Part shown: piece by piece, positions 1-64,000 of the stretch
Position numbering within the stretch: the first letter of the stretch is position 1
Layout: the number at the start of each line of letters is the position of its first letter
Source of the DNA: Tepidimonas alkaliphilus
Lineage (GTDB): Bacteria; Pseudomonadota; Gammaproteobacteria; Burkholderiales; Burkholderiaceae_C
Direction: 5' to 3'
DNA: 64,000 bases
NCBI RefSeq assembly: GCF_007556595.1
Contig: NZ_VJNB01000003.1
Span: 124,001-188,000, forward strand
Made by a program: the position numbers and the translations under genes
The notes under the pieces: generated by a model
What the model was told of the DNA's origin: nothing
What the model saw: the letters and a program-made list of their open reading frames with translations, nothing else
Database searches by the model: none

Positions 1-2100
1 CGGGCGCTGTTCGCTTTGGGTTTGTTTTCCGATGTGCGGCTGCAAGTGGAAGGTGATGTGCTGGTCGTCATCGTCGAGGAGCGTCCGACGGTGGCCGACG
101 TCAGCTTCAGCGGGGTCAAGGAATTTGACAACGAGGTGCTGCGCAAAGCGCTGCGGGACATCGGACTCAGCGAAGGTCGCCCGTTCGATCGCGCCTTGGC
201 CGATCGGGCCGAACAAGAACTCAAGCGTCAATACCTCAATCGCAGCATGTATGCGGTGCAGGTGACCACCACCGTGACCCCGATCGAGCGCAATCGCGTC
301 AACATCAACTTTAACGTGGTGGAGGGTGACGTCACCAAGATCCGTGAAATTCGCATCGTCGGGGCGCAAGCGTTTTCCGAAAAGACGCTGCTGGATTTGT
401 TTGATTTGGACACCGGCGGCTGGTTGAGCTGGTACACCAAAAGCGACCGCTACTCGCGCGCCAAATTGAATGCGGATCTGGAGACGCTGCGCTCCTATTA
501 TTTAACGCGCGGTTATCTTGAGTTTCGCATTGACTCGACCCAGGTCGCCCTGTCGCCTGACAAAGCGTCGCTTTCGCTGACCATCCACATTACCGAAGGG
601 CAGCGCTTTGTCGTCTCGGCCGTGCGCCTTGAAGGCGACTACCTGGGGCGAGAGGACGAGTTCAAATCGTTGGTGCGCATTCGCGCTGGGCAGCCCTACA
701 ACGCCGACGAAGTTGAGCAGACGGTCAAGGCGTTTACCGATTATTTTGGTCAGTTCGGTTACGCCTTCGCGCGGGTGGAAGCGGTGCCCGAGCTGGATCG
801 GGAACGCGGCCTGGTTACGCTGACGCTGCGCAGCGAGCCCTCCAGGCGTGCGTATGTGCGCCGCATTCAAATCGAGGGCAACCACCGCACGCGCGACGAA
901 GTCATTCGTCGCGAATTCCGGCAGTTGGAGTCGGCGTGGTACGATGGTGACAAAATCCGCTTGTCGCGCGACCGTGTGGATCGTCTTGGTTTCTTTACCG
1001 AAGTGGCGGTCGAGACTCAGGAAGTGCCGGGCGCGCCGGATCAGGTGGATTTGATTGTCAAAGTGACGGAAAAGCCGACCGGCAACTTGACGCTGGGCGC
1101 GGGTTATTCGCAGGCGGAAAAGTTGTCGCTGTTGGCGGGGATCCAGCAAGACAACGTCTTTGGCACCGGCAATTACCTCGGCCTCAATCTCAACACAAGC
1201 AAATATAACCGACAGTTGGTGCTTTCCACCACCAACCCCTATTTCACCGATGACGGCATTTCCCGCAGCTTTGATCTCTACTACCGAACCACCCGTCCTT
1301 TCAACGCTCAGGACGGCGACTACCGCTTGGTGACGCCGGGGGTGGCGATTCGCTTCGGCGTGCCGTTTACGGAGGTAGATACGGTCTATTTCGGGCTTGG
1401 GGTTGAACAAACCAAAATCGAGCCGGGCAATCGTATGCCAACGGCTTACAACGATTTCATTGCGCGGTTCGGCGATGCGCCCGTGTCGGTGCCGCTGACG
1501 GTGGGCTGGGCGCGCGACGAGCGCGACAGCGCTTTGGTGCCGACGCAAGGCATCCTGCGTCGTGTGAACGGCGAGCTTGGCATCGCCGGTGACACCCGCT
1601 ACGTCAAAGCCAATGCACAGCACCAGCAATATTTGCCGTTGAACAAAAAGTTTACGCTCGCGTTCAATGCTGAGCTCGGCTGGGCCAAGGGGTTGGGAGG
1701 CAAACCGGTTCCCCTGTTTAAACACTTTTATGGCGGGGGATTGGGCTCCGTGCGCGGTTTTGAGCAGGGCACGCTGGGAGCCACCAGTGACATTGTCGGC
1801 ACCTCGGACAAAGCCTATTTGGGCGGCACGAAAATGGCGGTGCTCAACACCGAGCTGATCGCGCCTTTCCCCGGGGCTGGCAACGACCGAACTTTGCGTA
1901 TGTTCGGATTTGTTGACATCGGCAACGTTTTTGCCCCGGACCAAAAGCTCAAAGTTGCCGATCTACGCGCGTCGGTCGGCGTCGGGATCAGTTGGATTTC
2001 GCCGGTCGGCCCGCTTCGAATCGCATTGGCCAAGCCGGTGCGCAAACAGCCTGGCGATCGAACCCAAACGGTTCAGTTTTCAATTGGAACGGCATTCTGA
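1..2100 (+). CDS. bamA: BamA, outer-membrane protein assembly factor (5' end outside window)
   Basis: Central Omp85 subunit of the BAM complex, which folds beta-barrel proteins into the outer membrane. The reading frame is open from the first base, so the signal peptide and the start of POTRA1 are missing; the TTG at 16 is not a credible start. About 700 residues are visible: POTRA repeats fill roughly the first half and a 16-strand barrel the rest. The barrel carries the diagnostic loop-6 motif VRGF (GGLGSVRGFEQGTLG, near nt 1735-1785) and ends in an aromatic residue (SIGTAF), as barrel insertion signals do. skp and the lipid A genes follow directly, the standard proteobacterial order. Identification is secure. 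Confidence 0.96.
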   Translation, partial: RALFALGLFSDVRLQVEGDVLVVIVEERPTVADVSFSGVKEFDNEVLRKALRDIGLSEGRPFDRALADRAEQELKRQYLNRSMYAVQVTTTVTPIERNRVNINFNVVEGDVTKIREIRIVGAQAFSEKTLLDLFDLDTGGWLSWYTKSDRYSRAKLNADLETLRSYYLTRGYLEFRIDSTQVALSPDKASLSLTIHITEGQRFVVSAVRLEGDYLGREDEFKSLVRIRAGQPYNADEVEQTVKAFTDYFGQFGYAFARVEAVPELDRERGLVTLTLRSEPSRRAYVRRIQIEGNHRTRDEVIRREFRQLESAWYDGDKIRLSRDRVDRLGFFTEVAVETQEVPGAPDQVDLIVKVTEKPTGNLTLGAGYSQAEKLSLLAGIQQDNVFGTGNYLGLNLNTSKYNRQLVLSTTNPYFTDDGISRSFDLYYRTTRPFNAQDGDYRLVTPGVAIRFGVPFTEVDTVYFGLGVEQTKIEPGNRMPTAYNDFIARFGDAPVSVPLTVGWARDERDSALVPTQGILRRVNGELGIAGDTRYVKANAQHQQYLPLNKKFTLAFNAELGWAKGLGGKPVPLFKHFYGGGLGSVRGFEQGTLGATSDIVGTSDKAYLGGTKMAVLNTELIAPFPGAGNDRTLRMFGFVDIGNVFAPDQKLKVADLRASVGVGISWISPVGPLRIALAKPVRKQPGDRTQTVQFSIGTAF

Positions 2101-2123
2101 TGAGTTTGAAGGCAGTGAAACAA

Positions 2124-2618
2124 ATGATTCGCAAGTGGGCGGTGTTGGCGCTGGCTGCTCTTACGGTGTCGGCCTGGGCGCAAGAATTTAAGATCGGCTT
2201 TGTCAGCACCGAGCGGATCTTGCGCGACTCCAACGCTGCCAAAGCGGCGCAAGCGCGCCTGGAGCAGGAGTTCGGACGGCGCGAGCGGGAAATCGAAAAT
2301 CTCGGCAACCAGCTTCGGCAGGCGACGGAAAAATTCGAAAAAGAAGCTCCAACGTTGTCGGAAAGTCAGCGCGCCGCGCGGCAACGGCAAATTGCCGAGC
2401 TGGAGCGCGATTTTCAGCGCCGCCGTCGCGAGTTTCAAGAAGACTTAGCCCAGCGCCGCAACGAAGAGCTGCAGCAGGTCATCGAGCGCGCCAATCGCGT
2501 CATTCGACAAATCGCGGAAAGCGAGAAGTTCGACCTGATCCTGCAGGAGGCTGTTTACATCGCGCCGAAGCACGACATCACCGACAAGGTGATCCAGGGT
2601 CTTAACAACGCGCGCTGA
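2124..2618 (+). CDS. skp: Skp/OmpH periplasmic chaperone
   Basis: Periplasmic holdase that carries unfolded outer-membrane proteins to BAM. The product of 164 residues has a Sec signal peptide ([19 protein letters not shown], cleavage before QEFKIG) and a long charged helical region rich in Arg, Glu and Gln, the Skp tentacle coiled coil. I chose ATG 2124 because AAGG lies about 11 bases upstream and the signal peptide is then of normal length. An ATG at 2100, overlapping the bamA stop, would add eight residues and has no clear ribosome site. It is co-transcribed with bamA, its functional partner. Confidence 0.92.
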
Positions 2619-2631
2619 GACGCGCTGGCCG

Positions 2632-3744
2632 ATGGTGCTGCCCAACGGTGGCCGCGATCGCCAAGCTTCGGCGACAGGGGTTCTGCTTGCCGAACTGGTC
2701 GCCGCGCTTGGGGGTGAGCTGCGTGGCGCGGACGTGCGCCGGGTGTGGCGCCTGGCTCCGCTGGTGGAGGCCGACCCCGACAGCCTTTCCTTTGTGGCGC
2801 ATCCGCGCTACCTGGCGCAGCTGCAAGCGAGCCGTGCCGGCGTCGTGATCGTCGCGCCGACGTTGGCGGATGCGGCATTGCAGCGTCCCGACCCGCCGCC
2901 GGGCGGCTGGGCCGCGTGGGTCGTTGCCGATCCGTACGCCACGTTTGCCGCGCTGACGCGCTGGTGGCGTGCGCACGTGCAGCCGCGCCCGGCGCCCGTC
3001 GGGGTGCACCCCACCGCCTGGGTGGCGCCGGGCGCACGCGTGCACCCGACGGCGCGGCTCGGGCCGTTTGCGGTGGTGGAAGACGGCGCGGTGGTGGAAG
3101 AGGGCGCGGAGCTCGGCGCGCACGTGGTGGTGCAGGTGCGCGCACACGTCGGCGCCGGTACGCGGCTGGGGCCTCACGTCGTGCTCGGCTACGACTGCCG
3201 CATCGGCGCGCGCGGCCTCGTGCACGGCGGCACGGTCATCGGCGCCGACGGCTTTGGCTTTGCGCCGGTGCCGCTGCCCGATGGGGAGGGCAAGCGCTGG
3301 GAGAAGATCGAGCAGCTTGGCGCCGTGCGCATCGGCGACGACGTGGAGATCGGCGCCAACTGCTGCATCGACCGCGGCGCGCTCGGCGACACGGTGCTGG
3401 AGGACGGCGTCAAGCTCGACAACCTGATCCAGATCGGCCACAACGTGCACGTGGGCCGCCACACCGCGATGGCCGGCTGCGTCGGCATCGCCGGCTCGGC
3501 GCGCATCGGGGCGTTCTGCACGCTGGGTGGCGGGGCCATCGTGCTCGGCCACCTGGAACTCGCGGACCATGTGCACATCTCGGCGGCGTCGGTGGTGATG
3601 CGCTCGATCCTGCAGCCTGGGCACTACAGCGGCATCTTTCCGATCGACGACAATCGCGCCTGGGAGAAAAACGCCGCGACGCTGCGCCAGCTGCATGCGC
3701 TGCGCGAGCGCCTCAAGGCCCTGGAACGACGCACGACCCCATGA
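2632..3744 (+). CDS. lpxD: LpxD, UDP-3-O-(3-hydroxyacyl)glucosamine N-acyltransferase
   Basis: Third committed step of lipid A synthesis: transfers a 3-hydroxyacyl chain from ACP to the 2-amino group of UDP-3-O-acylglucosamine. The 370-residue product has an N-terminal uridine-binding domain followed by left-handed beta-helix hexapeptide repeats (patterns such as [11 protein letters not shown] and [10 protein letters not shown]). The catalytic His is in QIGHNVHVG. It is slightly longer than the usual 340-350 residues because of N-terminal residues before [13 protein letters not shown], so a later start is possible. The stop overlaps the fabZ start (ATGA, 3741-3744), implying translational coupling. 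Confidence 0.95.
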
Positions 3745-4184
3745 TGGATATCCACCAGATTCTCAAGCAACTGCCGCACCGCTACCCGATCCTGCTGGTG
3801 GACCGGGTGCTGGCGCTGCACAAGGGCGCCTCGATCCGGGCGCTGAAGAACGTCACGATCAACGAGCCGGTGTTCACCGGGCACTTTCCGCACCGGCCGG
3901 TGTTTCCGGGCGTGCTGATGCTGGAGGCGCTGGCGCAGACGGCGGCGCTGCTGGCGTTTGCCACGCTGGAGGTGACGCCGGACGAGCAGACGGTGTACTA
4001 CTTCGCCGGCATCGACGGCGCGCGCTTCAAGCGCCCGGTGGAGCCGGGCGACCAGCTCGTGATGGACGTGACGCTGGAGCGCATGAAGGCCGGCATCTTC
4101 AAATTCAAGGGCGTGGCGCGCGTCGGCGACGAGGTGGCCTGCGAGGCCGAGCTGATGTGCACGATGCGCCGCATCGCCGGCTGA
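3741..4184 (+). CDS. fabZ: FabZ, 3-hydroxyacyl-ACP dehydratase
   Basis: Hot-dog-fold dehydratase of fatty-acid elongation, removing water from 3-hydroxyacyl-ACP. It competes with LpxA and LpxD for the same acyl-ACP pool, which explains its place in this operon. The 147-residue length is typical. The active-site segment [18 protein letters not shown] contains the catalytic His and, 14 residues later, the catalytic Glu. Two consecutive ATGs (3741 and 3744) are possible starts; the first overlaps the lpxD stop. Confidence 0.96.
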
Positions 4185-4201
4185 AGCCGACCAAGCCCGC
4201 G

Positions 4202-5014
4202 ATGGCCCGCATCCATCCGACCGCGCTGGTCGATCCGAAGGCCGAGCTCGACGCCGACGTCGAGATCGGCCCCTACACCGTCGTCGGCCCGCACGTGCGC
4301 ATCGCCGCCGGCACCACGGTGGGCGCGCACTGCGTGCTCGACGGCCACACGACGATCGGGCGCGACAACCGCATCTACCCGTTCGTCAGCCTCGGCCTGC
4401 CGAACCAGGACAAGAAATACCGCGGCGAACCGTGCCAGCTCGTCATCGGTGATCGCAACACCATCCGCGAATACAGCACCTACCACGTCGGCACGGTGCA
4501 GGGCGGGGGCGTGACGCGCCTGGGCGACGACAACTGGATGATGGCCTACACCCACCTGGCGCACGACTGCGTGGTCGGCAGCCACACGATCTTTGCCAAC
4601 AACGCGCAGCTGGCGGGTCACGTGCAGGTCGGGGACTGGGCGATTCTGGGGGGATTCACGGTCGTGCACCAGTTCGTGCGCATCGGCGCGCACGCGATGA
4701 CGGCCATGTGCGCGCTGCTGTTTGCGGACGTGCCGCCGTTCGTGATGGCGCAGGGCCAGCCGGCGCAGGCGCGCTCGATGAACTTCGAGGGGCTGCGCCG
4801 ACGCGGCTTTTCCGCCCAGCGCATCGCCGCGGTCAAGGCGATGCACAAGGCGCTCTACCGAGAGGGGCTGACGCTCGCGCAGGCGATCGAGCGCATCGAA
4901 GCGCTGGCGCGGACGCACCCCGAAGCCGCGGCAGACGTGGCGCTGATGCGCGACTTTCTGGCCGGCGTCGATGCGCAGCGCGGCATCGTGCGCGCGCGCC
5001 GTGGCGAGGCTTGA
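4202..5014 (+). CDS. lpxA: LpxA, UDP-N-acetylglucosamine O-acyltransferase
   Basis: First step of lipid A synthesis: moves a 3-hydroxyacyl group from ACP to the 3-OH of UDP-GlcNAc. The 270-residue product is a left-handed parallel beta-helix ([20 protein letters not shown] and further hexapeptide repeats) with an alpha-helical C-terminus. The catalytic His is in THLAHDC (about residue 121). The start at 4202 gives the family N-terminus [10 protein letters not shown]. It lies 17 bases after fabZ and 15 bases before lpxB. Confidence 0.96.
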
Positions 5015-5029
5015 CGGCAGCTGGGTGAA

Positions 5030-6226
5030 ATGAGCCACCCGTCTCGGGATGCGGCCACGGGCGCCGCCGCGCCACGGCTGGCGCTGGTGGCCGGCGAAGC
5101 GTCGGGCGACCTGCTGGCGGCACAGCTGCTGCAGGGGCTGCGCGCGCGCTGGCCCGGGCTGCAGGCCGCCGGCATCGGCGGGCCGGCGCTGCAGGCGCAG
5201 GGGTTCGAGGTCTGGTGGCCGACTGAGAAGCTGGCGGTGCGCGGCTACGTCGAGGTGCTGCGCCACTACCGCGAGATCGTCGCCATCCGCCGCCGCCTGC
5301 GCGCGCGGCTGCTGGCCGAGCGCCCGGCGCTGTTCGTCGGCGTCGATGCGCCGGACTTCAACCTGACGCTGGAGGCCGACCTGCGCGCGGCGGGGATTCC
5401 GACGGTGCACTTCGTCGCCCCGGCCATCTGGGCGTGGCGGCCGGAGCGCGTCGAGCTGATCCGCCGCGCCTGCGACCACGTGCTGTGCATCTTCCCGTTC
5501 GAGCCGGCGCTGCTGGCCCCGCACGGGATCGCCGCCACCTACGTCGGCCACCCGCTGGCCGGCGTCATCCCGCCGCGGCCGGACCGCGCCGGCGCGCGCG
5601 CGTCGCTCGGTATCGACGACGCGCAGCCGCTGGTGGCGCTGCTGCCCGGCAGCCGCCGCGCCGAGATCGACCATCTGCTGCCGCGCTTTCTCGCCGCGGT
5701 GGCGATCCTGCGCGCCGAGCGGCCGGGGCTGCGCTTCGTGCTGCCGGCCGTGCCGGCGCTGGAGGGGCTCATCCGCGCCCAGGTGGCCGCGAGCCCCCAC
5801 GCCGCGGCCATCACCGTGCTGCGCGGGCAGTCGCACACGGCGCTGGCTGCCTGCGACGCGGCGCTCGTGGCCAGCGGCACGGCGACGCTGGAGACGGCGC
5901 TGTTCAAGCGCCCGATGGTGATCGCCTACCACATGCACCCGCTGTCGTGGTGGCTGACGCGGCGCAAGATGCGCCAGCCTTGGGTCGGGCTGCCCAACAT
6001 CCTGTGCGGCGAGTTCGTCGTGCCGGAGCTGCTGCAGGACGCGGCCACCCCCGCGGCGCTGGCCGAGGCGACGCTGGCGTGGCTGGCCGACGACGCGCAA
6101 GCGCACGCGCGGCGCGAGCGCCTGGTGGCGCGCTTCGAGGCGCTGCACGCCGAGCTGCGGCGCGACACCGCGTCGCTGGCGGCGCAGGCGATCGCGCCGC
6201 TGCTGGAGCGCGGGAGGGCGGCATGA
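5030..6226 (+). CDS. lpxB: LpxB, lipid-A-disaccharide synthase
   Basis: GT19 glycosyltransferase that joins UDP-2,3-diacylglucosamine and lipid X into the lipid A disaccharide at the inner membrane. The 398-residue length fits. Visible family segments are [20 protein letters not shown] at the N-terminus, [32 protein letters not shown] and [38 protein letters not shown] marks the nucleotide-sugar-binding half. The stop overlaps the rnhB ATG by four bases. Confidence 0.96.
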
Positions 6227-6891
6227 GGGCCGACCGTCCGCGCCGCCGCCCCGCGCGGTCGAACGCCGGCCACGCCGCCCAGCTGGCGCTCGACTGGGAC
6301 GATGGCGGGCTCGTGGCCGGGGTGGACGAAGCCGGGCGCGGGCCGCTGGCCGGGCCGGTGGTGGCCGCCGCGGTCATCCTCGACCCAGGCGCTCCGATCG
6401 ACGGCGTGGCCGATTCCAAGGCGCTCAGCCCCGCGCGGCGCGAGCGGCTGTTCGACGCCATCCACGCCCGCGCCCGGGCCGTGGCGGTGGGGCTGGCCAG
6501 CGTGGAGGAGATCGACCGCCTCAACATCCTGCAGGCGACGCTCCTGGCGATGCAGCGCGCGGTGGCGGCCCTGAGCCTGCGGCCAACCCGGGTGCGGGTG
6601 GACGGCAACCGCCTGCCGGCGCTACCGGTGCCGGCGGAGGCGGTGGTGGGCGGCGACGCGACGGTGGCGGCGATCGCCGCCGCCTCGATCGTCGCCAAGG
6701 TCACGCGCGACCGCCTGATGGACGCGCTGCACCGCGAGTACCCCGACTACGGCTTCGACCGCCACCGCGGCTACGGCACCGCGCAGCACCTGCAGGCGTT
6801 GAGCCGGCTCGGGCCGACGCCGGCGCACCGGCGCAGCTTCGCGCCGGTGGCCCGCGCGCTGGCCGCAGCCTTAGAGGGAGGACGCCGATGA
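6223..6891 (+). CDS. rnhB: Ribonuclease HII
   Basis: Cleaves the RNA strand of RNA-DNA hybrids and excises misincorporated ribonucleotides. The 222-residue product has the type 2 RNase H core: [20 protein letters not shown] with the first acidic pair, [21 protein letters not shown], and [15 protein letters not shown] before the C-terminal acidic residues. About 25 Arg/Ala-rich residues precede the core. Stop and start codons overlap those of both neighbours, so it is translated as part of the lpx operon. Confidence 0.95.
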
Positions 6892-7688
6892 CCCGCGGCG
6901 ACGAGGCGCCGATCGCCTCGCGCGACAACCCGCGCTTCAAGCGGCTGCGCCGGCTGGTGGAGGATGCCGCGGCCTACCGGCGCGACGGGCTGGTCTGGAT
7001 CGAGGGCGACCACCTGCTGCGCGCGCTGCTGGCGCGCGGCGGCCGGCCGCAGGCGGTGGTGCTGACGCCGCAGGCCGAGCCGCTGTGGCACGAGATGCGC
7101 GCCGCCGCCGGCCTCGGGGCCGACGCCGTGCCGCGGTGGCGGCTGACGCCGGCGCTGATGGCGGCGCTCACGCAACTCGCTTCCCCCGCAGCGTTGGCGG
7201 CGCTGTGGCCGCTGCCGCCCGCTGCCGTCCCCGAGCCCGAGGCGCCGACGGTGGTGCTGGACCGCGTGCAGGATCCCGGCAACGTCGGCTCGATCCTGCG
7301 CAGCGCGGCGGCGTTCGGCTTCGCGCAGGTGCTGGCGCTGCGCGGCACCGCGGCGCTGTGGTCGCCGAAGGTGCTGCGCGCCGGCATGGGGGCGCACTTC
7401 GGCCTGCGCCTGTCGGAGGGGCTGGCGCCGGACGACCTGGCCGGCCTGCGCGTGCCGCTGCTGGCCACCAGCTCGCACCAGGGCGAGTGGCTGCACCGCG
7501 CCCGCCTGCCGTGGCCGTGCGCGTGGGTGTTCGGGCATGAGGGTCAGGGCGTGCAGCCGGCGCTGCGGGCGCGCGCCGCGCGCACGCTGCGCATCGCCCA
7601 ACCGGGCGGCGAGGAGTCGCTCAACGTCGCCGCCGCGGCGGCGATCTGTCTGCACGCCAGCGCGGTGCAGCGAGCCGGAGCCGGCTGA
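6888..7688 (+). CDS. TrmH/SpoU-family RNA 2'-O-methyltransferase
   Basis: SPOUT-fold, SAM-dependent ribose methyltransferase, probably acting on rRNA. The 266-residue product has an N-terminal substrate-binding domain ([18 protein letters not shown]) and the three SpoU motifs: [20 protein letters not shown] (Asn and Arg), VFGHEGQGV, and [15 protein letters not shown]. It overlaps rnhB by four bases and closes the bamA-lpx run. The exact RNA position modified cannot be read from the sequence; RlmB-like is the nearest description. Confidence 0.88.
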
Positions 7689-7752
7689 CCCACCCGGCGT
7701 GCCGGCTCACCGCCGTCCATGCTGCGATGCAAAACCAATCGGGGGTGGTCGC

Positions 7753-7758
7753 TATAAT
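7753..7758 (+). promoter_or_regulatory. Candidate carA promoter (-10 box)
   Basis: A perfect TATAAT sits in the 190-base gap before carA. No good -35 hexamer is present 16-18 bases upstream (the sequence is around CAAAACC). If used, transcription would start near 7765 and leave an untranslated leader of about 115 GC-rich bases before carA. Only the -10 match is firm. Confidence 0.5.
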
Positions 7759-7879
7759 CGAAAAGTTTATCCAGACCGCCCGCTGCCGCCGTGGCCGGTT
7801 CCGCGCGCGTCCCTCCGACGGATGCGGTCGGTGGGCCCGGCGGTGGGCTGGCGGCACCGCCAACCTGGAGTCCCGCACC

Positions 7880-9055
7880 GTGTTTTCCGTCCCCGCACCC
7901 GCCATCCTCGCGCTTGCAGACGGCACGGTCTTTGAAGGGGTGTCGATCGGCGCGCCCGGTCGCACCACCGGCGAGGTGGTCTTCAACACCGCCATCACCG
8001 GCTATCAGGAAATCCTCACCGACCCGAGCTACCGCCAGCAGCTCGTGACGCTGACGTACCCGCACATCGGCAACGTCGGCGTCAACGGCGAGGACGTCGA
8101 ATCCGGCGCCATCCAGGCTGCCGGCCTGATCATCAAGGACCTGCCCCCGCTCCATTCCAACTTCCGCGCCGAGCAGTCCCTGGGCGAATACCTGCGCCGC
8201 GAGGGCGTCGTTGCCATCGCGGGGCTGGACACGCGCGCGCTGACGCGCCGCCTGCGCGAGCACGGCGCGCAAAACGGCGCCATCGTCGCGCTGCGCGAGG
8301 GCGAGGCGCTCACCGACGCCGTGCGCGCCGAGGCCGTGGCCGCCGCGCTCGCCGCCCCCAGCATGGCCGGACTGGATCTGGCGCAGACCGTCACCACCGC
8401 GCAGCCGTACGAGTGGACCGAGACCGAGTGGCGGCTCAAGCGCGAGGATGGCTCGCGCGGCTACGGGCGCTTGGCGCAGCCACGCTTCCATGTCGTCGCT
8501 TACGACTTTGGCGTCAAGCGCAACATCCTGCGCATGCTGGCCGAGCGCGGCTGCCGCGTCACCGTGGTGCCAGCGCGCACCCCGGCGGCGGACGCGCTGG
8601 CGCTGCGTCCGGACGGCGTGTTCCTCTCCAACGGCCCTGGCGATCCCGAGCCGTGCGACTACGCGATCGCGGCGGCGGCCACCGTCATCGAGCGCGGCGT
8701 GCCGACGTTTGGCATCTGCCTCGGGCATCAGATCATGGCGCTGGCCAGCGGCGCGCGCACCTTCAAGATGAAGTTCGGCCACCACGGCGCCAACCACCCG
8801 GTCAAGGATCTGGATACCGGGCGCGTCAGCATCACCAGCCAGAACCACGGCTTTGCGGTGGACGAGGCGAGCCTGCCGGCGACGCTGCGCGCCACGCACG
8901 TGAGCCTGTTCGACGGCACGCTGCAGGGCATCGCGCGCACCGACCGGCCGGCGTTTGGCTTCCAGGGCCACCCGGAGGCCAGCCCCGGCCCGCACGACAT
9001 CGGCTACCTGTTCGACCGCTTCGTCGGCCTGATGGAGCAGGCGCGCGCAGTCTGA
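7880..9055 (+). CDS. carA: CarA, carbamoyl-phosphate synthase small (glutaminase) subunit
   Basis: Hydrolyses glutamine and channels ammonia to CarB for carbamoyl phosphate, the precursor of arginine and pyrimidines. The 391-residue product has the CarA N-terminal domain ([33 protein letters not shown]) and a class I glutamine amidotransferase domain. The Cys nucleophile is in GICLGHQ and the His/Glu pair in [15 protein letters not shown] 7880 is chosen because TGGAG lies about nine bases upstream and the N-terminus then matches the family; the frame is open further upstream but that would add unrelated residues. Confidence 0.95.
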
Positions 9056-9103
9056 GCCGCGCATCCGCCGACGAACCAGCCGCGCGCCACACGCCAACCG
9101 ACC

Positions 9104-9763
9104 ATGCTGGGTATCACCGACCTGACCACCTTCATCGTCGGCACGATCGTCATCGTGCTGCTGCCGGGGCCCAACTCCATGTATGTGCTGTCGGTGGCGT
9201 CGCGCGAGGGCGTGCTGCGCGGCTACCAGGCCGCCTGCGGCGTCTTCGTCGGTGACACGATCCTGATGGCGCTGTCGGCGGCGGGGCTGGCCTCGGTGCT
9301 GGCGGCCCACCCGTGGCTGTTCATGGCCGTCAAGTACGCCGGCGCGGCTTATCTCGGCTGGATTGGGCTGAACCTGCTGCGCGCGGCGTGGCGCGGCTGG
9401 CGCCGCGGGGCCCCGCAGCGACTCGAGGCTGAGGCGCCGCCGCCGGCTGCGGCGGGTGGCGGGCGGCCGTTTCGCCGCGCGCTGTCGATCAGCCTGCTCA
9501 ACCCCAAGGCGATCTTTTTCTTCATCTCGTTTTTCGTGCAGTTCGTGGACCCTGCCTATCCGTGGCCGGCGCTGAGCTTCGTGGCGCTGGGCGCGATCGT
9601 GCAGGTCTGTAGCGCGCTCTACTTAAGCGCCCTCATCTTCGCCGGCGACCGGCTGGCGCAGGCGTTCCGCGCGCAGCGTCATCTGGCCGCCGCGCTCAAC
9701 GCCGCCGTCGGCGCCCTGTTCATCGGCTTCGGCCTGCGGCTGGCGCGCGCCAGCGCCCCGTGA
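9104..9763 (+). CDS. LysE/RhtB-family amino-acid exporter (LeuE-like)
   Basis: Inner-membrane exporter of the LysE superfamily, which exports amino acids such as leucine, homoserine or lysine. The 219-residue product has about six hydrophobic segments and the family signature [18 protein letters not shown] near the N-terminus, plus [20 protein letters not shown] before the last helices. It sits alone between carA and carB on the same strand, so it is probably co-transcribed. Substrate is not determinable. Confidence 0.85.
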
Positions 9764-9794
9764 CCGCCGTCGGCCCACCGACCCTTTCGACACC

Positions 9795-13061
<3,267 letters not shown>

Positions 13062-13150
13062 GCCGCGCGTGCCTGCCTAACCAGCTTGGGGTTGGCGCGC
13101 AGTGCCCGATCGGGCGCTTTGCGGGTATCATTCAGGCTAACCGATCCAAG

Positions 13151-13185
13151 ACCGCCGACCGGCAACGTTCGGCGGTTTGCTTTTG
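13151..13185 (+). terminator. Rho-independent-type hairpin between carB and greA
   Basis: Perfect 8-bp stem (ACCGCCGA at 13151-13158 with TCGGCGGT at 13169-13176), 10-base loop, then a T-rich tail TTGCTTTTG. It can end the carAB transcript. A candidate -10 box TATCAT (13126-13131) lies just upstream, without a convincing -35, so the hairpin may instead sit inside the greA leader as an attenuator. The greA ribosome site AAGGA (13192-13196) follows closely. Confidence 0.7.
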
Positions 13186-13207
13186 TGCTGCAAGGACGCA
13201 AACCCTC

Positions 13208-13684
13208 ATGCCCACCATCCCGTTGACCAAGCGCGGTGCCGAAAAGCTCAAGGAGGAACTGCACCGCCTCAAGACCGTGGAACGCCCGGCGGTCATCCAA
13301 GCCATTGCCGAAGCGCGCGCGCAAGGCGACTTGAGCGAAAACGCCGAATACGATGCCGCCAAAGATCGGCAAGGCTTCATCGAAGGGCGGATCAAAGAAA
13401 TTGAAAGCAAGCTGGCCGCTGCCCAGATCATCGACCCGGCGCAGCTCGACGCCGGTGGCAAAGTGGTGTTTGGCGCCACCGTCGAGCTGCAGGACGAGGC
13501 CACCGGCGAGACCGTCACCTACCAGATCGTCGGCGAGGACGAGGCCGACCTGAAGCTCGGGCTGATCAACGTCTCCAGCCCCATCGCGCGCGCGCTGATT
13601 GGCAAGGAAGAGGGCGACGTTGCCGAGGTGCAGGCGCCCAACGGCGTGCGCCGCTACGAGATCGTGGCGGTGCGCTACGAGTGA
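13208..13684 (+). CDS. greA: GreA, transcript cleavage factor
   Basis: Rescues backtracked RNA polymerase by inserting its coiled coil into the secondary channel and stimulating cleavage of the nascent RNA. The 158-residue product matches the usual length. The N-terminal antiparallel coiled coil carries the acidic tip segment [16 protein letters not shown], and the C-terminal FKBP-like domain contains [17 protein letters not shown]. The start at 13208 has AAGGA 11 bases upstream and the family N-terminus [18 protein letters not shown]. Confidence 0.97.
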
Positions 13685-14145
13685 GGGCGCAGCCGGTGCG
13701 GGCTTTCTGGCAAGCCTGGGCGCAGCGCTGGCCGCTGCTGGTGGCGGCGCTGTGGTGGGGGGCGGTGACGGCGTGGAGCTTCGTCGCCGTGCCGCTGCTG
13801 TTTGCGCACTTCAACAACCCGGCGGTGGCCGGCGGCATGGCCGCACGGCTGTTCGAGGTGCAGTCGTGGGTGAGCGTGGCCGCGGCCCTGGCGCTGCTGC
13901 TGTGGGGGCGCGCGCAGCGCGGCCGCGGCCAGGCTGGGGACGCCAGCTGGGCGCTGCTGCCGTGGCTGCTGCTCGGGGCGCTCGCCGGCCTGGTGCAGGA
14001 GTTCGGCGTCGCGCAGCGCATCCTCACCGCCCGCCAGACCGGCGGCAATCTTGCGCTGTGGCACGGCCTCGGCACGCTGCTGGTGGCGCTGCAGTGGCTG
14101 TGCGCGTTGCGCAGCCTGTGGTGGCTGGCGGGGCGGGGGCGGTAG
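13681..14145 (+). CDS. DUF4149-type small membrane protein
   Basis: A 154-residue integral membrane protein with about four hydrophobic helices (for example [24 protein letters not shown] and [21 protein letters not shown]). The pattern resembles the DUF4149 family often found beside greA in Burkholderiales. GTG 13681 overlaps the greA stop by four bases (GTGA), so it is translationally coupled to greA. Function unknown. Confidence 0.75.
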
Positions 14146-14164
14146 CGCCAGCGTCATCGGCCGC

Positions 14165-14428
14165 TCAGTGGCGTCGTGCTCGAACCGCTGGCCTCGATCG
14201 TTCGTCCAGTCGGCAGCAGCATGTATGTGCAAATTTTGCACATACTGCCTCACGTTCCAGCTCATCCTCGGCGAAGACGTTACGGATGTGTTTGGTGATG
14301 ACCGAGCGCTCCCGGCCGAAAAGGAGGGCCATCTGCTCCTGCGTAAGCCAGACCGACTCCCGGTCGAGCCGTACCTCCACGCGGGCTTCGCCGGCGTCGT
14401 AGGTGACGATGTCGGAGGAAGCGGTCAT
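14165..14428 (-). pseudogene. Truncated RhuM-family (virulence RhuM / phage-associated) remnant
   Basis: The reading frame starts like RhuM-family proteins: SVWLTQEQMALLFGRERSV, then TKHIRNVF and the family hallmark VCAKFAHT. Full-length members have about 330 residues; here the frame ends after 87. The expected continuation AAD is visible in a different frame, so a frameshift just after the hallmark is likely, followed by a large deletion. The ATG lies one base beyond the folD stop. RhuM genes occur on pathogenicity islands, phages and in restriction or toxin loci and are of uncertain function. I read this as the decayed end of a transferred gene; a functional short peptide is possible but unlikely. 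Confidence 0.7.
14223..14245. repeat. 23-bp perfect palindrome within the RhuM remnant
   Basis: Two 11-base arms (GTATGTGCAAA and its reverse complement) flank one central T. It is AT-rich in a very GC-rich neighbourhood. It coincides exactly with the codons for VCAKFAHT, the best-conserved stretch of RhuM proteins, so it could be a by-product of that peptide, a binding site, or a recombination target. The recognisable RhuM frame breaks immediately after it. Confidence 0.9.
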
Positions 14429-14429
14429 G

Positions 14430-15347
14430 TCAGCCTATTGAAGGCGGAGGAGCTGCGGGAAGGCCGTCCGCCATGGCGCCGATGCTGGCGCAAGACGATC
14501 GGGCCCGCTCCGCCGCCTCGACCGTATTCAGCAGCAGCATCGCGATCGTCATCGGCCCCACGCCGCCGGGCACCGGGGTGATCCAGCCGGCCACCTCGCG
14601 CACGGCGTCGAAGTCCACGTCGCCGCACAGCTTGCCGTCGGGCAGGCGATTGATGCCGACGTCGAGCACCACGGCGCCAGGCTTGACCATGTCAGCGCCG
14701 ATCATGCGCGGCTTGCCGACCGCCGCCACCAGGATGTCGGCTTGGCGCGTATGGCGGGCCAGATCCGCGGTGCCGCTGTGGCAGATCGTCACGGTGGCGC
14801 CGGCCTGCAGCAGCAGCAGCGCCATCGGCTTGCCAACGATGTTGCTGCGGCCCACCACCACGGCGTGCTGGCCGCGCAGGTCGGTGCGGCCGAGGTGCTC
14901 CAGCATCTTCATGCAGCCCAACGGGGTGCATGGCCGCAGCGCCGGTTGGCCGACCAGCAGCGCGCCGGCGTTGGCGACGTGAAAGCCGTCCACGTCCTTT
15001 TGCGGCGCGATCGCTTCGATGACGCGCTGGGCGTTGAGGTGCGCCGGCAGCGGCAACTGCACCAGGATGCCGTGGATGGCGGGGTCGGCGTTGAGCGCGG
15101 CGATGCGCGCCAGCAGCGCATCCTCACCAAGGCTGGCGGGATAGGTCTCCAGCACCGAATGGATGCCGGTTTCGCCGCAAGCTTTGACCTTGTTGCGGAC
15201 ATACACCTGGCTGGCGGGGTTGTCCCCGACCAGGATCACGGCCAAGCCGGGCCGGTGGCCGCGCTGGGCTAGCGCCGCGGCGCGTTCAGCTACGCGTTGG
15301 CGCCAGTGGCGCGCCAGCGCCGCGCCGTCGATCAATTGGGCGGTCAT
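14430..15347 (-). CDS. folD: FolD, methylenetetrahydrofolate dehydrogenase/cyclohydrolase
   Basis: Bifunctional cytosolic enzyme interconverting 5,10-methylene- and 10-formyl-tetrahydrofolate with NADP. The 305-residue product has [17 protein letters not shown] with the catalytic Lys, [33 protein letters not shown] (dinucleotide fold) and [16 protein letters not shown] near the end. Typical FolD ends around residue 285; about 20 unrelated residues ([18 protein letters not shown] at the extreme end) follow here, right where the RhuM remnant abuts. It lies 23 bases after the response regulator on the same strand. Confidence 0.95.
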
Positions 15348-15370
15348 AACAAAAAGCGAGTGAAAAACGT

Positions 15371-16006
15371 TCAGAATTTGGACGGCGGGATTGGCGCCAA
15401 TGCGATTTTGAGCAAATCGGCTACGGTGTTGGCGCCCAGCTTTTCCATGATGTTGGCGCGGTGCGCCTCCACCGTTTTGATGCTGATGCCCAGATCATCG
15501 GCGATTTGTTTGTTGAGCCGCCCGGCGACGATGCGTTCCAGCACCTGAGATTCACGCGCGGTTAATTTGGCCAACAGGGCCTCGCGGGTGGCGGCCTGCT
15601 GATGCACCGCAAAGGCTTCTTGGGCCAGAGTCAGCATGCGCTCGACCAGCGCCAGCAATTGCGCTTCATCGAATGGCTTTTGAATGAAGTCCACCGCGCC
15701 TTTTTTCATCGACTCGACGGCCATCGGCACATCGCCGTGGCCGGTGATGAAGCAAATCGGCAGCGGCGAGTGACGCTCGCGCAAGCGATCTTGCAGCTCC
15801 ATGCCGCTCATGCCGCCCATGCGAATGTCGGCGATCAGGCACGCGACTTCACGCGGGTCGTAACGCGCCAAAAAGGCTTCGGCGGATTCAAAGCAGCGCA
15901 CCCGGTAGTCCTTGCCTTCAAGCAGCCATTGCAGCGAGTCGCGCACAGCCTCATCGTCATCGACGACATAGACGGTTCCGCGTTTGGCGTTGGGGTTCAT
16001 GGTCAT
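15371..16006 (-). CDS. FixJ/TtrR-family response regulator
   Basis: DNA-binding response regulator of 211 residues. The receiver domain (about 10-125) has the acidic pocket VVDDDEAV, phospho-acceptor Asp60 in [10 protein letters not shown], Thr in FITGHGD and Lys in IQKPF. A LuxR-type helix-turn-helix occupies the C-terminus ([20 protein letters not shown], then [15 protein letters not shown]). The ATG overlaps the stop of the upstream sensor kinase by four bases, so the two form a two-component pair. The targets are unknown; the divergent aceE operon is the obvious candidate. Confidence 0.92.
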
Positions 16007-18555
16007 CCTGGGATGGGGTCAGCAGAAGCTTCAGCGCCGTTTGGGCTGGGGCGATCCGCGGCGGCGCGCGCCGCGGGCAGCCAAACCGTAAATTCGCAGC
16101 CGCTGATCTGCGCGCCATTGTAGAGGTTGCGCGCCGACAGCCGGCCATGGTGGGATTCAACGATGGAGCGGCACAGCTTCAGGCCAATGCCCATGCCTTG
16201 GGCTTTGGTGCTGTAAAACGCGTCGTAGATGCGTTCCAGATGCTCAGGGGGGATGCCGCAGCCGTTGTCGCGCACGACGAATTCGACGCCGTCGCGTCCC
16301 TCCACGCGCCGCGGCGTCACGGTGAGCTCAACGAGGCGCTGGCCGGGCGGGCGTCCGGCGCACTGGATCGATTCGCCGGCGTTTTTGAGCAAATTGATCA
16401 AAACTTGCTCGATCAAAATCGGATCGACCATCAGCGGCGGCAGCCGTTCTGCCTGATAAACGTTAAGGCGCACCAAATGGCGGCGCAGCTCAATGTCGGC
16501 GAGCTCCGTCGCATTGGCCACCATTTGGCTGACATCCGACAGCGTCGGGTGCGGCTCGCTTTTTTTGACGAAGGCCCGGATGCGCTGGATGATGGAGCCG
16601 GCGCGTTGCGCCTGGCGGGCGGTTTTTTCCAGCGCTCCCAGCAGCTCGTCGGCTTCGATGCGCCCTTGGCGCAGCCGGCTGATCATGCCGCTGGCGTAGT
16701 TGCTGATGGCGGTCAGCGGCTGGTTGAGTTCGTGCGCGACGCTGGAGGCCATCTCGCCCATCGTGATCAGGCGGCTGGCGGTGGCGGCGCGCTCGGCTTG
16801 CAGCTTGGCCTGCTCCTCGGCCTGGCGGCGCGCGGTGATGTCGGTGGCGATCAGCATTTGCACCAGCCGCCCGTCCACCCACGTCAGGTAGCGCGTGCGC
16901 AGCTCCAGCCACTTGCCGAGCTCCGGCACATGGATCTGCGCGTGCTCGGCGATGGCCTCCACCAGCGCGTCGGCTGGCAGCCCCATCAGGTGATCGACAT
17001 GATCCTGCACCTCTTGCGCGGGCAGCACTGGCACCGCGGCGCACAGCTCCAGCAGCCGCTCATGGCCGGCTAAGCCGTCGCCAAACCAGTTGCGATACAT
17101 GCGGTTGGCAAACAGCAGCTCCTGGCTGTGCAGCGGCGCCACCGAAATGGCCTCATCCAGGCTGTCCAGCACCGTGACGAAACGGTGGTAGGAGGCGGCC
17201 AATTCTTCGCGGATGCGGCGCGGTTCGGTGATGTCGGTCATCGACGACATCCACCCCGTTTGCCGCCCCTGCGCGTCGATGAGCGGCGAAACATACATGC
17301 GCGCGTAGAAGATGCTGCCGTTTTTGCGCTTGACCGGCGCTTCAAAGCCGCCTGGGGGGTGGCGGCCAGTGATTTCGTCCTGCAGCCGCGCCATCAGGTA
17401 GTCGTAATCGGCTTCGGGCCAGAAAGGAAACGGGGCGCTGGTGCCGATCAGCTCTTCGGCGCTCCAGCCGGTCATGTCGCAAAAGGCGCGGTTGACGTAA
17501 GTGATGCGACCCTGCAGGTCCAACACGCGCATGCCGGTGAGCATGGAGTTTTCCATGGCGCGCCGGAAATTGGTTTCAGCCAGCAAGGCGCGCTGCGCTT
17601 GCAGCCGCCGCCGCGTGTGGCGCATGTTGGCCAGCAGCATCCACAGCGTGGCCGCGCTCATGGCGCCCACCAGCCAGAACAACGCCTCGGCGGTGCGGTC
17701 GCGTTGCGCGCGCAGGCCCTCCACCCGCACCAGCACGCTGGCGCCCACGGGCGACAAGCTCAGCGCATGGCTTTGCGGTCGGGCGGCCCAAGGCAGACGG
17801 CTTAAGGGACTGCGCGGACCTGGGGTCAACGCCTCGCCGGCCAAAACGGCGCCGCTTTCATCGATCAGCGTGACCGCGTAGCGCGCCAGCACCTCCGGCG
17901 GCACGCCGTAGCGCAGCAGGTTTTCCAGCGACAGCTCGGCCACCACCGCCCCGCCAAAGCGGCGTTGATGTTCAAACGGCACCCACAACAGTAGGCTCCA
18001 GCTGCCATCGCCTTGGCGCAGCGGGCGGGAATACACCGGCTGGTGCAGGTCGCGCGCCAGCTCCCACGCGCCCTGCGCGAAGTCGGCGGGCAGCCGCTGG
18101 CCGTGGCGCCACGCGGCAGAGGGCTGCGCCGCCGGCGAAGTAAAGCCGCTGACCACCTCACGAAACGGGTTGACCCAGTGCAACGCCATCAGCTCGGAGT
18201 GCTGCAAGACAAGGTTTTCAGCCTGCGCCACAAACGTGGCTTCGTCGAGCGCATGGTTGGCCAGATCGCGCGCCAGGCGCATGACTTGCTCTTGACGCTC
18301 CAGCAAGCGCAAGCGCAGGCGTTGCTGGGCGTATTCGGTGTCGCGCACCACGGTTTCACGCTCGCGCGCTTGGTCTTCACGGGTGAAATAAACCAGCGCG
18401 GTCAGGATGGCCGTCAAAAACAGCAACACCGACACCAGCGGCCCCAGCATGGCCAGCAAATCTTGCCGGTGGGGAGGCAGGCGCGCCCACCAGCGCCGCC
18501 AGGTTTGCAGCGGCCACCGGGGCGACAACGTCAGACGAGCCAGGGCCGGAATCAC
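16003..18555 (-). CDS. Membrane-bound PAS sensor histidine kinase
   Basis: 850-residue inner-membrane kinase. It has a first transmembrane helix (about 34-57), an extracytoplasmic sensing region of about 230 residues, and a second helix (about 291-310). Next come a PAS/PAC pair (about 330-445: ITYVNRAFCDMTGWSAEELI, then WMSSMTDITEPRR) and a second degenerate PAS (about 455-575). The kinase core has His608 in SSVAHELNQPLTAISNY, the N box INLLKNAGES, and ATP-lid boxes VRDNGCGIPP and GMGIGLKLCRSI. The HELNQPL dimerisation helix is of the FixL/DctB type. It starts with GTG and is transcribed divergently from aceE. Signal unknown. Confidence 0.9.
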   Translation of the reverse strand: MIPALARLTLSPRWPLQTWRRWWARLPPHRQDLLAMLGPLVSVLLFLTAILTALVYFTREDQARERETVVRDTEYAQQRLRLRLLERQEQVMRLARDLANHALDEATFVAQAENLVLQHSELMALHWVNPFREVVSGFTSPAAQPSAAWRHGQRLPADFAQGAWELARDLHQPVYSRPLRQGDGSWSLLLWVPFEHQRRFGGAVVAELSLENLLRYGVPPEVLARYAVTLIDESGAVLAGEALTPGPRSPLSRLPWAARPQSHALSLSPVGASVLVRVEGLRAQRDRTAEALFWLVGAMSAATLWMLLANMRHTRRRLQAQRALLAETNFRRAMENSMLTGMRVLDLQGRITYVNRAFCDMTGWSAEELIGTSAPFPFWPEADYDYLMARLQDEITGRHPPGGFEAPVKRKNGSIFYARMYVSPLIDAQGRQTGWMSSMTDITEPRRIREELAASYHRFVTVLDSLDEAISVAPLHSQELLFANRMYRNWFGDGLAGHERLLELCAAVPVLPAQEVQDHVDHLMGLPADALVEAIAEHAQIHVPELGKWLELRTRYLTWVDGRLVQMLIATDITARRQAEEQAKLQAERAATASRLITMGEMASSVAHELNQPLTAISNYASGMISRLRQGRIEADELLGALEKTARQAQRAGSIIQRIRAFVKKSEPHPTLSDVSQMVANATELADIELRRHLVRLNVYQAERLPPLMVDPILIEQVLINLLKNAGESIQCAGRPPGQRLVELTVTPRRVEGRDGVEFVVRDNGCGIPPEHLERIYDAFYSTKAQGMGIGLKLCRSIVESHHGRLSARNLYNGAQISGCEFTVWLPAARAAADRPSPNGAEASADPIPG

Positions 18556-18584
18556 GAGCCTGGAGTTTAGGGCAAACCCGGAGC

Positions 18585-18612
18585 TTGGTGCGCGGCCTAT
18601 TTTTCGTATAGA
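18585..18612 (+). promoter_or_regulatory. aceE: Candidate aceE promoter
   Basis: TTGGTG (18585-18590), a 16-base spacer and TATAGA (18607-18612) form a plausible sigma-70 promoter about 120 bases before aceE, in the 179-base gap shared with the divergent sensor kinase. The -10 lies inside a small inverted repeat (18600-18618). Confidence 0.4.
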
Positions 18613-18618
18613 GAAAAA
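18600..18618. promoter_or_regulatory. Inverted repeat overlapping the candidate aceE -10 (possible operator)
   Basis: TTTTTC (18600-18605) and GAAAAA (18613-18618) are perfect 6-base arms around a 7-base centre containing most of the -10 box. The position suits a repressor or the neighbouring FixJ-type regulator. It is short and AT-rich, so chance occurrence cannot be excluded. Confidence 0.4.
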
Positions 18619-18734
18619 CTAGATCGTAGTTTGAAAGAGTGTTTTTTTGTGCGACACTCCCACCTGCAGACCGTGGCCTGCGCTTCGCAGGTCCCAGCCC
18701 CCAAGCCGTTCAACGCCCTAGAGGAGACACCGCC

Positions 18735-21452
<2,718 letters not shown>

Positions 21453-21473
21453 GTCCGGCCGAGGAGACACGAC

Positions 21474-21743
21474 ATGGCAGTGGTCGAGATCAAGGTGCCG
21501 GACATCGGCGACTTTAAGGACGTGGCGGTGATCGAGCTGCTGGTGCAGCCGGGGGACCGGGTGCAGGCGGAGCAGTCGCTGATCACGGTGGAAAGCGACA
21601 AGGCGTCGATGGAGATTCCGTCGAGCCACGCGGGGGTGGTGCGGGAGCTCAAGGTCAAGCTCGGCGACAAGGTGTCGGAGGGCTCGGTGATCGCGCTGCT
21701 GGATGTGGCGGAGGACGAGGCCGCCGCCGCGCCGGCCAGCCCG
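21474..21743 (+). repeat. Lipoyl-domain duplication, copy 1 (aceF)
   Basis: The first 90 codons of aceF pair without gaps with the first 90 codons of lpdA (22882-23151). By eye only six residues differ, and most synonymous positions also agree. This is a direct DNA repeat of about 270 bases spaced 1.4 kb apart. Confidence 0.93.
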
Positions 21744-22868
21744 GCGCAAGCCCCGGCGGTGGCTCCAGCGGTGGCTCCAGCGGTGGCTCCGGCGGTGGCT
21801 CCGGCGGTGGGGGCGCCCGTGGCCCCATTGGTCGCGCCCGCGGCGACGCCCGCCGCGCCGGCGCCGGTCGAGCCGCACGAGCCGCACGAGCCGCACGAGC
21901 CGACGCGCGCCCCGGTGGGGCTGCCGCACGCGTCGCCGGCGGTGCGCAAGTTTGCGCGCGAGCTGGGTGTGCCGCTGGCGGAGGTGCGAGGCAGCGGACC
22001 GAAGGGCCGCATCACGATCGAGGACGTGCAGGCGTTCACGCGCGCGGTGATGCGCGGCGAGCAGCAGACCGAGGCGCAGAAAGCGCGCGCCCCGGCCCCG
22101 GCCACCGGCGGGGACGGCGCGGCGCTGGGGCTGCTGCCGTGGCCGAAGGTGGACTTTGCCAGGTTCGGCCCGATCGAGCGCCAGGAGCTGCCGCGCATCA
22201 AGCGCATCAGCGGCGCCAACCTGACGCGCAACGCGGTGATGATCCCGGCGGTGACCAACCACGACGACGCCGACGTCACCGAGCTGGAGGCGTTTCGCCA
22301 GCAGCTCAACAAGGAGCACGAGCGTGATGGTGTCAAGGTCACGATGCTGGCCTTCCTGATCAAGGCGTGCGTGGCGGCGCTGCAGAAGTTTCCGGAATTC
22401 AACAGCTCGCTGGACGTGGAAGGCGGCGGCGAGGCGCTGATCCTGAAGCGCTACTGGCACATCGGCTTTGCCGCCGATACGCCCAACGGTCTGGTGGTGC
22501 CGGTGATTCGGGACGCCGACCGCAAGGGCGTGCTGCAGATCGCGCGCGAGACCGCCGAGCTGGCCAGGAAGGCGCGCGACGGCAAGCTCAGCCCCGCCGA
22601 CATGAGCGGGGCGACCTTCACCATCTCCAGCCTCGGCGGCATCGGCGGACGCTACTTCACGCCGATCATCAACGCGCCCGAGGTGGCGATCCTGGGCGTG
22701 TGCAAGGCGCGCTGGGAGCCGGTGTGGGACGGCAAGGCGTTCGTGCCGCGGCTGATGCTGCCGCTGTCGCTGACGTGGGACCACCGCGTGATCGACGGCG
22801 CGGCCGCCGCCCGCTTCAACGCCTACCTCGGCCAGCTGCTGGCGGACTTCCGCCGCATCCTGCTGTGA
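21474..22868 (+). CDS. aceF: AceF, dihydrolipoamide acetyltransferase (E2)
   Basis: Core of the pyruvate dehydrogenase complex, passing the acetyl group to CoA. The 464-residue product contains a single lipoyl domain (residues 1-80, lipoyl Lys43 in ESDKASME) and an Ala/Pro/Val-rich linker made of short tandem repeats. A peripheral-subunit-binding domain follows (ASPAVRKFARELGVPLAEV), then the catalytic domain with the His/Asp motif DHRVIDGAAAARF. The first 90 codons are nearly identical to those of lpdA downstream. A GAGGAGA ribosome site precedes the start. Confidence 0.96.
   Translation: MAVVEIKVPDIGDFKDVAVIELLVQPGDRVQAEQSLITVESDKASMEIPSSHAGVVRELKVKLGDKVSEGSVIALLDVAEDEAAAAPASPAQAPAVAPAVAPAVAPAVAPAVGAPVAPLVAPAATPAAPAPVEPHEPHEPHEPTRAPVGLPHASPAVRKFARELGVPLAEVRGSGPKGRITIEDVQAFTRAVMRGEQQTEAQKARAPAPATGGDGAALGLLPWPKVDFARFGPIERQELPRIKRISGANLTRNAVMIPAVTNHDDADVTELEAFRQQLNKEHERDGVKVTMLAFLIKACVAALQKFPEFNSSLDVEGGGEALILKRYWHIGFAADTPNGLVVPVIRDADRKGVLQIARETAELARKARDGKLSPADMSGATFTISSLGGIGGRYFTPIINAPEVAILGVCKARWEPVWDGKAFVPRLMLPLSLTWDHRVIDGAAAARFNAYLGQLLADFRRILL
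21756..21810 (+). repeat. 12-bp tandem repeat in the E2 linker
   Basis: Four full copies and a partial fifth of GCGGTGGCTCCA/G encode repeated AVAP in the flexible swinging-arm linker. Such repeats can gain or lose units by slippage without breaking the frame. Confidence 0.9.
21870..21901 (+). repeat. 9-bp tandem repeat in the E2 linker
   Basis: Three exact copies of GAGCCGCAC encode EPH repeats, followed by a diverged unit. It lies in the same linker as the AVAP repeat. A His/Glu-rich insert is unusual for this Ala/Pro linker. Confidence 0.88.
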
Positions 22869-22881
22869 AAGGGCCGCGCGC

Positions 22882-23151
22882 ATGGCAACGATCGAACTGA
22901 AGGTGCCCGACATCGGCGACTTCAAGGACGTGGCGGTGATCGAGCTGCTGGTGCAGCCGGGGGATCGGGTGCAGGCGGAGCAGTCGCTGATCACGGTGGA
23001 GAGCGACAAGGCGTCGATGGAGATCCCGTCGAGCCACGCGGGCGTCATCCGGGAGCTCAAGGTCAAGCTTGGCGACAAGGTGTCGGAAGGCTCGGTGATC
23101 GCGCTGCTGGAGGTGGCCGAGGACGCGGCCGCCGCCGCGCCGGCCAGCCCG
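22882..23151 (+). repeat. Lipoyl-domain duplication, copy 2 (lpdA)
   Basis: Counterpart of 21474-21743. Both copies keep the modified Lys43 and the same flanking residues. The near-identity at the DNA level suggests recent duplication or continuing gene conversion within the operon. Confidence 0.93.
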
Positions 23152-24735
23152 GTGCCAGCCCCGGCGGCCACGCCGCCCGTCGAGGGTACGCAGGCCCCGA
23201 CGGTGCCAGCGGCGGGCGGTCACGGCAGTGCGGCAGCCGCCCCAGCCCCAGCCCCCGCCGCCGCGTGGCGCGGCGCGGTGGATCACGAGTGCGACGTGGT
23301 GGTGCTGGGCGGCGGGCCGGGCGGCTATTCGGCGGCCTTCCGCGCCGCCGACCTGGGCCTCAAGGTCGTGCTGGTGGAGCGCTACGGCACGCTGGGCGGG
23401 GTGTGCCTCAACGTCGGCTGCATCCCGAGCAAGGCGCTGCTGCACGTGGCGGCGGTGATCGACGAGGCACGCCACCTGGCCGACATCGGCGTGACGTTCG
23501 GTGCGCCGCAGATCGACGTGGAGCGGCTGCGCGCGCACAAGCAAGCCGTCATCGGCAAGCTGACCGCGGGCCTGGCGTCCATGGCCAAGATGCGCAAGGT
23601 CACCGTGCTGCGCGGGGTGGGGCGGCTCGTCGGGCCGCACCACCTGGCGGTGGAGGAGACCACCGGCCTTGGAAAGGAGCGCACCGGGCGCCAGCAGGTG
23701 GTGGCGTTCCGGCGCGCCATCCTGGCCGCCGGCTCGCAGCCGGTGCGGCTGCCGTTCCTGCCGCAGGACGAGCGCATCGTGGATTCCACCGGCGCGCTGG
23801 AGCTGGCGCGCGTGCCGCAGCGCATGCTGGTGATCGGCGGCGGCATCATCGGGCTGGAGATGGCCACCGTCTATTCGACGCTCGGGGCGCGGCTGGAGGT
23901 GGTCGAGATGGCCGACGGCTTGATGCCCGGCGCCGACCGCGACCTCGTCAAGGTCTGGCAGAAGGTCAACGCGCACCGCTTCGACGCCATCCGGCTGCGC
24001 ACGCGCACGGTGGCTGCGGAGGCGACCGCCGACGGCATCCGCGTGACGTTCGAGGGCGCCGACGGCGCGCGGGGTGAGGGCGTGTATGACCTCGTGCTGC
24101 AGGCGGTGGGGCGGGTGCCGAATGGCCGCTCGATCGGTGCCGAGGCCGCAGGTCTGCCGGTCGATGAGCGCGGCTTCATCCGCGTGGATCGGCAGATGCG
24201 CACCGCGGTGCCGCACCTGTTCGCGATCGGCGATCTGGTCGGCCAGCCGATGCTGGCGCACAAGGCGGTGCACGAAGGGCACGTCGCGGCCGAGGTCTGC
24301 GCCGGCGAGCTGCTCGGCGACGAGAAGCTGGCGCGCGCGGCGTTCGACGCCCGCGTGATCCCGAGCGTGGCCTACACCGACCCCGAGATCGCCTGGGTGG
24401 GGCTGACCGAGGAGCAGGCTCGCGCGCAGGGCATCGCCGTGCACAAGGGGCTGTTCCCGTGGTCGGCCTCGGGCCGCGCGATCGCCAACCGGCGCGACGA
24501 GGGCTTCACCAAGCTGCTGTTCGAGGAGGCCAGCGGGCGCATCGTCGGCGGCGGCATCGTCGGCGTGCACGCCGGCGACATGATCGGCGAGGTGGCGCTG
24601 GCCATCGAGATGGGGGCCGACGCGGTGGACATCGGCCGCACCATCCATCCGCACCCGACGCTGGGCGAGACGATCGGGCTGGCGGCGGAGGCCGCGCACG
24701 GCAGCTGCACCGACCTGCCGCCGCCGCGGCGCTGA
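22882..24735 (+). CDS. lpdA: Lipoyl-domain-containing dihydrolipoamide dehydrogenase (E3)
   Basis: Re-oxidises dihydrolipoyl groups with FAD and NAD. The 617-residue product is a fusion: lipoyl domain (1-80, Lys43), Ala/Pro linker (to about 130), then the flavoprotein. FAD binding is at VVVLGGGPGGYSAAFRAADL and the redox disulfide in GGVCLNVGCIPSKALLH. NAD binding is at VIGGGIIGLEMATVYSTLGA and the C-terminal catalytic His-Glu in HPHPTLGE. E3 proteins with an extra lipoyl domain are known from betaproteobacteria such as Ralstonia. It is the third gene of aceE-aceF-lpdA and is followed by a strong hairpin. Confidence 0.96.
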   Translation: MATIELKVPDIGDFKDVAVIELLVQPGDRVQAEQSLITVESDKASMEIPSSHAGVIRELKVKLGDKVSEGSVIALLEVAEDAAAAAPASPVPAPAATPPVEGTQAPTVPAAGGHGSAAAAPAPAPAAAWRGAVDHECDVVVLGGGPGGYSAAFRAADLGLKVVLVERYGTLGGVCLNVGCIPSKALLHVAAVIDEARHLADIGVTFGAPQIDVERLRAHKQAVIGKLTAGLASMAKMRKVTVLRGVGRLVGPHHLAVEETTGLGKERTGRQQVVAFRRAILAAGSQPVRLPFLPQDERIVDSTGALELARVPQRMLVIGGGIIGLEMATVYSTLGARLEVVEMADGLMPGADRDLVKVWQKVNAHRFDAIRLRTRTVAAEATADGIRVTFEGADGARGEGVYDLVLQAVGRVPNGRSIGAEAAGLPVDERGFIRVDRQMRTAVPHLFAIGDLVGQPMLAHKAVHEGHVAAEVCAGELLGDEKLARAAFDARVIPSVAYTDPEIAWVGLTEEQARAQGIAVHKGLFPWSASGRAIANRRDEGFTKLLFEEASGRIVGGGIVGVHAGDMIGEVALAIEMGADAVDIGRTIHPHPTLGETIGLAAEAAHGSCTDLPPPRR

Positions 24736-24737
24736 CG

Positions 24738-24776
24738 GGATGCGCGCCAGCCTCCGGTGTGGGCCGGCGCGCATCC
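24738..24776 (+). terminator. Strong hairpin after lpdA (possible transcript end)
   Basis: Perfect 11-bp stem, GGATGCGCGCC (24738-24748) with GGCGCGCATCC (24766-24776), around a 17-base loop, starting two bases after the lpdA stop. No T-tract follows, so it is not a classical intrinsic terminator. It may protect the 3' end of the pyruvate dehydrogenase mRNA or act with Rho. Confidence 0.55.
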
Positions 24777-24805
24777 GGGCATCGTGGCATGCCGATGAAG
24801 CGACG

Positions 24806-24846
24806 TTGACGCGCGTCAAGGTCGGCCTGCGGGGTTTCCCTAGGAT
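24806..24846 (+). promoter_or_regulatory. FNR/CRP-type box and -10 element before cytochrome c4
   Basis: TTGACGCGCGTCAA (24806-24819) is a perfect 14-base palindrome that fits the FNR/ANR/DNR-type consensus TTGAY-N4-RTCAA. TAGGAT (24841-24846) downstream would give a start near 24853. The palindrome centre would then lie at about -41, the classical position for class II activation. This is a computed-by-eye match; the regulator is unknown. Confidence 0.55.
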
Positions 24847-24898
24847 GGTGCACGAGGGCCGTCGGCGGCCCCGTGCATCCAACCCGGAGGACCCCATC

Positions 24899-25525
24899 AT
24901 GAGCAAGGCTTGGCAGACGGCGCTGCGCCGCACGATCGCGGCGCTGGGCATCGGCATCGCGGCGTGGGGCGCGCAGGCCCAATCGACCAATCCGCTGGTG
25001 GTCGGCGAGGTCATCGCGCGCGACCGCTGCGCGGTCTGCCACGGCCCCTGCGGGCAGAGCGTGGCGCCGAACTTTCCGCGCCTGGCGGGCCAGAACGCGC
25101 AGTATCTGGCGCAGCAGCTGCACGCGTTCGCGCGCGGCGAGCGCAAGGACATCGCGATGAGCGAGAAGGTCAAGGGCCTGAGCGCCAGCGACATCGAGGC
25201 GGTGGCCGAATACTACGCGCGCCAGAAGCCGGGCCACACCCCCAGCGGCGACGAGCTGCTGCTGGCCGTTGGCCGCTACGTGTATGAGCGCGGCAACCGC
25301 CACACCGGCCTGCCGCCGTGCGCCACCTGCCACGGGCCGGGGGCCGCCGGCACCACCGAGCTGCCGCGGCTGGCCGGGCAGCACCCGCAGTACATTATCC
25401 GCCAGGTGCAAGCGTTCAAGGAGCGCAGCGGCAACCGCGACTCCGCGATCATGAGGGTGATGGCGCACCGCCTCAACGACCTGGAATTGGAGGCCGTGGC
25501 GGCGTATCTTGGCAACCTGAAGTAA
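24899..25525 (+). CDS. Cytochrome c4, dihaem periplasmic electron carrier
   Basis: 208-residue exported dihaem c-type cytochrome of the c4 family, which delivers electrons to terminal oxidases or other acceptors. The signal peptide (MSKAWQTALRRTIAALGIGI and onward, ending GAQA) is followed by two homologous halves with CAVCH (44-48) and CATCH (141-145). Candidate axial Met residues lie in DIAMSEK and SAIMRVM. CCGGAGG lies about eight bases before ATG 24899. An FNR/CRP-type palindrome upstream suggests regulation by oxygen or nitrogen oxides. It is convergent with fabI. Confidence 0.93.
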   Translation: MSKAWQTALRRTIAALGIGIAAWGAQAQSTNPLVVGEVIARDRCAVCHGPCGQSVAPNFPRLAGQNAQYLAQQLHAFARGERKDIAMSEKVKGLSASDIEAVAEYYARQKPGHTPSGDELLLAVGRYVYERGNRHTGLPPCATCHGPGAAGTTELPRLAGQHPQYIIRQVQAFKERSGNRDSAIMRVMAHRLNDLELEAVAAYLGNLK

Positions 25526-25637
25526 AGGCGGGCGGTTGCGCTGGCCCGATTCGTGGATATGGGGCCACGCGCATCGCCCGGCGGGCGCTTGGCATCAGCG
25601 AGCGCGCCCAGACTGCTGGCTACCCGCGCGCCAGCGG

Positions 25638-26441
25638 TCACGCCTCGGTCGTGTCCGAGACGATGCCGCCCATGACTTGGCTGAACCCCCCATCCACGTA
25701 AATGACTTCGGCGCTGATGCCAGCGGCCAGGTCGCTGAGCAAAAACGCCGCCGTATGGCCGACGTCGTCGATGGTGACGTTGCGCCGGATCGGGGCGTGC
25801 TGCTCCACCACGCTGAGGATTTTGCTGAAGCCCTTGATGCCGCTGGCGGCCAGCGTCTTGATCGGCCCCGCTGAGATGGCGTTGACGCGCCAACCCCGCC
25901 GCCGGCTGCCGAGCGACTCAGCCAGGTAGCGCACGCTGGCCTCCAGGCTGGCCTTGGCCAGCCCCATCGTGTTGTAGGCCGGCACCATGCGCACGCTGCC
26001 GAGGTAGGTCAGCGTCAGCAGCGCGGCATGGTCGTTCAAATAAGGCAGCGCTGCTTTGGCCATGGCCGGGAAGCTGTAGGCGCTGATTTCGTGCGCGGTG
26101 CGGTAAGCGTCGCGCGACAAGCCATCGAGGAAATCTCCGGCGATGGCCTCGCGCGGCGCGTAGCCGATGCTGTGCACGAAGCCGTCGAACGTGGGCCAGT
26201 GCGCCGACAGTTCCTTGAACAGGCGCTCGATGTTGGCGTCGTCCGAGACGTCGCACTCGAACACGAGGCTGGAGCCGAACTCGGCGGCGAACTCGGTGAT
26301 GCGATCCTTGAAGCGCTGCCCGACGTAGCTGAAGGCCAGTTCCGCCCCCTGGGCGCGGCAGGCGCGCGCGATGCCGTAGGCAATCGAGCGATTGGACAAA
26401 ACCCCGGTGATCAGCAGCCGTTTGCCGGCCAGAAAACCCAT
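25638..26441 (-). CDS. fabI: FabI, NADH-dependent enoyl-ACP reductase
   Basis: Last reduction of each fatty-acid elongation cycle and the target of triclosan-type inhibitors. The 267-residue product is a short-chain dehydrogenase of FabI type: [20 protein letters not shown] (dinucleotide loop), [11 protein letters not shown], and the catalytic Tyr and Lys in [23 protein letters not shown] 26441 is preceded by GAGGAG at nine bases; an in-frame ATG at 26489 would add 16 unlikely residues. It is divergent from the yejA-type gene. Confidence 0.96.
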
Positions 26442-26479
26442 GGCTCGTGCTCCTCGTGGTGCGGAAAAAATCCTGCAGA

Positions 26480-26485
26480 ATTGTC
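26480..26485 (-). promoter_or_regulatory. Candidate extended -10 for fabI
   Basis: Read on the minus strand, TGC-GACAAT is an extended -10 element about 35 bases upstream of the fabI ATG. No good -35 is visible, as is common with extended -10 promoters. Weak evidence on its own. Confidence 0.3.
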
Positions 26486-26571
26486 GCATGCATGACGGGC
26501 CCTGCTTGCTGAGCCTTCGACGCGCTTCCCGTGCCTGGCGCCCTGGAGAGCGCCGCGATGCGTCGCTTCAG

Positions 26572-28443
26572 GTGACGGCAGCCGCCCTACGCCGACTCAA
26601 GGTCGCCCTGGGCTGTGCCACCAGGGGAGGGCTGGCTGTGTTGACCCTCGCGGGGGCCAGTTGGGCCTGGGCCGCGCACGGCTACGCGCTGTGGGGGCGC
26701 CTGAAGTACCCGCCGGGCTTTGCGCACTTCGACTACGTCAACCCGGATGCGCCCAAGGGCGGCGAGCTGCGGCTGGTCAGCAACCTGCGCACTTCGACTT
26801 TTGACAAATACAACCCGTTCACGCTGCGCGGCAGCGCGCCGGCTTACCTGTCGGACTTGCTGTTTGACAGCCTGCTGGTTGGCGCGGCCGACGAGGTCGG
26901 CGCCGCCTACGGCCTGCTGGCGGAGGACGTGCAGGTGGCGCCGGATCGCCTGAGCGCCACCTTCCGCCTGCGGCGCGAGGCGCGCTTCCACCACGGCAAG
27001 CCGGTGCTGGCGGAGGACGTGCGCCACACCTTCGAGACGCTGCTCGGCCCGCACACCTCGCCGGTGTACAAGACGATCCTGGCCGACCTGGACGGCGTGG
27101 ACGTGCTGGATGCGCGTACGGTGCGCTTTCGCTTCAAGCGCCCCAACCGCGAGCTGCCGCTGACGGTGGGCGGCATCCCGATCTTCAGCCGTGACTGGGG
27201 CGTGGATCAGGCCACCGGGCGGCGCAAGCCGTTCAACGAGGTGGTGATGGAGGCGCCGATCGGCAGCGGGCCGTACCGTATCGGGCCGGTCAAGTTCGGC
27301 AAGGACATCACCTACGTGCGCGATCCCGACTACTGGGCGCGCGACTTGCCGGTGCGGCGCGGCACGTTCAACTTCGACCGCATCACCGTCAAGATCTACA
27401 AGGACAACACCGCGCGGCTGGAGGCGCTCAAGGCCGGCGAGTTCGACCTGATGCGCTTCTTTTCCGCCGGCGACTGGGCGCGGCGTGTCAAGGGGCGGCG
27501 CTTCGACACGGGCGAGCTGGTCAAGGCCGAGTTCCGCCACCGGCTGCCGACGGGCTTTCAGAGCTACGTGCTCAATACGCGCCGGCCGCCGCTGGATGAC
27601 CGGCGCGTGCGCCAGGCGCTGGCGCTGGCGCTGGACTTCGAGTGGATGAACGAGCGGCTGTTCTACGGCAGCTACGAGCGCGTGCGCGGGCTGTTCGGCA
27701 ACACCGCCTGCGCCGCGCAGGGCGAGCCGGACGCGGCGCAGCGCCGGCTGCTGGAGCCGTGGCGCGCGCAGCTGCCGCCGGAGGTGTTTGGGCCGATGTG
27801 GGAGCCGCCGGTGGCCGGCACGCCCGAGCGGCTGCGCGCCAACCTGCGTCAGGCGCAGGCGCTGCTGCGCCAGGCGGGCTGGATCTACCGCGACGGCGCG
27901 CTGCGCAACGCCAGGGGGGAGCCGCTGGTGCTGGAGTATCTGGACAGCAACGAGGCCGGCGCGCGCGTCGTCACGCCGTGGGCGCACAACCTGGCCCGGT
28001 TGGGCATCGAGCTGCGTTTTCGCACGGTGGATTTTGCGTTGTATCAACAGCGCTTGCGTACCTTCGACTTCGACATCGTCAGCCTCGCGTTCGGCGGCAC
28101 GCACAGCCCCGGCGCGGAGTATGCCGACCTGTTCGGCAGCGAGGCGGCGCGCACGCCCGATTCCGGCAACTTCACGGGGCTGGCCAACCCGGCGGTGGAC
28201 GACCTGATCGCGCGCATGGTGCGCGCCGAGCGCGAGGAGGAGTTCCTCGCCGCGTGCCGGGCGCTGGACCGCGTGGTGGCGCACCTGCAGGTGCTGATCC
28301 CGCAGTGGTCGGCGCCGACGCACCGCATGGCCTACAACGCCTGGCGGCTGGCGCATCCGCCGCAGATGCCGCCGTATGCCAGCGGCGAGGGCTGGGCGAT
28401 CGAGACCTGGTGGGCGCGCCAGCCGCCGGGGCCGGCCCGTTGA
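26572..28443 (+). CDS. yejA: YejA-type periplasmic oligopeptide-binding protein
   Basis: Substrate-binding protein of an ABC importer of the YejABEF (microcin C / oligopeptide) class, SBP family 5. From GTG 26572 the product has 623 residues, near the E. coli YejA length, with a signal peptide ending GASWAWA. Family landmarks are HFDYVNPDAPKGGELRLV, YKTILADLDGVDVLD, and the C-terminal NPAVDDLIARMVRAE. The start is uncertain: ATG 26488 adds 28 residues, and GTG 26638 has the best ribosome site (GGGGAGG) but leaves a signal peptide without a charged head. Permease and ATPase genes follow directly. Confidence 0.88.
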   Translation: MTAAALRRLKVALGCATRGGLAVLTLAGASWAWAAHGYALWGRLKYPPGFAHFDYVNPDAPKGGELRLVSNLRTSTFDKYNPFTLRGSAPAYLSDLLFDSLLVGAADEVGAAYGLLAEDVQVAPDRLSATFRLRREARFHHGKPVLAEDVRHTFETLLGPHTSPVYKTILADLDGVDVLDARTVRFRFKRPNRELPLTVGGIPIFSRDWGVDQATGRRKPFNEVVMEAPIGSGPYRIGPVKFGKDITYVRDPDYWARDLPVRRGTFNFDRITVKIYKDNTARLEALKAGEFDLMRFFSAGDWARRVKGRRFDTGELVKAEFRHRLPTGFQSYVLNTRRPPLDDRRVRQALALALDFEWMNERLFYGSYERVRGLFGNTACAAQGEPDAAQRRLLEPWRAQLPPEVFGPMWEPPVAGTPERLRANLRQAQALLRQAGWIYRDGALRNARGEPLVLEYLDSNEAGARVVTPWAHNLARLGIELRFRTVDFALYQQRLRTFDFDIVSLAFGGTHSPGAEYADLFGSEAARTPDSGNFTGLANPAVDDLIARMVRAEREEEFLAACRALDRVVAHLQVLIPQWSAPTHRMAYNAWRLAHPPQMPPYASGEGWAIETWWARQPPGPAR

Positions 28444-28459
28444 GCAAGGGGATACGCCG

Positions 28460-29485
28460 ATGTGGGCCTACATCCTCAAGCGCCTGCTGCTGATGGCGCC
28501 GACGCTGCTGGGCGTGCTGCTGGTGACGTTCGTCGTCATCCAGTTCGTGCCGGGCGGGCCGGTGGAGCAGTACCTGGCCGAGGCGCGCGCAGGTCTCGGT
28601 CACGGCTCGGAAGGGGCGGGCTTCTACCGCGGCGGGCAGGGCGTCGATCCGAAGCGGCTGGAGGAGATCAAGGCGCTCTACGGCTTCGACAAGCCGGCGC
28701 ACGAGCGCTTCGGGCAGATGCTGGTGCAGTTCGCGCGCTTCGACCTCGGGCAGAGCTTCTTTCAGAACAAGCCGGTGGCGCAGCTGATCTGGGAGAAGCT
28801 GCCGGTGTCGATGAGCCTGGGGCTGTGGACGTTCGTGATCAGCTACGCGGTGGCGGTGCCGCTGGGCATCGCCAAGGCGGTGCGCGCCGGCAGCCGCTTC
28901 GACCTCGTGACCTCAATCCTGGTGCTGGTGGCCTACGCGATCCCGGGCTTCGTGCTCGGGGTGGCGCTGCTGGTGATTTTCGGCGGGCAGCTGCAATGGT
29001 TTCCGCTGCGCGGGCTGGTCAGCGACCACTGGGCCGAGCTGTCGTGGCCGGCGCGCATCGTCGATTACCTCTGGCACATCACGCTGCCGGTGCTGGCGAT
29101 GGTGCTGGGCAGCTTTGCCGTCACGACGATGCTGACCAAGAACGCCGTGCTGGAGGAGATCCGCAAGCAGTACGTGCTGGTGGCGCGCGCCAAGGGGCTG
29201 CACGAGCGCACGATCCTGTGGAAGCACGTGCTGCGCAACGCGCTGATCCCGATCGTGACCGGCTTTCCGGCGGCGTTCGTCGGCGCGTTCTTCACCGGCA
29301 GCCTGCTGATCGAGACGCTGTTCTCGCTCGACGGGCTGGGGCTGCTGAGCTACGAGAGCGTGATCCGGCGCGACTATCCGGTGGTGCTGGGCACCCTCTA
29401 TCTGTTCACGCTGATCGGGCTGGTGACCAAGCTGATCAGCGACCTGTGCTACGTGTGGGTGGATCCGCGTGTCAAGTTCGACTGA
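28460..29485 (+). CDS. yejB: YejB-type ABC permease
   Basis: Inner-membrane permease of the dipeptide/oligopeptide class, 341 residues. The N-terminal helix (ILKRLLLMAPTLLGVLLVTF) and six predicted membrane spans fit the family. The EAA loop that docks the ATPase is seen around EIRKQYVLVARAKGLHERTI. It starts 16 bases after yejA with AAGGGGA upstream and overlaps yejE by 17 bases. Confidence 0.93.
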   Translation: MWAYILKRLLLMAPTLLGVLLVTFVVIQFVPGGPVEQYLAEARAGLGHGSEGAGFYRGGQGVDPKRLEEIKALYGFDKPAHERFGQMLVQFARFDLGQSFFQNKPVAQLIWEKLPVSMSLGLWTFVISYAVAVPLGIAKAVRAGSRFDLVTSILVLVAYAIPGFVLGVALLVIFGGQLQWFPLRGLVSDHWAELSWPARIVDYLWHITLPVLAMVLGSFAVTTMLTKNAVLEEIRKQYVLVARAKGLHERTILWKHVLRNALIPIVTGFPAAFVGAFFTGSLLIETLFSLDGLGLLSYESVIRRDYPVVLGTLYLFTLIGLVTKLISDLCYVWVDPRVKFD

Positions 29486-30518
29486 GGCCACGACCGCCAC
29501 GCTGAGTCCCGCCCGGCGCGCGTGGCGGCGCTTCCGGCGCAACCGGCTGGGTTTTGCGAGCCTGCTGGTGTTCGCGGCGCTGGTGCTGCTGAGCCTGGCG
29601 GCGGAGCTGATCTCCAACGACCGGCCGCTGGTGGTGCGCTACGAGGGGCAGTGGTACTGGCCGCTGTGGCGCGACTACCCCGAGATCACGTTCGGCGGCG
29701 ACTTCGAGACGCCGACCGACTACCTCGACCCCTACGTGCGCCAGCGCCTGACGAGCGCTGGCAACTGGGCGCTGTACCCGCCGAACCCCTACGGCCCCAA
29801 GGCGCTGAACTACTGGGCGCCGGGCCCGCACCCGGCGCCGCCCAGCCGCGCCAACCTGCTCGGCACCGACGACCGCGGGCGCGACCTGCTGGCGCAGCTG
29901 ATCTACGGCTTTCGCTTGAGCGTCCTGTTCGCGCTGGCGCTCACCTTCATCGGCGTCGTGCTGGGGGTGCTGGCCGGCGCGGTGCAGGGCTACTTCGGCG
30001 GGCGCATCGACCTGACGCTACAGCGGCTGATCGAGATCTGGTCGTCGATGCCGGAGCTGTACCTGCTGATCATCTTCAGCGCGATCTTCGCGCCCAGCGT
30101 GGCGCTGCTGCTGGTGCTGCTGAGCCTCTTTGGCTGGATGGGGCTGGCCGACTACGTGCGTGCGGAGTTCCTGCGCAACCGCCAGCTCGACTACGTGCGC
30201 GCGGCGCGGGCCCTGGGGCTGTCGCACGCGGCGATCATCTGGCGCCACATCCTGCCCAACAGCCTGACGCCCGTGGTGACGTTCCTGCCGTTTCGCATGA
30301 GCGCGGCGATCCTGGCGCTGACGTCGCTGGACTTCCTCGGGCTGGGGGTGCCGCCGGGCACGCCCAGCCTGGGCGAGCTGCTGGCGCAGGGCAAGGCCAA
30401 CATCGACGCGTGGTGGATCTCGCTGTCCACCTTCGGCGTGCTGGTGCTGACGCTGACGCTGCTGACCTTCATGGGCGATGCGCTGCGCGACGCGCTCGAC
30501 CCGCGCAAGCAGGACTGA
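29469..30518 (+). CDS. yejE: YejE-type ABC permease
   Basis: Second permease subunit, 349 residues. It has an N-terminal membrane helix, a periplasmic loop with the YejE-like segment containing YWPLWRDYPEITFGGDFETP, and the DppC-like motif GTDDRGRDLLAQLIYGFRLS. The EAA loop is near DYVRAARALGLSHAAI. It begins with GTG inside yejB, an overlap that suggests coupled translation and equal subunit amounts. Confidence 0.93.
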   Translation: MSSSTEATTATLSPARRAWRRFRRNRLGFASLLVFAALVLLSLAAELISNDRPLVVRYEGQWYWPLWRDYPEITFGGDFETPTDYLDPYVRQRLTSAGNWALYPPNPYGPKALNYWAPGPHPAPPSRANLLGTDDRGRDLLAQLIYGFRLSVLFALALTFIGVVLGVLAGAVQGYFGGRIDLTLQRLIEIWSSMPELYLLIIFSAIFAPSVALLLVLLSLFGWMGLADYVRAEFLRNRQLDYVRAARALGLSHAAIIWRHILPNSLTPVVTFLPFRMSAAILALTSLDFLGLGVPPGTPSLGELLAQGKANIDAWWISLSTFGVLVLTLTLLTFMGDALRDALDPRKQD

Positions 30519-30522
30519 GGCG

Positions 30523-32199
30523 ATGACGACCACGACGCCCAACGAGCCGACGCCGCTGCTGGATGTGCGCGACCTGCGCGTGGCCTTCGGTGCGCAGGAG
30601 GTGGTGCGCGGCGTGTCGCTGCGGGTGCGCGCCGGCGAGAAGGTGGCGCTGGTGGGCGAATCCGGCAGTGGCAAGACCGTGACGGCGCTGTCGCTGCTGC
30701 GGCTGCTGCCAGACGCACGGCTGCAGGGCTCGGTGCGGCTGGACGGCGAGGAGCTGCTGACCGCCCCGCAGCGACGGCTGCGCGCGCTGCGCGGCGACGC
30801 GGTGGCCTACATCTTCCAGGAGCCGATGACGGCGCTCAACGCGCTCTATCCGGTCGGCGAGCAGATCGCCGAGGTGCTGCGCGCCAAGCGCGGGCTGCCG
30901 AAGGGCCAGGCGTGGGCGCAGGCCGAGGCGGCGCTGGCGCAGGTCGGCATCGACGAGCCGGCGCGCCGCGCGCGCCAGTATCCGCATCAGCTGAGCGGCG
31001 GGCAGCGCCAGCGCGCGATGATCGCGATGGCGCTGGCCCTGCAGCCGCGCCTGCTGGTGGCCGATGAGCCGACCACCGCGCTGGACGCGAGCCTGCGCGT
31101 GCAGGTGCTGGAGCTGCTCGGCGAGCTGCAGCGCCGCCTGGGCCTGGCGGTGCTGCTGATCACGCACGACCTGCCGCTGGTGCGGCGTTTCGCCGACCGC
31201 GTGGCCGTGATGCAGGACGGCACGGTGGTGGAGGACGGCACGGTGGCTGAGGTCTTCGCCGCGCCGCGCCACCCCTACACGCAGCGGCTGCTGGCCAGCC
31301 GCCCGGTGCGCGACGTGGCCGAGCTGTGCCCGCCGGGGCCGGAGGACGAACCGGTGCTGGCGCTGCACGACGTGCGCGTGACCTATCCGGTGCCGCTGCC
31401 GGGGTTGCGCGGGTGGTTCCGGCGCGGCCGCTTCGAGGCGCTGCAGGGCGTGACGGCGACGCTGCGCGCCGGGCGGACGCTGGCGGTGCTGGGGGAATCC
31501 GGCAGCGGCAAGACGACGCTGGCGCTGGCGGCGCTCGGCCTGCAGCCGGCGCAGGGCCGCATCGAGGTCGCTGGCCAGCCGTGGCGCGGCGACGCGCGCG
31601 ACCGCGCGCTGCGGCGCCAGATCCAGGTGGTGTTCCAGGACCCGTTCTCGTCCCTGTCGCCGCGGCTGACGCTGGAGCAGATCGTCGAGGAGGGGCTGCG
31701 CGTGCACGCGCCGCAGCTGGATGCAGCCGCGCGGCGGGCGCGCGTGGTGCAGGCGCTGCGCGACGTCGGGCTGCTGCCGCCGCAGGCCGGCCCCGAGGAG
31801 CTGGTCGCCTGGCTGCAGCGCTACCCGCACGCGTTTTCCGGCGGGCAGCGCCAGCGCATCGCGCTGGCGCGCGCGCTGATCGTCGAGCCGCGCGTGCTGG
31901 TGCTGGACGAGCCGACCAGCGCGCTGGACGTGACCGTGCAGCAGCAGGTGCTGCAGCTGCTGCGGCGGCTGCAGCGCCAGCGCGGCCTGGCGTACCTCCT
32001 GATCACCCACGATGTGGCGGTGGTGGCGGCATTGGCACACGAGGTGCTGGTGCTGCAGCGCGGCCAAGTGGTGGAAAGCGGCGTTGCCGAGCAGGTCTTG
32101 GCCGCACCGCAACATCCCCTGACCCGTGCGCTGGTGGCTGGCAGCGGCGGGTGGGCGCTGGGCTCAACTGAAGGTTGCGCCAACGCCGGGTCGGTTTGA
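30523..32199 (+). CDS. yejF: YejF-type ABC ATPase with two nucleotide-binding domains
   Basis: 558-residue fused ATPase powering the yejBE permease. Each half has a full set of motifs: Walker A GESGSGKT at about residues 46 and 326, signatures LSGGQRQR and FSGGQRQR, and Walker B LLVADEPT and VLVLDEPT. The oligopeptide-binding C-terminal extension follows each half in short form (PRHPYTQRLLASRP; PQHPLTRALVAG). It starts four bases after the yejE stop, completing yejABEF. Confidence 0.94.
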   Translation: MTTTTPNEPTPLLDVRDLRVAFGAQEVVRGVSLRVRAGEKVALVGESGSGKTVTALSLLRLLPDARLQGSVRLDGEELLTAPQRRLRALRGDAVAYIFQEPMTALNALYPVGEQIAEVLRAKRGLPKGQAWAQAEAALAQVGIDEPARRARQYPHQLSGGQRQRAMIAMALALQPRLLVADEPTTALDASLRVQVLELLGELQRRLGLAVLLITHDLPLVRRFADRVAVMQDGTVVEDGTVAEVFAAPRHPYTQRLLASRPVRDVAELCPPGPEDEPVLALHDVRVTYPVPLPGLRGWFRRGRFEALQGVTATLRAGRTLAVLGESGSGKTTLALAALGLQPAQGRIEVAGQPWRGDARDRALRRQIQVVFQDPFSSLSPRLTLEQIVEEGLRVHAPQLDAAARRARVVQALRDVGLLPPQAGPEELVAWLQRYPHAFSGGQRQRIALARALIVEPRVLVLDEPTSALDVTVQQQVLQLLRRLQRQRGLAYLLITHDVAVVAALAHEVLVLQRGQVVESGVAEQVLAAPQHPLTRALVAGSGGWALGSTEGCANAGSV

Positions 32200-32294
32200 A
32201 TGTGATCCAATCTCGCTGTTGTGCCACACCCTCATCGGGCGCAGCCGCCCAAGTTGGCGTTGAACCCAGAGCCTAAAAAGAGGAGACCGCTGCC

Positions 32295-33089
32295 ATGAAC
32301 CCTGAAACCGTGGCGCCTGAGGCTTCGCAGCCGCAGCCGATCGATGCGCGCGCGCCGCTGCGCTGGCTGGCGCGCGGCTGGCGTGACTACCGCACCAACC
32401 CGTTGCCCGGCGTGCTGCACGGCGGCTTGATGGCGTTGTTCGGGCTGATTTTGCTGCTGGCGCTGCGCGACCACTTCTGGCTGCTGGCAGGGGCGTTTTC
32501 GGGCTTCTTGCTGATCGCGCCCATTTTGGCCTCGGGCTTGTATGCGGTGAGCTGGCATCAAGAGCAGGGGCAAAAGGCGTGCTGCCAGGAAGTGATGGCG
32601 CTGTGGACTTCGGGGGATCGTCGACTGCTGATTTTTGGCGTGTTGCTGGCGCTGGCCGGCACTGGGTGGGTGCTGACCTCGGCGGCGCTGATCACGCTTG
32701 GGGCGCCCGTGCCGATCGAGCGGCCCGCGGATTTTGTGCGCCACGTCATGCTGGCGCCGGGTTTAGGTTTGTTTGAAGTGTGGATCTTGCTGGGGGCTTG
32801 GCTGGCTGCGCCGGTGTTTGCCTCCAGCGTGATGGCGTTGCCGATGCTGGTGGATACACCCACGCCGCTGTGGCGCGCGGTCGGCGAAAGTTGGCGCGCA
32901 GTCGGGGCGCGCCCGGGTGTCATGGCGGCCTGGGCGGTGTGCATTGCCCTGTTGGTGGGGCTGGGCATGGCGCTGGCCATGGTGGGGCTGGTGGTGGTGG
33001 TGCCGGTGCTGGCCTACGCCAGCTGGCACGCCTACCGGGACTTTGAGCGCGCTGGGCTGATTGCGCCCGAGCGCGCGCCGAGGGCATGA
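32295..33089 (+). CDS. BPSS1780-family integral membrane protein
   Basis: 264-residue protein with about six hydrophobic segments, for example LHGGLMALFGLILLLALRDH and WAVCIALLVGLGMALAMVGL. It resembles the conserved Burkholderia BPSS1780-type (DUF2189-like) membrane family of unknown function. It has a strong AAGAGGAGA ribosome site and overlaps the next gene by four bases (ATGA). It appears to start a three-gene set ending in the GspE/PilB-type ATPase. Confidence 0.75.
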   Translation: MNPETVAPEASQPQPIDARAPLRWLARGWRDYRTNPLPGVLHGGLMALFGLILLLALRDHFWLLAGAFSGFLLIAPILASGLYAVSWHQEQGQKACCQEVMALWTSGDRRLLIFGVLLALAGTGWVLTSAALITLGAPVPIERPADFVRHVMLAPGLGLFEVWILLGAWLAAPVFASSVMALPMLVDTPTPLWRAVGESWRAVGARPGVMAAWAVCIALLVGLGMALAMVGLVVVVPVLAYASWHAYRDFERAGLIAPERAPRA

Positions 33090-33310
33090 TGGAAGGTTCG
33101 CTGTTTGGATTTTCGGAGGCGCAAATCGCGCAGTTTGGCCTCACCTTTGGCGTTGGGGCCTTTATTCTTTACATGCTGTTTATCGTGTTGAATCTGGCGC
33201 GGGAATCCAAAGCTGGCAAATTTGGCACGTTCGTGCTCTTTTTGGTGCTGGCGCTGGGCATGCTGGGCTACATCGCCAAAAACGTCATTCAATGGATCAT
33301 TGGAATCTGA
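33086..33310 (+). CDS. DUF2788-type small membrane protein
   Basis: 74-residue protein with two membrane helices (FGLTFGVGAFILYMLFIVLN and FVLFLVLALGMLGYIAKNVI) separated by a short basic loop. It resembles the DUF2788 family of Gram-negative bacteria, of unknown function. It overlaps the upstream membrane protein and lies 50 bases before the ATPase gene, so the three are probably co-transcribed. Confidence 0.78.
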   Translation: MMEGSLFGFSEAQIAQFGLTFGVGAFILYMLFIVLNLARESKAGKFGTFVLFLVLALGMLGYIAKNVIQWIIGI

Positions 33311-33360
33311 GACGCTCACGGTCAAGCGAAGCGCACCGATTGCAAGCAGGAACCGCCAAC

Positions 33361-35799
33361 ATGAGCACAGGCAGCCATTTCACGATCCCGGGACTGCATC
33401 ACGACGAAACCTACCCGGTGGGCGACCGCTCGCAGACTGTGGCGGTGGAGGGATGGAACGAGCGGGTGCTGCAAGGGTATTTGGTTGATTTTCAACCCGG
33501 GCAGGGCATCAAAGTGCTGCCATGGGGTCAATCCAAAGCGCTGGCGCTGCGTTTTGTGCAGGTCAAGCGGCTGCGCTGGTTGACGGCTGCTTGGGCGCCC
33601 GCGGCGACCGGCGACGCAGCGTTGCTGACGTTCGTGGTGCATTTGCGTGACGGGGCGATTTACAGCGGTCGTTGTTACGACTGTCGCTCGGGTGCTGACG
33701 GGCTATGGATTTTTCCCAAGGTCGCCGCGGCTGACGATCCGCCACGCGTGTTCATTCCCCATAGCGCGATCGCGCACCACCACGTGCAGCGGGTGGACGA
33801 GGCGCTGCGCGCCGATGAGGAGTTCAGCGCCACGGTTTGGCAGGACGACGAGGGCGGAAGCGGGGAGCCGCAAGCCGGCGCGGCATCTTCCGCGTCGCCT
33901 GCGTGGATAACGGTGGAGACCCCGGAACAACTGCGCGAGGCGCTGCAGCGGCAAGCCACGCTGCGACCGGTGCCGATCGGCGAAGCGCTGCTGGGCTTGG
34001 GCAAGATCACCCCGCCTCAGCTCGAGGCGGCGCTGCAGCGGCAAAAAAGCACCGGCGCGCCGCTGGGCCAGACGCTGATCGAGATGGGTCTGATCCAGCC
34101 GGCAGACTTGCAGGTCGCGTTGGCGCGCAAGATGGGCTATCCGTTCGTCGATGTGCGTCAATACCCGGTCGATCCCGAAGCGTTGCAGCGCGTGCCGATG
34201 GCCTTGGCGCTGCGGCTGCGCGTGCTGCCGCTGACGCTGCTGGACGGCGCGCTGGTCGTGGCCATGCCCGACCCGCTGCAGTTTCGTGCCATTGATGAGC
34301 TGGAATTCGCCGCGCAGTGCAAGGTCATCCCGGTGGTCAGTGCCGCCACCGAGCTGCAAGCCCGCATCGGCGAGCTCTATCACCTTCACGGCCTGGCCGA
34401 CGCGGCAGCCGAGGCGTTGGATGTCAGCGCGCGCGACAGCGCGGCGCTGCCGCCGGATGCCAGCGCGCAGCAACTGGCGCAGCGGCTGGCGGGCGAGTCC
34501 GCTGCCGAGCTGCCGGATCCCGAGCCCGGCGCGGCCGACGCCGCTGCGACCACCGCCGACAACACGCTGGTGCGCCTGATCAACACGATGATCGTGGAGG
34601 CGTTTCACCAAGGCGCCTCCGACATTCACATCGAGCCCTATCCCGGCAACGAAAAAATTCAAATTCGTTTTCGGGTTGACGGTCATTTGCGCCCTTATCT
34701 GGAGCTACCCGCTGCGTTTCGCAATGCTTTGGTGGCGCGCATCAAGGTGATGTGCGACTTGGACATTGCAGAGCGACGAAAGCCGCAAGACGGAAAAATC
34801 GATTTCAAGCGCTTTGGCGGGCTGCCGATCGAGCTGCGCGTGGCCACCATTCCCACCGTCAACGGCATGGAAGATGTGGTGATGCGCATGCTGTCGGCGG
34901 CCGAGCCGATGCCGCTGGATAAATTGCAGCTGTCGCCGGACAATCTGCGCCGTCTGGTGGAGATCCTGGAACGACCTTATGGGCTGTTTTTGTGCGTGGG
35001 CCCCACCGGGTCGGGCAAGACCACGACATTGCACGCGGCGCTGCGGCACATCAACACGCCCGACCGCAAGATTTGGACGGCAGAAGACCCGGTGGAAATC
35101 ACGCAGCGCGGGCTGCGCCAGATCCAGGTCAACCCCAAGATTGGCTGGACGTTTGCCAATGCCTTGCGGGCGATGTTGCGAGCCGACCCGGATGTCATCA
35201 TGGTCGGCGAAATCCGGGATGCCGAAACGGCGGAGATGGCCATCGAGGCGTCGCTGACGGGGCACTTCGTGCTGTCCACCTTGCACACCAACTCGGCGGC
35301 GGAGACGGTCACGCGCCTGCACGAGCTGGGGGTGGATCCGTTTTCGTTTGCCGATTCGCTGCAGGGGGTCTTGGCGCAGCGGCTGGTGCGCAAGGTGTGC
35401 CCGGCGTGCGTGCGCCACGAGCCGCTGCAGGGCGAGACCTTGCGCGAGCTGATGCTGGAATACCAAACCCAGCTGCCGGCTGACCACCCTTGGCGCGATG
35501 CAGCGCAGCTCCACGCGGTCTGGCTTGAGCGCTTTGCCCGTGAAGGACAGCTCTGGCTGCCCCAGCCGCAGGGCTGCGCTGAGTGCGGGCAGACCGGATA
35601 TCGCGGGCGGCTGGCGATCCACGAGCTGCTGTTCGCGCACCCCGACCTCCACCCGTTGATCGTGCGGCGCGAGCCGCCGGCGCGGTTGCGCGACGAGGCG
35701 GTGCGGCAGGGCCTGCGCACCTTGCGCCAGGACGGCATCGAAAAGGCGCTGATGGGCCTGACCACCCTGGCGGAGGTGCGGGCCAACAGCAACCTTTGA
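33361..35799 (+). CDS. GspE/PilB-family secretion ATPase with unusual N-terminus
   Basis: 812-residue hexameric ATPase of the type II secretion/type IV pilus class. The N-terminal 170 residues contain two Trp-rich beta modules I do not recognise. Next is an MshEN-like region (about 200-330) with two copies of the pattern LGxxLxxxGxIxxxxLxxAL, a fold that can bind cyclic di-GMP. The motor domain has GPTGSGKTTTLHAAL, an Asp box, and the Walker B region VIMVGEIRDAETAEMAIEAS with the His box STLHTNSA. A tetracysteine zinc site follows (CPAC and CAEC). No pilin, PilC or PilD gene lies near it. Confidence 0.88.
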   Translation: MSTGSHFTIPGLHHDETYPVGDRSQTVAVEGWNERVLQGYLVDFQPGQGIKVLPWGQSKALALRFVQVKRLRWLTAAWAPAATGDAALLTFVVHLRDGAIYSGRCYDCRSGADGLWIFPKVAAADDPPRVFIPHSAIAHHHVQRVDEALRADEEFSATVWQDDEGGSGEPQAGAASSASPAWITVETPEQLREALQRQATLRPVPIGEALLGLGKITPPQLEAALQRQKSTGAPLGQTLIEMGLIQPADLQVALARKMGYPFVDVRQYPVDPEALQRVPMALALRLRVLPLTLLDGALVVAMPDPLQFRAIDELEFAAQCKVIPVVSAATELQARIGELYHLHGLADAAAEALDVSARDSAALPPDASAQQLAQRLAGESAAELPDPEPGAADAAATTADNTLVRLINTMIVEAFHQGASDIHIEPYPGNEKIQIRFRVDGHLRPYLELPAAFRNALVARIKVMCDLDIAERRKPQDGKIDFKRFGGLPIELRVATIPTVNGMEDVVMRMLSAAEPMPLDKLQLSPDNLRRLVEILERPYGLFLCVGPTGSGKTTTLHAALRHINTPDRKIWTAEDPVEITQRGLRQIQVNPKIGWTFANALRAMLRADPDVIMVGEIRDAETAEMAIEASLTGHFVLSTLHTNSAAETVTRLHELGVDPFSFADSLQGVLAQRLVRKVCPACVRHEPLQGETLRELMLEYQTQLPADHPWRDAAQLHAVWLERFAREGQLWLPQPQGCAECGQTGYRGRLAIHELLFAHPDLHPLIVRREPPARLRDEAVRQGLRTLRQDGIEKALMGLTTLAEVRANSNL

Positions 35800-35886
35800 G
35801 GTTGGCTCAGCCGCGAGCTGTCCAGATGCTGCCTGCTCAGCAGCCGCGGATGGCCGGCGTTTCCCCCTCCGACGTGCGCGGCCGCC

Positions 35887-36636
35887 TCAGGGCTCGGCTT
35901 CGACGATGCGCATCAGCGCGGTACGGTCGCGCACCACGATACCGCCCGGCTCGATGCGGATGGCGCCTTCGCGCTCCATCGTTTTGAGCTCTTGGTTGAC
36001 GCGTTGGCGCGAGGCGCCCAGCAGCTGCGCCAGCTCTTCCTGCGCCAGCTGCAGCCCGATGCGCGTCTCTTGCCCGTTGGCCAGGCACGGCACGCCGTAG
36101 GAGCGGCACAGGTGCAGCAGCTGCTTGGCCAGCCGCGCGCGCAGCGGCAGGGTGTTGAGGTCTTCCACCAAACCAAACAGCGTGCGCATGCGCCGCGCTT
36201 GCAAGCGCAGCAGCGCTTCGTAGAGCTCGACATGCTGGTCGAGGATTTTGCGAAAGTCGCTGCGCGCCACGCACAGCAAGGTCGTCGCTCCGTGGGCATA
36301 GGCGTCGTGCGTGCGGGCGTCGCCATCGAACATCGCCACGTCGCCGAACCACACTCCCGGCTCCACGTAGGTCAGCGTGATTTGCTTGCCGCTGAGGGTG
36401 GTGGAGCTGACCCGCACCGCGCCTTTGGCCACCGCGCTCCAGAAGGAGGGCGGATCGCCGCGCGCGCAGATCAGCTCGCCGTCTTGGTAGCGTTTGACGT
36501 AGGCGCATCGCAAAATGTCGTGCCGCAGCGAGGGAGAAAGACTGGAAAACCAGCGGCCATGGTTGATGGCCTCGCGCTCTTCCATGGTCAGCATCGGTTC
36601 CTCAAGCGGCTGTCGTGCGAGCGACTGAATGGTCAT
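35887..36636 (-). CDS. Crp/Fnr-family transcriptional regulator
   Basis: 249-residue regulator with an N-terminal cyclic-nucleotide-type effector domain (LRHDILRCAYVKRYQDGELI, then VEPGVWFGDVAMFDGDART) and a C-terminal winged helix (LAQEELAQLLGASRQRVNQE). It lacks the N-terminal Cys cluster of FNR, so it is not an obvious oxygen sensor. ATG 36636 has AGGAG nine bases upstream. It lies 38 bases downstream of the enoyl-CoA hydratase on the same strand and may be its operon partner. Effector unknown. Confidence 0.9.
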   Translation of the reverse strand: MTIQSLARQPLEEPMLTMEEREAINHGRWFSSLSPSLRHDILRCAYVKRYQDGELICARGDPPSFWSAVAKGAVRVSSTTLSGKQITLTYVEPGVWFGDVAMFDGDARTHDAYAHGATTLLCVARSDFRKILDQHVELYEALLRLQARRMRTLFGLVEDLNTLPLRARLAKQLLHLCRSYGVPCLANGQETRIGLQLAQEELAQLLGASRQRVNQELKTMEREGAIRIEPGGIVVRDRTALMRIVEAEP

Positions 36637-36674
36637 GCGGTCGTCTCCTAGGGGACACGGGGTCGGCGCAAGGT

Positions 36675-37454
36675 TCAGCGGTAGCGCGGCGCGCGCTTGT
36701 CCAAAAAAGCCTGGATGCCTTCGCCGGCGTTGGGGTGGTGCAGGTTGCGCACGAAGTGGTCGCGCTCGTCGCGCAGCTGGCGCGCCAGGCCGTGCTCCAG
36801 CGCGTCGTTGGCCAGCGCCTTGATGCTGGCCAGCGCGTTGGGGGCCTTGGCGTTGAGGCGTTCGGCCAGCGCCAGCGCGTCCGTCAGCGCCGCGCCCGCG
36901 GCGCTGACCGCGGTGACGAGGCCCAGCTGGTGCAGCCGTTCGGCGCCGATGCGCTCGCCTAACATCAGCAGCTGCAGCGCGGTGGCGCGCGGCAGCTGGC
37001 GCAGCAGGCTCCAGGTGGCGCCGCCGTCGGGCGAAAGCCCGACGTTGACGTAGGCCATCACGAACACCGCGTCGCGCGCCGCCACCAGCAGGTCGCACGC
37101 CAGCGCGAGCGAAAACCCCGCCCCGGCGCAGGCGCCTTCCACCGCGGCGATGACGGGCTTGGGAAAGCTGCGGATCGCCTCGATCCAGCTGTGCAGCGCC
37201 TCGATGCTGTCGGCCTGCACCTCGGGCGGCTGCTGCCGGTTGGCCAGCAGCCGCTGCAGGTTGCCGCCGGCGCAGAAGGTGCCGCCAGCGCCGGTGAGGA
37301 TGACGCTGCGCACCTCGGCGTTGCGCTCGGCGGCGATCAGCGCCTCGAGGCCCGCGACGTAGATTTCCGGCGCCAGCGCGTTGCGCTGCTCGGGGTTGTG
37401 GATCGTCAGCACCAGGGTGCCGCTTTCCAAGCGGGTTTGCAGGGTCGCAGGCAT
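36675..37454 (-). CDS. Enoyl-CoA hydratase/isomerase family protein (PaaG/oxepin-CoA hydrolase-like)
   Basis: 259-residue crotonase-fold enzyme. The oxyanion-hole segments are GTFCAGGNLQRLLANR and EGACAGAGFSLALACDLLVA. The FCAGGNLxRLLANR stretch resembles the group named alternative-type oxepin-CoA hydrolase in Comamonadaceae, which would act in phenylacetyl-CoA breakdown; general enoyl-CoA hydratase is the safe call. It starts three bases after the stop of the 3-hydroxyacyl-CoA dehydrogenase, so the two act together. Confidence 0.85.
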   Translation of the reverse strand: MPATLQTRLESGTLVLTIHNPEQRNALAPEIYVAGLEALIAAERNAEVRSVILTGAGGTFCAGGNLQRLLANRQQPPEVQADSIEALHSWIEAIRSFPKPVIAAVEGACAGAGFSLALACDLLVAARDAVFVMAYVNVGLSPDGGATWSLLRQLPRATALQLLMLGERIGAERLHQLGLVTAVSAAGAALTDALALAERLNAKAPNALASIKALANDALEHGLARQLRDERDHFVRNLHHPNAGEGIQAFLDKRAPRYR

Positions 37455-37457
37455 GGC

Positions 37458-38996
37458 CTAGCCCTCTTCAGCGTGCAGCAGGCTCAGACCGAGCTGGGCG
37501 CGACGGCGCAACCACGGCGAAGGCCGGTAGCGCGGGTCGCCGTAGAGCGCCTGCAGGCGCGTCAATACCGTCAGCAACCGATCCGGCCCCATGGCATCAC
37601 CCATGGCCAGCGGCCCCTGCGGGTAGCCCAAGCCCAGGGTAACGGCGGTTTCCAGGTCGGTCGGGGTGCAAATGCCTTGCTGGCAGATGTCGGCGGCGAT
37701 GTTGACGATGGTGGCCAGCGTGCGTTGGGTGACGAAGCCGCCGCTGTCGCGGATGACGCTGACCGGCTTGCCGTCGCGCGCGAGCAGCGCCTGCGCCGCA
37801 GCGCGCATCTCGGGGCGCGTGGCGGGATTGGTGGCCAGCACGCGGCGCTTGACGGCACCATCGGGCAGCAGCATGTCGAGGCCGACGGTGCGGCCAGGGT
37901 CGAGCTGCTCCTGCGCCGCCACGGTGGTGACGTCGTCGCCCAGCGGCGCCACCACGATCAGCGCCTGCTCCGACGGCTGGGCGGCGGTCTCGATCGTCGC
38001 GCCGAGCCCGTGCAGCAGTTGCAGCAACGCCTCCCGACGGCAGGCGCTGGGCGCGACCCAAACGGGCGGCAACGCCCCCACCACCGGCACAGGCGGCTCC
38101 GGCGGCACCTGCGCCTGCCCATCGACGTAGCGGTAGAAGCCCTCGCCGACCTTGCGCCCAACCACGCCGCCGGCCAGCCGCTGCGCCGCGATCACGCTTG
38201 GGCGAAAGCGCGGCTCCTCGTAATATTGGTGATAGATCGACTCCATCACCGGCTGCGAGACGTCCAGCGCCGTCAGATCCAGCAGCTCGAACGGCCCCAG
38301 GCGAAAGCCCACCTGGTCTTTCAGGATGCGGTCGATGGTGGCGAAGTCGGCCACGCGCTCGCCGGCGATGCGCAGCGCCTCGGTGATGTAGCCGCGCCCG
38401 GCGTGGTTGACGATGAAGCCCGGCGTGTCCTGCGCCATCACCGGCGTGTGGCCCAGCTCGCGCGCGAAGGCGGCCAGCCGCTGGGTGACGCCGGGGTCGG
38501 TCTTCAGCCCCGACACCACCTCGACCACCTTCATCAACGGCACCGGGTTGAAGAAGTGAAAGCCCGCCAGACGCTGCGGGGCGCGCAGCCGGCTGCCGAT
38601 CGCCGTCACCGACAGCGACGAGGTGTTGGTGGCCAGCACCGCGTCCTGGCCGACGATGTCTTCGAGCTGGGCAAACAGCGCCTGCTTGGCGTCCAGCCGC
38701 TCGACGATGGCCTCGATGACGAGGTCGCAGCCCGCCAGCGCCTCCACGCCCGCCGCCGGTGCCAGCCGCTGCAGGCACGCGGCGGCCTCATCTGCGGTCA
38801 TGCGGCCCTTGGCCACCAGCTTGTCCCAGGTCTCGCGCAGTGCCGCAAGCGCGGCCTGCACCGCTTCGGGCCGTGCGTCCAGCAGATGCACCACACAGCC
38901 GGCCTGCGCAGCGATCTGCGCGATGCCGCGGCCCATGGCGCCCGCGCCAACCAAGCCAATGTTGCGGAAAGTGAGACAGGCCGTTGCATCCGACAT
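37458..38996 (-). CDS. paaH: 3-hydroxyacyl-CoA dehydrogenase (PaaH-like)
   Basis: NAD-dependent oxidation of 3-hydroxyacyl-CoA to 3-ketoacyl-CoA. The 512-residue product has an N-terminal Rossmann domain (NIGLVGAGAMGRGIAQIAAQ), catalytic segments HFFNPVPLMKVVEVVSG and NHAGRGYITEALRIAGE, and a second C-terminal 3HCDH domain (DSGGFVTQRTLATIVNIAAD). This two-domain length fits PaaH rather than short FadB-type enzymes. ATG 38996 gives a normal N-terminus; the frame continues to 39050. With the hydratase it forms a beta-oxidation-like pair, with the Crp-like gene behind. Confidence 0.88.
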   Translation of the reverse strand: MSDATACLTFRNIGLVGAGAMGRGIAQIAAQAGCVVHLLDARPEAVQAALAALRETWDKLVAKGRMTADEAAACLQRLAPAAGVEALAGCDLVIEAIVERLDAKQALFAQLEDIVGQDAVLATNTSSLSVTAIGSRLRAPQRLAGFHFFNPVPLMKVVEVVSGLKTDPGVTQRLAAFARELGHTPVMAQDTPGFIVNHAGRGYITEALRIAGERVADFATIDRILKDQVGFRLGPFELLDLTALDVSQPVMESIYHQYYEEPRFRPSVIAAQRLAGGVVGRKVGEGFYRYVDGQAQVPPEPPVPVVGALPPVWVAPSACRREALLQLLHGLGATIETAAQPSEQALIVVAPLGDDVTTVAAQEQLDPGRTVGLDMLLPDGAVKRRVLATNPATRPEMRAAAQALLARDGKPVSVIRDSGGFVTQRTLATIVNIAADICQQGICTPTDLETAVTLGLGYPQGPLAMGDAMGPDRLLTVLTRLQALYGDPRYRPSPWLRRRAQLGLSLLHAEEG

Positions 38997-39097
38997 GGGC
39001 AATCCCGGTTCAACCCCATGAATATGACAAAATCGATGCGTGGGAGGCATCTTTAGCCCATCCGTGGATCATAGGCATGAAACTGAAGGATAACCGC

Positions 39098-41176
39098 ATG
39101 CGTCCCCTTGTTTTGGCCATCGCCGCAGGCTGGGCAGCCTGGCCTTCGCTGTGGGCCCAGTCGCTGGGTGCGGCGCAGGGGACGGTGCAGATCGGGCGTC
39201 CGCTGGACGTGGTGGTGGCCGCGCCTCTGGAAGGCGACGACCCTGCCGCGGTTTGCGCGCAGGCGTGGGTTCGCTTCGGGGATTTGCCGCTGCCGGCCTC
39301 CGAAGTGGCGCTGACGGTGGTGCGCGACGAAGCGCGCGGCAGCGGGTTGCGGGTGCGCACGCGCAGCGTGGTCAACGAGCCGGTGGTTCAGCTGCGGGTG
39401 ACCTTGGGCTGCGGCGCGCCGCTGACGCGCATCTACACCTTGCTGCCGCAGGCGCCCGAGGTTGTGGCCGAGGTCGCCATGCCTGCCGCGTCGGCGGCGG
39501 CAGCCGCTCCTGCGGCCACGGCTTTGCCGGTGGCGCGCGCGCAAGCTCCAGCAGCGGCGGCCTTGGATCCAGCCGGGTCGGCTCCTGCCGCGCCACGCAC
39601 GCCCAAGTCGGGTTCGCCACGCGCCGAGGCAACGTCCTCCCGAGCCTCAGCGCCCCGGGACGCCACGCGCTCCGCTGCGTCGGCGGCGCGTCCTCGACCG
39701 CCGCGAGATCCCTTGCCAACCCCTGTTGCCGCCCCCTCGTGGAGCAGCCGTTTGAGCGCGGAGTTGCTCACCCCTGTGGCCGCCGCGCCCGAAGGCGCGC
39801 CGCGCCTGAGCGTGGAACCGCTGGCGTTTGAGTCCGACGAAGCGTTTGTGCAGTTTTTGCTGGCCCGCTCGCTGGGCCTGGCGCCCGCACGCGCAGAACC
39901 TGAGGCGTCCCCGGCCGCCGAGGGGCAGCCCGATGCCGCTGCCGGCGCTGTGGCCACGCCCGCAGCGGCTGCGGCGGACGCGGCTGCGGCGCCGCCAGCC
40001 GCCGCGCCTCAGCCTCCTGCATCCCCAGCGCCGCAGGACGAGCTGCCGTGGACATGGATCGGGGCTGGCGCAGCGGCGCTGTTGCTGGCGGCGCTGGCGG
40101 CGCTGCGTTGGCGGCAGCGCTCCGGTGCGAGCGCGGATTCGGGTCGTTTTCGCTGGCTGTCGAAAGCGGCGGCAGATGGCGAGGGGGCCTTAGGGCCGTC
40201 GGCGCAGCGCCAAGATCCGGTGATCGCAACGGTCACCGCGTCAGCGGCTGGGGCGGCCCCGGCCACAACCCCGCGCGAGACGCCGGCCAAGCCCCTGCGA
40301 CGCGTTGAAGCGTCGGCCACCTCCCCTTTGGCTGCCCCGACAGCGACTGCCGTGCCGCGAGCGGCGTTGGCAGAAGAAGGCCGCGGGGCTGCTGCCACGC
40401 GCACGGTGCCGCCGCCCACGCCGCAAGCTCCCGCTGCCGCGGCAGCGCAGCCTCCATCGCGTCCGGCTCCTTCGCCGGTGTCGGCTGGGCCCGCGCAGGA
40501 GTCGGGCGATTTCGTCGCTGATTGGGATGCTGCTCCCCAGGAGGACAAGGCGGCAGCCGCCCGCGTCAACCAGGAGGCGGCGCTAGCAGTTTCAACCTCC
40601 ACTTCTGCCGCCATGCCCGCATCGTTGGATGTGGCGGCGCTGCACGAGCTGTGGCAGCGCGTGGACTTTCTCGTCGATCTTGGGCAGGTGTCGGATGCCA
40701 TCGCGGCGCTGCGCAGCTTTGTGCTAGCGCATCCCGGCGCCAGCGAAGCGCCTTATCGACGCTGGTGGGCGCTGGCGCAGGCAAGCGGCCTGGACGCTGG
40801 GTTGGCTCAGCGCACCTACGAAGCGCACTACCAGCGCCCCTGGCAGCCGGACGGGCTTGACGCCAGCCTGTTGGACGATGCCGAATGGCTGCAGCGCTTG
40901 CAAGCGGTTTGGCCCAAGGACGAAGCGCGCCGCCTCATCGAGGCAGCCTTGGCCAGTGCGCCGGGCCACGCTGGAGAGCCGCCGTTGGCGGTGCGCACCC
41001 TGGCCGCTTGGGACGACCTGATGTTGCTGCACGGCGTGCTGCAAGCGCGCGCGTCGTTGCCTGAGTCGGATCCCAACGCCGCGCCGTCCAGCCCTGCCGG
41101 TAAGGGCGAGGATGACCACGTTCTCGAGTTCGATCTAGGGGATTGGACGCCGCCGCCCGCCGCGCCGCAGCGCTAA
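39098..41176 (+). CDS. FimV-like periplasmic/inner-membrane protein
   Basis: 692-residue protein with a signal peptide (MRPLVLAIAAGWAAWPSLWA) and a FimV-type N-terminal domain (LGAAQGTVQIGRPLDVVV, then VNEPVVQLRVTLGCGAPLTR). About 200 residues of Ala/Pro/Arg-rich linker lead to one membrane helix near residue 320-340 (WTWIGAGAAALLLAALAALR). A second low-complexity stretch precedes a cytoplasmic TPR-like helical domain (from about 510). FimV/HubP proteins organise cell poles, type IV pili and type II secretion. ATG 39098 has AAGGA at eight bases; ATG 39077 is an alternative. It is shorter than typical FimV, so a paralogue is possible. Confidence 0.72.
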   Translation: MRPLVLAIAAGWAAWPSLWAQSLGAAQGTVQIGRPLDVVVAAPLEGDDPAAVCAQAWVRFGDLPLPASEVALTVVRDEARGSGLRVRTRSVVNEPVVQLRVTLGCGAPLTRIYTLLPQAPEVVAEVAMPAASAAAAAPAATALPVARAQAPAAAALDPAGSAPAAPRTPKSGSPRAEATSSRASAPRDATRSAASAARPRPPRDPLPTPVAAPSWSSRLSAELLTPVAAAPEGAPRLSVEPLAFESDEAFVQFLLARSLGLAPARAEPEASPAAEGQPDAAAGAVATPAAAAADAAAAPPAAAPQPPASPAPQDELPWTWIGAGAAALLLAALAALRWRQRSGASADSGRFRWLSKAAADGEGALGPSAQRQDPVIATVTASAAGAAPATTPRETPAKPLRRVEASATSPLAAPTATAVPRAALAEEGRGAAATRTVPPPTPQAPAAAAAQPPSRPAPSPVSAGPAQESGDFVADWDAAPQEDKAAAARVNQEAALAVSTSTSAAMPASLDVAALHELWQRVDFLVDLGQVSDAIAALRSFVLAHPGASEAPYRRWWALAQASGLDAGLAQRTYEAHYQRPWQPDGLDASLLDDAEWLQRLQAVWPKDEARRLIEAALASAPGHAGEPPLAVRTLAAWDDLMLLHGVLQARASLPESDPNAAPSSPAGKGEDDHVLEFDLGDWTPPPAAPQR

Positions 41177-42219
41177 AGCGGCGTGGGCCTTGAGCTGCTG
41201 CGACTTTGCAGCGGGCGACGCACTTGCAGCGCGCCGGGGTTGACGATGTGGGTCGGCGTGCCCTTGATGTAGTTGACCACGTTGTCAAACGCGGCGGAAA
41301 AATAGGTTTCGTAGCTGTCGAGCTCGACGAAGCCGATGTGCGGCGTGCAGACGCAGTTTTCCAGCCGCAGCAGCGCGTGGCCCTGCAGGATCGGCTCGCT
41401 TTCGAACACGTCCACCGCCGCCATGCCAGGGCGGCCGCGGTTGAGCGCCGCCACCAGCGCGTCCGGCTCGATCAGCTCGGCGCGCGCGGTGTTGACCAGC
41501 AGCGCGGTCGGCTTCATGGTGGCCAGATCGTCGAAGCGCACGCAGCCGCGCGTCTCGTCGGTCAGGCGCAGGTGCAGGCTCAGCACGTCGCTGTCGCGGA
41601 ACAGCGCGGCCTTGTCCGGCGCCACCTCGAAGCCGTCGGCGGCAGCCTGCACGCGGCTGGCCTCGCGCCCCCAGACGAGCACGCGCATGCCAAACGCCCG
41701 CCCGTAGCCGGCCACGAGCCGGCCGATGCGGCCGTAGCCCCAGATGCCCAGCGTGCGGCCGCGCAGCACCATGCCGAGCCCGAAGTTCGGCGGCATCGAG
41801 GCCGCTTTCAGCCCCGACTGCTGCCAGGCGCCGTGCTTCAAGTTGGCGACGTACTGCGGGATGCGGCGCATCGCGGCCATGATCAGCGCCCAGGTCAGCT
41901 CCGCCGGCGCCACCGGATCGCCGACGCCCTCGGCCACCGCCACGCCGTGCTCGGTGCAGGCCTGCACGTCGATGTGCGGCCCCACCGCGCCGGTCTGCGC
42001 GATCAGCTTCAGGCGCGGCAGCTTCTCCAGCAGCGCGCGGGTGATGGCGGTGCGCTCGCGGATCAGCACGACGATGTCGGCGTCGCGCAGCCGCACCGCG
42101 AGTTGCCCTACGCCCTTGACGTTGTTGGTGTAGACCTTGGCGGGGTAGGGGTCGAGCTTGCGCGCGCAGGCCAGCTTGCGCACAGCGTCCTGGTAATCGT
42201 CGAGGATCACGATGTTCAT
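41173..42219 (-). CDS. D-2-hydroxyacid dehydrogenase family protein
   Basis: 348-residue NAD(P)-dependent oxidoreductase of the D-isomer-specific 2-hydroxyacid dehydrogenase family. The dinucleotide fold is at GRTLGIWGYGRIGRLVAGYG, the catalytic Arg in LLVNTARAELIEPDAL, the Glu in DVFESEPI and the His in CTPHIGFVE. The substrate (glycerate, lactate or similar) cannot be told. Its stop codon overlaps that of the convergent FimV-like gene within CTAA (41173-41176). Confidence 0.88.
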   Translation of the reverse strand: MNIVILDDYQDAVRKLACARKLDPYPAKVYTNNVKGVGQLAVRLRDADIVVLIRERTAITRALLEKLPRLKLIAQTGAVGPHIDVQACTEHGVAVAEGVGDPVAPAELTWALIMAAMRRIPQYVANLKHGAWQQSGLKAASMPPNFGLGMVLRGRTLGIWGYGRIGRLVAGYGRAFGMRVLVWGREASRVQAAADGFEVAPDKAALFRDSDVLSLHLRLTDETRGCVRFDDLATMKPTALLVNTARAELIEPDALVAALNRGRPGMAAVDVFESEPILQGHALLRLENCVCTPHIGFVELDSYETYFSAAFDNVVNYIKGTPTHIVNPGALQVRRPLQSRSSSRPTPL

Positions 42220-42287
42220 GCCCCGGCATTGTGCCCGCTGTCGCCGGCGCGGCGATCCCTAGGGCGCGGTTCGCGTAGCATTCAACG

Positions 42288-43517
42288 ATGGCTTTGTCGA
42301 TGATCTCCTCTGCAGCCGATGCGTCAACTACGCCCGCCCCTTGGCGTCAGGACGCCACCGTGATCGGGCTCGTGGGGCTGGCGCACGCAACGTCGCACTT
42401 CTCGCACCTGCTGCTGGCGCCGCTGTTTCCGATCTTCATGCGCGAGTTCGGCCTGAGCTATTCGCAGGTCGGGCTGTTGACCAGCGTCTTCTTCGTCATC
42501 TCCGGCGTCGGGCAGGCGCTGTCGGGTTTTCTGGTGGACCGCGTGGGGGCGCGCCCGGTGCTGTTTGCGGCGATCGCCTGCTTCATCGGCTCGGCGCTGG
42601 CGGCGGCCACCGCGCAGGGCTGGTGGGGGCTGCTGCTGGCGGCGGCGCTGGCCGGCGTCGGCAACGCGCCGTTTCACCCGGTGGATTTTTCGATCCTGAA
42701 CCAGCGCGTCTCGGCGCCGCGGCTCGGCTACGCGTTCAGCGTGCACGGGCTGACCGGCAACCTCGGCTGGGCGCTGGCGCCGGTGTTCCTGGTCGGCATC
42801 GCCACCTGGGACGACTGGCGCAGCGCCTACTGGGCCGCCATCGCGGTCTATGCCGCGGTGCTGGCGCTGCTGTGGTCGCAGCGCGAGCATCTGGCCACGC
42901 GCGTGGTGCGCCGGCCGGCCGGCCAGACGGCGGCGGATGACCTGGCCTTCCTGCGGCTGCCGGTGGTGTGGGGGTGCTTCGGCTTCTTCCTGCTGTCCAC
43001 GATGACGCTGGCGGTGGTGCAGACCTACGCCAGCTCGATCCTGCAGGCGGTGCATGCGGTACCGCTGGCCACCGCGACGCTGACGGTGACGGCCTACATG
43101 CTGGCCGGCGCGCTCGGCATGCTGCTGGGCGGCTGGGTGGCGGCGCGCGTGGCGGCGGTGGATCGCGTGGTGGCGCTGACGATGGCGGCCGGCGCCGCGC
43201 TGATGCTGCTGGCGGCCACCGGCTGGCTCGGCGGCTTCGGCACGATGGCGGCGCTGGCGGTGACGGGGTTGGCGATCGGCATCGGCGGCCCCAGCCGCGA
43301 CCTGCTGATCCGCCGCGCCACGCCGGCCGGCGCCACCGGGCGCGTGTATGGCACGGTCTATTCGGGGCTGGACACCGGCTTTGCGCTGGCGCCGCTGGTG
43401 TTCGGCGTGCTGATGGATCACGGCTGGTACGCGGCGACGCTGGCCGGCGGGGCGGTGACGCTGTTGCTGGCCACCGGCGCGGCGCTGGCAGTGGGCGGGC
43501 GCACGCGGCCACACTGA
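42288..43517 (+). CDS. MFS transporter (fosmidomycin-resistance-like)
   Basis: 409-residue major-facilitator protein with 12 predicted helices. The first helix contains GLVGLAHATSHFSHLLLAPL, and the loop 2-3 motif is GFLVDRVGARPVLFAA. The organisation recalls the Fsr-like drug-efflux group, but the substrate is unknown. TAGCAT at 42276-42281 ends only six bases before the ATG and no Shine-Dalgarno is seen, so a leaderless or near-leaderless message is possible. Confidence 0.85.
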   Translation: MALSMISSAADASTTPAPWRQDATVIGLVGLAHATSHFSHLLLAPLFPIFMREFGLSYSQVGLLTSVFFVISGVGQALSGFLVDRVGARPVLFAAIACFIGSALAAATAQGWWGLLLAAALAGVGNAPFHPVDFSILNQRVSAPRLGYAFSVHGLTGNLGWALAPVFLVGIATWDDWRSAYWAAIAVYAAVLALLWSQREHLATRVVRRPAGQTAADDLAFLRLPVVWGCFGFFLLSTMTLAVVQTYASSILQAVHAVPLATATLTVTAYMLAGALGMLLGGWVAARVAAVDRVVALTMAAGAALMLLAATGWLGGFGTMAALAVTGLAIGIGGPSRDLLIRRATPAGATGRVYGTVYSGLDTGFALAPLVFGVLMDHGWYAATLAGGAVTLLLATGAALAVGGRTRPH

Positions 43518-43530
43518 AGGCGCGGACCGT

Positions 43531-43555
43531 CCGGCGCGGCGGCCCACGGCGCCGG
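43531..43555. terminator. Hairpin between convergent MFS and rRNA methyltransferase genes
   Basis: CCGGCGC (43531-43537) pairs with GCGCCGG (43549-43555) around an 11-base loop, in the 43-base gap between two converging genes. Only three T residues follow on the plus strand, so termination would be weak. Confidence 0.35.
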
Positions 43556-43560
43556 CGGTT

Positions 43561-44523
43561 TCAGCCCGCCTTGCGCAGCCGGGCGAGGAAGAACGCGTCC
43601 GTCCAGCGGCTCGGCAGCACGCGCCGCGCCCGCTGCAGGTCGGGGTGCAGCGGCTGGCCGTCCCACGCCGCCAGGCCCGGCGCCGCCGGCAGCGGGCAGG
43701 GCCACGGCAGCGGCTCCACGGTGAGGTCGTCGCGCTCGCGCAGCAGGGCGTCGAGCACCAGCTCGTCTTCCTGCGGCGACAGCGAGCAGGTGCTGTAGAG
43801 CAGCACGCCGCCGGGCTTGAGCGCCTGCACGGCCGAGCGCAGCAGCCGCGCCTGCAGCGCGGCGCTCGCGCGCACCTTGCGCGGGCTCCAGTGCGCCCAC
43901 GAGGCCGGATCCAGCCGCGTGAACTGCGCCTCCGACGAGCACGGCGCGTCCAGCAGCACGCGGTCGAAGCGCTGCGGCACGAGCCGCCCGACCTGCGTGC
44001 CGTCCTTCAGATAGAGCTGGGCGCAGGTCACGCCGAGCCGCTGCAGATTGGCCTTGAGGCGGAAGAAGCGCGCGCGCACCGGCTCCACCGCGGCGATGCG
44101 CCCGCGGTTGGCCAGGCGGGCCGCGATCAGCGCGGTCTTGCCGCCCGGCGCGGCGGCCAGGTCGAGGATGTCCTCACCCGGTTGCGGGTCGAGCGCCCAC
44201 ACCGCCGCCTGGCTCGCCGCGCCTTGGATGTAGAGGGCACCCTGCTCGACGAGCGGGTGGCGCGTGAGCCGCTCGCGCGCCGCCGCCGGCACGCGCCAGA
44301 CGCCCTCGACCCCGGGCAGCGGCTCGGCCCCCAGCGCCGCCAGCGCCTCGGCGGCGTGGGCCAGGCTCACGCCCTGCAGCGGGTTGTGGCGCACCACCGC
44401 GTCCTTCGGCTCGGCGTAGCTGGCCTCCACCATCGCCCGGTGTTCGGGCGGGATCACCGCGTCCAGCAGCGCGGCGAAGGCGGCAGGCAGCGGCGGCAGC
44501 GCGTCCGGGTCTTGGCGGTCCAT
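43561..44523 (-). CDS. RsmB/NOP-family RNA (cytosine-5) methyltransferase
   Basis: 320-residue SAM-dependent m5C methyltransferase. The SAM-binding motif is in DILDLAAAPGGKTALIAARL; the two catalytic Cys motifs are LLDAPCSSEAQFTR and LYSTCSLSPQEDELV. The NusB-like N-terminal domain of classical RsmB is absent, so it belongs to the shorter family; the RNA target is unknown. ATG 44523 has GAGGAGG at about seven bases. It is the last gene of the nine-gene minus-strand array, 11 bases after the ABC-F gene. Confidence 0.88.
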   Translation of the reverse strand: MDRQDPDALPPLPAAFAALLDAVIPPEHRAMVEASYAEPKDAVVRHNPLQGVSLAHAAEALAALGAEPLPGVEGVWRVPAAARERLTRHPLVEQGALYIQGAASQAAVWALDPQPGEDILDLAAAPGGKTALIAARLANRGRIAAVEPVRARFFRLKANLQRLGVTCAQLYLKDGTQVGRLVPQRFDRVLLDAPCSSEAQFTRLDPASWAHWSPRKVRASAALQARLLRSAVQALKPGGVLLYSTCSLSPQEDELVLDALLRERDDLTVEPLPWPCPLPAAPGLAAWDGQPLHPDLQRARRVLPSRWTDAFFLARLRKAG

Positions 44524-44534
44524 CGCGCGCCTCC

Positions 44535-46544
44535 TCACGCGGGATCGGCCTCACGCTGCAGCGCCTCGATCGTCTCCACGAGCAGCAGCCAGCGTTCCTC
44601 GGCGGCGGCCAGTTCCGCCTCCAGCGCCTTCAGCCGCCGGCCCGCCTCGGCGATGGTGGCGCCGTCGCGCAAGCTGGCCAGCGTCTCCTGCAGCTCGGCC
44701 TGTTCGGCCTGCAGCGCCGCCATGCGCGCCTCCAGCGCCTGCTGCTCGCGCTGGTGCGGGCGCAGCCGCTCGGCCAGGCGCTGGCGCTGCTGCGCCTGCA
44801 GCCGGCGGCGTTCCTGCGGCGCCAGGGCCGGTTCGGCGGCGTGCGCGGCGGACGGGCGTGCACCGCCGGCGGGCCCGGAGTCGCTCTTGCGCGAGGCGGC
44901 CAGCGCCTCGCGCCGCTGGCGCGCCACCTCCTGCAGGTGGCGCTGGTAGTCGTCCAGGTCGCCGTCGAACGGCTGCAGCCGCCCTGCGGCCACCAGCCAG
45001 AACGTGTCGCAGACGCGGCGCAGCAGCGCGCGGTCGTGGCTGACCAGCAGCACGGTGCCGTCGAAGCCGGCCAGCGCCAGCGCCAGCGCCTCGCGCGTGG
45101 CCAGGTCGAGGTGGTTGGTCGGCTCGTCCAGCAGCAGCAGGTTGGGGCGCTGCCACACCAGCAGCGCCAGTACCAGGCGCGCCTTTTCGCCGCCGCTCAT
45201 CGTGCCGACCGGCTGCAGCGCCGCCTCGCCGCCGAACTGAAAGCCGCCGAGGAAGCTGCGCAGGTCCTGCTCGCGCACCGACTGCCCCGGCAACAGGGCG
45301 CCGGCGGCCTCGGTGTCGCGCGCCAGCCGCTGCAGGTGCTCCAGCGGCGTCTCGTCGGTGCGCAGCACCTCCAGCTCCTGCTGCGCGAAGTAGCCGATGC
45401 GCAGCCCGCGGCCCGGCTGCAGCCGCCCCTGCAGCGGCGGCAGCACGCCGGCCAGCGTCTTGACCAGCGTGGACTTGCCCTGGCCGTTGGCGCCGAGGAT
45501 GCCGATGCGCTGGCCCGGCAGCAGGCTGGCGCGCACGCCGTGCACGATCGGGCGCGCCTGCCCGCTGGCGGCGTCGCGGTAGCCGGCGGTGACGTCGTGC
45601 AGCACCAGCAGCGGGTTCGGCGGCGGGCCGGGTTCGGCGAACTCGAAGCTGAAGTCGGCCTCGGCCAGCACCGGCGCGACGCGCTCCATGCGCGCCAGCG
45701 CCTTTAAGCGGCTCTGCGCCTGGCGCGCCTTGGTGGCCTTGGCGCGGAAGCGTTCGACGAAGCGCTGCAGGTGGGCGATGCGCTCCTGCTGGCGTTCGAA
45801 GGCGGCCTGCTGCTGCGCCTGCTGCTGCGCGCGCTGCTCCTCGAAGGCGCTGTAGCCGCCGGCGTAGCGCGTCAGCCGTCCGCCTTCCAGGTGCAGCGTG
45901 ACGCGCGTGACGGCGTCCAGAAATTCGCGGTCGTGGCTGATGACGATCAGCGTGCCGGGGTAGCGTTGCAGCCAGCCCTCCAGCCACACCAGCGCGTCGA
46001 GGTCGAGGTGGTTGGTCGGCTCATCCAGCAACAGCAGGTCGCTCGGGCTCATCAGCGCGCGCGCCAGCTGCAGCCGCATGCGCCAGCCGCCGGAGAAAGC
46101 GCCGACCGGCTGCTCGAGTTCCGCCGGCGCAAAGCCCAGCCCCAGCAGCAGCGCCTGGGCGCGCGCCGGCGCGTCGTGCGCGCCGGCGTCGGCCAGCCGC
46201 GCGTGCGCCAGCGCGATCGCCTCGCCGTCGCCGGCGGCCTCGGCGCCGGCCAGCGCCGCGCGCGCCTCGACCAGCCGGGCATCGCCGTCCAGCACGAATG
46301 CGGTGGCCGGCTGCGCGCCATCCGGCATGTGCTGCGCCACGTGGGCGGTGCGCCAGCCGCGCGGGCGCTGCAGTTCGCCGGCGTCCTCGTGCAGCTCGCC
46401 GAGCAGCAGCGCGAACAGGCTGGACTTGCCGGCGCCGTTGCGGCCCACCAGGCCGATCTTCTCGCCGGCGTGCAGCGTGACGCTGGCGCGCTCCAGCACC
46501 ACCTTGGCGCCGCGGCGCAGCGTGACGTCGCGCAGCACGATCAT
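44535..46544 (-). CDS. ABC-F ATPase, YheS type
   Basis: 669-residue soluble tandem ATPase that acts on the ribosome E site, not in transport. First domain: GLVGRNGAGKSSLFALLLGE, signature FSGGWRMRLQLARAL, LLLLDEPTNHLD. Second domain: GILGANGQGKSTLVKTLAGV, signature MSGGEKARLVLALL, and a second DEPTNHLD. A charged linker lies between them, and a Gln/Arg/Glu-rich coiled coil of about 100 residues ends the protein. The opening MIVLRDVTLRRGAKVVLERA resembles E. coli YheS. It overlaps prmB by four bases. Confidence 0.9.
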   Translation of the reverse strand: MIVLRDVTLRRGAKVVLERASVTLHAGEKIGLVGRNGAGKSSLFALLLGELHEDAGELQRPRGWRTAHVAQHMPDGAQPATAFVLDGDARLVEARAALAGAEAAGDGEAIALAHARLADAGAHDAPARAQALLLGLGFAPAELEQPVGAFSGGWRMRLQLARALMSPSDLLLLDEPTNHLDLDALVWLEGWLQRYPGTLIVISHDREFLDAVTRVTLHLEGGRLTRYAGGYSAFEEQRAQQQAQQQAAFERQQERIAHLQRFVERFRAKATKARQAQSRLKALARMERVAPVLAEADFSFEFAEPGPPPNPLLVLHDVTAGYRDAASGQARPIVHGVRASLLPGQRIGILGANGQGKSTLVKTLAGVLPPLQGRLQPGRGLRIGYFAQQELEVLRTDETPLEHLQRLARDTEAAGALLPGQSVREQDLRSFLGGFQFGGEAALQPVGTMSGGEKARLVLALLVWQRPNLLLLDEPTNHLDLATREALALALAGFDGTVLLVSHDRALLRRVCDTFWLVAAGRLQPFDGDLDDYQRHLQEVARQRREALAASRKSDSGPAGGARPSAAHAAEPALAPQERRRLQAQQRQRLAERLRPHQREQQALEARMAALQAEQAELQETLASLRDGATIAEAGRRLKALEAELAAAEERWLLLVETIEALQREADPA

Positions 46545-47491
46545 GGCGCGCCCCGCTTCGGGTCGGGCGGCAGGTCGGCGCGCGCGGCCTGCAGCGCCGC
46601 GCGGGTGACGAGCAGCACCGCATCCGGCCCCGCGCTGGTGTGCAGCCACTCCACCGCCAGCGTCGGAAACGCCGCCTCGAAGTGCGCGCGCTCGTGGCCG
46701 ATCTCCAGCACCAGCACGGCGTCTTCCTCCATGTGGTCGGCGGCGCGCGCCAGCAGGTGGCGCACGAAGTCCATGCCGTCGTCCCCGCCGTCCAGCGCCA
46801 GCGCCGGCTCGGCGCGGTATTCCGGCGGCAGCGCCGCCATGCTGGCGCGGTTGACGTAGGGCGGATTGCACAGGATCAGGTCCCAGCGCCCTTCCAGCCC
46901 GCACCAGCCGTCGGCCTGCCGCAGCCGGATGCGGTCCTGCAGCCCGTGGCGCGCCACGTTGCGCGCCGCCACCTCCAGCGCCTCGGCGCTGATGTCGGTG
47001 GCGTCCACCGTGACGTCGGGCCAGGCCAGCGCCGCCAGCACCGCCAGCGACCCGTTGCCGGTGCACAGGTCCAGCGCGCGCCGCGTGTGCGCGCCCAGCC
47101 ACGGGTCGATCGCGTCGGCCTGCGGCGCCGCGGCGATGATCTCGGCGATCAGGCTGCGCGGCACGATCACGCGCTCATCGACGAAGAACGGCACGCCCTG
47201 CAGCCACGCCTCGCCAGTCAGGTAGGCGGCGGGCTTGCGCGTGCGGATGCGTTCTTCGATCAGCGCGCGCACCGTGGCGGCCTCGGTCTCCGTCACCGCA
47301 CGCGCGCCTTCGGCGCTGAGATCCAGATCCAGCGGCAGCCCGAGCCGCCACAGCACCAGCCACGCGGCCTCGTCGCGCGCGCAAGTCGTACCGTGGCCGA
47401 AGCTGACGCCGGCCTCGGCTAGGCGCCGCTCGGCTTCGGCCACCAAGTCGCCCAAGGTCGGGCCCAACGGCGAAGATCGATCGGCGGTCAT
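46541..47491 (-). CDS. prmB: PrmB, ribosomal protein L3 N5-glutamine methyltransferase
   Basis: Methylates the side chain of a Gln in ribosomal protein L3. The 316-residue product has an N-terminal helical domain, the substrate loop VPFFVDERVIVPRSLIAEII, SAM-binding ALDLCTGNGSLAVLAAL and the catalytic NPPY in LILCNPPYVNRAS. VPRSLIAEII and the overall length favour PrmB over PrmC. It overlaps both neighbours by four bases, linking translation of prmB with the L,D-transpeptidase-like gene upstream and the ABC-F gene downstream. Confidence 0.92.
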   Translation of the reverse strand: MTADRSSPLGPTLGDLVAEAERRLAEAGVSFGHGTTCARDEAAWLVLWRLGLPLDLDLSAEGARAVTETEAATVRALIEERIRTRKPAAYLTGEAWLQGVPFFVDERVIVPRSLIAEIIAAAPQADAIDPWLGAHTRRALDLCTGNGSLAVLAALAWPDVTVDATDISAEALEVAARNVARHGLQDRIRLRQADGWCGLEGRWDLILCNPPYVNRASMAALPPEYRAEPALALDGGDDGMDFVRHLLARAADHMEEDAVLVLEIGHERAHFEAAFPTLAVEWLHTSAGPDAVLLVTRAALQAARADLPPDPKRGAP

Positions 47492-49065
47492 CGCGTGCGC
47501 TCCTCCACGATCAGCCAGCGCGAGCCTTCGCGCTGCAACACCAGGGTCTTGCGCACGCGCAGCTCGCGCTGGCCATCGGCACGGTAGCGCTGGATGAAGG
47601 TCACGCTGGCGCGCTGGCCGTCCAGGCGCACCCGCGGCTGCAACACTTCCACCTCGATGCGGCGCTTGTCTTCGATGCGTTGACGCCGTTGCGCTTCCCA
47701 AGCGGCGCGGCTCAGACCTGCTTCGGGTTGAAAGCGCGGATGGTAGTGCGCCAAGTAAGCTTTGACGTCGCGCGCGCTCCAGGCGCGGGCCCAGGACTGC
47801 ACGGCTTGCAGCACGGGGCGCATCTCGGCGTTAGGGTTGGCGGACGCCTCCTCGGCGCCTTCTTCGCGGTGGCGCGCCGCTGGGGCAGCCGCCTGCACCG
47901 TCTCAGCAGGCCGCGCTGGCAGGGCGCCGGCGACGTGCTGCAAGCCGTCTTCGGCTTCGCGCAAAAACCAAGTGTGGCGCGCACCGTCGGGGGCGTCGGG
48001 ACGGTATTCCACGCGCCAATACCGCTGGCCGTCGCGTTCGATCCAGCGTTGCACGCCGAGCCGGGTAAGGTCAAGGTCTTGACCGAGACGCTGGCGTGCC
48101 CACATCTGGATCAGCGCCAGTGCTTCGTCGCGCTCACGCTGGTGTTGGCCGGGCGGCAACCACTGCACGGAAGGCACGACCAGAACCGGGCTGTCGATGG
48201 CGTCGCGCAGCTCTATCAGCTGACGCATGTCCGGGTTGGCCAGCACAATGCAACCTTCGGAGGCCAGCGGATCGCGGGTATAGGTATCCGGCGGGCTGCC
48301 GTGCAACCAGATGCCGCTGCCGGTGCGTCCCAGCAGCCGATCGACGGGGTTGGGGTAGTCCAGCACCAGCGCGCCCGCGCCGTAAAACGCCGGCAACTCT
48401 TCAGCTGGACGTCGGCCAGTGATCCGATAGACCCCCAGCGGCGTTTTGTTGTCGCCTTCCACTTGTTTGCCGACCCCCGCTTTGCCGACCGAAATGTAAA
48501 AGCTGGACACCAGCTTGGGCGGGCCGTCGTCCTCAGGACGCTGAAACCAATACAGGCGCAAGGTGCTGGCATCCACCACGAATGCATGCCGGCTTTGGGG
48601 CGAGAACGTCACCAAGCCCGCAGGCCAAGCCGCCTCTGAGGGTAGATGATCCGGTGCGCGCAGACGCCGCTGCCATTCGTCGGCCAGCGCCTGCAGCGCG
48701 GGATCGCTGGGCTGCGCCGTGAGCTGGGAGCCAAGACCGGCGCGCACGCGTCGCACATCGGCCAGCAGCGCGTGCGCCAGCTTGAAGTGCGGCTCGCGCG
48801 CCACCAGCTCCATCAACAAGGACTCCGCCTGGCCAAGCTGCCCGTCCAACAACGCTTGGGATGCGGCCAGCAAGGCGCGTTCCGGTTCGGACAACAAGGC
48901 TGCGCCCGCCGGTGGCGGCGAGATCCCTGACGGCGTATCGGCTGCTGCGCGCGGCAATCCGCCGCCGCGGCCGTCTCGGGCGCTTAGCCACCACCAGGTG
49001 GCGGCGGGGATGGACAACAAAACCACTGCGGCGGCGCTAAGCCGCCACAGAGCCAAGGTTCGCAT
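47488..49065 (-). CDS. YkuD (L,D-transpeptidase/carboxypeptidase) protein with C-terminal NTF2-like domain
   Basis: 525-residue envelope protein. A membrane anchor (about 8-28) is followed by a helical TPR-like region (60-135) and a YkuD catalytic domain (about 158-300). The active site is HGS at 255-257 and SEGC with nucleophile Cys272. The usual Arg after Cys in SHGCxR is replaced (GCIVL). A second linker leads to an NTF2/SnoaL-like domain (about 415-525: SWARAWSARDVKAYLAHYHP). YkuD plus NTF2 is the layout of Helicobacter Csd6 and Campylobacter Pgp2, which trim peptidoglycan tetrapeptides. The same NTF2-like domain ends the TPR protein 11 bases upstream. It overlaps prmB. Confidence 0.87.
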   Translation of the reverse strand: MRTLALWRLSAAAVVLLSIPAATWWWLSARDGRGGGLPRAAADTPSGISPPPAGAALLSEPERALLAASQALLDGQLGQAESLLMELVAREPHFKLAHALLADVRRVRAGLGSQLTAQPSDPALQALADEWQRRLRAPDHLPSEAAWPAGLVTFSPQSRHAFVVDASTLRLYWFQRPEDDGPPKLVSSFYISVGKAGVGKQVEGDNKTPLGVYRITGRRPAEELPAFYGAGALVLDYPNPVDRLLGRTGSGIWLHGSPPDTYTRDPLASEGCIVLANPDMRQLIELRDAIDSPVLVVPSVQWLPPGQHQRERDEALALIQMWARQRLGQDLDLTRLGVQRWIERDGQRYWRVEYRPDAPDGARHTWFLREAEDGLQHVAGALPARPAETVQAAAPAARHREEGAEEASANPNAEMRPVLQAVQSWARAWSARDVKAYLAHYHPRFQPEAGLSRAAWEAQRRQRIEDKRRIEVEVLQPRVRLDGQRASVTFIQRYRADGQRELRVRKTLVLQREGSRWLIVEERTR

Positions 49066-49076
49066 GGGGCTGCAGT

Positions 49077-50072
49077 TTAAAGGGTGCGCTCGCTGGCAAT
49101 CAGCCAGCGCCCCCCTTGCTGCGTCAGCACCAGCTCCTTGCGGGTGCGGTTATCCAGCGAATCCGACCGATATTGCTGCACGAAGCGCACGGCCACCGAG
49201 CCATCGTTGCGCGGCTGAATTTGCACATCCGACAGCTCCACCTCGATGCGCTTGCGCGGCACGATGCGCGCGGTGCGTTCGTTGACCCACTGCTCGTGGC
49301 TCATGCCGTTTTTGGGCGTGTAGCGCGGCACGTAGCTTTCGACGTAGGCTTGGATGTCGCGCGCGCTCCAGGCGCGACGCCATTGCTCCAAGGCTTCGCG
49401 CACGGCCTGTTCCACATTGTCGCCAGAGGTTGGCGACGTGGGTTTGGCCGTCGGCGCCGGAGCCGGTGTCGGCGGGTTGGCGGCAGGCGCAGCCGCGGCG
49501 GACGAGCCAGAGGCCGAAGCGGGAGCGGCGGCCGCCGCCGGGGCCGTCGCCGCAGGCGTCAGCGCCACCACCTGGTTGATCAAGCGCAGCTTGGGCTGCA
49601 GCTCTTTTTTCGGTTGCAGGTTAAGCGCCCGCGCATAGGATTGGCTGGCCAGCTTGGCGTAGATGTCGCCCAGGTTTTCGTAAGCCGTGGCGTAGCTAGG
49701 GTTGGTCTTGATGGCCATTTCCAGCACCGCGCGGGCTTTGTCAAAGTCGCCATCGGCAGCGTAGAGCACCGCCAGGTTGTTGTAAGGCTCGGGCAGCTGG
49801 GGATGATCGACAATGAGGTTTTGGAAAATCGTGCGGGCGTCCTTGCTGCGGCCGGTTTCGGCCAGGATGACCCCCTTGAGCAGCAACAACTGCGGATCTT
49901 TGGGGTTGGCGGCCAATTGCTCTTCCAGCATGGAGAGGGCCTGCGTGCTTTTGCCGCTGCGATAGGCGGCCAGCGCCGCCTCAGGGGTCGAGGCCCATGC
50001 GCTTGCCCAAGCGCACGCCGCGCCGAGGGCCAGGCAGGACAGTTTCCAGGCTCGGGTTACCGACAACATCAT
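49077..50072 (-). CDS. Exported TPR protein with NTF2-like C-terminal domain
   Basis: 331-residue protein with a signal peptide (MMLSVTRAWKLSCLALGAAC and onward, ending SAWA) and several TPR units (about 30-165, for example YNNLAVLYAADGDFDKARAV). An Ala/Pro linker follows, then an NTF2/SnoaL-like domain (about 215-331, REALEQWRRAWSARDIQAYV). That last domain closely matches the C-terminus of the neighbouring YkuD protein, including WLIxxERT at the end. It starts 22 bases after dapE; no clear ribosome site is seen. A scaffold or partner role in peptidoglycan remodelling is an inference from the shared domain and position. Confidence 0.85.
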   Translation of the reverse strand: MMLSVTRAWKLSCLALGAACAWASAWASTPEAALAAYRSGKSTQALSMLEEQLAANPKDPQLLLLKGVILAETGRSKDARTIFQNLIVDHPQLPEPYNNLAVLYAADGDFDKARAVLEMAIKTNPSYATAYENLGDIYAKLASQSYARALNLQPKKELQPKLRLINQVVALTPAATAPAAAAAPASASGSSAAAAPAANPPTPAPAPTAKPTSPTSGDNVEQAVREALEQWRRAWSARDIQAYVESYVPRYTPKNGMSHEQWVNERTARIVPRKRIEVELSDVQIQPRNDGSVAVRFVQQYRSDSLDNRTRKELVLTQQGGRWLIASERTL

Positions 50073-50094
50073 GGAGCGTTCGATCGCGAAATGA

Positions 50095-51261
50095 TCAGGC
50101 GGTCTGGGACAGCCGCTGCAGGGTGCGATGATACACAAGTGTCAAAGTTTCCAGATCGGCCAGCGCGACGTGCTCATCGACCTTGTGGATCGACGCATTC
50201 GGGGGGCCTAGCTCCACCACTTGCGGGCAAAGGGCGGCGATGAAGCGCCCGTCGCTGGTGCCGCCCGAGGTGGACAGCTCTGGGGTCAGCCCGGTGACAT
50301 CCTGAACGGCTGCGGTGACCGCCTCCACCAGCGTGCCACGGGGGGTTAGAAACGGCAAACCACCCACCGTCCACGTGAGGTCGTAGTCCTCGCCAGGCCG
50401 CAAGCCGTGGCGGTGCAGCACGCTCTCGAAGCGCGCCTGCAGCCCGGCTGCCGTGGAGGCGGTGCCGAACCGAAAGTTGAAGTCCAGCGTGACGCTGCCG
50501 GGGATGACGTTGCTGGCGCCGGTGCCGCCGTGGATGTTGCTGACCTGCCAGCTGGTGGGCTGGAAGTGTTCGTTGCCGTCGTCCCAGCGAGTGGCCGCCC
50601 ATTCCGCCAGCGCGGGCGCCAGCAGGTGGATCGGGTTGCGCGCCAGGTGCGGGTAGGCGATGTGGCCCTGGATGCCCCTGACCGTGAGCCGTCCGCTCAT
50701 CGTGCCACGGCGGCCGTTCTTGATCATGTCGCCGGTGCGCTGCACGCTGGTGGGCTCGCCGACGATGCACCAGTCCAGCCGCTGGCCGCGCTGGCGCAGC
50801 AGCTCGCACACCGCCGCAGTGCCGTCGCGGGCCGGCCCTTCCTCGTCGCTGGTGAGCAGGAAAGCCAGCGCCAGCGGCGCGTCGGTCTGCTCGGCCACAA
50901 AGCGTTCCACCGCCACCACCATGGCCGCCAGCGAGCCTTTCATGTCGGCTGCTCCGCGGCCCCACAAGCAGCCATCCCGCACCACGGGCTCAAAAGGGTC
51001 GCTGCGCCAGCGCTCGCGCGGCCCCGGCGGCACCACATCGGTGTGACCGGCCAGCACCAGCACTGGCGCCTGGGGCGTGGGCCCCGGGCGCAGCGCCCAC
51101 AAGTTGGTGACGCGAAAATCCGCCGGGCCGCGCTCGATGGTTTCGCAGACAAAGCCCAGCGCGCGCAATCGCTCGGCCAGCAAAGCTTGGCAGCCCGCAT
51201 CGTCGGGCGTGATCGAGGGGCGGCGCATCAGCGCTTGCGCCAATTCCAAAGTGGCCGTCAT
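50095..51261 (-). CDS. dapE: DapE, succinyl-diaminopimelate desuccinylase
   Basis: Zinc hydrolase of the succinylase branch of diaminopimelate/lysine synthesis. The 388-residue product is an M20-family protein with metal-binding segments [31 protein letters not shown] and [15 protein letters not shown], and the dimerisation domain [16 protein letters not shown]. The C-terminal segment is [17 protein letters not shown]. It belongs to the same array as dapC and dapD, separated from dapD by the pilU-type gene. Confidence 0.96.
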
Positions 51262-51291
51262 CGGATGCTCGTCCAGATGAGCCCGGCAGGC

Positions 51292-52443
51292 TCAAGGGTT
51301 GTTGGAAGAAGGGGGCAAAAAGCCCTCGAAGGAGGGGCCCGCGCGTCCGCTTGCGCCTTGGGGTTCGGCCTGGGCGCGGGCGCGATCGTCGTGCTGCAGC
51401 CGCCACAGCAGGTTGTTGGGCGAGTCGGCGTGCGCCAGCCCTTCTTCGCGTGTGATGCGACCGGACAGAATCAACCGCGCCAGATCGGCTTCGAAGGTCT
51501 GCGATTCTTCCGCCAACGATTGTTCCAGCGCTTCGCGCACGCCGAAGAAGTCGCCTTTTTCAATCAGCTCGCTGATGAGCCGCGTGTTGACCAACACCTC
51601 CACCGCCGGCGCCAGTCCTCCCTCCACGGTGCGCAACAGCCGTTGCGAAACGATGGCCTGCAACGAGGAGGCCAGGTCGTTGAGCATGGTGGGCCGCACT
51701 TCTACCGGATAGAAGTTGAGGATGCGGTTGAGCGCCTGGTAGCTGTTGCTGGCGTGCAAGGTGGCCAACACCAAATGCCCCGACTGCGCGTAGGCCAGCG
51801 CCAGCGACATGGTTTCCCGGTCGCGGATTTCGCCGATCAACAGCACATCAGGCGCTTGACGCAGGGCGTTTTTGAGCGCCACGTGCAGCGAGGCGGTGTC
51901 GGTGCCGACTTCGCGTTGGTTGACGATGCTTTTTTTGTTGCGAAAAAGGTATTCGATCGGGTCCTCGATGGTCAGGATGTGGCCGCTGACTTGTTCGTTG
52001 CGATGATCCAGCAACGCCGCCAGCGTCGTGCTCTTGCCTGAGCCGGTGGCGCCCACCACCAGCATCAGGCCGCGCTTGGCCATGATCAAGCGCGTCAGCA
52101 CCGGCGGAATGCCGAGCTCGCTGACCTTGGGGATCTGTCCGCTGACGTAGCGCACCACCACCGCGCAGGTGCCGCGCTGGCGCATGGCGCTGATGCGAAA
52201 CCGCCCCACTTCGGCCAAAGGGATGGCGATGTTGAGCTCGCCGCTGCGGTCAAACTCGTGCAGCTGCTCGGGGCTGACCACCTCCGCCAGCAGCCGGTAG
52301 GGGCCGTCGGCGGGCAGCGGCTGCTCATCCACGGGCTGGGTAATGCCGTTGACTTTGATCAGCGCGGGCGAGGCAGCCGACAGATAGAGATCCGACGCCT
52401 TGCGCAGCGCCATGAGCCGCAGCAGCTGCTGCATCGATTCCAT
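51292..52443 (-). CDS. pilU: PilT/PilU-family twitching ATPase (PilU-like)
   Basis: 383-residue hexameric ATPase for type IV pilus retraction. The N-terminal PAS-like domain (RKASDLYLSAASPALIKVNG) is followed by a RecA-like core with VVGATGSGKSTTLAALLDHR, the Asp box TIEDPIEYLF, Walker B region DVLLIGEIRDRETMSLALAY and His box ATLHASNS. The long C-terminal tail with RLQHDDRARAQAEP fits PilU better than PilT. No pilT accompanies it here; it is embedded between dapD and dapE, 35 and 30 bases from each. Confidence 0.88.
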   Translation of the reverse strand: MESMQQLLRLMALRKASDLYLSAASPALIKVNGITQPVDEQPLPADGPYRLLAEVVSPEQLHEFDRSGELNIAIPLAEVGRFRISAMRQRGTCAVVVRYVSGQIPKVSELGIPPVLTRLIMAKRGLMLVVGATGSGKSTTLAALLDHRNEQVSGHILTIEDPIEYLFRNKKSIVNQREVGTDTASLHVALKNALRQAPDVLLIGEIRDRETMSLALAYAQSGHLVLATLHASNSYQALNRILNFYPVEVRPTMLNDLASSLQAIVSQRLLRTVEGGLAPAVEVLVNTRLISELIEKGDFFGVREALEQSLAEESQTFEADLARLILSGRITREEGLAHADSPNNLLWRLQHDDRARAQAEPQGASGRAGPSFEGFLPPSSNNP

Positions 52444-52478
52444 GGGTGTGCCAGAAGCGGCTGGGTTGCGGGCTGGGG

Positions 52479-53303
52479 TCAGTCGCGCAGCAATTCGTTG
52501 AGGCTGGTCTTGGCGCGCGTCTGCGCGTCCACGCGCTTGACGATGATGGCGGCATACAGACTGTAGCGGCCCCCGTCTTTGGGCAGGCTGCCGCTGATGA
52601 CCACCGAGCCGGCTGGCACCCGTCCGTAGAGGATCTCGCCCGTGGTGCGGTCGTAGATCGGCGTGCTCTGGCCGATATACACCCCCATCGAGATGACGGA
52701 GTTTTCCTCGACGATGACGCCCTCGACGATTTCGGAGCGCGCGCCGATGAAGCAGTTGTCCTCGATGATGGTCGGGTTGGCCTGCAGCGGCTCCAGCACG
52801 CCGCCCAGGCCCACGCCGCCGGAGAGGTGCACGTTCTTGCCGACCTGGGCGCAGGAACCGACCGTGGCCCAGGTATCCACCATCGTGCCTTCATCGACGT
52901 AAGCGCCGATGTTGACGTAGCTTGGCATCAGGATCGCGCCCTTGGCGATGAAGCTGCCGCGGCGCGCCACCGCTGGCGGCACCACGCGCACGCCAGTGGC
53001 GGCCAACTCCTGCGGGCTCATGCCGCCGAATTTGGTCGGCACCTTGTCGAAGAACGCCAGATCGCCGGCGCGCATGACCTCGTTGTCGCGCAGCCGGAAG
53101 CTCAGCAGCACCGCCTTCTTGATCCACTGGTGCACGGTCCACTGGCCCACACCGTGGCGCGTGGCCACGCGCAGGCGGCCGGCGTCCAGCTCGGCGATGA
53201 CGTGCTCGACGGCCTCCACGACCTCCTTCGGGGCGCTGCTGGCGCTCAGCTGCGCGCGGTTGTCCCAGGCGTTCTCGATGATGCGTTGCAGTTGGTCGGT
53301 CAT
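52479..53303 (-). CDS. dapD: DapD, tetrahydrodipicolinate N-succinyltransferase
   Basis: Transfers succinyl from succinyl-CoA to tetrahydrodipicolinate. The 274-residue product has an N-terminal helical domain ([20 protein letters not shown]) and a left-handed beta-helix with hexapeptide repeats ([40 protein letters not shown]). Length and composition match the family exactly. It lies 56 bases after dapC, its next pathway step. Confidence 0.96.
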
Positions 53304-53359
53304 GGTCGGTGGTGGAGAAGGGTGGAGGAATCCAACGGGGAGGAAGACCGGGGCCGCGC

Positions 53360-54589
53360 TCAGCCGCGCGCGCAGCGCACGATGCGCTCGGCGGCTTCGA
53401 CGCATTCGTCGAGCCCCGCCACCAGCGCCAGCCGCACCCGGCCGGCGCCGGGATTGTGCCCTTGGTGCGTGCGCGCAAGGAAGCTGCCCGGCAAAACCGT
53501 CACATTGTATTGGGCCAGCAGTTCGCGCGCGAAGGCGGCATCGTCACCCCCAAAGCGCGCCGGCACCCCGGCCCAGAGGTAGAAGCCCGCATCGGGCAGG
53601 CGCACGTCCATCACCTCGGCCAGCATCGGCGTGACGCGCTCGAACTTGGCGCGGTAGAGCAGGCGGTTGGCCTGCACGTGCGCCTCGTCGGCCCAGGCCG
53701 CGGCGCTGGCCTGCTGCACCGCCAGGCTCATCGCACTGCCGTGGTAGGTGCGGTAGAGGGTGAAGGCGCGGATGAGCTGCGCGTCGCCGGCGACGAAGCC
53801 GCTGCGCAGGCCCGGCGCGTTGCTGCGCTTGGAGAGGCTGGTCAGCATGATCAGGCGGCGCAAGTCCCGCCGGCCGAGCCGCCAGGCGGCCTGCAGCGCC
53901 CCCAGCGGCGGCTCGTCGCCGAAGTAGATCTCGCTGTAGCACTCGTCGCTGGCGATGACGAAGCCATGGCGGTCGCTGAGTTCGAACAGCCGCGCCCATT
54001 CCTCCAGCGGCATCACGGCGCCGGTTGGGTTGCCCGGCGAGCAGGCATAAACCAAGCGCGTGCGCGCCCAGATCTCGGGTGGCACGCGATCCCAGTCGGT
54101 GGCGAAGTTGCGCGCCGGGTCGCTTGGCGCGTACCACGGCGTGGCCCCGGCCAGCAGCGCCGCGCCCTCGTAGATCTGGTAGAAGGGATTGGGGCAGACG
54201 ACCACCGGCTCGGCTCCGGCGGCGAACGCGCGCGGATCCAGCACCACCTGCGCCAGCGCGAACAGCGCCTCGCGCGAACCCAGCGTCGGCAGCACCTGCG
54301 TGGCTGCATCGACTTCCACGCCGTAGCGCCGCGCCAGCCACGTCGCGCACGCCTGCCGCAGCGCCGGCGTGCCGGCCGTGGCCGGGTAGGCCGAAAGCCC
54401 CCCTTCGGCGTCGATGGCGGCGTGCAGCGCGTCCTTGAGCACCGCCGGCGTCGGGTGGCGCGGCTCGCCGATGCCGAGGTTGATCGGACGGTAAGCCGGG
54501 TTGGGCGTCAGGTCCGCGGTCAGCGCGCGCAGGCGCTCGAACGGATAAGGCTGCAGGCGCTGCAGCAGGGGGTTGCCAGCCAACGTCAT
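53360..54589 (-). CDS. dapC: DapC, succinyldiaminopimelate aminotransferase
   Basis: PLP-dependent aminotransferase forming N-succinyl-diaminopimelate. The 409-residue class I fold shows [67 protein letters not shown], and the PLP Lys in [14 protein letters not shown]. The assignment to DapC, not a general aminotransferase, rests on adjacency to dapD and the divergent smc, a usual Burkholderiales order. It is the first gene of the nine-gene array, divergent from smc with 64 bases between start codons. Confidence 0.92.
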
Positions 54590-54639
54590 GGGGCGCAATG
54601 GTAGCGGCTGGAGGGGCGGGTCGCGGCGGCGCGGTCTCT

Positions 54640-54645
54640 TACACT
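54640..54645 (+). promoter_or_regulatory. smc: Candidate -10 for smc, very close to the start codon
   Basis: TACACT ends eight bases before GTG 54654 and no Shine-Dalgarno precedes the GTG. Transcription from this element would begin almost at the start codon, giving a leaderless message. No clear -35 is visible. Confidence 0.35.
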
Positions 54646-54653
54646 CTCGCCCC

Positions 54654-57600
54654 GTGCGTTTGCAGACCATCAAACTCTCAGGGTTCAAATCGTTCGCCGA
54701 GCCCACCACCATCCAGCTGCCAGGGCAGCTGGTCGGCGTGGTGGGCCCCAACGGTTGCGGCAAGTCCAACATCATCGACGCCGTGCGCTGGGTGCTGGGC
54801 GAGTCGCGCGCCAGCGAGCTGCGCGGCGAGACCATGCAGGACGTCATCTTCAATGGCACGACCACGCGCAAGCCGGCGCAACGCGCCAGCGTCGAGTTGG
54901 TGTTTGACAACAGCGCGCGTCGAGCCAGCGGCCCGTGGAACGCCTACGCCGAAATCGCGGTGCGCCGCGTGCTGACGCGCGACGGCGCCAGCAGCTACTT
55001 CATCAACAACCAGCCGGTGCGGCGCCGCGACGTGCAGGACGTCTTCATGGGCACCGGCTTGGGGCCGCGCGCTTACGCCATCATCGGCCAGGGCACGATC
55101 AGCCGCATCATCGAAAGCCGCCCGGAGGAGCTGCGCTTGTTTCTGGAGGAAGCCGCCGGCGTCTCCAAATACAAAGAGCGGCGCCGCGAAACCGCCGCCC
55201 GGCTGGCCGACACGCGCGACAACCTCACGCGCGTCGAAGATATCTTGCGCGAATTGCAGGGGCAGCTGCAGCGCCTGCAGGCGCAAGCGGAAGTGGCCCA
55301 GCGCTACCAACAGCTGCAAGCGCAGCTGCAGCGCCGCCAGCAGCAGCTGTGGTGGCTCAAAGCCGAGGAAGCGCAGGCGCAACGCGACCGGGTGCGGGCG
55401 CAAGGGGGGCAGGCCGTGGCCGCACTGGAGCAGCAGGCCGCGCAGCTGCAGCTGGCGCAGGCGCAGGCCGCCGACCTGCGCCAAGCCCAGCAAGCGGCGG
55501 CGGAGGCGTTGCACCGCGCGCAGGGGCGCGTCTATGAGGCCGGCGCGGAGGTGGCGCGACTGCACGCCGAACTGCGCTTTGCGGCGCAGAGCCGTCAGCA
55601 GGCTGAGCAACGCTGCCAAAGCTTGCAGCAGCAGCTCAACCAGTGGGTCGAGCGCGCCGCGCTGGCCGGCGAAGAAGAGCAGGCGCTGCAGGCGCAGCAG
55701 GAGGAGGCGGCGGAGGAAGCCGAGCGTCTGGCTGCGCAAATCGAGGAGTTGCAGCCCCGCTTGGAAGCGCTGCAGCAGGCGCGCGCCCAAGCGCAGGCGC
55801 AACTGCAGCAGCGGCGCGCCCGCGTGCACGAGTTGCAGCGCGAGCTCAGCGCGCTGGCCGCCGAGCAGCGTGGCCTGCTCGAGCAGCGGCAAGCCGTGCA
55901 GGCGCGCTATGACCGTGCCATGCGCGAAGCGCAGCGGGCGCAAGCGCCGGATCCGCAGCACCTGCGTCATTGGCAGGTTGAGGAGCAAGCGGCGGCGGAG
56001 GCGTTGGCGCAAGCGCAGGCGCGGCTGGCGCACCTGCAAGAGGAAGCGCTGCCCGCTGCGGATGAAGCCCGCGCCGCAGCCGAACGCAGCGTGCGCGAGG
56101 AGGCGGCCCGTGAAGCCGACTTGCAGGCCCGCTACAACGCCTTGCGCGCGTTGCACGACAAGCTGCAGCATGATGAGCGGCTGCACCCTTGGCTGCGCGC
56201 CCAGGGGTTGGACGGCCTGCGCGCGCTGTGGCACGACTTGCCCAGCGACACCGGTTGGGAAACCGCCTTGGAGGCGGCGTTGCGCGAGCGGGTGCGCGCC
56301 TTGCCGGTGCAAGCGTTGGATGCCTTGGCCGGTTTGCGCCACGACCCGCCGCCGGCGCGGCTGGCGTTCTATGCCCGTGGCGGCGCAGCGGGGCCGTCCA
56401 GCAAGCAGTCGCCTCCGGGCGGCTGCGTGCCGTTGGCCGAGCACTTGCGCCTGCATGACGCGGCGCTGCACGCCGTGCTGGCGGACTGGCTGCACGGCTG
56501 CTGGGCCGCGCCGGATCTGACGGCGGCGCTGAGCGCGCGCGCCGCGCTGGCGGCGGGTGAGCGCATTTACACCCCGCAGGGCCACAGCGTGGGGCGCTTC
56601 GACGTGGTGTTTTACGCTGCTGACGAGCCGCAAGCGGGCTTGCTGGCGCGCGCACACGAACTCGAGCAGCTGCAGCGCGCCGCGCACGCGCAGGCGCTGG
56701 TGCACGAGCAGGCGCGCTTGGCCTTGCAACGCGCTGACGCCCGCTTGGCCGAACTTCGAGCGGCGCAGGAGTCGGCGCGGCGCGACCTGGCGCAGGCGCA
56801 GCAGCGTCACCACGGCGCGCAGTTGGAACGCCTGCGCGCGGAACAAGCCCTGCGCGAGGCCGAACGGCACGCCGAGCGCCTGCAAGCGGAGCGGGCTGAA
56901 CTGGAGCAGACGCTGCAAGAGCTCCAGCAGCGCGCGGCTGATGCGCAAGCGCGTCTGGAAGCCTCGGATCAGGCGCTGGCTGAAGCGCAGGAAGCCCTGG
57001 TGCAGGCCGAAGATGAGGCTGCCGGCGCGGAGGCTGCGCTGCAGCGCACGCAGGAGCAGATGCGCGTGCTGGAGCGGCGCGCGCAGGAGGCCGACTTCGC
57101 CTGCCGCAGCCTGGCGCAGCGCCGCGACGAGCTGCGCCGCACCCAAACCACCGCCGAAGCGCAGCAGCGCGAGTTGAGCCAGCAGCTGGCCGCCCTGCAA
57201 GCCGAGCTGCAACGCCACGACGACCCTGCGCTGGAGCAAGCCCTGCAGGCTGCCCTGCAACGCCAAAGCGAGGCGGAAACGGCGCTGGCGGCGTGTCGCA
57301 GCCGCCACGATGACTTGGCCGCGCAGCTCAGGGCGGCGGAAGAGCAGCGCTTGCGCGCCGAGCAGGCGCTTGAGCCGTTGCGCCAGCGCATCACCGAGCT
57401 GCAACTCCAGGAGCAAGCCGCCGAGCTGGCGCGCCAACAACACGCCCAAGCGCTGGCCGAGACGGGGGCCGACCCCGAAGCGGTGGCCGCCAGCATCGTC
57501 GCCGACGGCGTGCGCGCCTCCGCTCTGCCCGGCGAGATCGAGCGGCTGCAGCGCGACATCGCCGCGCTGGGCGCGGTCAACCTCGCGGCGCTGGAGGAGC

Positions 57601-58190
57601 TGGGCGCCGCGCGCGAGCGCGAGCAATTTTTGCGCCAGCAGTCCGACGACCTGCGCCAGGCCATCGCCACGCTGGAAGACGCCATCCGCCGCATCGACCA
57701 GGAGACGCGCGACCTGCTGGCGCAGACCTTCCACACCGTCAACGAGCACTTCGGGCGCATGTTTCCGGAGCTGTTCGGCGGCGGGCAGGCGCGCCTGATC
57801 ATGACCGGCGAGGAGATCCTCGACGCCGGCGTGCAGGTGATGGCGCAGCCGCCCGGCAAGCGCAACCAGACCATTCACCTCTTGTCCGGCGGCGAAAAGG
57901 CGCTGACCGCCATTGCCCTGGTGTTCGCGATCTTCCAGCTCAACCCGGCGCCGTTCTGTCTGCTCGACGAGGTGGACGCCCCGCTGGACGACGCCAACAC
58001 CGAGCGCTACGCCCGCCTGGTCACGCGCATGAGCCGCGACACGCAGTTCCTCTTCATTAGCCACAACCGTATCGCGATGGAGATGGCGCAGCAGCTCATC
58101 GGCGTGACGATGCAGGAGCAGGGCGTCTCGCGCATCGTTGCGGTGGATCTGCAGCAGGCCGTCTCGATGATGGACAATGCGGCGCCATGA
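54654..58190 (+). CDS. smc: SMC, chromosome segregation ATPase
   Basis: Core of bacterial condensin. The 1178-residue product has an N-terminal ATPase half (VGPNGCGKSNIIDAVRWVLG), a long Gln/Ala/Arg/Glu-rich coiled coil, a hinge (about 500-680), the returning coiled coil, and the C-terminal half with signature HLLSGGEKALTAIALVFAIF and Walker B CLLDEVDAPLDDANTERYAR. GTG 54654 gives the family N-terminus LQTIKLSGFKSFAEPT; the frame extends upstream, but that would overlap dapC's start region. The stop overlaps the zipA ATG. Confidence 0.96.
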   Translation: MRLQTIKLSGFKSFAEPTTIQLPGQLVGVVGPNGCGKSNIIDAVRWVLGESRASELRGETMQDVIFNGTTTRKPAQRASVELVFDNSARRASGPWNAYAEIAVRRVLTRDGASSYFINNQPVRRRDVQDVFMGTGLGPRAYAIIGQGTISRIIESRPEELRLFLEEAAGVSKYKERRRETAARLADTRDNLTRVEDILRELQGQLQRLQAQAEVAQRYQQLQAQLQRRQQQLWWLKAEEAQAQRDRVRAQGGQAVAALEQQAAQLQLAQAQAADLRQAQQAAAEALHRAQGRVYEAGAEVARLHAELRFAAQSRQQAEQRCQSLQQQLNQWVERAALAGEEEQALQAQQEEAAEEAERLAAQIEELQPRLEALQQARAQAQAQLQQRRARVHELQRELSALAAEQRGLLEQRQAVQARYDRAMREAQRAQAPDPQHLRHWQVEEQAAAEALAQAQARLAHLQEEALPAADEARAAAERSVREEAAREADLQARYNALRALHDKLQHDERLHPWLRAQGLDGLRALWHDLPSDTGWETALEAALRERVRALPVQALDALAGLRHDPPPARLAFYARGGAAGPSSKQSPPGGCVPLAEHLRLHDAALHAVLADWLHGCWAAPDLTAALSARAALAAGERIYTPQGHSVGRFDVVFYAADEPQAGLLARAHELEQLQRAAHAQALVHEQARLALQRADARLAELRAAQESARRDLAQAQQRHHGAQLERLRAEQALREAERHAERLQAERAELEQTLQELQQRAADAQARLEASDQALAEAQEALVQAEDEAAGAEAALQRTQEQMRVLERRAQEADFACRSLAQRRDELRRTQTTAEAQQRELSQQLAALQAELQRHDDPALEQALQAALQRQSEAETALAACRSRHDDLAAQLRAAEEQRLRAEQALEPLRQRITELQLQEQAAELARQQHAQALAETGADPEAVAASIVADGVRASALPGEIERLQRDIAALGAVNLAALEELGAAREREQFLRQQSDDLRQAIATLEDAIRRIDQETRDLLAQTFHTVNEHFGRMFPELFGGGQARLIMTGEEILDAGVQVMAQPPGKRNQTIHLLSGGEKALTAIALVFAIFQLNPAPFCLLDEVDAPLDDANTERYARLVTRMSRDTQFLFISHNRIAMEMAQQLIGVTMQEQGVSRIVAVDLQQAVSMMDNAAP

Positions 58191-59218
58191 ACGATGCGTC
58201 GTTGCTGATGGCACTGGCCGGCGCGGGAGCCGGCGTGTGGCTTGCGGTGTGGGCCTACCACCGTTGGCGGCTGCGCCGCCTGGCGCCGCGTCGGGCGACC
58301 GCGGAGCCGGCCCCGCAGCCTGAGGAAGGGGGGCGGCTGGAGCCCGTTTTGGAGCCCTCCCAAGTTCCTGCAACTGCGCAAGAGGCGCCGCAGCGCGTGC
58401 TGTCGCCGCGCATCGATGCGCTGGTGGAATTGCGGCTGGAGCGCGTGTGCAGCGGCGAGGCGGTGCTGGCGGCGCTGCCGGCCAGCCGGCGGGCCGGCAG
58501 CAAGCCCCTTTGGGTGGAGGGCTGGCCGGAGCAGGCTGCGTCTGAGGCGGACGCCTGGGAGTTGCCGCGGGCGGGCCAGCGCTACAGCCGCTTGCGCGCC
58601 GGTGTGCAGTTGGCCAACCGCAATGGCGCCCTCAACGAAATCGAATATTCCGAGTTTGTGCAAAAAGTCACGCAGTGGGCCGAGCATCTGCAGGCGGCAG
58701 CGGATTTTCCCGATATGCTGGCCGTGGTGCAGCGCGCGCGCGAGCTGGATCAATTTGCGGCGGCGCACGACGCCCAGCTGGCGCTGACGCTGCGCGCGCG
58801 CCGCGCGGCCTGGAACCCAGGTTATGTGACGCAGCACGCTTTGCGTTTGGGCTTTGTGCACGGGGCGCTGCCGGGGCGCATGGTCTATGCGGCGGCGGAC
58901 GGCACGCCGATGGTCGGTTTGCAGTTCGAAACCCAAGCGGCGCTGGCCGACGACCCGGAGCTGGCCGTGCTGCGCGAGGTGCGCTTGACCCTGGACGTAC
59001 CCCACGTGCCGGCGGAGCTGGAGCCGTTTGCGCGCCTGCGCGAGCTGGCGCAGGCGCTGGCCCGCGCCATGGAGGGCTGGCTCAGCGACGAAGCCGGGCA
59101 GCCGCTCAGCGACGAAGCGCTGGATGCCATCGCCGCCCAGCTGCGCCAGCTCTACCAACGCCTGGACGAGGCTGGACTGTCGGCTGGGTCGGCTGCAGCG
59201 CGACGCTTGTTCAGCTAA
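58187..59218 (+). CDS. zipA: ZipA-like cell-division protein
   Basis: FtsZ-membrane tether. The 343-residue product has an N-terminal membrane anchor (LLMALAGAGAGVWLAVWAYH) and a basic stop-transfer stretch, a Pro/Glu-rich linker and a C-terminal FtsZ-binding domain. That domain is recognisable from RIDALVELRLERVCSGEAVL through FETQAALADDPELAVLREVR. Its start overlaps the smc stop (ATGA). In Burkholderiales ligA usually follows; here the next gene is an oppositely oriented Hpt gene whose stop overlaps in CTAA. Confidence 0.85.
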   Translation: MNDASLLMALAGAGAGVWLAVWAYHRWRLRRLAPRRATAEPAPQPEEGGRLEPVLEPSQVPATAQEAPQRVLSPRIDALVELRLERVCSGEAVLAALPASRRAGSKPLWVEGWPEQAASEADAWELPRAGQRYSRLRAGVQLANRNGALNEIEYSEFVQKVTQWAEHLQAAADFPDMLAVVQRARELDQFAAAHDAQLALTLRARRAAWNPGYVTQHALRLGFVHGALPGRMVYAAADGTPMVGLQFETQAALADDPELAVLREVRLTLDVPHVPAELEPFARLRELAQALARAMEGWLSDEAGQPLSDEALDAIAAQLRQLYQRLDEAGLSAGSAAARRLFS

Positions 59219-59634
59219 GGGGTGGAGGCGCAACCTGCGGAACGATCGCTGTTGAGCAACGCGGCGGCGGTGGGCTGGGCCAGCGCTTCCACGCGGGCCA
59301 ATGCGCGCTGCGCCTCATCGGTCGCGCCGGCTCGGGCGGCGTGCTCCAACTGGGCCGCCGCGGCAGCCATGGCCAGCGCCCCCACGCTGCGGCTGCTGCC
59401 TTTGAGCGTGTGCGCGGCGCGCACGGCTTGATTTCCAAGACCCTGTTGGCACGCCTGCTTGAGTTGGGTGATTTCTGCTGCCAGCCCCCGGGCATACTCT
59501 TGCACGAGCGCGCGCACCTCCTGGCCCAGCAGCGTTTCCATCGCTTGCAGATGCGCCCAGTCCACCAACGGGACGGCGGGGTCGTCCGCGCCGGCGGCCG
59601 GGAGGGCGTTGGGGCGGGCTGCAGGCTCCATCAT
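59215..59634 (-). CDS. Stand-alone Hpt (histidine phosphotransfer) protein
   Basis: 139-residue helical protein with the Hpt phosphorylation motif AAHTLKGSSRSVGA; the His is about residue 94. The rest is amphipathic helix, with a Pro/Ala-rich N-terminus. No histidine kinase or receiver gene adjoins it. Its start overlaps the Nudix stop by four bases (ATGA). It would relay phosphate between a hybrid kinase and a regulator encoded elsewhere. Confidence 0.85.
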   Translation of the reverse strand: MMEPAARPNALPAAGADDPAVPLVDWAHLQAMETLLGQEVRALVQEYARGLAAEITQLKQACQQGLGNQAVRAAHTLKGSSRSVGALAMAAAAAQLEHAARAGATDEAQRALARVEALAQPTAAALLNSDRSAGCASTP

Positions 59635-60176
59635 GCGATGTCGGCGGTGTGCACGCCAAACGCGCCGCGGCGGCGGTCGTCGAAGTAGCGTTGCAGCGTC
59701 TCAGCCACGGTCCGAAAGGCCAGCTCCTCCCAGGGAATCTCGTGCTCGGCGAAAAGGCGCGCTTCCATGGTCTCATGCCCTGGCGCGAAGCGGTCGCTCA
59801 GCAGCCGCGCCCGATAGTAAATATGCACTTGGCCGACGCGCGCCACATTGAGCAGCGTGAACAACCCTTCGAGCTCGACCTCGGCGCCGGCCTCCTCGCG
59901 CGTCTCGCGCAGCGCGCCTTGCGCGGTGGTCTCACCCAGCTCCATGAAGCCCGCCGGCAGCGTCCACTTGCCGCGCCGCGGCTCGATCGCGCGGCGGCAC
60001 AGCAGCACCCGCTCGCCCCAGACTGGCACCGTGCCCACGATGTTGAGCGGGTTCTCATAGTGGATCGTGCCGCAGGCCGGACAGACCGCGCGCACGCGGG
60101 TGTCTCCGTCGTCGGGGATGCGGTGCTCCACCGCCGCGGCGCAGGCACGACAAAAGCGGATCGAGCGGGCTGCCAT
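59631..60176 (-). CDS. Nudix hydrolase with N-terminal zinc ribbon
   Basis: 181-residue pyrophosphohydrolase. An N-terminal zinc ribbon (FCRACAAAVEHRIPDDGD, then CPACGTIHYENP) precedes the Nudix box GFMELGETTAQGALRETREE, which fits the GX5EX7REUXEE pattern. It resembles NudC/ADP-ribose-type hydrolases, with a shorter ribbon domain than NudC. Substrate unknown. It overlaps the Hpt gene downstream. Confidence 0.9.
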   Translation of the reverse strand: MAARSIRFCRACAAAVEHRIPDDGDTRVRAVCPACGTIHYENPLNIVGTVPVWGERVLLCRRAIEPRRGKWTLPAGFMELGETTAQGALRETREEAGAEVELEGLFTLLNVARVGQVHIYYRARLLSDRFAPGHETMEARLFAEHEIPWEELAFRTVAETLQRYFDDRRRGAFGVHTADIA

Positions 60177-60209
60177 GTCGCGCTAGTGTAGCCGCGGCGG
60201 CGCGCGCGC

Positions 60210-61256
60210 TCAGGTCGCGCGGGTGTGCTTCTCGATGAGCTGCCGGGCGGTGTCGAGCAGGTCGCGCCCGTTGAAGCCGCGCCGATCCATCTCTTGCACC
60301 CACTCCACCTCGACCTGGCGCGCCTTGCGGCGAAACTCTTGCGCCTGCGCCAATTCGATGGTGTGGATGCGGTTGCCGCGCTGCTGCGCCTGCTGGCGCG
60401 CCGGCGCATCCCCGCCCTGCTGCGTGCGGCCCATGAGGGCCGAGGTCTGCGGCCCCGAGTTGGCGTCGATCACCTTCCTCAATTCCGGCGGCAGCGACGC
60501 GTAGCGCGCCTTGTTCATCGCCATCACGAAGGTGGTGGTGTAGAGCGCGCCGCCCTTGGGGTCGAACTCGCTGTGATACTGCACGAGCTCGTGCACCTTG
60601 ATGGAGGGCACCACTTCCCACGGGATGACGCACCCGTCGATCACGCCTTTGGACAGCGCATCCGGAATTTGCGGCAGCGGCATGCCCACGGGAGTGGCGC
60701 CCAGATAGCCCAACATTTTGGTGATTGGTCGCGTGGGGCCGCGCATCTTAAGGCCACGCAGATCGTCAGGCTGCGTGATGGGGCGCGACTTCACGTGAAA
60801 CACCCCAGGCCCGTGCACGTGCAGCGCGATCAGGTGCACATCGCGAAACTCATCCGCAGCCTTGGTCTGGACGTAGTCCCAAAAGGCGCGCGAGGTGGCC
60901 TCGGCGTTCGTCATCATGAATGGCATTTCAAAGACCTCGCTGCGCGGAAAACGCCCCGGCGTGTTGCCGGGCAGTGTCCAGACGATGTCCACCACGCCAT
61001 CTTTGGCTTGATCGTAAAGCTGCGCCGGCGTGCCCCCCAGCTGCATCGCCGGGTAGCCCTCAAACTTGATGCGCCCGCCCGACTCGCGCTCGACCTTGTC
61101 CATCCACGCTTTGTGCATATGAAGCCAGACGTTGGAGGTGGGCGACATGAAGGTGTGAAATTTCAGCGTCACGCTGGCTTGGGCCAGGCCCACCAGGGCG
61201 GGGGCGCCAAGAGCGGCGGCGGCTCCCGATTGAATCAGGGTGCGACGGCGAATCAT
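60210..61256 (-). CDS. TRAP transporter substrate-binding protein (DctP family), orphan
   Basis: 348-residue periplasmic receptor for a TRAP-type organic-acid importer. The N-terminus MIRRRTLIQSGAAAALGAPA looks like a twin-arginine signal. Family segments are VTLKFHTFMSPTSNVWLHMH, GGRIKFEGYPAMQLGGTPAQ, DLRGLKMRGPTRPITKMLGY and GVIDGCVIPWEVVPSIKVHE. ATG 61256 has AAGGAG nine bases upstream. No DctQ or DctM membrane subunit is nearby, so the transporter partner lies elsewhere. Ligand unknown. Confidence 0.9.
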   Translation of the reverse strand: MIRRRTLIQSGAAAALGAPALVGLAQASVTLKFHTFMSPTSNVWLHMHKAWMDKVERESGGRIKFEGYPAMQLGGTPAQLYDQAKDGVVDIVWTLPGNTPGRFPRSEVFEMPFMMTNAEATSRAFWDYVQTKAADEFRDVHLIALHVHGPGVFHVKSRPITQPDDLRGLKMRGPTRPITKMLGYLGATPVGMPLPQIPDALSKGVIDGCVIPWEVVPSIKVHELVQYHSEFDPKGGALYTTTFVMAMNKARYASLPPELRKVIDANSGPQTSALMGRTQQGGDAPARQQAQQRGNRIHTIELAQAQEFRRKARQVEVEWVQEMDRRGFNGRDLLDTARQLIEKHTRAT

Positions 61257-61503
61257 GGTGCACACACTCCTTGCGACGTCGAGATGGATTGCGTTCAGGC
61301 CCTCGATCGGCGCCTGCTGCGCGGCGATTCGATCGAGAACCCACCGCAAGGTTGCAGTGTAGCCCTGCAGGGCCCGGATCCACCCGCCAAGCGACACCGC
61401 CGACACGGCGATGCGACAGCCCGCACGCCAACGGCTGCGCTAGACTGCTCGGGGGAATGTTGGCGGCAGTTTCCGGGCCAGACAGCAGGGGTTGGTTGCA
61501 TCG

Positions 61504-62178
61504 ATGAAGCTTTACAACTACTTTCGTTCCGGCACTTCGTTTCGCGTGCGCATCGCGCTCAACCTCAAAGGGCTGGACTACGACTACGTGGCGGTGCATC
61601 TGGCCAAGGGCGAGCAGCACGGCCCCACCTACCGGGCGCTCAGCCCCGACGGGCTGGTGCCGCTGCTGGAGCTGGAGGGCGAGCCGCAGCCGCTGCGGCT
61701 GAGCCAATCGATGGCCATCATCGAATACCTGGACGAAGTGTTCCCCGAGCCGCCGCTGCTGCCGCGCGATCCGCTCGGGCGCGCGCGCGTGCGGGCGCTG
61801 GCGCAGACGATCGCCTGCGAGATTCACCCGATCAACAACCTGCGCGTGCTGAAGTATCTGGCCGGGCCGCTGGCCCTGTCGGAGGCGCAGCGCGCCGAGT
61901 GGTACAACCATTGGGTGATGGAGGGGCTGCGCATCTATGAGCGCCGCCTTCAACAGCTGGCTGAGGAGCGCGCGCGGCAAGATCTGCCGCCGTCGGTGTA
62001 CTCGTACGGTGACACGCCGACGCTGGCGGACTGCTGCCTGGTGCCGCAGATCGTCAACGGGCGCCGCTTCGGCCTGGAATACGACGGCATCCCGTTGACG
62101 CTGGCGGTCTATGAGCGTTGCATGCAGCTGGAGGCGTTCCAGCGCGCCCACCCGAGCCGCTGCCCCGATGCCGAGTGA
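61504..62178 (+). CDS. maiA: Maleylacetoacetate isomerase / zeta-class glutathione S-transferase
   Basis: Glutathione-dependent isomerisation of maleylacetoacetate or maleylpyruvate in aromatic breakdown. The 224-residue product has a thioredoxin-like N-terminal domain (LYNYFRSGTSFRVRIALNLK), with the zeta-class Ser/Cys motif in the form SGTSFRVR, then QSMAIIEYLDEVFPEPPLLP. The helical C-terminal domain contains the DTPTLADCCLVPQIVN segment. ATG 61504 gives the family N-terminus MKLYNYFRS. It overlaps pgeF by 11 bases. Confidence 0.9.
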   Translation: MKLYNYFRSGTSFRVRIALNLKGLDYDYVAVHLAKGEQHGPTYRALSPDGLVPLLELEGEPQPLRLSQSMAIIEYLDEVFPEPPLLPRDPLGRARVRALAQTIACEIHPINNLRVLKYLAGPLALSEAQRAEWYNHWVMEGLRIYERRLQQLAEERARQDLPPSVYSYGDTPTLADCCLVPQIVNGRRFGLEYDGIPLTLAVYERCMQLEAFQRAHPSRCPDAE

Positions 62179-62989
62179 GATCCCGCCTCCGCGCTGGCAG
62201 ACGCTGGGGCCGCTGCCGGGCGTGGCGGCGGATCTCGGCCCCGGCGCGCGCGGCTGGGTCAGCACCCGCAGCGGCGGCGTCTCCGCCGGCCCGTGGGCGT
62301 GGCTGAACCTGGGCGACCACGTTGGCGACGAGCCTGCGGCGGTGGCGGAGAACCGCCGTCGGCTGACCGTCGCGCTCGGAGTGCGACCCGTGTTTTTGCG
62401 CCAAGTGCACGGCTGCGCTGTAGTGCGGGTTGACGATGCCACGCCCGACGGCATCGAGGCCGACGCCGCCTGGACCGACGCGTCCGGCGTGGCCTGCACG
62501 GTGCTGGTGGCCGACTGCCTGCCGGTGCTGTTGGCCACCGCCGCCGGCGAATCGGTGGCGGCGGCGCACGCCGGCTGGCGCGGGCTGGCCGGGCAGGGCG
62601 GCCGCGGCGTGCTGGAGGCGCTGGCCGAAGCCTGGCCGGCGGTGCGCGACCCAGCGGCGCGGGCCGCCTGCCGCGTCTGGATCGGGCCGGCAATCGGACG
62701 CGCGGCATTCGAGGTCGGCGACGAGGTGCGGCGCGCCTTCGTGGAGGCGGCTCGCGACGATGCGTTGGCATTCACTCCTTCGCCGCGCACGCCGGGGCGC
62801 TGGCTGGCGGACCTGGCGTGGCTGGCGCGCGCGCGGCTGCACCGGCTCGGCTTTGGGAATGTCGGCGGCCACGACGGCAGCGCGATCTGGTGCACCGTCT
62901 CACAGCCGACGGTCTTTTTCTCGCACCGGCGCGACGCGGCCCGGCTCGGCGCCAGCGGTCGCATGGCCGCTTGCGTTTGGCGCGCCTGA
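62168..62989 (+). CDS. pgeF: PgeF/YfiH-type multicopper-fold (laccase-domain) protein
   Basis: 273-residue protein of the DUF152 family, described as peptidoglycan editing factor and as a purine nucleoside phosphorylase/adenosine deaminase. The zinc and catalytic residues are present: RQVHG, VADCLPVLL and AAHAGWRGLAG. The downstream CIGPAIG motif appears as WIGPAIGRAAFEVG, with Trp in place of Cys. The start overlaps maiA. Its 3' end is overlapped antisense by a small membrane-protein gene. Confidence 0.9.
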   Translation: MPSEIPPPRWQTLGPLPGVAADLGPGARGWVSTRSGGVSAGPWAWLNLGDHVGDEPAAVAENRRRLTVALGVRPVFLRQVHGCAVVRVDDATPDGIEADAAWTDASGVACTVLVADCLPVLLATAAGESVAAAHAGWRGLAGQGGRGVLEALAEAWPAVRDPAARAACRVWIGPAIGRAAFEVGDEVRRAFVEAARDDALAFTPSPRTPGRWLADLAWLARARLHRLGFGNVGGHDGSAIWCTVSQPTVFFSHRRDAARLGASGRMAACVWRA

Positions 62990-63205
62990 CGTGGGATCGG
63001 CGGCGGCTTGCGCCTGCGCGGCGCGCCGCGCCGCCTTGCGCCGCAGCGGGCTGCCGGCGATATAAACGAACAGCGCCATCGGCAGCAGCCCGTAGCCCAG
63101 CGCCACGCGCAGCGCGGCCCCGATGCCGCCGTCCGCCGCCCCGGCGGTGGCCAGGGCCATCAGCAGCACCACGTAGCCCCAAGCCAACAGCACCACCAGC
63201 ACCAT
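62900..63205 (-). CDS. Small conserved-type membrane protein, overlapping pgeF antisense
   Basis: 101-residue protein with two membrane helices (MVLVVLLAWGYVVLLMALAT and ALGYGLLPMALFVYIAGSPL), a basic stretch (LRRKAARRAAQAQ) and a polar tail. ATG 63205 has GCAGGAG nine bases upstream, which supports a real gene. The last 90 bases run antisense to the end of pgeF. It resembles small hypothetical proteins seen beside phaC in Comamonadaceae; function unknown. Confidence 0.62.
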   Translation of the reverse strand: MVLVVLLAWGYVVLLMALATAGAADGGIGAALRVALGYGLLPMALFVYIAGSPLRRKAARRAAQAQAAADPTSGAPNASGHATAGAEPGRVAPVREKDRRL

Positions 63206-63403
63206 GCGCGATCACTCCTGCCGCGGCGACGCCAACGCCACCAGCACAATGGTAGCCCGAGCGGCGCCTCGGTGACATTCTTGGTCTTCAGCCGTGACAC
63301 AGCCACAACACCGTCATCGTTGTGACCCTGGGAAACGTTAAGATGTGCAACAAAACGCAACACCGAACTAAATATCCCCACGATCGCAGAGGAGACCGTC
63401 GCC

Positions 63404-64000
63404 ATGGCCGACCAACCCCACTCTGAGCCTTGGATGGCTTGGGCGCAACAGGCCTGGCAGCCGTGGCTGACGCCTTGGGGATGGTGGGGCGAGACGGCTC
63501 AGGAGTTGACAGCGTTGTCGCAACTGCTGCGTCATTTGAGCGGGCAGCCGCTGCAGCTGGATGCGGCGCAGTGGCTGCAGATTCAGCAAGATTATTTGCG
63601 CGAGCTCACGCAGCTATGGCAGCAGGGCCCGCACGTCAAGCCCCCGGCGGACAAACGCTTTGCCGCTGAAGCTTGGGCGCGCAACCCTTTGGCGGCCTTC
63701 CAGGCGGCGTGGTATTGGCTGAATGCCCGCACCCTGATGCGCATGGCCGAAGCCGTGCAAGCCGACGCCAAAACCAAAGCGCGCCTTCGCTTTGCGGTGC
63801 AACAATGGATGGATGCCAGCGCTCCGAGCAATTTCTTGGCCTTCAACGCCGAGGCGCAGCAAAAAGCGCTGGAGACGCATGGCGAAAGCCTGGCGCGCGG
63901 GGTGCTAAACCTGCTGCACGATTTGCAGCGCGGTCAAATCTCCATGACCGATCCCCAAGCCTTTGAAGTGGGGCGCAACGTCGCCGCCACCGAAGGGCAG
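63404..64000 (+). CDS. phaC: PhaC, class I poly(3-hydroxyalkanoate) synthase (3' end outside window)
   Basis: Polymerises 3-hydroxyacyl-CoA into storage granules. The visible 199 residues cover the variable N-terminus (many Trp) and the start of the conserved region: DKRFAAEAWARNPLAAFQAA, then WMDASAPSNFLAFNAEAQQK and ARGVLNLLHDLQRGQISMTD. The catalytic Cys-Asp-His domain lies beyond the window. GAGGAG stands about eight bases before ATG 63404. The 198-base gap upstream holds a small inverted repeat (CACAAC 63304-63309 / GTTGTG 63319-63324) but no convincing promoter. Confidence 0.94.
   Translation, partial: MADQPHSEPWMAWAQQAWQPWLTPWGWWGETAQELTALSQLLRHLSGQPLQLDAAQWLQIQQDYLRELTQLWQQGPHVKPPADKRFAAEAWARNPLAAFQAAWYWLNARTLMRMAEAVQADAKTKARLRFAVQQWMDASAPSNFLAFNAEAQQKALETHGESLARGVLNLLHDLQRGQISMTDPQAFEVGRNVAATEGQ

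Follow-up and report, generated by a model that had tools for sequence, protein, structure and literature searches.

A probable Csd6/Pgp2/Bd1075-type LD-carboxypeptidase and an adjoining TPR protein that carries the same NTF2-like domain in Tepidimonas alkaliphilus

Results

Gene organization of the locus

The window, a 64,000-nucleotide stretch of Tepidimonas alkaliphilus DNA, contains a gene for a YkuD–NTF2 enzyme and, separated from it by 11 bp and likewise on the minus strand, a gene for a TPR–NTF2 protein (the partner). The genes and features are as follows.

50095..51261, minus strand: dapE, upstream flank of the insertion site and a neighbor outside the module (TIGR01246 over cut-off, synteny)
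49077..50072, minus strand: TPR–NTF2 partner, 331 amino acids, with a putative signal peptide judged by eye (ORF, Pfam)
49623..49979, minus strand: TPR superhelix of the partner, residues 32–150 (Pfam, structure model)
49089..49403, minus strand: NTF2-like domain (Cds6_C) of the partner, residues 224–328 (Pfam, 8e-18)
47488..49065, minus strand: YkuD–NTF2 enzyme, 525 amino acids, probable periplasmic LD-carboxypeptidase (ORF, Pfam, PDB relatives)
48661..48888, minus strand: N-terminal helical region of the enzyme, residues 60–135, four predicted helices (structure model)
48211..48585, minus strand: YkuD catalytic domain, residues 161–285 (Pfam, 7.5e-16)
48301..48303, minus strand: catalytic His255, aligning with Csd6 H160
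48250..48252, minus strand: catalytic Cys272 in SEGCIVL, aligning with Csd6 C176
47857..48159, minus strand: extra module between YkuD and NTF2, residues 303–403, one helix and four short strands (alignment, model)
47500..47814, minus strand: C-terminal NTF2-like domain (Cds6_C) of the enzyme, residues 418–522, of the TPR-partner type (Pfam, 3.1e-12; profiles; tree)
47488–47491, minus strand: ATGA, in which the TGA stop of the YkuD–NTF2 gene overlaps the prmB ATG (read in the sequence)
46541..47491, minus strand: prmB (L3 glutamine methyltransferase), downstream flank of the insertion site and a neighbor outside the module (TIGR03533 over cut-off, synteny)

Both genes lie where the first-pass annotation had placed them, and the Cys272 in SEGCIVL that it reported is present in the enzyme (ORF, Pfam). 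Its description of the surroundings as a dap array holds only in part: dapE adjoins the TPR–NTF2 gene, but the array is broken up by a PilT/PilU-family ATPase gene, and prmB lies downstream. The enzyme is the sole PF03734 YkuD match of the 2.46-Mb genome, where a search for YkuD_2 gave no match, and Cds6_C matches at E ≤ 0.01 are confined to the enzyme and its TPR neighbor.

Catalytic residues and relatives of the enzyme

Alignment with Csd6 showed that all 31 enzymes compared (G041 and G052 left out) have matching residues at K107, Y133, W158, H160, and C176. Trp253 of the window enzyme, two residues before His255, aligns with W158, the Trp of the LD-carboxypeptidase d-Ala pocket. In its account of this pocket, PMC10653827 describes the Trp as a feature of Csd6-type LD-carboxypeptidases that is lacking in DpaA, and in our alignment DpaA has Met at this position. 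The pocket Tyr is named Tyr132 in a legend of that paper and Tyr133 in its text, with DpaA given a Tyr too, and one passage calls Tyr132, not Tyr133, carboxypeptidase-specific. Under these two numberings, the window enzyme has Y228 at Csd6 position 133, where all 31 aligned enzymes have Tyr, and F227 at position 132, where Bd1075 has Leu. The absence of the usual Arg after GC, noted in the first-pass annotation, was confirmed: two residues after the catalytic Cys, the window enzyme has V274 where Escherichia coli LdtB, LdtC, LdtD, and LdtE have Arg, which is also missing from Csd6, Pgp2, Bd1075, and DpaA.

A PDB search with a profile of 10 homologues (threshold E ≤ 0.01) returned only Bd1075 (218.6 bits), Csd6 (174.8 bits), Pgp2 (two sequences, 158.8 and 154.2 bits), and DpaA (39.4 bits), and by this measure the window enzyme is nearer in sequence to Csd6, Pgp2, and Bd1075 than to cross-linking transpeptidases. 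As with the sequence search, Bd1075 was the first Foldseek match of the enzyme model, and no cross-linking YkuD enzyme was among the fold-search matches listed, which does not imply that none would match. The profile matches, the residues, and the fold matches together support the earlier assignment to the Csd6/Pgp2 type, and the window enzyme is probably a periplasmic LD-carboxypeptidase of the Csd6/Pgp2/Bd1075 type.

Two other activities were weighed against this assignment. The Pfam name of the domain, L,D-transpeptidase catalytic domain, would suit a transpeptidase of the YkuD type, either cross-linking stems or joining proteins to the wall, in which NTF2 played an accessory part. We regard this as very improbable: the enzyme lacks the Arg of the four E. 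coli transpeptidases and has the carboxypeptidase-pocket Trp, no cross-linking enzyme was among the PDB sequence matches at E ≤ 0.01, and in a YkuD tree the group to which these enzymes belong does not include the E. coli transpeptidases (90/75, not starred, long branches). The phylogeny, which the first-pass annotation had put forward as a check, set the E. coli transpeptidases apart. In it, the window's group is not firmly placed relative to Bd1075/Csd6/Pgp2 and DpaA, and these three have DpaA (95/89, starred, long branches) nearer to them than the window enzyme. A hydrolase that prefers a different bond, e.g. a DpaA-like amidase or a glycine-specific carboxypeptidase, would draw on this lack of a clear separation in the tree, and on DpaA being the next PDB relative after the LD-carboxypeptidases (E 3.4e-9) and likewise without the Arg. 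It too seems quite improbable, given the Met of DpaA at the position of Trp253 and the low score of the enzyme with the NCBIfam DpaA model NF040599 (18 bits; cut-off, 365). The enzyme also falls below the cut-off of the NCBIfam model for the ElsL recycling LD-carboxypeptidase, NF040925 (19.8 versus 270 bits).

NTF2-like domains of the enzyme and its partner

Both proteins exceed the cut-off of 27 for PF24125 Cds6_C (47.2 for the enzyme, 65.2 for the partner), and the two NTF2 regions share 46% identity across enzyme residues 379–524 (E 1e-24), well above chance. Structure models, which were of moderate quality (pTM 0.54 and 0.42, from 10 and 7 sequences), predicted an NTF2 fold for both C termini. 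In a fold search with the partner domain, the Csd6 and Pgp2 NTF2 domains came out on top, level with other NTF2 folds (VIA Z 16.2 for 4xzz, Csd6 residues 209–330, and 16.0 for 6xj7; rmsd 1.7 and 1.5, respectively, over 113 residues). The structure prediction that had been suggested as a check is in line with NTF2-like C termini. The two domains of the enzyme model could not be jointly superposed on Csd6 or Bd1075 (rmsd 14–16).

The passages of PMC8038945 on Pgp2 report that its NTF2 pocket binds peptidoglycan. The enzyme counterparts of Pgp2 Y233, F242, K257, K307, and E324 are Y437, F445, R460, K506, and E522, with Arg at the Lys257 position, and the counterpart of Bd1075 Y274 is Y494; the partner has Y, Y, R, K, E, and Y at the same six positions, in order. 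The Pfam scores, the identity, the predicted folds, and the retention of Pgp2-type pocket residues all point to an NTF2 module common to the enzyme and its TPR neighbor, as had been claimed. Elsewhere in the window's family, 3 of the 6 pocket residues are gone in all 14 other enzymes and kept in their partners, although these enzymes still keep parts of the pocket (K307 in 10, E324 in 12, and F242 in 11).

By profile, two subtypes of Cds6_C are distinguishable here, enzyme-type and partner-type. A partner-type score was obtained for the NTF2 domain of all 5 genus enzymes and of none of the 26 enzymes from outside the genus. In AU tests of the NTF2 tree, grouping the genus enzymes' NTF2 with that of all other enzymes (p 0.361) or of the family enzymes (p 0.155) was not rejected, nor was vertical descent by either test; the change of type therefore rests on the profile scores and diagnostic residues.

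All five genus enzymes have the extra module, which is missing from the 28 other aligned enzymes; it is perhaps a shrunken ancestral NTF2. Against a family enzyme profile, the score of the module from G000, G003, G004, G001, and G006 was attained by 9, 13, 1, 29, and 169 of 400 shuffles, respectively. Profile–profile alignment gave z 2.6 for the whole module and 3.6 for its strand part, the best alignment not being the expected one; this signal is not specific, because the genus's own C-terminal NTF2 gave z 2.3 and 3.2 in the same comparison. With hhalign, nothing convincing was obtained for an ancestral NTF2 remnant.

Conservation and genomic setting of the pair

The TPR–NTF2 gene adjoins the enzyme gene in 32 of 33 enzyme-bearing genomes (window included), and the pair is also present in six gammaproteobacterial loci. 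Where a TPR gene has no adjacent enzyme, the TPR protein is without NTF2 in 21 of the 22 loci inspected; the exception, G032, keeps the partner NTF2 with no YkuD within the 6.2-kb stretch read. This adjacency and the NTF2-less TPR protein in enzyme-free loci support the earlier view of the two genes as a putative peptidoglycan-editing unit.

Within the genus, the pair lies between dapE and prmB in only 5 of 11 members; the remaining six lack a PF03734 YkuD match, and the module is therefore dispensable. In all eight stretches examined for it, the dapE–prmB junction lacks the pair; in other genera, cysS and peptidyl-prolyl isomerase genes are found close to the pair. Because of the eight pairless junctions, the dap context, which the first-pass annotation had read as functional evidence, was rejected as such, and the dap location of the pair is incidental. 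A dapD pN/pS of 1.41 (G000 versus G001) was discounted, being probably an out-of-frame artefact.

Import of the pair from outside the family was considered and not supported: a tree of enzyme plus partner, with genus and family set against 12 rows of other families (G026, G041, and G052 left out), groups the genus with the family (100/99). The partner-alone tree gave the same grouping (91/88, not starred). A possible transfer within the genus was also considered; here the conflict between the enzyme-plus-partner tree and the species tree was weak (p 0.216 for G000 + G001; p 0.0312 for G000 + G001 + G006).

Discussion

The reading that we favor, and consider fairly likely, is a two-gene peptidoglycan-editing module in which an enzyme and a wall-bound TPR scaffold have a common NTF2 pocket, a partner-type NTF2 having been gained by the enzyme in this genus. 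The enzyme would remove the terminal d-Ala of tetrapeptide stems to give tripeptides, without cross-linking. The NTF2 pockets of both proteins would bind stem peptides and so place the enzyme on the wall, with the TPR partner as a scaffold that may recruit or position it. In the window's family, the partner would have retained the intact pocket; in the genus, the pair would have moved to the dapE–prmB junction, and the gain of a partner-type NTF2 by the enzyme would have left an intact pocket on both proteins. The module may also affect cell shape.

Alternatively, the enzyme could be an LD-carboxypeptidase whose TPR neighbor is not its scaffold but an independent wall-bound protein, with an NTF2 that simply binds the same ligand, the two being co-inherited through one transcription unit. 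Cds6_C also occurs on TolC-like and SurA-like proteins without a YkuD domain, so it need not imply contact with the enzyme, and G032 has the partner NTF2 without an adjacent YkuD. Mere shared transcription, however, does not predict the absence of NTF2 from the TPR part in 21 of 22 enzyme-free loci inspected, and we judge this explanation unlikely. The two-gene module can be extended, more tentatively and with somewhat less than even confidence, to partner-type Cds6_C as a portable wall-docking module. The scaffold would dock the enzyme in trans; in one family, the enzyme would have come to depend on the scaffold as important elements of its own pocket disappeared; the genus enzyme would have regained docking in cis by copying its neighbor's domain; and the TolC-like and SurA-like fusions would be tethered to the wall.

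The pair bears on the question of what brings LD-carboxypeptidases, Bd1075 and Pgp2 among them, to a particular part of the wall. Enzyme placement could be approached genetically through the conserved partner, which shares the pocket and whose NTF2 is present or absent with the enzyme, and the genus, divided between members with the pair and members without a PF03734 match, offers a natural comparison for the effect of the pair on wall chemistry and shape. Among the titles and abstract openings listed in literature searches (mostly open-access journals, no bioRxiv preprints), none dealt with a TPR–NTF2 partner, and no paper on NTF2 with SurA and TolC was found. To judge by these searches, the recurrent YkuD–NTF2 plus TPR–NTF2 module is new; its YkuD–NTF2 enzyme type was already known.

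Among known systems, Helicobacter Csd6 (4xzz) and Campylobacter Pgp2 (6xj6) share both domains with the window enzyme, along with its catalytic residues and the residues of its NTF2 pocket. They differ in having a short linker between the catalytic domain and NTF2, where the window enzyme has a further module, and the window locus has a second gene with the same NTF2 module. Both window proteins belong with Pfam PF24125 by score, the two subtypes being distinguished here. Closest is Bdellovibrio Bd1075 (PDB 7o21), a curvature-setting LD-carboxypeptidase with YkuD and NTF2 as in the window enzyme, first in both the PDB sequence and Foldseek searches, and with its pocket Tyr274 conserved. According to passages of PMC8938487, which make no mention of a TPR–NTF2 partner, the NTF2 domain targets Bd1075 to the convex face. 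The window enzyme differs from Bd1075 in the 101-residue stretch between YkuD and NTF2 and in its partner-type NTF2, and Bd1075 has as its own feature a C-terminal extension with W303.

Organization of the gene pair

Two adjacent genes encode proteins that end in the same type of domain, Cds6_C.

49077-50072, minus strand: open reading frame of the TPR–NTF2 partner (331 amino acids), in which TPR repeats are joined to an NTF2-like domain (Cds6_C) at the C terminus
47488-49065, minus strand: open reading frame of the YkuD–NTF2 enzyme (525 amino acids), which combines a YkuD domain with Cds6_C at its C terminus

The enzyme gene starts 11 bp downstream of the partner gene, and its 3′ end has an ATGA in common with prmB; in the direction of transcription, the order is dapC, dapD, a PilT/PilU-family ATPase gene, dapE, TPR–NTF2, YkuD–NTF2, and prmB. 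Across the 2.46 Mb genome, presumably that of a Burkholderiales member (E ≤ 0.01 throughout), PF03734 (YkuD) matched nowhere besides the enzyme, no YkuD_2 domain was found, and Cds6_C matches were confined to the enzyme and its partner. Elsewhere in the window, a long open frame with Ala/Pro-rich stretches (38984-41176) presumably resembles FimV.

Catalytic domain

Using phmmer, the enzyme retrieved three LD-carboxypeptidases with YkuD and NTF2 domains: Bd1075 of Bdellovibrio (3.6e-27), Csd6 of Helicobacter (2e-21), and Pgp2 of Campylobacter (6.6e-16). A 10-homologue profile matched the same three across both domains (219, 175, and 159 bits, respectively); DpaA was next with 39 bits, and beyond these four proteins no match was obtained at E ≤ 0.01. 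When enzymes were aligned to Csd6, excluding those of relatives G041 (incomplete) and G052 (divergent), Csd6 residues Lys107, Tyr133, Trp158, His160, and Cys176 had counterparts in 31 of 31, and the Tyr132 position was Phe in the window enzyme. Position Cys+2 is Arg in four E. coli transpeptidases, Val in the window enzyme and Bd1075, and Ala in Csd6, Pgp2, and DpaA. In excerpts of PMC10653827, a Tyr and a Trp are named as carboxypeptidase-specific, yet DpaA is also given a Tyr, which leaves the Trp as the discriminating residue; an excerpt of PMC4599014 describes a single-entry active site.

The first-pass annotation had called the enzyme Csd6/Pgp2-like. In a YkuD tree, the four E. coli transpeptidases were separate (90/75, not starred, on long branches). 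Within the remainder, Bd1075, Csd6, and Pgp2 came together with DpaA and the distant loci L010 and L012 at 95/89*, and the window's group took no settled position among the others.

Pairing across genomes

The enzyme was found in 33 of 60 genomes (the window genome and 59 relatives), and a TPR–NTF2 gene adjoins it in 32 of these (the window and 31 of 32 other stretches); the sole genome without one is G041, where the enzyme lies at a contig end. Nine more distant loci (L004-L012) were considered in which the YkuD relative also matches the NTF2 or C-terminal part of the query; pairing recurred in six of them, all gammaproteobacterial (L004-L008 and L011), and was not seen at L009, L010, and L012 within the DNA examined at each. 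Cds6_C was present in 66 of 150 genomes of the phylum. At least 36 of the 66, window included, carry two copies no more than 3 kb apart on the same strand (among the 150 places listed), with a spacing among the matches listed of 1213–1329 bp in 35; the window's copies are 1589 bp apart. For five pairs from five other families, the partner-type domain was upstream and a YkuD-motif gene with the enzyme-type domain downstream in every case (5/5). The enzyme and partner genes form a unit.

Five members of the window's genus (G000, G001, G003, G004, and G006) carry the pair at the dapE–prmB junction; dapE is followed directly by prmB in the six other members (G002, G005, and G007-G010), none of which gave a PF03734 YkuD match at E ≤ 0.001, and in two outgroups. 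A comparison of G003 with G004 shows both genes under purifying selection, with dN/dS values of ∼0.25 (enzyme) and ∼0.27 (partner) beside 0.10 (dapE).

Coupled absence of the enzyme and the partner NTF2 domain

Outside the genus, 21 of 28 stretches had a cysS-like frame close to the pair. In 7 of 7 stretches checked, cysS was followed by the partner, the enzyme, one or more isomerase genes, and lpxH, in that order; one of the seven had a single isomerase match. At 20 of 20 enzyme-less cysS loci (10 from the window's genus and 10 others), the TPR gene was retained and an NTF2 match was absent (tblastn, E ≤ 1e-5); relative G044 has one more TPR gene without NTF2 where the enzyme is absent. The exception was G032 (C3, L150), whose TPR protein retains NTF2 beyond a linker that is rich in Ala and Pro and several hundred residues long; neither a YkuD nor a cysS match was found in the stretch read. 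Overall, the TPR protein was without NTF2 in 21 of 22 loci lacking the enzyme beside the TPR gene, four of the 21 being in genus members whose pair sits at dapE–prmB. Of 27 enzyme-less genomes, all but G054 are accounted for: 18 were inspected at the TPR locus, seven had no partner match at 1e-10, and G055 had Cds6_C solely on another frame (568 amino acids).

The presence pattern within the genus takes four changes on a six-gene tree, a count that does not separate loss from gain, and the window genome's closest relative there is without the pair. Because pairing occurs in other families and in Gammaproteobacteria, we infer that the coupled absence of enzyme and partner NTF2 reflects loss rather than gain.

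NTF2 folds and the peptide pocket

AlphaFold modelled both C-termini as NTF2 folds, in agreement with the first-pass annotation, which had proposed the same NTF2-like domain on the two proteins. The best structural matches of the partner domain, each over 113 aligned residues, were the NTF2 domains of Csd6 (4xzz; Z 16.2, rmsd 1.7) and Pgp2 (6xj7; Z 16.0, rmsd 1.5), although further NTF2 folds, 3cnx (Z 15.8) among them, tie with these; Foldseek placed Bd1075 first. With the enzyme model, Foldseek returned Bd1075, Csd6, and Pgp2 at the top, and joint superposition of its two domains failed (rmsd 14–16 over 241–256 residues). Pgp2 pocket residues are reported to matter on the basis of mutations (excerpt of PMC8038945); they are conserved in both window proteins except for Arg at Lys257 and, in the partner, Tyr at Phe242.

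Profiles of the two NTF2 types drew on other families (13 partners and 12 enzymes), with each tested member omitted in turn and the G041 and G052 enzymes excluded. Outside the genus, the partner profile scored higher for all 27 partners tested and for none of the 26 enzymes; inside it, the same profile scored higher in 5/5 partners and also 5/5 enzymes. Six diagnostic columns give 30 cells for the genus enzymes, and 29 of these hold the residue typical of partners; at one column, 428, most of the family's other enzymes have that residue too. A 100/100 branch of the NTF2 tree put genus enzymes on the partner side; alternatives to this placement were not rejected by AU tests (p 0.361 and 0.155).

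Among the family's 14 other enzymes, Pgp2 Tyr233 and Lys257 (Arg allowed) and Bd1075 Tyr274 were each kept in 0/14, and Phe242, Lys307, and Glu324 in 11, 10, and 12. Partners outside the genus nearly always kept all six positions (27/27, with Arg at 257 and a single Asp in place of Glu324). In other families, the enzymes kept Tyr233, Phe242, Lys257 (Lys or Arg), Lys307, Glu324, and Tyr274 in 10, 11, 12, 12, 12, and 11 of 12. Our reading is that, in this family, it was the partner that held on to a working pocket, and that the genus enzyme again has an intact, partner-type pocket. Between YkuD and NTF2, genus enzymes also contain a helix and four-strand module (alignment and AlphaFold model) absent from the other aligned enzymes.

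Proposed function

Beside the directly observed architecture, residues, pairing, coupled absence, and NTF2 type, a mechanism may be proposed. By analogy with Pgp2 and Bd1075, the enzyme would remove d-Ala, and its NTF2 domain would bind stem peptides and place the enzyme; the partner might act as a scaffold in trans. No TPR–NTF2 partner of this kind was found in titles and abstract openings of the literature searched, and the terms NTF2, tetratricopeptide, and Csd6 do not occur in excerpts of a 2025 review (PMC12729407). An Aeromonas YkuD protein akin to Csd6 affected cell length with no muropeptide change seen, according to an excerpt of PMC4398505, which calls for caution in inferring chemistry from homology alone.

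Other domain combinations

Partner-type Cds6_C was also C-terminal on TolC-like outer-membrane efflux proteins (PF02321) of two relatives (L115:1014-2846 and L116:1151-3196) and on SurA-like chaperones (SurA_N and rotamase) of two genomes sharing one genus code (L118:1108-2832 and L119:894-2606). An open frame at L117:829-3567 has a TRAP transporter DctM domain and then Cds6_C. By eye, an acidobacterial open frame (L014:4933-6426) resembles a fusion between an M23 peptidase and YkuD. In Desulfobacterales, L013:5812-6822 has Cds6_C near the N terminus and a different C-terminal region, which we take to be AMIN-like.
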